Shown here one piece after another: positions 1-21,083 of a stretch of DNA of 21,083 nucleotides. The stretch covers positions 1 to 21,083 of the forward strand of contig JWZX01001727.1 in the NCBI GenBank assembly GCA_001275005.1, in the 5' to 3' direction. Source of the DNA: Chrysochromulina tobinii (Eukaryota; Haptophyta; Prymnesiales; Chrysochromulinaceae). The notes beneath the pieces are model-generated. The model was given only the letters and a program-made list of their open reading frames with translations. It was not told where the DNA came from and did not search any database. Every line of letters starts with the position of its first letter. Positions within the stretch are counted from its first letter, which is position 1. Both the position numbers and the translations under genes were made by a program.

Positions 1-699
1 CGGGCCCCCGCCCCCCGCCACTATCGCGTCGAAGAGCGCGTCGGGATCGCTCCGGATCGATGCCGCCTGATCGCTCCGGATCGATGTCGAGGAAGCGCAG
101 CCCGCGCCGCGCAAGCGTATCACCATGGGCGTGGGCATGGCCTCGGGCATGGGCGCGGGCGTGGGCGCGGGCGTGCGTGCGCCCGCGCGGCGGGCCAGAG
201 CTGTATCGTGTGCTGTGCGGGCACTCAATTTGAAGGATCGGGCGGCGGCGAGGGACGCTGCGGAGATGGATCTGGCGATGAGCTTGGGGATCTGGGTGCA
301 CGAGATAATGAAGATATGCACCACGGAGGTAGCCACGAAGAGCCAGAGGCGAGAATTCGTGAAGATCCAATGCAGAACTATGAGGATAGAGAGCGCGCCG
401 TCCTTGTCGCGGTTGAACGCATTGAAGGCCATCAGCTCCTCGATGAGTCTAATGGCCGGGTCGATGAAATACCAGACGCTGGCTCGCGGTTTCGCGCACG
501 GGCTTTGCTTCAGGGCCCCCATCATGCCACCGAGGGAGCAGCTGTGAGAGACAAGCCCCCTTGCAGCCTCGCGCGTCCACTGGGTGCCATGGACGGTGAG
601 CTCGGCGGGGAAAGCGCCGCCGCCGCCGCACCGTGGCTGCTGCCGCAGCAAGCGACGAGTTGTCGCGCTGCGGGGCTGGAAAACGAGCCCGAGTCGCAT
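1..699 (-). CDS. Unknown membrane protein, 3' part cut off by window edge
   Basis: An open frame of 233 codons starts at the ATG on 699-697 and is still open at base 1, so the gene continues to the left. Seen: the N-terminal third is basic and Arg/Gln-rich, residues ~74-100 contain WYFIDPAIRLIEELMAFNAF, and residues ~103-135 form a strongly hydrophobic stretch (ILIVLHWIF...LWLFVATSVVHIFIISC), probably one or two membrane segments. NRDKDGALS at ~96-104 looks like the start of an EF-hand loop, but the rest of a loop is missing. From about residue 155 the sequence becomes Ala/Pro-rich with short repeats, and another frame is equally plausible there, so an intron boundary may lie near base 230. 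I do not recognise the family. It is transcribed away from the next gene, leaving a shared upstream region of about 520 bases. Confidence 0.5.
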   Translation of the reverse strand, partial: MRLGLVFQPRSATTRRLLRQQPRCGGGGAFPAELTVHGTQWTREAARGLVSHSCSLGGMMGALKQSPCAKPRASVWYFIDPAIRLIEELMAFNAFNRDKDGALSILIVLHWIFTNSRLWLFVATSVVHIFIISCTQIPKLIARSISAASLAAARSFKLSARTAHDTALARRAGARTPAPTPAPMPEAMPTPMVIRLRGAGCASSTSIRSDQAASIRSDPDALFDAIVAGGGGP

Positions 700-1217
700 T
701 ATGGACGGCCGTGCCGATCAATGGGGTCGAGTCACTGCCAAGGTTCGAGTGGTGACAGTCGGTGGTGACCGTGAAGAGCGCGAGAGAGAGCGGAATGCCA
801 ATTTGAAGCGCAAGCGTATAACCGGATGGTGGGAGAGTTGGTGGGAGCGAGGATGTGCCCAAGCTCCGCCGATTAACGGCCTGTGTTAATACGGGTGTGT
901 TAGCACGGGCTGTGTCGGCCACACCTCCGTCCATAGTGACAGTGGCCCTCGTGCTTGGGGGTCCGGAGTGTGTGCGCGCGCGGCGCGCGTTGTGTTGAAC
1001 AGCATCAGCTGGATGTGCGTGGCGTCCGAGGAGGGCAGGGTCCTTTCCTCGGAACTTTTTGAAACACGCATTACGATCGAAGAACGGAATTCTCTTCCAC
1101 TCGGCCTCTTGATTTTTATAAGATTCTCGCGCCGTTATGAGCGATTTCTTCTGACCCCCCGAAATAGGTCACTTAAGGTCACCGACCGACTGCACCGACG
1201 AACTCACCGACGTCGAG
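700..1217. promoter_or_regulatory. Intergenic region between divergent genes
   Basis: This stretch separates the minus-strand start at 699 from the plus-strand start at 1218, so it should hold promoters for both if both genes are real. It is less repetitive than the rest of the window. I see no convincing TATA box or other named element. Confidence 0.35.
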
Positions 1218-1702
1218 ATGCCCGTCTTGTACCGCCCTCGCGGCGCTGCGGCTTCATTAGCGCCATTAGCTTCCGAGGCCCCAGCCAACGCCGAGGGCAA
1301 CTTCGATCCTGCTCTTTACCCAAGCCTAGCTGCTGCATCGCCGCCGCCGACGGCGCTCTACCAGTCCAGAGCCCACGTCAAGCCGCCGTCGTCACCCAGC
1401 GGCGTGAACGAGGCGGTGTACGAGGCGGCCAACTACCCGACGCTGAGGTGGCACCCCGCGAACGAGGGCACCGACGGCTTGATGCCCGTCTTGTACCGCC
1501 CTCGCGGCGCTGCGGCTTCATTAGCGCCGCCAGCTTCCGAGGCCCCAGCCAACGCCAAGGGCAACTTCGATCCTGCTCTTTACCCAAGCCTAGTTGCTGC
1601 ATCGCCGCCGCCGACGGCGCTCTCCCAGCCCAGAGCCCACGTCAAGCCGCCGTCGTCACCCAGCGGCGTGAACGAGGCGGTGTACGAGGCGGCCAACTAC
1701 CT
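1218..1702 (+). repeat. 264-bp tandem duplication inside an ORF
   Basis: The sequence from 1218 recurs from 1482, an offset of 264 bases (88 codons), with few substitutions. The copy runs to about 1702. The period keeps the frame open, consistent with a recent in-frame duplication. Confidence 0.8.
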
Positions 1703-2462
1703 CGACGAGCTCGCCGCATTGTCGTCGTCGGCAGACGACACTGCACTGACAGCACCCGCACTGCCGCGGCGCCGTCCGAGCATCTTGTACGCCCCTCGAG
1801 GGCACGCAGCTCCGCCAAAGGATCCCGCCACCGCCGCAGCCGCCATTCAGAGCTCTCCTCGCATGGATGATCAGGGAGGCATCACTCCAGTCATGACTCC
1901 AGTAATGACTCCCGTCATCGTCCGCTCCGACGCACCCTCCTACCGGTACGACGCGCGCGCCGTCCTGAGCACACGGCTCACTCACCGCGTTGGGACCGTC
2001 TCGGGCGCCGTCATGAGCGCCATCTCTCACATTCGACGGGTGACGGGGGTGGCGACCCGACGCACACTGTGGTCGTCGGGGCCGCGATGGGGGGCCGTGA
2101 CTGTGAATGGACCTGAGGGCGCGTCTGCTGCGGGAGTAGCTGTGACTGTGAATGGTCCTGAGGGCGCGTCTGCTGCGGGAGGCCACGCAGACCACGCAGA
2201 CACAGGTTTGTCCGGCGACCGGGTGGAGGTCCTGGTGGAGGTGCCAGCGGGGGGTGACGGACACGGAGAGACGAATCACGAGCTACCAACCGTCCTGACG
2301 GACCATCGGCAACGCTTACGCGGCAGAGCGGAGGACCGTGCTGAGGTTGCATGCAGGGTGGAATGCGAATGCCACGTGATGAGCCGGGAGACCGGCCCTG
2401 CCGTCCGCCTACTCGTTCGTGTGACTCCGCTCGTTTGTTTCGAGATGAGTTTGAGAGTTTGA
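1218..2462 (+). CDS. Hypothetical protein with an 88-residue tandem repeat
   Basis: An ATG at 1218 opens 414 codons. Residues 1-~75 and 89-~163 are near-identical copies with an 88-residue period. Each begins MPVLYRPRGAAASLAP and ends near NEAVYEAANY. A third, diverged start of the unit (ILYAPRGHAAPPKD) follows at about residue 192. Substitutions between copies are few and the period is a multiple of three, which supports this frame over the overlapping longer frame from 968. The second half contains two copies of a VAVTVNGPEGASAAG unit and belongs to a segmental duplication repeated downstream, so its 3' structure is doubtful and introns are likely. I do not recognise the family and can offer no function. 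The C-terminal ~200 codons may not be translated. Confidence 0.4.
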   Translation: MPVLYRPRGAAASLAPLASEAPANAEGNFDPALYPSLAAASPPPTALYQSRAHVKPPSSPSGVNEAVYEAANYPTLRWHPANEGTDGLMPVLYRPRGAAASLAPPASEAPANAKGNFDPALYPSLVAASPPPTALSQPRAHVKPPSSPSGVNEAVYEAANYLDELAALSSSADDTALTAPALPRRRPSILYAPRGHAAPPKDPATAAAAIQSSPRMDDQGGITPVMTPVMTPVIVRSDAPSYRYDARAVLSTRLTHRVGTVSGAVMSAISHIRRVTGVATRRTLWSSGPRWGAVTVNGPEGASAAGVAVTVNGPEGASAAGGHADHADTGLSGDRVEVLVEVPAGGDGHGETNHELPTVLTDHRQRLRGRAEDRAEVACRVECECHVMSRETGPAVRLLVRVTPLVCFEMSLRV

Positions 2463-3387
2463 GATTAGCGCTTGTCTCGAGACAGAAACAGAAACGCCAA
2501 AGGATCCTGCCACCGCCGTGGTGAGCACTTGCATGCGCCGTGGTGAGCACTTGCATGCGCCAAAGGATCTTAAAAGGATCCTGCCACCGCCGTGGTGAGC
2601 ACTTGCATGCGCCGTGGTGAGCACTTGCATGCGCCAAAGGATCCTGCCACCGCCGCCAGCACAGCCATTCAGAGCTCTCCTCGCATGGATGATCAGAGAG
2701 GAAGCATTCCAGTAATGACTCCAGTAATGACTCGCGTCATCGTCCGCTCCGACGCACCCTCCTACCGGTACGACCATTGGGTACGACACGCGCGCCATCG
2801 CGGGCGCCATCTTCGCTCGTTGGGACCGTAACGGGCGCCGTCGTGAGCGCCCTCTTTCACACTCGACGGGTGACGGGGGTGGCGACCCGACGCACACTGT
2901 GGTCGTCGGGGCCGCGATGGGGGGCCGTGACTGTGAACAATGGTCCTGAGGGCGCGTCTGCTGCGGGAGTAGCTGTGACTGTGAATGGTCCTGAGGGCGC
3001 GTCTGCTGCGGGAGGCCACGCAGACCACGCAGACACAGGTTTGTCCGGCGACCCATCCGGTGCCCGAGACGGCGCCCCAACCAGTGCCCGAGACGGCGCC
3101 TCTTGCCAGACACAGGTTTGTCCGGCGCCCCGGTGGAGGTCCTGGTGAAGGTGGGGGGCGCCGTCTCGGGCACTGGGTGGTGCGGCGACCCGGTGGAGGT
3201 CCTGGTGGAGGTGCCAGCGGGGGGTCATGGACACGGAGAGACGAGTCACGAGCTACCAACCGTCCTGACGGACCATCGGCAACGCTTACGCGGCAGAGCG
3301 GAGGACCGTGCTGGGGTTGCATGCAGGGTGGAATGCGAATGCCACGTGATGAGCCGGGAGACCGGCCCTGCCGTGCGCCTTCTCGTA
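1813..3387. repeat. Segmental duplication, two copies in direct orientation
   Basis: Copy A (about 1813-2417) and copy B (about 2632-3387) share most of their sequence, including CGCCAAAGGATC at their start, GACTGTGAATGG and GCCACGTGATGAGCC. The offset grows from about 820 to about 970 bases because copy B carries roughly 150 extra bases of CCGGTGGAGGTCCTGGT and GACGGCGCC repeats near 3060-3200. Frames present in copy A are broken in copy B, so at least copy B is probably intronic or non-coding. Confidence 0.75.
2515..2632 (-). mobile_element. Cluster of four introner-like cores without splice tract
   Basis: Four copies of the core found at the 3' ends of several introns lie here, read on the minus strand as GCATGCAAGTGCTCACC. 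On the plus strand they start near 2521, 2543, 2595 and 2617, in two tandem pairs. Each pair sits between copies of AAAGGATCCTGCCACCGCC, resembling a target duplication of about 20 bases. The pyrimidine tract and CCCCACAG that follow the core in real introns are missing. Confidence 0.6.
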
Positions 3388-3425
3388 CAGTACCTTGAAC
3401 GGGCGACTCTAGTTTCGAGACTTTG

Positions 3426-3950
3426 ATGATAAAATCTCCGATGATGCTCGTCATCTTTGTGGTGCTGTGCAGTCCGAGTGCGCTCGCGGTCTCGCTCGCT
3501 CGCTCCCCGCCGCACCTTCCCCCACGCACCTCGACCATAATCATGGGACGGAAGCCGGGCGTGATGGACCCATCGGACCTGCAAACATTCGTCACGAATG
3601 CGGGCGCTGGCCTCATCGTCGTCGACGTCCGCAATCCTGACTTTGCGGTCGAGCCAGGTGATGGCAAGAGCAATGAGAAGGCTCCGATTGCGGACTGCGG
3701 CGGTGCGCGCGCGCGCGCTGTCAACGTCATCTACGACCGCGGCAGCAGCTCCATGGATTTGTCCTCGATCCCACAGGCATGGATTGAGGCCGGCGGCGGA
3801 AAGGCCACTGTGCCTGTGATCACGCACTGCGGTGGCGGTGGACGTGGACAGAAGGCGAAGGAGTTTCTCGAGGCGAACGGCTTCGGCAATGTCGTCAATG
3901 GCGGCGGCCCGGAAGACGACGAGTGCTGGCAGGTCTTCGGCTCCAAGTGA
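3426..3950 (+). CDS. Single-domain rhodanese-like protein, secreted or organelle-targeted
   Basis: An intronless frame of 174 residues. Rhodanese domains carry sulfane sulfur on a catalytic cysteine or serve as redox or phosphatase-like folds. Seen: a hydrophobic leader at residues ~6-22 (MMLVIFVVLCSPSALAV) typical of a signal peptide, then a short basic stretch. The domain follows: GLIVVDVRNPDF near 62-73 corresponds to the conserved DVR strand, and THCGGGGR at 133-140 is the active-site loop, with Cys135 followed after four residues by Arg140. AKEFLEANGF...NGGGPEDDE is the usual last helix and strand. In an alga with secondary plastids such a leader plus basic segment could be a bipartite plastid signal; that is inference. 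The ATG at 3426 fits the leader best. A second Met pair at residues 6-7 is possible. Confidence 0.85.
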   Translation: MIKSPMMLVIFVVLCSPSALAVSLARSPPHLPPRTSTIIMGRKPGVMDPSDLQTFVTNAGAGLIVVDVRNPDFAVEPGDGKSNEKAPIADCGGARARAVNVIYDRGSSSMDLSSIPQAWIEAGGGKATVPVITHCGGGGRGQKAKEFLEANGFGNVVNGGGPEDDECWQVFGSK

Positions 3951-4470
3951 ACCATATTTTGCGCCTGGCGCGCATGGGCGCTTCTGTGACGGCACTCTCT
4001 GTCGTGCTAGAGGTCTGACAGCGAAGACTGTGTCACACCACGTACGCTCATACCTAGAGACACCCTAGCTGAGCGAGTAACACTGCCGCATCAATCATTT
4101 GTGTGATTTGGTGGGACCCGAAGAACGATACTGGACCATGTATACAGGACACGGTGACGGTGACGGTCTGTTCACGATTCACCGGCATCGCGCTCGATAT
4201 CTGTGGCCGCCTCGAAGTCGAACAACTGGCAGGGTACCGTGGCAAGCGTATCGCCATCGCCCCCCGCCGCGCCCAGACAACCGCCACGATGTTGCCACGA
4301 AGTTACCACGAAGCAGCAAGCACGCCAAGTTTCCAACATTCCCAAAACTGTAAAGGGTGTCTCAACTTAGCTCATCGTCGTCGTCGTCGGCGGCGGCGGC
4401 GGCGGATGGGGCGGAGGTGGAGGAGGAGGGGGCGGCGGCGGTTGCGCTCGGCGGCCGTGGCGGCGGCGCC
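3951..4470. other. Intergenic region between converging genes
   Basis: The rhodanese gene and the ankyrin gene converge here, so this is 3' flank. It holds no convincing gene. At 4362-4470 a minus-strand frame ends with Pro-rich and Asp-rich residues (...ADDDDDELS) and could be an alternative C-terminus of the ankyrin protein. Confidence 0.4.
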
Positions 4471-6706
4471 TCAACCCAAGCGCTGCCGTTCCAAATCGGG
4501 CGTACCGGTATTCGGGTCTCGATGCGGCGCCCCATCCGGTGCCCGATACGGCGCCCCATCCGGTGCTCGATACGGCGCCTCATCATGCGGCGCCCCATCC
4601 GGTGCCCGCGACGGCGCCTCGCCTCCAAGCGCCCGCGACGGCGCTCCATCGAGCGCCTCGACCCAATTCTCAGCGGCCCGCGACGGCGCCTCGCCAGACG
4701 GTGCCCGCGACGGCGCCTCGCCAGACGGTGCCCGCGACGGCGCCTCGCCAGACGGCGCCCGCGACGGCGCCTCGACCCGATTCTCCGCGAGCACGAGGTG
4801 ACATGCGGCCGCCGCCTCGATCCCCACAGCGAGGCCGCGCTCGTGCACGTACTCCGCCTGTGCCGTCCCTCGCGTCGGGCGCGGCTCGCGCACCTGTGGG
4901 GAGATGAAATGGCGCCGTGGTGAGCACTTGCATGCGGCCGGCGGCGCCGTCCCACGCGTCGTCGGGCGCGGCTCGCGCGTGCCCAATCGCGGTGCATGCA
5001 AGTGCTCACTATGGCGCGGCTCGCGCGTGCCCAATCGCGGTGCATGCATGTGGTCATCAGAGGCCATCAGTGGGTCGTCAGTGGATGCGCGCACCCAATC
5101 GCGGTGCATGCATCGAAACACGCCGAGCCAGAGCTCTTGGGGCAGGTAGCCGCAATCGCCGACGGACTTGCGACGGCTCGAGAGCAAAAGCATGCGCACG
5201 ACTTGACGAAGCACGGGTGGCGCGTACCTGTGGGGAGAGGAAGAGAAAGAGAGAGGGGCGGGGCGCCGTGATGAGCACTTGCATGCGCGGGGACGACCTG
5301 ACGACGCACAGAGGGCGGCGCGCACCGGTGGGCCGATTCGGACCACGGCCGCTCCAAGTACCTGATGAGGGAGGCAATCAGCAGGCATCACCAGTGCCCA
5401 TCCATCGCAATCAGCAGGCATCGTCAGTGCCCATTCATCGCAATCAGCAGGCATCATCAGTGCCTATCCATCGCAATCAGCAGGCATCATCAGTGCCCAT
5501 CCATCGCAATCAGCAGGCCACAGCCCTCTCCCGACCATCGGCCGTTGGGGAGCCTGCGAGTGCATGCATCGGCCGTTGGGGAGCCTGCGAGTGCATGCAT
5601 CGGCCGTTGGGGAGCCTGCGAGTGCATGCATCGGCCGTTGGGAAGCCTGCGAGTGCATGCATCGGCCGTTGGGAAGCCTGCGAGTGCATGCATCGGGTGT
5701 GCACAGCCTGCACGCACAGGTAAAAGTGGTTGGCGTCGTACGCCTCGCGCTCCAAGGTCATCTTTTGGATCGCCTGCCGCAGCGCCTCCGTCTCGGGCGA
5801 GAGAGTGCTCGACACGGCGCCACCGGGTGCTCGACACGGCGCCTCCGTCTCGGGCGAGAGAGTGCTCGACACGGCGCCACCGCCGCTGCTGCTGCCGCCG
5901 CTGCTGCCGCCGCTGCCGCCGCTGCTGCTGATGCCGCTGTTGATGCCGCCGCCGCTGTTGATGCCGCCGCCGCCACCGCCGCTGCCGCCGCAACCGCCGC
6001 CGCCGCCGATGCCCTCAGCGTCTCCCTTGCCCGAAGTCACACAGGCCGAGGGTAGGTGTGAAGTCACATAGGCCGAGGGTAGGTTGCCTGCCACGTAGCA
6101 CGCGAGGCGCCTCGCCGCCTTTGCCCGCTCGTCGAGCTGCGCCGCATAGTGCGCGAACACACGATACGGCGTCAGATGCTCTGCCCGCATGAGCTCGAGT
6201 GCGTCGAGCCCTCGGTGATTCGGGTCGAGCCCGTCGTGGTTGCGGGTGAAGGGGTCGGAGCCCGCGTCGATGAGGTGGAGCGCGACGGCCTCGTCGCCTT
6301 GGCCGGCCGCCACGTGCAGAGCCGTTCCCACCCCGGGCGCCGACGCTGTCACGTCGGCTCGCGCGCTGAGCAGCAGCTTGACGCACGGCGCCGAGCGGGC
6401 CCGCGCCGCCAGGATGAGGGCTGTCTCACCCTTGCTGGTCCGTGCGTTCACGTCCGCGCGGTGCTGCAACGCGCCGAGTAGCAGGTCGCTCTTGCCCTCC
6501 CTGGCCATGTCGAGCATCAGCTGCGTCGGCATCTCAGGAGACGCGAGGGACTGCAGCAGGGCCGGATCGCGCATGGCTGCGCGGATGGCTTTCTCGATCT
6601 CGCCGTGGGACTTGGAGATGAGCTCGTCCTTCGTGAGCGGCGTCTGACGGTCGCCAATGAGCGCACGCTCGAGCGCAACGGCGAATGCGGAGTTGATCCC
6701 GTCCAT
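4471..6706 (-). CDS. Ankyrin-repeat protein, four exons
   Basis: Exons by frame: 6706-5718, 5361-5326, 5227-5095 and 4893 to a stop at 4471; all phases agree and give 526 residues. Residues ~72-174 hold about three ankyrin repeats (ADVNARTSKGETALILAAR, GVGTALHVAAGQGDEAVALHLIDAG), a protein-binding scaffold. A Gly/Ser-rich linker (~231-277) is followed by a duplicated 19-residue segment starting GAVSSTLSPETEA. Across the introns the protein reads NHFYLYLERPWSESAHRYAPP, then VLRQVVRMLLLSSRR and LPQELWLGVFR, a short helical motif I have seen C-terminal to ankyrins in algae but cannot name. Exon 2 is only 36 nt. Exon 4 has 27-nt in-frame repeats, and another frame (to 4362) could be the true tail. 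Start chosen at MDGINS, where the coding-like sequence begins. Binding partners are unknown. Confidence 0.75.
4678..4775 (-). repeat. 27-bp coding tandem repeat
   Basis: About three and a half copies of a 27-base unit containing GACGGCGCCTCGCCAGACG lie in the last ankyrin-gene exon and encode repeated EAPSRAPSG. Further diverged RAPDGAP units continue to about 4530. Confidence 0.8.
4894..4936 (-). mobile_element. Introner-like 3' splice module, ankyrin intron 3
   Basis: Read on the minus strand this is GCATGCAAGTGCTCACC, then ACGGCGCC, a pyrimidine tract and CCCCACAG, directly before exon 4 (GTGCGCGAG...). The CTCAC inside the core fits a branch site at a normal distance from the acceptor. 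The whole intron is 4894-5094. Confidence 0.75.
4966..5048. repeat. Two copies of the joined exon 3/exon 4 junction inside intron 3, with an inverted core between
   Basis: At 4966-5000 and 5014-5048 the plus strand reads GGCTCGCGCGTGCCCAATCG..., which on the minus strand is the end of exon 3 (CGCGATTGG) fused to the start of exon 4 (GCGAGCCGCGCC). Between them, at 4993-5016, lies an introner core in the opposite orientation (GCATGCAAGTGCTCAC on the plus strand). Confidence 0.7.
5228..5286 (-). mobile_element. Introner-like 3' splice module, ankyrin intron 2
   Basis: Minus strand: GCATGCAAGTGCTCATC core, GGCGCC, a long CT-rich tract and CCCCACAG before exon 3. The intron (5228-5325, 98 nt) begins with a diverged copy of the first ~38 nt of exon 3: GTGCGCGCCGCCC against GTACGCGCCACCC. 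Confidence 0.8.
5377..5520. repeat. 33-bp tandem repeat in ankyrin intron 1
   Basis: About 4.3 copies of a 33-base unit containing AATCAGCAGGCATCATCAG and GTGCCCATCCATCGC. It lies wholly inside the 356-nt intron (5362-5717). Confidence 0.85.
5541..5695. repeat. 31-bp tandem repeat in ankyrin intron 1
   Basis: Five copies of a 31-base unit containing ATCGGCCGTTGGGGAGCC and TGCGAGTGCATGC, next to the 33-bp repeat. The last two copies share a G-to-A change, so copies were added after the array began to diverge. Confidence 0.85.
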
Positions 6707-7554
6707 GGCTCCTCGAGGGCTTCGCGGCGCGGGATCTGAACGCGAGAGTTCGAGGAGAGGGGGGACCAGAGTGTTGGCGTGCGTGAGCGCGCGCGCGCGA
6801 GAGCGCGTCCACAGCGAGCGCCCGACACGCGCGTGAACGTTAACACGACCCCACCCTTTTTTATCACGGACAGGTCGTTGCACTCCAGGCTTGGGCTGAT
6901 CCTGAGGACTGTTTTCGCTCACCAGCCTGTCGCTCGATAGCGTCCATCGACAGAGGTTTTTGATTCGGTATCGGCATGTATCGGAGGCATTATCGGAGGC
7001 AGCCACGGAGCCACACGGGTAAGGGGCTGACCTACCCCCTTAACACGGGGCGAGCCGCGCTCCGGAGCGGGCGTCTCTGTGGGAAATTCATTTCCGAAAC
7101 GAGACTAGCCAACGCGGGGGCTGCGGATCGTCATCGTGGGCGTCCCGTGAGGTTCCCCTCACCCGACGTAAGCGCCGTGACTCGTGTTGATCTTTTTGCT
7201 ACAAAACTTTCATCCCGCCTGGGCCTGCAAAACGAGTCGCCCAGGTGCCGCTCTCTACACATGTACACAAGTCATGCGTGCCGCTCTCAAACGTATTCGT
7301 ATTCGGATAGTACACTCTCTCAGAGACAGAGTAAACCTCCACTGTATGTCAACTCAATTGTGTAATGTGGCCTGCGCGCGGTGCCGCCGGCGCTCTGCTT
7401 GCGGCGGTGCCACTCGACCACGGCCTTGCCACTCCGCGGGGGTACCACTGAAGCCTAGATTGTGAGTCCTCATCAAGGCTCATCAAGGCTCATCATGGCC
7501 TTGCCACTCCGCGGGGTCCCACTGAAGCCCAGATTGTGAGTCCTGTCGCCATCC
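6707..7554. other. Intergenic region upstream of the ankyrin gene, with a 49-bp direct duplication
   Basis: This is the 5' flank of the ankyrin gene and the 3' flank of the SOUL gene. About 6820-7400 contains no gene that I can support. At 7422-7470 and 7496-7544 a 49-base sequence (GGCCTTGCCACTCCGCGG ... AGATTGTGAGTCCT) is duplicated. Three copies of CATCAAGGCT-like repeat separate the copies, which is the same architecture as many introns of the window. Confidence 0.6.
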
Positions 7555-8148
7555 TCAGGCCGCGTCGTCCGTCACTCGCACCATCAAGTCGCTCACGCGG
7601 AACAGCGACGGGAACCACCAAGGGTACCGGTGCATGACCACAACCGTTGAGAGCTTCGTGCACTCCAGCCTGCGACACAGGTCATTGACGAGCGGCAGCA
7701 TCTCTGCCTTCTGCCTCGCGAGCCGGTCGTCATCTGCCACCGAGCCGTGGAAGTGCCGCGCGAAGACGCGCTGCGGCGCAAGCTCCTTGAGCTGGATGGC
7801 CTTGTTTCGCGGCGCCGGCGCTGCAGAGAGCTCCATGGGTAACAGCGCCGCCATGGTCCAGATGGCGTCGGCGGCGTCGACCTTCTCGGCCAGCAGCGGC
7901 AACGCGAAGCGCGCAATCTGCTCCTCGCGAAAGTATTTGTTCAGCAGCTTCGAGCCCGTGCTGAGCGCCTGCTGCGCGTTGCCCGAGACGCGGACCTCTG
8001 CGACGACGAGGCGCGGGTAGCGGCGCACCTGGAGCACGCCGTGCTGGCCATCGGCACGGTACGGCGGCAATATACTGCCAAAGTGGCGCCGCGTCGAGAT
8101 CACGAAGCCAATGATGAGCGCCGCGAAGAAGAGCAAATACAATAGCAT
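7555..8148 (-). CDS. SOUL/HEBP-type haem-binding family protein, membrane-anchored
   Basis: An intronless frame of 197 residues. SOUL proteins bind haem or related tetrapyrroles and occur in cytosol, plastids and eyespots. Seen: residues 1-18 (MLLYLLFFAALIIGFVIS) form a membrane anchor or signal. The SOUL fold follows: VLQVRRYPRLVVAEV matches the conserved first strands, STGSKLLNKYFRE the first helix, the central strands include WTMAALLPMEL, and ARHFHGSVADDDRLARQKAEML is the conserved 'F.G..' strand and helix. The C-terminus (VVVMHRYPWWFPSLFRVSDLMVRV) is the usual final strand region. The length is normal for the family plus an anchor. The substrate is unknown; family membership is well supported, haem binding is not shown. 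Confidence 0.82.
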   Translation of the reverse strand: MLLYLLFFAALIIGFVISTRRHFGSILPPYRADGQHGVLQVRRYPRLVVAEVRVSGNAQQALSTGSKLLNKYFREEQIARFALPLLAEKVDAADAIWTMAALLPMELSAAPAPRNKAIQLKELAPQRVFARHFHGSVADDDRLARQKAEMLPLVNDLCRRLECTKLSTVVVMHRYPWWFPSLFRVSDLMVRVTDDAA

Positions 8149-8441
8149 CGTCGGAGAGCAACAAGGACCGCAAGGATCGCGTCAAGGAAGGTCTGCCCCA
8201 ACAAGAGAGCCGTAATCGGTACAGTAATGTGAACAGTTTTCGTCCTGGCTGTGAACCGCCTTGCACCATTTTCGGTAATCGTACAGTAATCAACCACGCA
8301 CCGTCAAAGGTCGGACGCACATGCACGCAGTGACGCGACGCCATCCCTGTGCGCATCATCTTCCACAAAGCCGGTTGTGCTGTCCAGAAGAGCAGATTCA
8401 GCGCGCTGTTATGGGCGCTCAGAAGAGCGGCCCGGGCAGAT
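8149..8441. other. Intergenic region between SOUL and transporter genes
   Basis: Short spacer between two minus-strand genes, holding the 3' flank of the transporter and presumably the SOUL promoter. Near 8395-8465 an element (AGATTCAGCGCGCTGT followed by GGGCGCT) occurs twice in tandem around the transporter stop codon. Nothing else is recognisable. Confidence 0.4.
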
Positions 8442-11264
8442 TCAGCGCGCTGTGCTGGGCGCTGAGACCGGGCGCTTGGCCAGGTGCGCTTTGGGCGTGT
8501 CCACGGCCGGCTCGTTGCAGCTCCCTCCGCGCGTCATGTCGGGCGCCGCGTCGCTACCGTCCTCCTCCTCATTAACGGAATCGAGCTCCACGTGCCCCGC
8601 CTGCCCCGCGCCGTGCTGAGCGACCGTTGGGTGGCCGTTGAGGCTGAAGCCGCTGCCACGTCGATGCATCGACGCCGACTCCTCCTTGCCGCTGAGCGTA
8701 ACCGACGGCGGCCAGAGCATCGAGGTCGACTCCTCCGCATCTGGGCTTTCACACCGATGGGTGTGAACAGCCTCGTCGGTGTAGGCTTCCAGCCAGAGGC
8801 AAAGCACGAAGGCACCCGACATGAGAGCGGCCGACACGAGCCAGGGGGCGCCCGGCAGGACGCTCTCCTGTGGGGAGGAGAGGGCGCAGTGGTGAGCACA
8901 TGCATGCGCTCGGCCTGTTCGGGTTCGGCGCCTCAAGCGGGCTCGCCAAGGGCGCCGTGGTGAGCACATGCATGCGCTCGGCCCGTTCGGGTTCGAGCGC
9001 CCGGCACGACGCTCATCTCCCAGCGCGGGAGCATCAACGCAATCAGACGCAATCAGACGCCCGGCACGACGCTCACCTCCCAGCGCGGGAGCATCCACGC
9101 GAACGCCATCGGCCCGAAGCCCTCCATTAAAGCCTTCATCGACGCGAGCACTCCCTGCGCCCACCACAGCGCGCGTGAGGCAATCATTACACTCATCTTC
9201 GACCAAGTCTAACCAAGTCCAATCAAGGCCAATCAAGTCCAATCAAGGCCACTCAAGGCTACTCCAAGCCACTCAGAGGCCACTCAGAGGCCACTCAGAG
9301 GCCAATCAAGGCCACTCACCTGCGCCTCGCCTACAAGCGCATGGGGTACGACTTGAGAGCAGAGTGACGAAACCGTGGCGAAGCCCCCAACAGACAAGCC
9401 GAGCAGCGCCATCGCCGGGTACAGTACCTGATGAGGGACGCCATCAGCAGCCACTCAGAGCCGATCCATCGTCATCAGCCGCCGTCCACTCACCCATAGG
9501 TCCGACGCGAAGGCAGATGCAATCATCCGCAATCATCCGCAATCATCCGCAATCATCCGCAATCAGCCGCCGTCCACACACCCACAGGTCCGACGCGAAG
9601 GCGTAGAGCAGCTGCGACATGACCGCGCAGGCGAAGCACCGACGAGCGATCTGCGGCTCGGACAGCCATTTGCGAGCCAGGCGCAGCCCCACAGACTGCG
9701 AACAAATGAAGCGAGTCATCAGCGAACAGATGAAGCGAGTCATCAGCGAACAGAGAACAGATGAAGCGAGTCATCAGCGAACAGATGAAGCGAGTCATCA
9801 GCGAACAGATGAAGCGAGTCATCAGCGGCGAGTTGCATCCAAAAGTGGAAACTCGATGACAAGCAGCCGTCATACGATGCAATCAGTCGCAATCAGGCGT
9901 AATCAGGCGCAATCAGGCGTAATCACCTGCGAGATCGTCGAGACGAGACCAAAGAGCGCGAGCTGCGCGGCGGTCTGCGGGACAGTGAGCTTGAACCGTC
10001 GGCGCGCGCGCATAGACGCAATCAGGCGCAATCAGGCGCAATCACCTGCGGGACAGAGAGCTTAAACCGTCGGCGCGCATAGACGCCCTTATTCGAAAGG
10101 AAACCCCACAGCGCGAGATAGAAGCAGAGCACGACGGCGGCGAGCAGCCGCATTGCCTTATTAGTACGGATCATCGCGAAGCTACCAAATTAGGAGTGGG
10201 TGCACCGGAGGAGTCGAAATCAGTGGTCATCAGTGGCCATCAGCGGCCATCAGCAGCCATGAGTGGCCATCAGCGGCCATGAGTGGCCATGAGTGGCCAT
10301 CAGCCGTCATCAGCCGTCATCAGTGGCCATCAGGGGTCATCAGAGGTCATCAGTAACCACCTGCCGAATGGGTTCGCGCGCCGAAGAAGCTCCCGCATAG
10401 GTCATCAGCCGTCATCAGGGGTCATCAGAGGTCATCAGTAACCACCTGCCGAATGGGTTCGCGCGCCGAAGAAGCTCCCGCATAGGTCATCAGCCGTCAT
10501 CAGGGGTCATCAGAGGTCATCAGTAACCACCTGCCGAATGGGTTCGCGCGCCGTAGAAGCTCCCGCATAGGCGGCGGCGGCGGTCGATCGGTTTCACGCA
10601 TCGCGAGCGTGGCGAAGAGAGCGTTGACAATGCTGATCCACAGGCACACTTGGAAGACCGCATGGCTGCCGTAGCGCTCGTTCACCACAGCGCCAATGGG
10701 AGGGCCAATCAAGTAGGCGCCGCCGAGGCCACAGCCGATGGCGACGCCGTAGGCTGAGGCCCGCTCGTGCGGCGGAACGCTGTCGGCGATGTAGGCGAAG
10801 GCGAGCGGGAAGGTGGCCGCGAACAGGCCCGATAGGCCCACGAGCACCAGGTGCACTTCGAGCGAGAAGCCGAGCCCGAGCGCCGCGTTGGGGCATGCCG
10901 TGCCGAGGACGGTCAGGAGGAAGAGCCACTTGCGGCCGACCGCGTCGGAGCACGAGCCGAGCGCGGGCGACGTGAGGAAGGCGAGCACGCCCTTGGTCGT
11001 CTGCGCCCAGCCCACGAGCGAGTACGAGCGCGCCCCGAACTCGTCGTTGATGATGACCGGCAGCACGCCGCCAGGCAGAGAGACAACGAGGAAGTCGAGG
11101 AATAGGATGGGCACCACCAGAGCCCATCGCTGATTGTAGTAGGCGCCGCGCGCGCTGCGCGGCTCGCGCATGATCCCGGCCAGTGGCGGCGTCGGTGGCG
11201 GCGAAGGTGTCGGCGCCAATGGAGGCGGTGGGGCGTTTTGCATGAAAAAGGTCGGATTCCCCAC
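8442..11264 (-). CDS. Major facilitator superfamily transporter, seven exons
   Basis: Exons: 11264-10531, 10181-10046, 9974-9927, 9695-9582, 9427-9320, 9154-9077, 8867-8442; every junction is in phase and the product is 547 residues. After a Pro-rich cytosolic N-terminus, residues ~48-222 give TM1-6, with the MFS motif A at 102-113 (LGSCSDAVGRKW) between TM2 and TM3. A Pro/Arg-rich central loop ends NPFGSFAMIRTNKAMR. Exons 2-7 give the second half: RLLAAVVLCFYLALWGF, LALFGLVSTISQSVGLRL, VLYPAMALLGLSVGGF, GEAQGVLASMKALMEG, WLVSAALMSGAFVLCLWL. The C-terminal tail is long and acidic. Layout resembles the tetracycline-resistance/MFSD14 (HIAT1) branch of sugar or small-solute carriers; substrate unknown. 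A start at residue 8 or 32 is possible. The gene diverges from the ZZ-protein gene. Confidence 0.88.
8868..8975 (-). mobile_element. Tandem pair of introner-like modules, transporter intron 6
   Basis: Two copies of the core (minus strand GCATGCATGTGCTCACCAC) lie at 8951-8975 and 8868-8907. Only the second has the CT tract and CCCCACAG that serve exon 7. Each copy is preceded by CCGAACCCGAAC-type sequence, so the module was duplicated together with its 5' neighbour. The intron is 8868-9076. Confidence 0.75.
9000..9090 (-). repeat. Joined exon 6/exon 7 sequence duplicated inside intron 6
   Basis: On the minus strand the end of exon 6 and the intron start (CTCCCGCGCTGGGAG|GTGAG) are followed 57 bases later by CTCCCGCGCTGGGAG then ATGAGCGTCGTGCCGGGCG. 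Exon 7 itself starts GAGAGCGTCCTGCCGGGCG. The internal copy is thus an exon 6-exon 7 junction with no intron, and in it the donor GT has become AT. Confidence 0.75.
9705..9830. repeat. 24-bp tandem repeat in transporter intron 3
   Basis: Five copies of a 24-base unit containing GAAGCGAGTCATCAGCGAAC fill most of the 231-nt intron (9696-9926). The last one supplies the acceptor GTTCGCAG on the minus strand. Confidence 0.8.
9975..10088 (-). repeat. Exon 2 end duplicated as the acceptor of intron 2
   Basis: The 71-nt intron 2 (9975-10045) is about 29 nt of GTGATTGCGC repeats followed by a ~42-nt copy of the end of exon 2 (TCTATGCGCGC, CGACGGTT, TGTCCCGCAG). Exon 2 and the intron therefore both end in TGTCCCGCAG. 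Confidence 0.85.
10215..10565 (-). repeat. 10-bp minisatellite and triplicated exon-end/donor segment, transporter intron 1
   Basis: About 10217-10360 is an array of GGCCATCAGC-type decamers (sense strand TGATGGCC). From about 10350 an 85-bp unit with the end of exon 1 (ACCCATTCGGCAG on the minus strand) and the intron start (GTGGTTACTG) occurs three times, with candidate donors at 10360, 10445 and 10530. Only 10530 continues the open frame from exon 1. Confidence 0.85.
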
Positions 11265-11542
11265 ACCCGGGCGTCAGTCACACAAAGGTGTTAACGTTCA
11301 CAAAGGCCGATCCCAAAGGGAGCAGCTCGCAGTTTGGCAGGTCACTGATTGATTTGACTTTTATTGACTTGAATTGAGAGCTCATTGCAGTTGAGGGGTT
11401 GTGTTTAGCAGTGTCGCTCACGAGGAAGAGTTGCGAGTTGACGACAGGGTAGAAATCAAGCAGCCCATAGCGAGCATTGGGGACATTTGAGGCGCTGTTG
11501 TGCAAAACCAAGCTCCACAAAACATAATGCGAGCGAGCGAGC
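11265..11542. promoter_or_regulatory. Short bidirectional intergenic region
   Basis: About 280 bases separate the transporter start (minus) from the ZZ-protein start (plus), so both promoters must lie here. It is AT-richer than its neighbours around 11340-11410 and free of the intron repeats. No specific motif is claimed. Confidence 0.45.
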
Positions 11543-12679
11543 GTGCACACAACACAACACCCTTGTGCCCTCGCTCTCGTCTCGCCCGAAGCGCTCATCG
11601 CCAATATCATAGAACTGATCTCGATGCCCCACACGAGCTCCGCCGAGGTGGTGCTCCCCCTGACCTTTCATGACATCTTCGTGCAGAGCCCTGATTTGCT
11701 CGAGAGATTGCTCGGAGTCAACCCCTTCATCATGGAGCGCGAGGGTGCGACGACGGGAAATGCCCCTGCCTCCGAGCTACATGTGCAGACCCCCGTGCGC
11801 GCGAGCAGCGCGTCCGAACCCTTCTACCAGGGATTCCATCCGGGCATCTCGTGCGACCGCTCGGGCAAGAACCCGATTGTGGGCATGCGCTTCCACCTGC
11901 GTGGCAGCGAACCATCGTACGACCTGTGCCAGGCGGAGTACGATAAGCTGGACGACGCCGAGAAGGGCCTGTACGAGGCGATTCCACCGCCGCCGCCCGG
12001 GCTCAAGCTCGAGGGCGGCTCGCTGGAAGGCGCCGCGGGCGAGTACATGGGTGAGTACCGGCTCGCCGTAGACGACCGAGTCTGGCCGCTCCAAGCGGGC
12101 GAGGCTGGCTGGCGAGGCGGGCCCATGCTTGTAAACGGCCGACCCGCGTGGCGGCACACGACGCATCTCACGCACTGGCTCGCATTCGATGGAGTCAACT
12201 GGCGTGGGCAGCCCGAGGCCTCACTTGGTCAGAAGAGTGGCGTTCTGCTGCTCTCGGACGCAGCTGCTTTGAGCCCGGATGCGAGCTCTGCGACATGGTG
12301 GCTCGCGGCCAACGGCCCGGGCACTGCGGGGGCTGCGCAGCCGCAGCTCAAGTGCATCCCTTGTGCTGCACCGCCTCTGTCCCGAGTCGAGCTACCGGTC
12401 AAGAACTTTCGCGGCCCCTGCGCCGCCCGCTGCAAGCCACTGGCGCCGTGCTGCTGCGTCTCAGCGGACGGCGAGGCGATCTTTGGCTGTGTGCCCACGG
12501 ATCGGAACTACACTCTGCCGGCGTGCCTCCACATGGCCTTGTGCCCGCAGCTGGGGTGCGATCCAAATGGGGGCTTTGGGTTCACGGATTACAAGGATCT
12601 GTGCCTCGCGACTTTGATTACCACTCTCCTTGTTTCCTGCCAGCAAACTCATGATGAGTGTTGTGTTACGCATTGGTAG
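11543..12679 (+). CDS. Degenerate ZZ-type zinc-finger protein
   Basis: A single frame of 378 residues. Residues ~96-146 read FYQGFHPGISCDRSGKNPIVG, RFHLRGSEPSYDLCQAEY and KLDDAEKGLYEAIPPP, the pattern of ZZ fingers (protein-protein interaction). Several zinc-ligand cysteines are replaced: CDRS for CDxC, and HLRGS where CxxC is expected. Such degenerate ZZ modules are frequent in algae and stramenopiles. Residues ~172-255 (VNGRPAWRH, HWLAFDGVNW, GQPEASLGQ, DASSATWW) form a module I associate with haptophyte hypothetical proteins, function unknown. The C-terminal ~110 residues are Cys-rich (about 17 cysteines), suggesting disulphides or metal binding. The ATG at 11543 gives the longest product; 11624 (MPHTSSAEV) is a good alternative. 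The last ~30 codons could read past an unseen splice site. Confidence 0.7.
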   Translation: MHTTQHPCALALVSPEALIANIIELISMPHTSSAEVVLPLTFHDIFVQSPDLLERLLGVNPFIMEREGATTGNAPASELHVQTPVRASSASEPFYQGFHPGISCDRSGKNPIVGMRFHLRGSEPSYDLCQAEYDKLDDAEKGLYEAIPPPPPGLKLEGGSLEGAAGEYMGEYRLAVDDRVWPLQAGEAGWRGGPMLVNGRPAWRHTTHLTHWLAFDGVNWRGQPEASLGQKSGVLLLSDAAALSPDASSATWWLAANGPGTAGAAQPQLKCIPCAAPPLSRVELPVKNFRGPCAARCKPLAPCCCVSADGEAIFGCVPTDRNYTLPACLHMALCPQLGCDPNGGFGFTDYKDLCLATLITTLLVSCQQTHDECCVTHW

Positions 12680-13444
12680 CTACCACAGGGATTCGAACCG
12701 CCAGCCTCTCCTTCCGCTCGGCTCGGCCCCTGCCCCGCGCGCCCCCGGTGGGCTCCCACCCCTGCCCCGCGCGCCCCCGGTGGGCTCCCACCCCTGCCCA
12801 CCGCGAGCGCCCTTCTTTCAACCCCTCCCCCTAAAGAGTGCTCCACCCGGCTCGCTGCGCTCAGGGTCTGTTTCTGGGAGTGGAGATGTGGCGACTTAAC
12901 GGGGCGGTTCTGCGAGCAGCCGGGCTGGTTGGGGGCATGCATGAGGCTATGCATCGAGAAAACTTTCGATTGCTGCTGCTGCGGCTGCTTTCTACCCCCA
13001 CCCCCTGTTATGCTTTAAGCAGTAGCTGCGACAGCCTCCCTCGGACCAGCCGCAAGAAGCGAGCTTTCGCCTATGAAGAATGAGCGGCGGCGCTGCATCT
13101 GCGGGCGGGTGTGTTCCCGCCGTGCATGCGCCACCGCCGCTCAGCTTGCGCGACCTCACGCTGTGAGATAGCTGAGCACCGCAGAGATACATGTACTACA
13201 TCATACATACAGCAGATAAATTTCGGACCGTCACGCGTCAGAGTCAGCAGGCTCCGCAGGCGACAGGGTGTTCACACGCGCACGCACTGCCAAGTGTGTG
13301 CTGGACGCCCTGCTGAACACCTAATCCTGCTCTGTACCAACCTCTAAATACTGCGGCCGAGTGTGAACAGCTAATTCACAAGGGGGTACTGGTACAGTAC
13401 AACAAACAGTAGAGTCTCTCAATGCGAATTTCCCCGAGTCAGTG
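12680..13444. other. Intergenic region with GC-rich repeats and a hairpin
   Basis: This is 3' flank of the ZZ gene and upstream region of the next gene. About 12725-12795 holds just over two copies of a 33-base unit (CCCCTGCCCCGCGCGCC, CCCGGTGGGCTCCCAC). A GGATTCGAACC at 12689-12699 resembles a tRNA T-arm but does not fold. I see no gene; 13150-13440 is ordinary sequence and probably contains the promoter of the gene at 13445. Confidence 0.45.
13082..13142. other. Imperfect inverted repeat (hairpin)
   Basis: GAGCGGCGG (13082-13090) pairs with CCGCCGCTC (13134-13142), and GGCGGG (13104-13109) pairs with CCCGCC (13116-13121) around a six-base loop. The middle section pairs only partly. It lies outside any gene. 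Confidence 0.5.
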
Positions 13445-15274
13445 ATGGCGAACGCGATGGCGGGCACCATGGACCCGGCACTTGCAGCAGCGCTCCGTGT
13501 CAAGGAGGCAAAGGCGAAAGCGAAGGCGCACGCAAGAGCGTCGGCGACGAGTGCGATGAGTGGCGCTGCTGCGACCAGCGCGACGAGTGCGATAAGTGGT
13601 GGCGCTGCGGCGACCAGCGCGACGATTGGCACGGTCGCGCCTGGAAAGTTTTTGCTCCTGATCCTGCTTCGTGGGGCGGCCTTCCGACACGGCAGCCGAA
13701 CATCGAGCCGCGACAGGTTGACTGCATACAATGCAGTCAACCCGGCGTCCGGTGAGCAGCTAGTGGCCTTAACGTCCTTGCAGCAAAATGTCGTCGTGCC
13801 GGCGACCGCCATCGGGTGGCGTGTCGGCCTCGCCATAGATGTGGTGCTGCCTCCTCAGTTGCACGGCGCATGGCAGCAAGTCAAGAGCGCGAGTGGGCTC
13901 CACGCGGCCGCCGTTGAGCGCCTCAGCGAGAATCTCCGGGCGAGCTCGCAATCCGAGTCCTTCGCGAATAGTCTCGAGTGGGCCTCCCGAACCATGGCGG
14001 CTGAGGGGGAGGCTCGCTCCGCTGTGTTGATCACGCGCGTGGACCTCGTGCTACGACGGCCGCTGCCGCTCCCCGCCCCGCCCGATGTGCCCGGAAAGCT
14101 CATCATGCCATTCCGCGAGATCAAGGCTAAGTCCCGCGAGGGGCGGCAGGGCTATGGCCGTTGCCTCGTCTCTTGGAGCGATCCGATCATCTACGTGCCG
14201 AGGTGTCGGATAAAGCTTGATTGCGCTTGATTGAGCTGCCTCGTCTCTTAGAGCGATCCGATCATCTACGTGCCGAGGTGTCGGATTGCGCTTGATTGCG
14301 CTCGATTGCGCTCGATGGCCACTATACGTGTGTCTGTGGGTGTACCACGCATTGCCATCGATGACCTCTGATTGCATCCCTCATCAAGTGTCTGTGGGTG
14401 TACCACGCATTGCCATCGATGACCTCTGATTGCATCCCTCATCAAGTGTCTGTGGGTGTACCACGCATTGCCATCGATGACCTACCTCATGCACTACTCG
14501 CCGCTAATGACCTCCCTCATCAGGTCCTTGGAGAGCCGTGTCTTGACGGCCCTGAGGGACCCTTTACAATCGTCACGGCATGGCGAGAGCTTGCATTGGA
14601 TCGTCGCTGGGCCCACGCTGCCACCCTGGGTCGACGACCCTTCCCAGGTGGAGCGCCGTCCTGAGCGCGCCGTACTGAGCGTCCCTGATGAGCCATCTCA
14701 TTCCACCCTGGGTCGACGACCCTTCCCAGGTGGAGCGCCGTCCTGAGCGTCCCTGATGAGCCATCTCATTCCTAGGTGGCCGAGCATGCAATCTGATCGC
14801 CTCTGGAGCGCCGTCCTGAGCGCGTCTGAGCGTCCCTGATGAGCCATCTCATTCGCAGGTGGCCGAGCGGCCGTCGAGTGCGAGCTCGAGTGCGAGCTCG
14901 AAGTCGAGCTCAAGTGCGAGCTCAAGTGCGAGCTCGAGTGTGAGCACGAAGTCGAACACATTCGCATCCGGCACATTTGACGAAACCGGGCACGGCATGG
15001 CGAGTGCGAGTACGAAGTCGAGCACAAGTGCACTCGGCGTTCCGTCGGCCCGGGTGAGTGCCATTGATGACCATGGATGGCCTCGCTCATCGAGATGAGT
15101 GCCATCATGACCTCTGATTGCATCCCTCATCAGGTGATGGCCTTCGCGCCCGATTGGTTCGGGGGATCGGACTCATCGCTCGGATGGAACCCGATGTACT
15201 ATATCATCGGGCGCGAGCAGTCGAGGAGGGTGGAACCGCGACCGAATTGCTCTGGCTACTACACATGGCTCTGA
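13445..15274 (+). CDS. Unknown conserved-looking protein, four exons
   Basis: Exons 13445-14202, 14524-14647, 14859-15053 and 15134-15274 join in phase to 405 residues. The first ~65 residues are Ala/Lys/Ser-rich. A globular part follows: GKFLLLILLRGAAFRHGSR, then VVVPATAIGWRVGLAIDVVLP, then VLITRVDLVLRRPLPLP and SDPIIYVPR|SLESRVLTALRD across intron 1. The strand-rich 'LLRG..FR' and 'TR.DL..R' elements recall uncharacterised algal proteins that I suspect are glycosyltransferase-like. That is a guess, with no catalytic motif seen. Exon 3 is a Ser/Lys-rich linker of GAGCTC-type repeats. Its length (195 nt) is a multiple of three and both flanking introns are phase 0, so skipping it keeps the frame. 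Exon 4 ends NPMYYIIGREQ...CSGYYTWL. An ATG at 13445 follows a GTG. Confidence 0.72.
14150..14285 (+). repeat. Exon 1 end and donor duplicated
   Basis: TGCCTCGTCTCTT(G/A)GAGC, CGATCATCTACGTGCCGAG and GTGTCGGAT occur at 14163-14212 and again at 14237-14286. The first copy's donor (14203) is used in the model. The second (14278) would put in-frame stops into the product. Confidence 0.8.
14331..14482 (+). repeat. 58-bp tandem repeat in intron 1
   Basis: Two full copies and a partial copy of a 58-base unit (starts at 14331, 14389 and 14447) containing TGTACCACGCATTGCC and GATTGCATCCCTCATCAAG. The end of each unit is one base change from the CCCTCATCAG acceptor used at 14523, so the array looks like copies of a splice acceptor region. 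Confidence 0.85.
14600..14858 (+). repeat. Exon 2 end and acceptor duplicated in intron 2
   Basis: CACCCTGGGTCGACGACCC, TTCCCAG and GTGGAGCGCCGTCC appear at the end of exon 2 and again about 80 bases on. GATGAGCCATCTCATTC occurs three times, followed by CACCC, then CTAG|GTGGCCGAG, then GCAG|GTGGCCGAG. Two competing acceptors precede the same GTGGCCGAG. Confidence 0.75.
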
Positions 15275-15668
15275 GAGCGCCTAGTTTGGGATTTGGGATA
15301 GTTTGGGAGTTGGCGTTTGGCGGTTGCGGTGTTCGGGTCGCGTCGCGAAGGATCGAGGTAGTGCCATACTACAAGCGACGACGGCTGAGCGCACGACGGC
15401 TGAGCGCGCCGTCTCGTTCGTGGGGGGCGCGCAAACAAAGGGAGCGGAGAAGTGTACTAGTTAGAGAAGCTGGTGTTCACGCTGGACGAAGGTCGACTCC
15501 CTCGACTCCCCTGAAATGTTGATCGTATTCTGAGCGGGCAGTAACAGTGCCGTAGAACCTGTTGGCGCGTCTGTCGTAGTAACGTTCACATTCCTCACAC
15601 CGGAACTCGGCACACTCGCTGCAGCCTACCCTGCAACGTGCAAAACCGAGCGACCGTCAATTGTTTCG
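15275..15668. other. Intergenic region between two plus-strand genes
   Basis: 3' flank of the preceding gene and presumed promoter of the CUB-like gene. It contains a short duplication of ACGACGGCTGAGCGC (about 15376-15405). No other feature is seen. An upstream exon encoding a signal peptide for the next gene could be hidden here. Confidence 0.35.
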
Positions 15669-16922
15669 ATGGATGGCGTCTCGCCGCCGCCGACGCCGCC
15701 ACCCTGTGTGGGCTTCAGCTCGCCGCCATTTACGGTGATGAGCTCCAGCCCGTCTGTGTCGACCTGTTTCATTAGCAGCCCTAAGATCAGCCCCGACCTC
15801 TACGGGGTTTCGACCTATTGCGTGACAGACGGCACCAGAGGCTATTCTAGCAACGAGTGGTGCAACATCCGGATTGACCAGAATGTGACGCTGCACCGCG
15901 CGTTCTTCGAACTCGAAAGTGGCTTCGACTGGATAGCCCTCTATGCTCCAGGCGTCACGGTCCCAGCGTCGAGGCCGTACTCTGCCCCCTCATTCGCATG
16001 GTCTGACAACCGACATCCTCCGGTCTGGGTGAATGCCTCGGAAGGCTCGAGGCTGATCTGGTCGACCGACACTTATTCCGCGCGCGGAGGGTTCGAGCTC
16101 TGCGCCGTACCTCACTGCGCCGTACCTCAATCCACTACATCACGACCGCCTCCCTCGCCCCCGCCGTGTGAGCCGACAGCAAAGGAGGCGCATGAGCAGG
16201 CGGGGAACTTCAGCTTGCTATTTCTCTCGCCGCTCTTCGTCGTGATGCTGATCCTGTGCACCATCCACCTGAATCAGCTGCACATACGACGCAAAGCTCG
16301 TCTACAACTCAGGAGGAGGATTGCTTCGCGCGCGCGTCAGATCTCAGCGCCGTCACCAGCGCGTCACGCGGGGCGCGCTGATGTCGTGCCGGCGAGAGGT
16401 GTGCCCGCGGCGGCGCGCGCCGTGTCGGCGAGAGGTGTGCCCGCGGCGGCGCGTGCCGTACCGGTGAGAGGTGTGCCCGTGGCGGACGCGACCGCGGTGG
16501 TCGTGCAGATGGGCGTGCCCGCGGCGGCGCGCGCCGTCGGACTCGGTGTGCCCGCGGCGGCGCGCGCTGTCGGACTCGGTGTGCCCGCGGCGGCGCGCGC
16601 TGTCGGACTCGGTGTCGAGCCGTCGGACATTCATGGCAATCAGTGGCAATCAGCGGAAATCAGCGGTGTGGAGGAGCGCCGTGTTGGGCTCGATTTCTAC
16701 GTCGAGCCTGTCTTCGGCATACCGGTGACCGCACTCAGCGGAAGATCACAAGACAATCAGAGACAATCACCTGTCTACGGCCAGCCGGTGAGCGCTGTCT
16801 CGAGCGCCTTCGCCGTCCCCGCGCCATACGCAACCGCTGGCAGCGCTGACTCGAGCGCCTCGCCAGCTGGGATTACGCCAGGGATACACGTTGCCCATGA
16901 CACTGTGATCACAGTAGTATGA
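15669..16922 (+). CDS. Single-pass membrane protein with CUB-like ectodomain
   Basis: A frame of 417 residues. Residues ~33-150 (TYCVTDGTRGYSSNEWCN, FFELESGFDWIALY, GSRLIWSTDTYSARGGFELC) follow the pattern of CUB-like domains: cysteines near both ends, an aromatic-acidic 'F..E.G.DW', and a closing 'I.W.TD....GGFELC'. Two NxT/NxS sites suggest an extracellular or lumenal face. A Pro-rich stalk leads to one membrane helix (LLFLSPLFVVMLILCTI, ~183-199), followed by a basic stop-transfer sequence and a long cytosolic tail with RGVPAAARAV / GLGVPAAARAV repeats and YG.PVSAV-like repeats. No cleavable signal peptide is seen at the chosen ATG, so a 5' exon may be missing. Two AATCAG-rich stretches (16636-16664, 16752-16772) look like intron repeat but keep the frame open. 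Confidence 0.7.
   Translation: MDGVSPPPTPPPCVGFSSPPFTVMSSSPSVSTCFISSPKISPDLYGVSTYCVTDGTRGYSSNEWCNIRIDQNVTLHRAFFELESGFDWIALYAPGVTVPASRPYSAPSFAWSDNRHPPVWVNASEGSRLIWSTDTYSARGGFELCAVPHCAVPQSTTSRPPPSPPPCEPTAKEAHEQAGNFSLLFLSPLFVVMLILCTIHLNQLHIRRKARLQLRRRIASRARQISAPSPARHAGRADVVPARGVPAAARAVSARGVPAAARAVPVRGVPVADATAVVVQMGVPAAARAVGLGVPAAARAVGLGVPAAARAVGLGVEPSDIHGNQWQSAEISGVEERRVGLDFYVEPVFGIPVTALSGRSQDNQRQSPVYGQPVSAVSSAFAVPAPYATAGSADSSASPAGITPGIHVAHDTVITVV
16393..16617 (+). repeat. About 30-bp coding repeats in the cytosolic tail
   Basis: Repeats of GTGCCCGCGGCGGCGCGCG spaced 30-39 bases apart encode VPAAARAV at least five times. All spacings are multiples of three. Confidence 0.8.
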
Positions 16923-17425
16923 AGGTTACCCCTACCCGCCTCGTTAGTGGCGTCCGGTGAGACCATAAAACAAACTTTTCTACTGTGACGTGTGATCCCG
17001 CGTGCGTAAGCGGATTCGACTCGCCGCACTTCCTGCATCCTGGCCGCGGCGGCCGTTGGAGCGTTGCCTGCCCCGCCAACGAGCAGTTCCTCGTTCCAAA
17101 CGCGTCCATTCACGCGTCCATCATGGCACGGGGCAGGAGCCTTATACCCAATACCGGCTTACGCGTTTCCGTATAATGACCGAGCCAGATGCGTGGCGAT
17201 GCGCGGATCGAGAGTGTATACGGGCTATCGAGGTACAGGACGAGGTGTACCCCGTACACAGTCACAGACTACAGACGGTACAGAGTCGCGGTGTAGCGCG
17301 TCCCGGGAACGCACGAAGGTCAGGAGAAGCGACATAACGATATAAGGACAGTCAACGTACAGCCGTAGCGCCTCACCGACCTAGCGGACGCGTCGCGCGC
17401 TCGTGCCATAACACCGACGCGCCCG
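16923..17425. other. Intergenic region between converging genes
   Basis: The plus-strand CUB-like gene and the minus-strand plastid-protein gene converge here. I see only short frames and no repeat array. Confidence 0.4.
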
Positions 17426-17770
17426 CTAGGCCAACCTGTGCCTTTCCAACGCTTGCCTCCAGAAGTGTGTACCTCTCTCTGCCCCTGTCAAGCTGCCTGG
17501 GAGGCCTCCATCTTGCCCCGCGCCCGGCCGTTCGTCAAGCTGTTCGTCCGGCCGCGGTCCAAGCTGACGGTCATCAGGCGTCATTAGGCGTCATCAAGCG
17601 TCATTAGGCGTCATCAGGCGTCATTAGGCGTCATCAGGCGTCACTCGGCGTCATTTGGCGTCATTTGGCGTCATTCGGCGTCATTAGATCATCTGGCGCC
17701 ACCAGGCGTCATCCGACGTCATCCGGCGTCATTAGATCATCTGGGGTCATCAGGCTGTGTCCGGCCGTTT
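17426..17770 (-). repeat. 10-bp minisatellite flanked by a duplicated C-terminal coding segment
   Basis: About 17571-17755 is an array of GTCATCAGGC/GTCATTAGGC decamers. On the minus strand the sequence before it encodes DRRLGKRPD and stops at once, while the sequence after it encodes DRQLGPRPDEQLDERPG and stays open to a stop at 17426. An intron or an alternative C-terminus is likely. Confidence 0.65.
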
Positions 17771-20700
17771 TCCAAGCCGACGGTCAAAGTCGTCGAACGG
17801 GTCACCGACAGCGGCCGCGTTCTCATCCACGCTCCGGCTCGTCGAGAAGGTCGTGGACGCGCCCATACCTTGACGGCCACCCTTACCGTCCCGGGCGTCG
17901 GGCGTTGCCGGCGCGCGCATGAAGTTCCGCAGCTTTGGTGCGAGTGCGAGCGCGGCTTGGCGCTTGGCCTTCACCTGTGGGGAGAAGCGAGGGCGCCGTG
18001 GTGAGCACTTGCATGCTGGGAGCGCGGCTTGGCGCTTGGCCTTCACCTCGCGCCGCAGGAACGCGATTTACCCGCGTCGCTCCTCATCAATGGTCATCAA
18101 GGGCAATCAAGTATCATCAAGTGCAATAAAGTGTCCTCAAGGGCCATCACCTTGCGCCGCAGGAACGCCAGTAGCCCGCGTCGTTCCTCAGGCGAATAAG
18201 TAGCATCCGCCTCCTCACCCGCCTCCATCCCCGCCCTCGTCATCGCCGTCGTTACCGCATTAGGCAGTGCATCGGTCGTGGTCGCACCCGGCGGTGCCTC
18301 ACCCATACTAGGCAAGTCGGACCCGCTGCCCAACAAGGCGCGTGCCCATGCCGCCCGGTTCCGATTACGCTCGCTGATGGCGCGATTCACCAACCGATTG
18401 CGCACCGCGCGCACCACCGGTACCGTGACGAAACCGGCCGCATAGACGAGGAGCGGCACGTACCTGATGGCAATGGTCATCAGAGCCCATCAGTGGCACT
18501 CAGAGGCCATCAGTGGCGATCAGAGCGCGTTTATCACATACAATCGAGGGCCAGGCCAGCAGTGGCACTCCGTCGCACTCAGCATGTACTCCAGCATTCA
18601 CTCAGCATGCACTTCGCATTCACTCAGCATGCACTTCGCATGCACACTCAGCGGTAGTCAGCTTGCAATAAAGGGCACGCCGATGGCAACGCGATGGCAC
18701 TCAGCATGCACTCCGGATGCACTCCGCAAGTAATCAGCATGCAATCAGCGTGGCAATCAGCATGCGACCAGCATGCACTCCGGTGCGCGTACGCTTTACG
18801 CAGCAGCGCGATCATCGGGCCGGCGGAGCCCAGGTACGCCGTCGGCACGCCACTGACGGACGCAAGGATCCTGTGGGGAGAGGGGAGGGCGCCGTGGTGA
18901 GCACGTGCATGCAAGGGAGCGATCCGAGGGCGCCGTGGTGAGCACGTGCATGCAGCCGCCTTCCCGAACGCCTCGAGTCGCGTACACTCGCGGCGCACCT
19001 GCCAATGTATAGGACGCCCACCAGGTTCAAGAGGCCGAGTACCCCTGCGAAGCCCAGCTGCGTCGGTGGCGCGGTGGAGAAGGGTTGCGGCAACTCCATT
19101 AATGCGATGCCGCCTCCCGCGCCGCTGACGTCCTCTGCGGAAGAGAGGCCACCTCCACTGCTGCGAAGGGCGCCCGTAACGGCGCGGCCGTTGGAGAGGT
19201 CGAGATTCCCCACAGGTGCAATCTCCCCGAGCGAGGCGTAGCACGTGGGCTGACCGACGCCGCCGCCGTCGTCGGCTTCAGGCACGTAGAGACCAAACGG
19301 GAGCCCATCACGATCATCAGCCACAACAATCGCCTCCTGCCCATCCAGCAGCAATCAGAAGCAATCAGTAGCAATTAGCGGCAATCACACTACAAGCGCA
19401 TCCTGCCCATCCAGCGGCAATTAGATTCAATCAGCAGCGATCAGTGGCAATCAGCTGAAATCCGCGCCATCCACACCAATGCATGCCAATGCATGCCAAT
19501 CCATGCCAATGCATGCCAATCCATGCCAATCCGCGGCACCCACCTGCCCAATGAGGCTGCGCGCGATCGCCTCGTTCTGCGCCCCCTGCCCCCCCACTGA
19601 ACGCGCGGGAGCACTTGCGTCAAGACGACGCGATCGCCAAGACGAGGTCGCCATCCTGGGGCGGCTCCTCAAAGCCGAGCGCCGACCGCACAACGTCCGA
19701 CGCGCCCATTCCGACGCGAGCGCCGTCGCGGGCGCCGTCGGTGCTCGCCGTGGGCATGAGGTCGGGGAAGCGGTAGATCAGGTCGCCCTCTTCGGTGACG
19801 ACCGGTTCGCCGTTGAATTGCAACAAGAGGGGTAGCATCCAGTCCTCACGCACCTGATGAGGGAGACCATCAGGGGCAATCAGAGATGCAATCAGAGGAG
19901 CATCCAGTCCTCACGCATCAGTGGCCATCAGTACCTAGGGAGGCCACCAGAGATGTCATCAGAGATGTCATCAGAGAGGCCATCAAAGATGCAATCAGGG
20001 AGGTCATCAGTCCTCACGCACCGGAGCGCCCGGCCGCTGCGCCTCCTCCGCTGCTCGTGATGAGGGAGGCAATCAGCATGCAATCAGAGGTGCAATCACG
20101 CACCGGAGCGCCCGGCCGCTGCGCCTCCTCCGCGAATTGCTCCGGACTCATCTCCGGCGCGAGGAGCGGCGCGAGCTGCTCCGCCGTGACTGCGCCGCCG
20201 TTGGCCCGTATCAGGGCGGCGGCGGCGGCGGATGTGCGCTGTGCGAGGTTCGCGTTCGGGTTGCCGTCGCCGAAGAGGAGGGAGAAGCAGCTCTGCGAGC
20301 AAGGCAATTAGGGAGGTCATTAGCAAGGCAATTAGGGAGGTCATTACTCATTAGCAAGGGAGAAGCAGCTCTGCGAGCAAGGCCATTAGGGAGGTCATTA
20401 GCAAGGCCATTAGGGAGGTCATTAGCAAGGCCATTAGGGAGGTCATCAGGAGAAGCAGCTCTGCGAAGTAAGCAATGGATGGCCAGGAGCGCCGATGAGT
20501 GACAAGCAGGGACGATGCGAGCTGGGTCATCAGAGGGCCATCCGAGGGCCATCTGAGGTCCATCAGAGGTCCATCAGGCCATCGGAGAGGCCCTCGGAGA
20601 GGCCATCGGAGAGGGCCAACAAAGGGCGATCACCTGCAAGAACCCCTTCTCCTCCGGCGCGTAGCCGCCATAGTAGCCATACGGGCGCGTCGAGTAGTAC

Positions 20701-21083
20701 AGAAAGTCGAGCGGGCTCGGCCCCCAGAGCATGCCCACGTTCGAGACGGGACGATGAGCGCTCGCCGTCATTGGACGGTCTTGGGATAGCGTCGAAATGG
20801 CCACGGCCACCAGCGTGAGGAGGCGAGCAGCCCGAGGCCAAACGTGGCTCGCAGTGCCCAGAAGAGGGGCGGGGAGGCGGCGGACCATGCGTCGCGCGCG
20901 CGCTGGCGGACCGACTGCGCGCGCAGCTGGCCTTGCAGCGTGCGCGGCGGCTCAAAGACGAACAGGAGCTCGCCCTCCGCGGAGACCTGCAGCTCGGCGC
21001 CCACGAGGCGAGCGAGCGAAAGAAGCTGCCGGCGCGTCTCCCCGATGTCCTGCCCCGCTTCGGCCGCCACGTCCGCAGCCGTC
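17750..21083 (-). CDS. Plastid-type membrane protein, At5g03900 family, 5' end beyond window
   Basis: Exons: 21083(open)-20634, 20292-20104, 19853 to about 19650, about 19590-19544, 19336-18999, 18870-18793, 18463-18151, 17974-17750. The protein reads VAAEAGQDIGETRRQLLSLAR, ELQVSAEGELLFVFEPP, a membrane helix, LLFGDGNPNANL, IRANGGAVTAEQLAPLL, LPLLLQFNGEPVVTEEGDL, IYRFPDL, then GVLGLLNLVGVLYIG, YVPLLVYAAGFVTVPVVRAV and an Arg/Asn-rich helix. This order matches a family of plant plastid and cyanobacterial proteins that I know as At5g03900, listed as iron-sulphur-cluster-biosynthesis-related; real function unproved. Exon 1 has a one-base frame break near 20818 (GLGLLAS / LTLVAVAIS). The 3' end of exon 3 and the mini-exon at 19544 are also unresolved. 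All other junctions are in phase. The last exon ends in repeat DNA. Confidence 0.78.
17948..18048 (-). mobile_element. Introner-like insertion with perfect 29-bp direct repeats
   Basis: Bases 17948-17976 and 18020-18048 are identical over 29 bases (GAGCGCGGCTTGGCGCTTGG then CCTTCACCT), offset exactly 72. Between them lie 43 bases: the module core (minus strand GCATGCAAGTGCTCACC), GGCGCC, a CT tract and CCCCACA. Because AGGT lies inside the repeat (as ACCT on the plus strand), removal of 17975-18046 as a GT-AG unit restores the uninterrupted sequence exactly. Confidence 0.85.
18047..18186 (-). repeat. Exon end duplicated around a second, abutting intron unit
   Basis: The last 36 bases of the exon ending at 18151 recur with few changes at 18047-18082 (GCGTTCCTGCGGCGC on the minus strand), now with an in-frame TAA. 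The 104-nt segment 18047-18150 is itself a complete GT-AG unit of TGATG repeats that abuts the 72-nt unit with no exon between. Confidence 0.75.
18464..18792 (-). repeat. Minisatellite intron with GCATGC and TGATTGC units
   Basis: This 329-nt intron is filled with short units such as ACTCAGCATGC and GCAATCAGC and ends CCATCAG|GTACGTG. It starts GTACGCG, resembling the first bases of the downstream exon. Confidence 0.7.
18871..18953 (-). mobile_element. Tandem pair of introner-like modules, plastid-protein gene
   Basis: Two cores (minus strand GCATGCACGTGCTCACCAC, then GGCGCCCTC) lie at 18930-18953 and 18871-18912. The second carries the CCCCTCTCCCCACAG acceptor for the exon starting GATCCTTGCG at 18870. 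The intron is 18871-18998. Confidence 0.75.
19854..20103 (-). repeat. Joined exon junction duplicated inside an intron
   Basis: The upstream exon ends GCGCTCCG and the downstream exon starts GTGCGTGAGGACTGGATGCT. Inside the 250-nt intron, about 20005-20042 on the minus strand reads AGGCGCAGCGGCC, GGGCGCTCCG and GTGCGTGAGGACTG without interruption. A further copy of GCGTGAGGACTGGATGCT lies near 19895-19915. TGATGRCC repeats separate the copies. Confidence 0.8.
20281..20470 (-). repeat. Splice acceptor and exon start present three times
   Basis: CGCAG|AGCTGCTTCTCC (minus strand) occurs with exon starts at 20460, 20370 and 20292, separated by 24-bp units of GCTAATGACCTCCCTAATGG. Only 20292 leads into the long open exon. 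Confidence 0.85.

Follow-up and report, generated by a model that had tools for sequence, protein, structure and literature searches.

Introns of one contig share their 3' ends

The bulk origin of introns is an old open question, to which introners are the best current answer. The DNA analysed here (the window, 21,083 nt of Chrysochromulina tobinii, contig C760 of the assembly searched) raises it in the form of introns in apparently unrelated genes that end alike, and the question is how they came to do so. Five introns with a common 3' module had been pointed out in a first-pass annotation, and their coordinates are all right: the word CCCCACAG occurs on the minus strand of the window exactly five times, at 4894, 5228, 8868, 17975 and 18871, and each occurrence is preceded by an exact match to a 17-nt core, GCATGCANGTGCTCAYC, starting at 4935, 5286, 8907, 18016 and 18912, respectively. 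The genes and features concerned are listed below.

3540-3950, plus strand: rhodanese-like gene, with a Pfam match just below cut-off
5510-7039, minus strand: ankyrin repeats (Pfam)
7555-8181, minus strand: SOUL haem-binding gene (Pfam)
10500-11273, minus strand: MFS transporter (Pfam)
2499..2643, minus strand: two 74-bp tandem units with four exact cores (2536, 2558, 2610, 2632), without acceptor
4894..4978, minus strand: cassette with core 4919-4935 and acceptor 4894; direct repeat with copy 1 at 4938-4978 and copy 2 in the exon at 4854-4891
4994..5058, plus strand: two one-mismatch cores (4994, 5042) in a 48-bp tandem repeat
5228..5325, minus strand: 98-nt intron with a diverged first copy of the target-site duplication (TSD) from 5325 (GTGCGC), core 5270-5286 and acceptor 5228
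8868..8975, minus strand: tandem core pair (8891-8907 and 8959-8975), acceptor 8868
17975..18046, minus strand: 72-nt intron, the clearest example, made of TSD copy 1 and cassette
18017-18046, minus strand: TSD copy 1 of this intron, beginning GTGAAG, a 29/30 identical direct repeat of the sequence from the acceptor
17975-18016, minus strand: cassette of this intron, with core 18000-18016, then ACGGCGCC, a pyrimidine tract and CCCCACAG ending at 17975
17945..17974, minus strand: TSD copy 2 of this intron, 30 nt with which the downstream exon begins
18871..18953, minus strand: tandem core pair (18896-18912 and 18937-18953), acceptor 18871
19854..19864, minus strand: acceptor of a second cassette (TCCCTCATCAG); a repeat of 31 nt (score 20.0) starts 1 nt past it

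The five introns had also been assigned to three unrelated genes. This is borne out in part: ankyrin repeats and an MFS transporter are recognised, and the pieces tested around 17.5-21 kb gave no Pfam match. The best named protein relative is an MFS transporter of Haptolina, taken to be H. brevifila, of the order Prymnesiales (68% identity over 80%), and an ENA protein is 96% identical; the host is accordingly a haptophyte, probably of the Prymnesiales. In an Rfam search of the window nothing reached the gathering score, and a match in 17940-18060 (6.1 bits, E 0.72) was dismissed as chance.

Abundance and polarity of the core

The assembly searched comprises 53,154,812 bases in 2,253 contigs and has a GC content of 63.3%; the genome description of Chrysochromulina tobin gives 63.4% and 59 Mb (PMC4580454). 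The core matches the assembly exactly 1249 times (614+635) and the reversed pattern, taken as control, not once. CCACAG follows 8-38 nt after the core in 689 of the 1249 copies (327+362), as against 16 occurrences (10+6) of CTGTGG at equal distance upstream, several of which are tandem repeats of a single place, so that core and acceptor show a polarity of ca. 43 to 1. Genome-wide, the core is continued by ACGRCGC in 884 copies, and the order core, ACGRCGC, CCACAGGT is found in 488. When neighbouring copies spaced 150-6000 bp are considered, 102 of 106 pairs lie on the same strand. These counts bear out the earlier suggestion of an introner-type family, the core being neither rare nor devoid of enrichment at acceptors and in gene sense.

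Neighbours share the variant at position 8 more often than expected (0.79 vs 0.60, p 0.003), and not above expectation that at position 21 (0.83 vs 0.745, p 0.093); with contig C8 removed, an exclusion chosen post hoc, the variant-sharing test gives p 0.003. Eight exact cores occur on the minus strand of locus L039 (C8:1-10000) within ca. 2.7 kb, several as tandem pairs, in a gene region encoding a JmjC domain. The same cassettes recur with equal spacing on contigs C101 (7364/8371) and C235 (2611/3618), which probably represent haplotypes or a recent duplication, for which reason the cassettes there are to be counted once.

Many copies combine a duplicated piece of exon with a 3' cassette

The anatomy of the copies was studied at 125 distinct exact-core sites, drawn from stretches around the first matches in contig order and from the window, a sample that is not random and includes some tandem and duplicate-contig copies. 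Judged by sequence, 100 of these sites have an acceptor and 25 do not. At the former, the exon after the acceptor was aligned with the 100 nt preceding the core; repeats scoring at least 14 were found in 67 of 100 copies, and among 2964 mismatched pairs in 35. The repeat begins 0-1 nt past CAG in 56 of the 100 copies. The earlier description, in which the introns share their 3' end and take the 5' half from the host exon, agrees with these alignments, and they show in addition what the host-exon half is: 15-45 bp of the exon behind the acceptor, present in duplicate. Similarity among the cassette introns is confined to their 3' half, the 5' halves being locus-specific TSD copies.

Of the 56 duplications, 55 measure 15-45 bp and the remaining one, a tandem case, 59; without five tandem or duplicate-contig copies (n=51) the range is 15-45 bp with a median of 30. 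GT stands at the start of the upstream copy in 47 of 56, GC in 5 and other bases in 4, so that this copy would supply the 5' splice site; the base that precedes it is G in 45 of 56, with AG in 26. Core and acceptor are 35-48 nt apart in 55 of 56. Intron length comes to 63-98 nt in 54, the other two having 125 and 145 nt. The distance between the two TSD copies, taken modulo 3 at 87 acceptor-bearing sites with repeats from across the genome, is unevenly distributed, with 3n+2 in 45, 3n in 30 and 3n+1 in 12.

Dependence of the repeat on the core was examined in the window together with L039-L058 (129,900 bases, loci picked for holding cores), where a core lies upstream of 48 of 58 CCCCACAG words. 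Long repeats starting at the acceptor accompany 31 of the 48 CCCCACAG with a core vs none of the 10 without one.

In the window, the duplication is best seen in the 17975 intron. At 4894 the repeat is clear but diverged (83% over 41 columns with one gap; score 22 vs a 99% null of 13), and no 5' splice site was identified. The repeat of the 5228 intron (33 nt, 79%, score 14.0; 15.0 in a second measurement vs a 99% null of 22.5) is weak when taken alone. For 8868, a candidate TSD copy at 8997-9014 is 17/18 identical and falls below its null (15.5 vs 45), while a direct-repeat comparison of the flanks of the 18871 intron revealed no recognisable TSD. Repeats above threshold are missing from 33 of 100 acceptor-bearing copies, which we read, 8868 and 18871 included, as an effect of age or rearrangement. 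The plus-strand cores at 4994 and 5042 are antisense to the adjoining cassettes.

Ends of the inserts

The left end of the cassette is ragged: the core is preceded by CCTT in 17 of 125 sites, TGCCTT in 9, GACCTGCCTT in 5 and TGATGACCTGCCTT in 4, long-left copies with TGATGACCTNCCTT number 46 genome-wide, and one CCCCACAG intron (L055, 2366) starts within the core itself. In acceptor-bearing copies the insert ends exactly at CAG on the right; several acceptor-less ones are shorter and stop before CCCCACAG. Acceptor-less sites having a repeat number 25, up to two mismatches being allowed; among acceptor-less inserts, those of L107 and L139 are both 24 nt long, with repeats of 30 and 44 bp, respectively, and that of L048 has 34 nt. 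Inverted repeats between the insert ends reached a score of 6 in none of the 56 copies (null 2.3%). RNA folding of the cassette and of two introns was no better than that of shuffled sequences (z -1.30, 0.08 and 0.20).

Domains and paralogues cross the junctions

Out of 52 conceptually spliced peptides, 10 were picked by eye as conserved-looking, and in 8 of these a single Pfam domain spans the junction, namely Kinesin, DSPc, Ion_trans, JmjC, SNF2, CRAL_TRIO, GST_C_2 and Rubis-subs-bind (Rubisco LSMT substrate-binding). In the other two, a ClpB-like AAA lid and a UvrD helicase, the domain match starts past the junction. The spliced phosphatase of L046 (599 aa) aligns unbroken at the junction with P0024 (97% over 100%), P0025 (82% over 100%) and P0026 (95% over 70%). 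In a BLAST comparison of seven joined exon flanks against the genome, their own loci were recovered as two pieces overlapping by 31-49 nt, which provides an independent measure of the TSD. Insert-free paralogues cross the junction at 3 of the 7 sites, with none among the matches listed for the other four: the phosphatase has them on C2204 (85%) and C2168 (83%), the kinesin on five contigs (69-73%) and L040 on C1014 (75%). The copies thus comprise many introns that are similar in their 3' half only, in unrelated genes (different domains at 8 sites), and that lie within coding sequence at new positions, as seen from the domains in 8 of 10 and from the paralogues in 3 of 7.

An open-frame test with 150-nt flanks found 30 of 50 spliced vs 24 of 50 unspliced stretches open; shifting the donor left 24-25 of 50 open, a weak test in a GC-rich genome. 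From reading frames and domains the cassette introns are presumed to be spliced out, and the core, with its CTCAC or CTCAT, is a plausible branch site.

A second cassette has the same architecture

Another cassette, TGATNNCNTCCCTCATCAGGT, has 1101 matches in the genome and none when reversed. It is built of 10-bp CTGATTGCCT-like units and its sequence is unrelated to that of the first. The sampled loci contain 22 usable TCCCTCATCAG sites, with GT next in 16, and repeats scoring at least 20 occur at 9 of the 22 (null 11/1733); they are 22-50 nt long, some lie in tandem arrays, and eight of the nine start 0-1 nt past the acceptor. Two unrelated cassettes with one architecture indicate that the architecture belongs to the process rather than to one sequence.

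Many presumed introns of the window consist of tandem units of 10-12 bp, CTGATGGCC or CTGATTGCC in gene sense (17570-17755, 9214-9318, 10219-10571, 18479-18780, 20298-20632 and others), and in places longer units also include duplicated parts of exons (85 bp x 3 at 10316-10571). Such introns may be related to the second cassette and have arisen by its expansion. A scan that used no motif but looked for AG|GT preceded by a repeat gave 139 of 907 vs 0.7-6.8% for other dinucleotides; it is not used as proof because most of the matches sit in 10-bp repeat arrays.

How the introns may have arisen

The anatomy makes it very probable that we are dealing with an introner family in which a short cassette and a long TSD together make each intron. 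The cassette of ca. 35-48 nt, composed of GCATGCANGTGCTCAYCACGRCGC, a tract that varies and is mostly pyrimidine, and TCCCCACAG, would have entered a coding exon, 15-45 bp of the target being duplicated alongside. The first copy of the duplication, starting with GT, would act as the 5' splice site, while the cassette would bring the 3' splice site and, in all probability, a branch site; the second copy would be the intact exon, so that removal of the intron would restore the old message.

As to movement, we tentatively favour a process in which intron 3' tails are copied from an RNA template into staggered breaks, in the style of target-primed synthesis. The reasons are that left ends are ragged, as if truncated at the 5' side, that right ends are flush in the copies read as spliced, that the duplications are long and variable, and that two unrelated tails share one architecture. 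Insertions of non-LTR retrotransposons (LINEs and SINEs) have long variable TSDs and ragged 5' ends, and the cassette resembles them in both respects, although no poly-A tail or reverse transcriptase was seen in the stretches analysed. If copying began at the very 3' end of an RNA, inserts that end short of CCCCACAG (L107, L139) would not be expected. A general form of this reading is somewhat more speculative: the 3' tails of introns, of which at least two unrelated ones are concerned, would be copied independently of their sequence into staggered exon breaks with a fill-in of 15-50 bp, so that any intron could seed half-borrowed introns without a conventional transposon, a class that would be invisible to screens asking for similarity at both intron ends.

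The inserts that stop before CAG are better explained by break repair with filler, in which staggered double-strand breaks with long overhangs are filled in, a fragment of an intron tail is captured by end joining without a dedicated mobile element, and selection for splicing afterwards retains inserts that start with GT and end with CAG. Ragged left ends, right ends that vary in acceptor-less copies (24 nt at L107 and L139, 34 nt at L048) and the common architecture of two unrelated cassettes are all in keeping with it, and such repair has been described for intron gains in Daphnia (PMC4202315). However, the repeats described there are of 4-12 bp as against 15-45 here, and the same filler used more than 1000 times calls for a source that is copied repeatedly; we regard this explanation as rather unlikely. 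Transposition of a non-autonomous, MITE-like introner by a transposase with an unusually wide stagger would account for the high copy number and the TSDs (56 of 100), and it has precedents in Symbiodinium introners, where one splice site derives from the TSD, and in the TSDs, terminal inverted repeats or both reported for 59% of 130 introner families (PMC9860276). Yet none of the 56 copies has an inverted repeat between its ends, the TSD is neither short nor of fixed length, inserts go down to 24 nt and their ends are ragged. A fixed-stagger transposition is the least likely of the three processes and an improbable one. The variable TSD and the 5'-ragged copies expected of retroposition are both present.

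Two further explanations were weighed. Tandem duplication of an exon segment (the AGGT model), with the shared 3' part spread later by gene conversion or selection, agrees with duplicated segments that begin with GT and have AG before them in 26 of 56, and with the whole-unit tandem arrays at L058 and L048; but the repeat stops at or a few nt from the core, unlike in a plain duplication, which places the core between the TSD copies, and CCCCACAG without a core has repeats in 0 of 10 cases. This makes the model very unlikely. A pyrimidine tract and CAG belong to the general splice consensus, and convergence or chance likeness of unrelated introns could produce that much; it could not produce a 17-nt core present 1249 times vs 0 when reversed, or a polarity of 689 vs 16, by which this explanation is refuted and left with a negligible probability.

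A viral source of the cassette was also considered and rejected: the core occurs in 28 IMG/VR stretches, 27 of which are without cassette extension and acceptor. The other, L072 (IMGVR_UViG_3300027760_000958), is a 4.5-kb contig filed as viral with cassette and acceptor at 4495-4543, within its last 60 bases, preceded by repeats resembling those of the alga; for four of its ORFs no Pfam match exceeded the cut-off, and the contig may be chimeric, with algal DNA joined on in assembly. A second viral scan yielded 14 stretches, of which L072 alone was examined.

Comparison with known introners and intron gains

If the proposed anatomy is correct, the birth of each intron is directly readable as a duplicated piece of host exon plus a small 3' cassette, and dozens of insertions become datable by the divergence of their TSDs, with intron-free paralogues for comparison. 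The system would also make accessible to tests a mode of insertion whose target duplications are unusually long and variable. The 2022 census required the similarity of introns to set in close to the 5' boundary as well as to the 3' one (PMC9860276, section 15), and the cassette introns have it at the 3' side only; half-borrowed introns are thus expected to fail this filter and would probably have been missed. A screen for half-introns could shift estimates of introner frequency.

Introners with long TSDs were not found in a search of open-licence literature. The earlier introner families are described with TSDs of 3-9 bp (Gozashti et al. 2022, PMC9860276), and a survey of 213 introns gives repeats near splice sites of 4-30 bp with 71-100% similarity and a mean of 11.4 (PMC11782384). 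Among individual systems, the introners of Symbiodinium microadriaticum come close in that the element carries the 3' splice site and the TSD gives the 5' splice site, but they are described with a 4-bp TSD and terminal inverted repeats (PMC9860276), as opposed to the variable TSDs of 15-45 bp found here, where no inverted repeats were found. Family 5 of the Chrysochromulina sp. TARA MAG has in common with the cassette introns a haptophyte host and a TSD without terminal inverted repeats, although by its description the TSD is of 4 bp and it is the 5' splice site, at the opposite end, that the element carries (PMC9860276). The introner elements of Amoebophrya are also repeated introns of a protist with direct repeats at their borders, and differ by direct repeats of 3-5 nt, inverted repeats of 8-20 nt and non-canonical splice sites (PMC7789003). 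In the staggered-break introns of Daphnia, adjacent exon sequence is directly repeated at the opposite end of the intron as it is here, but the repeats are of the shorter kind mentioned above and the account speaks of no single shared cassette (PMC4202315). Taken together, the comparison with these named systems indicates that the cassette introns follow the known splice-site logic of introners, but with a different duplication, no inverted repeats and a similarity that is limited to the 3' half.
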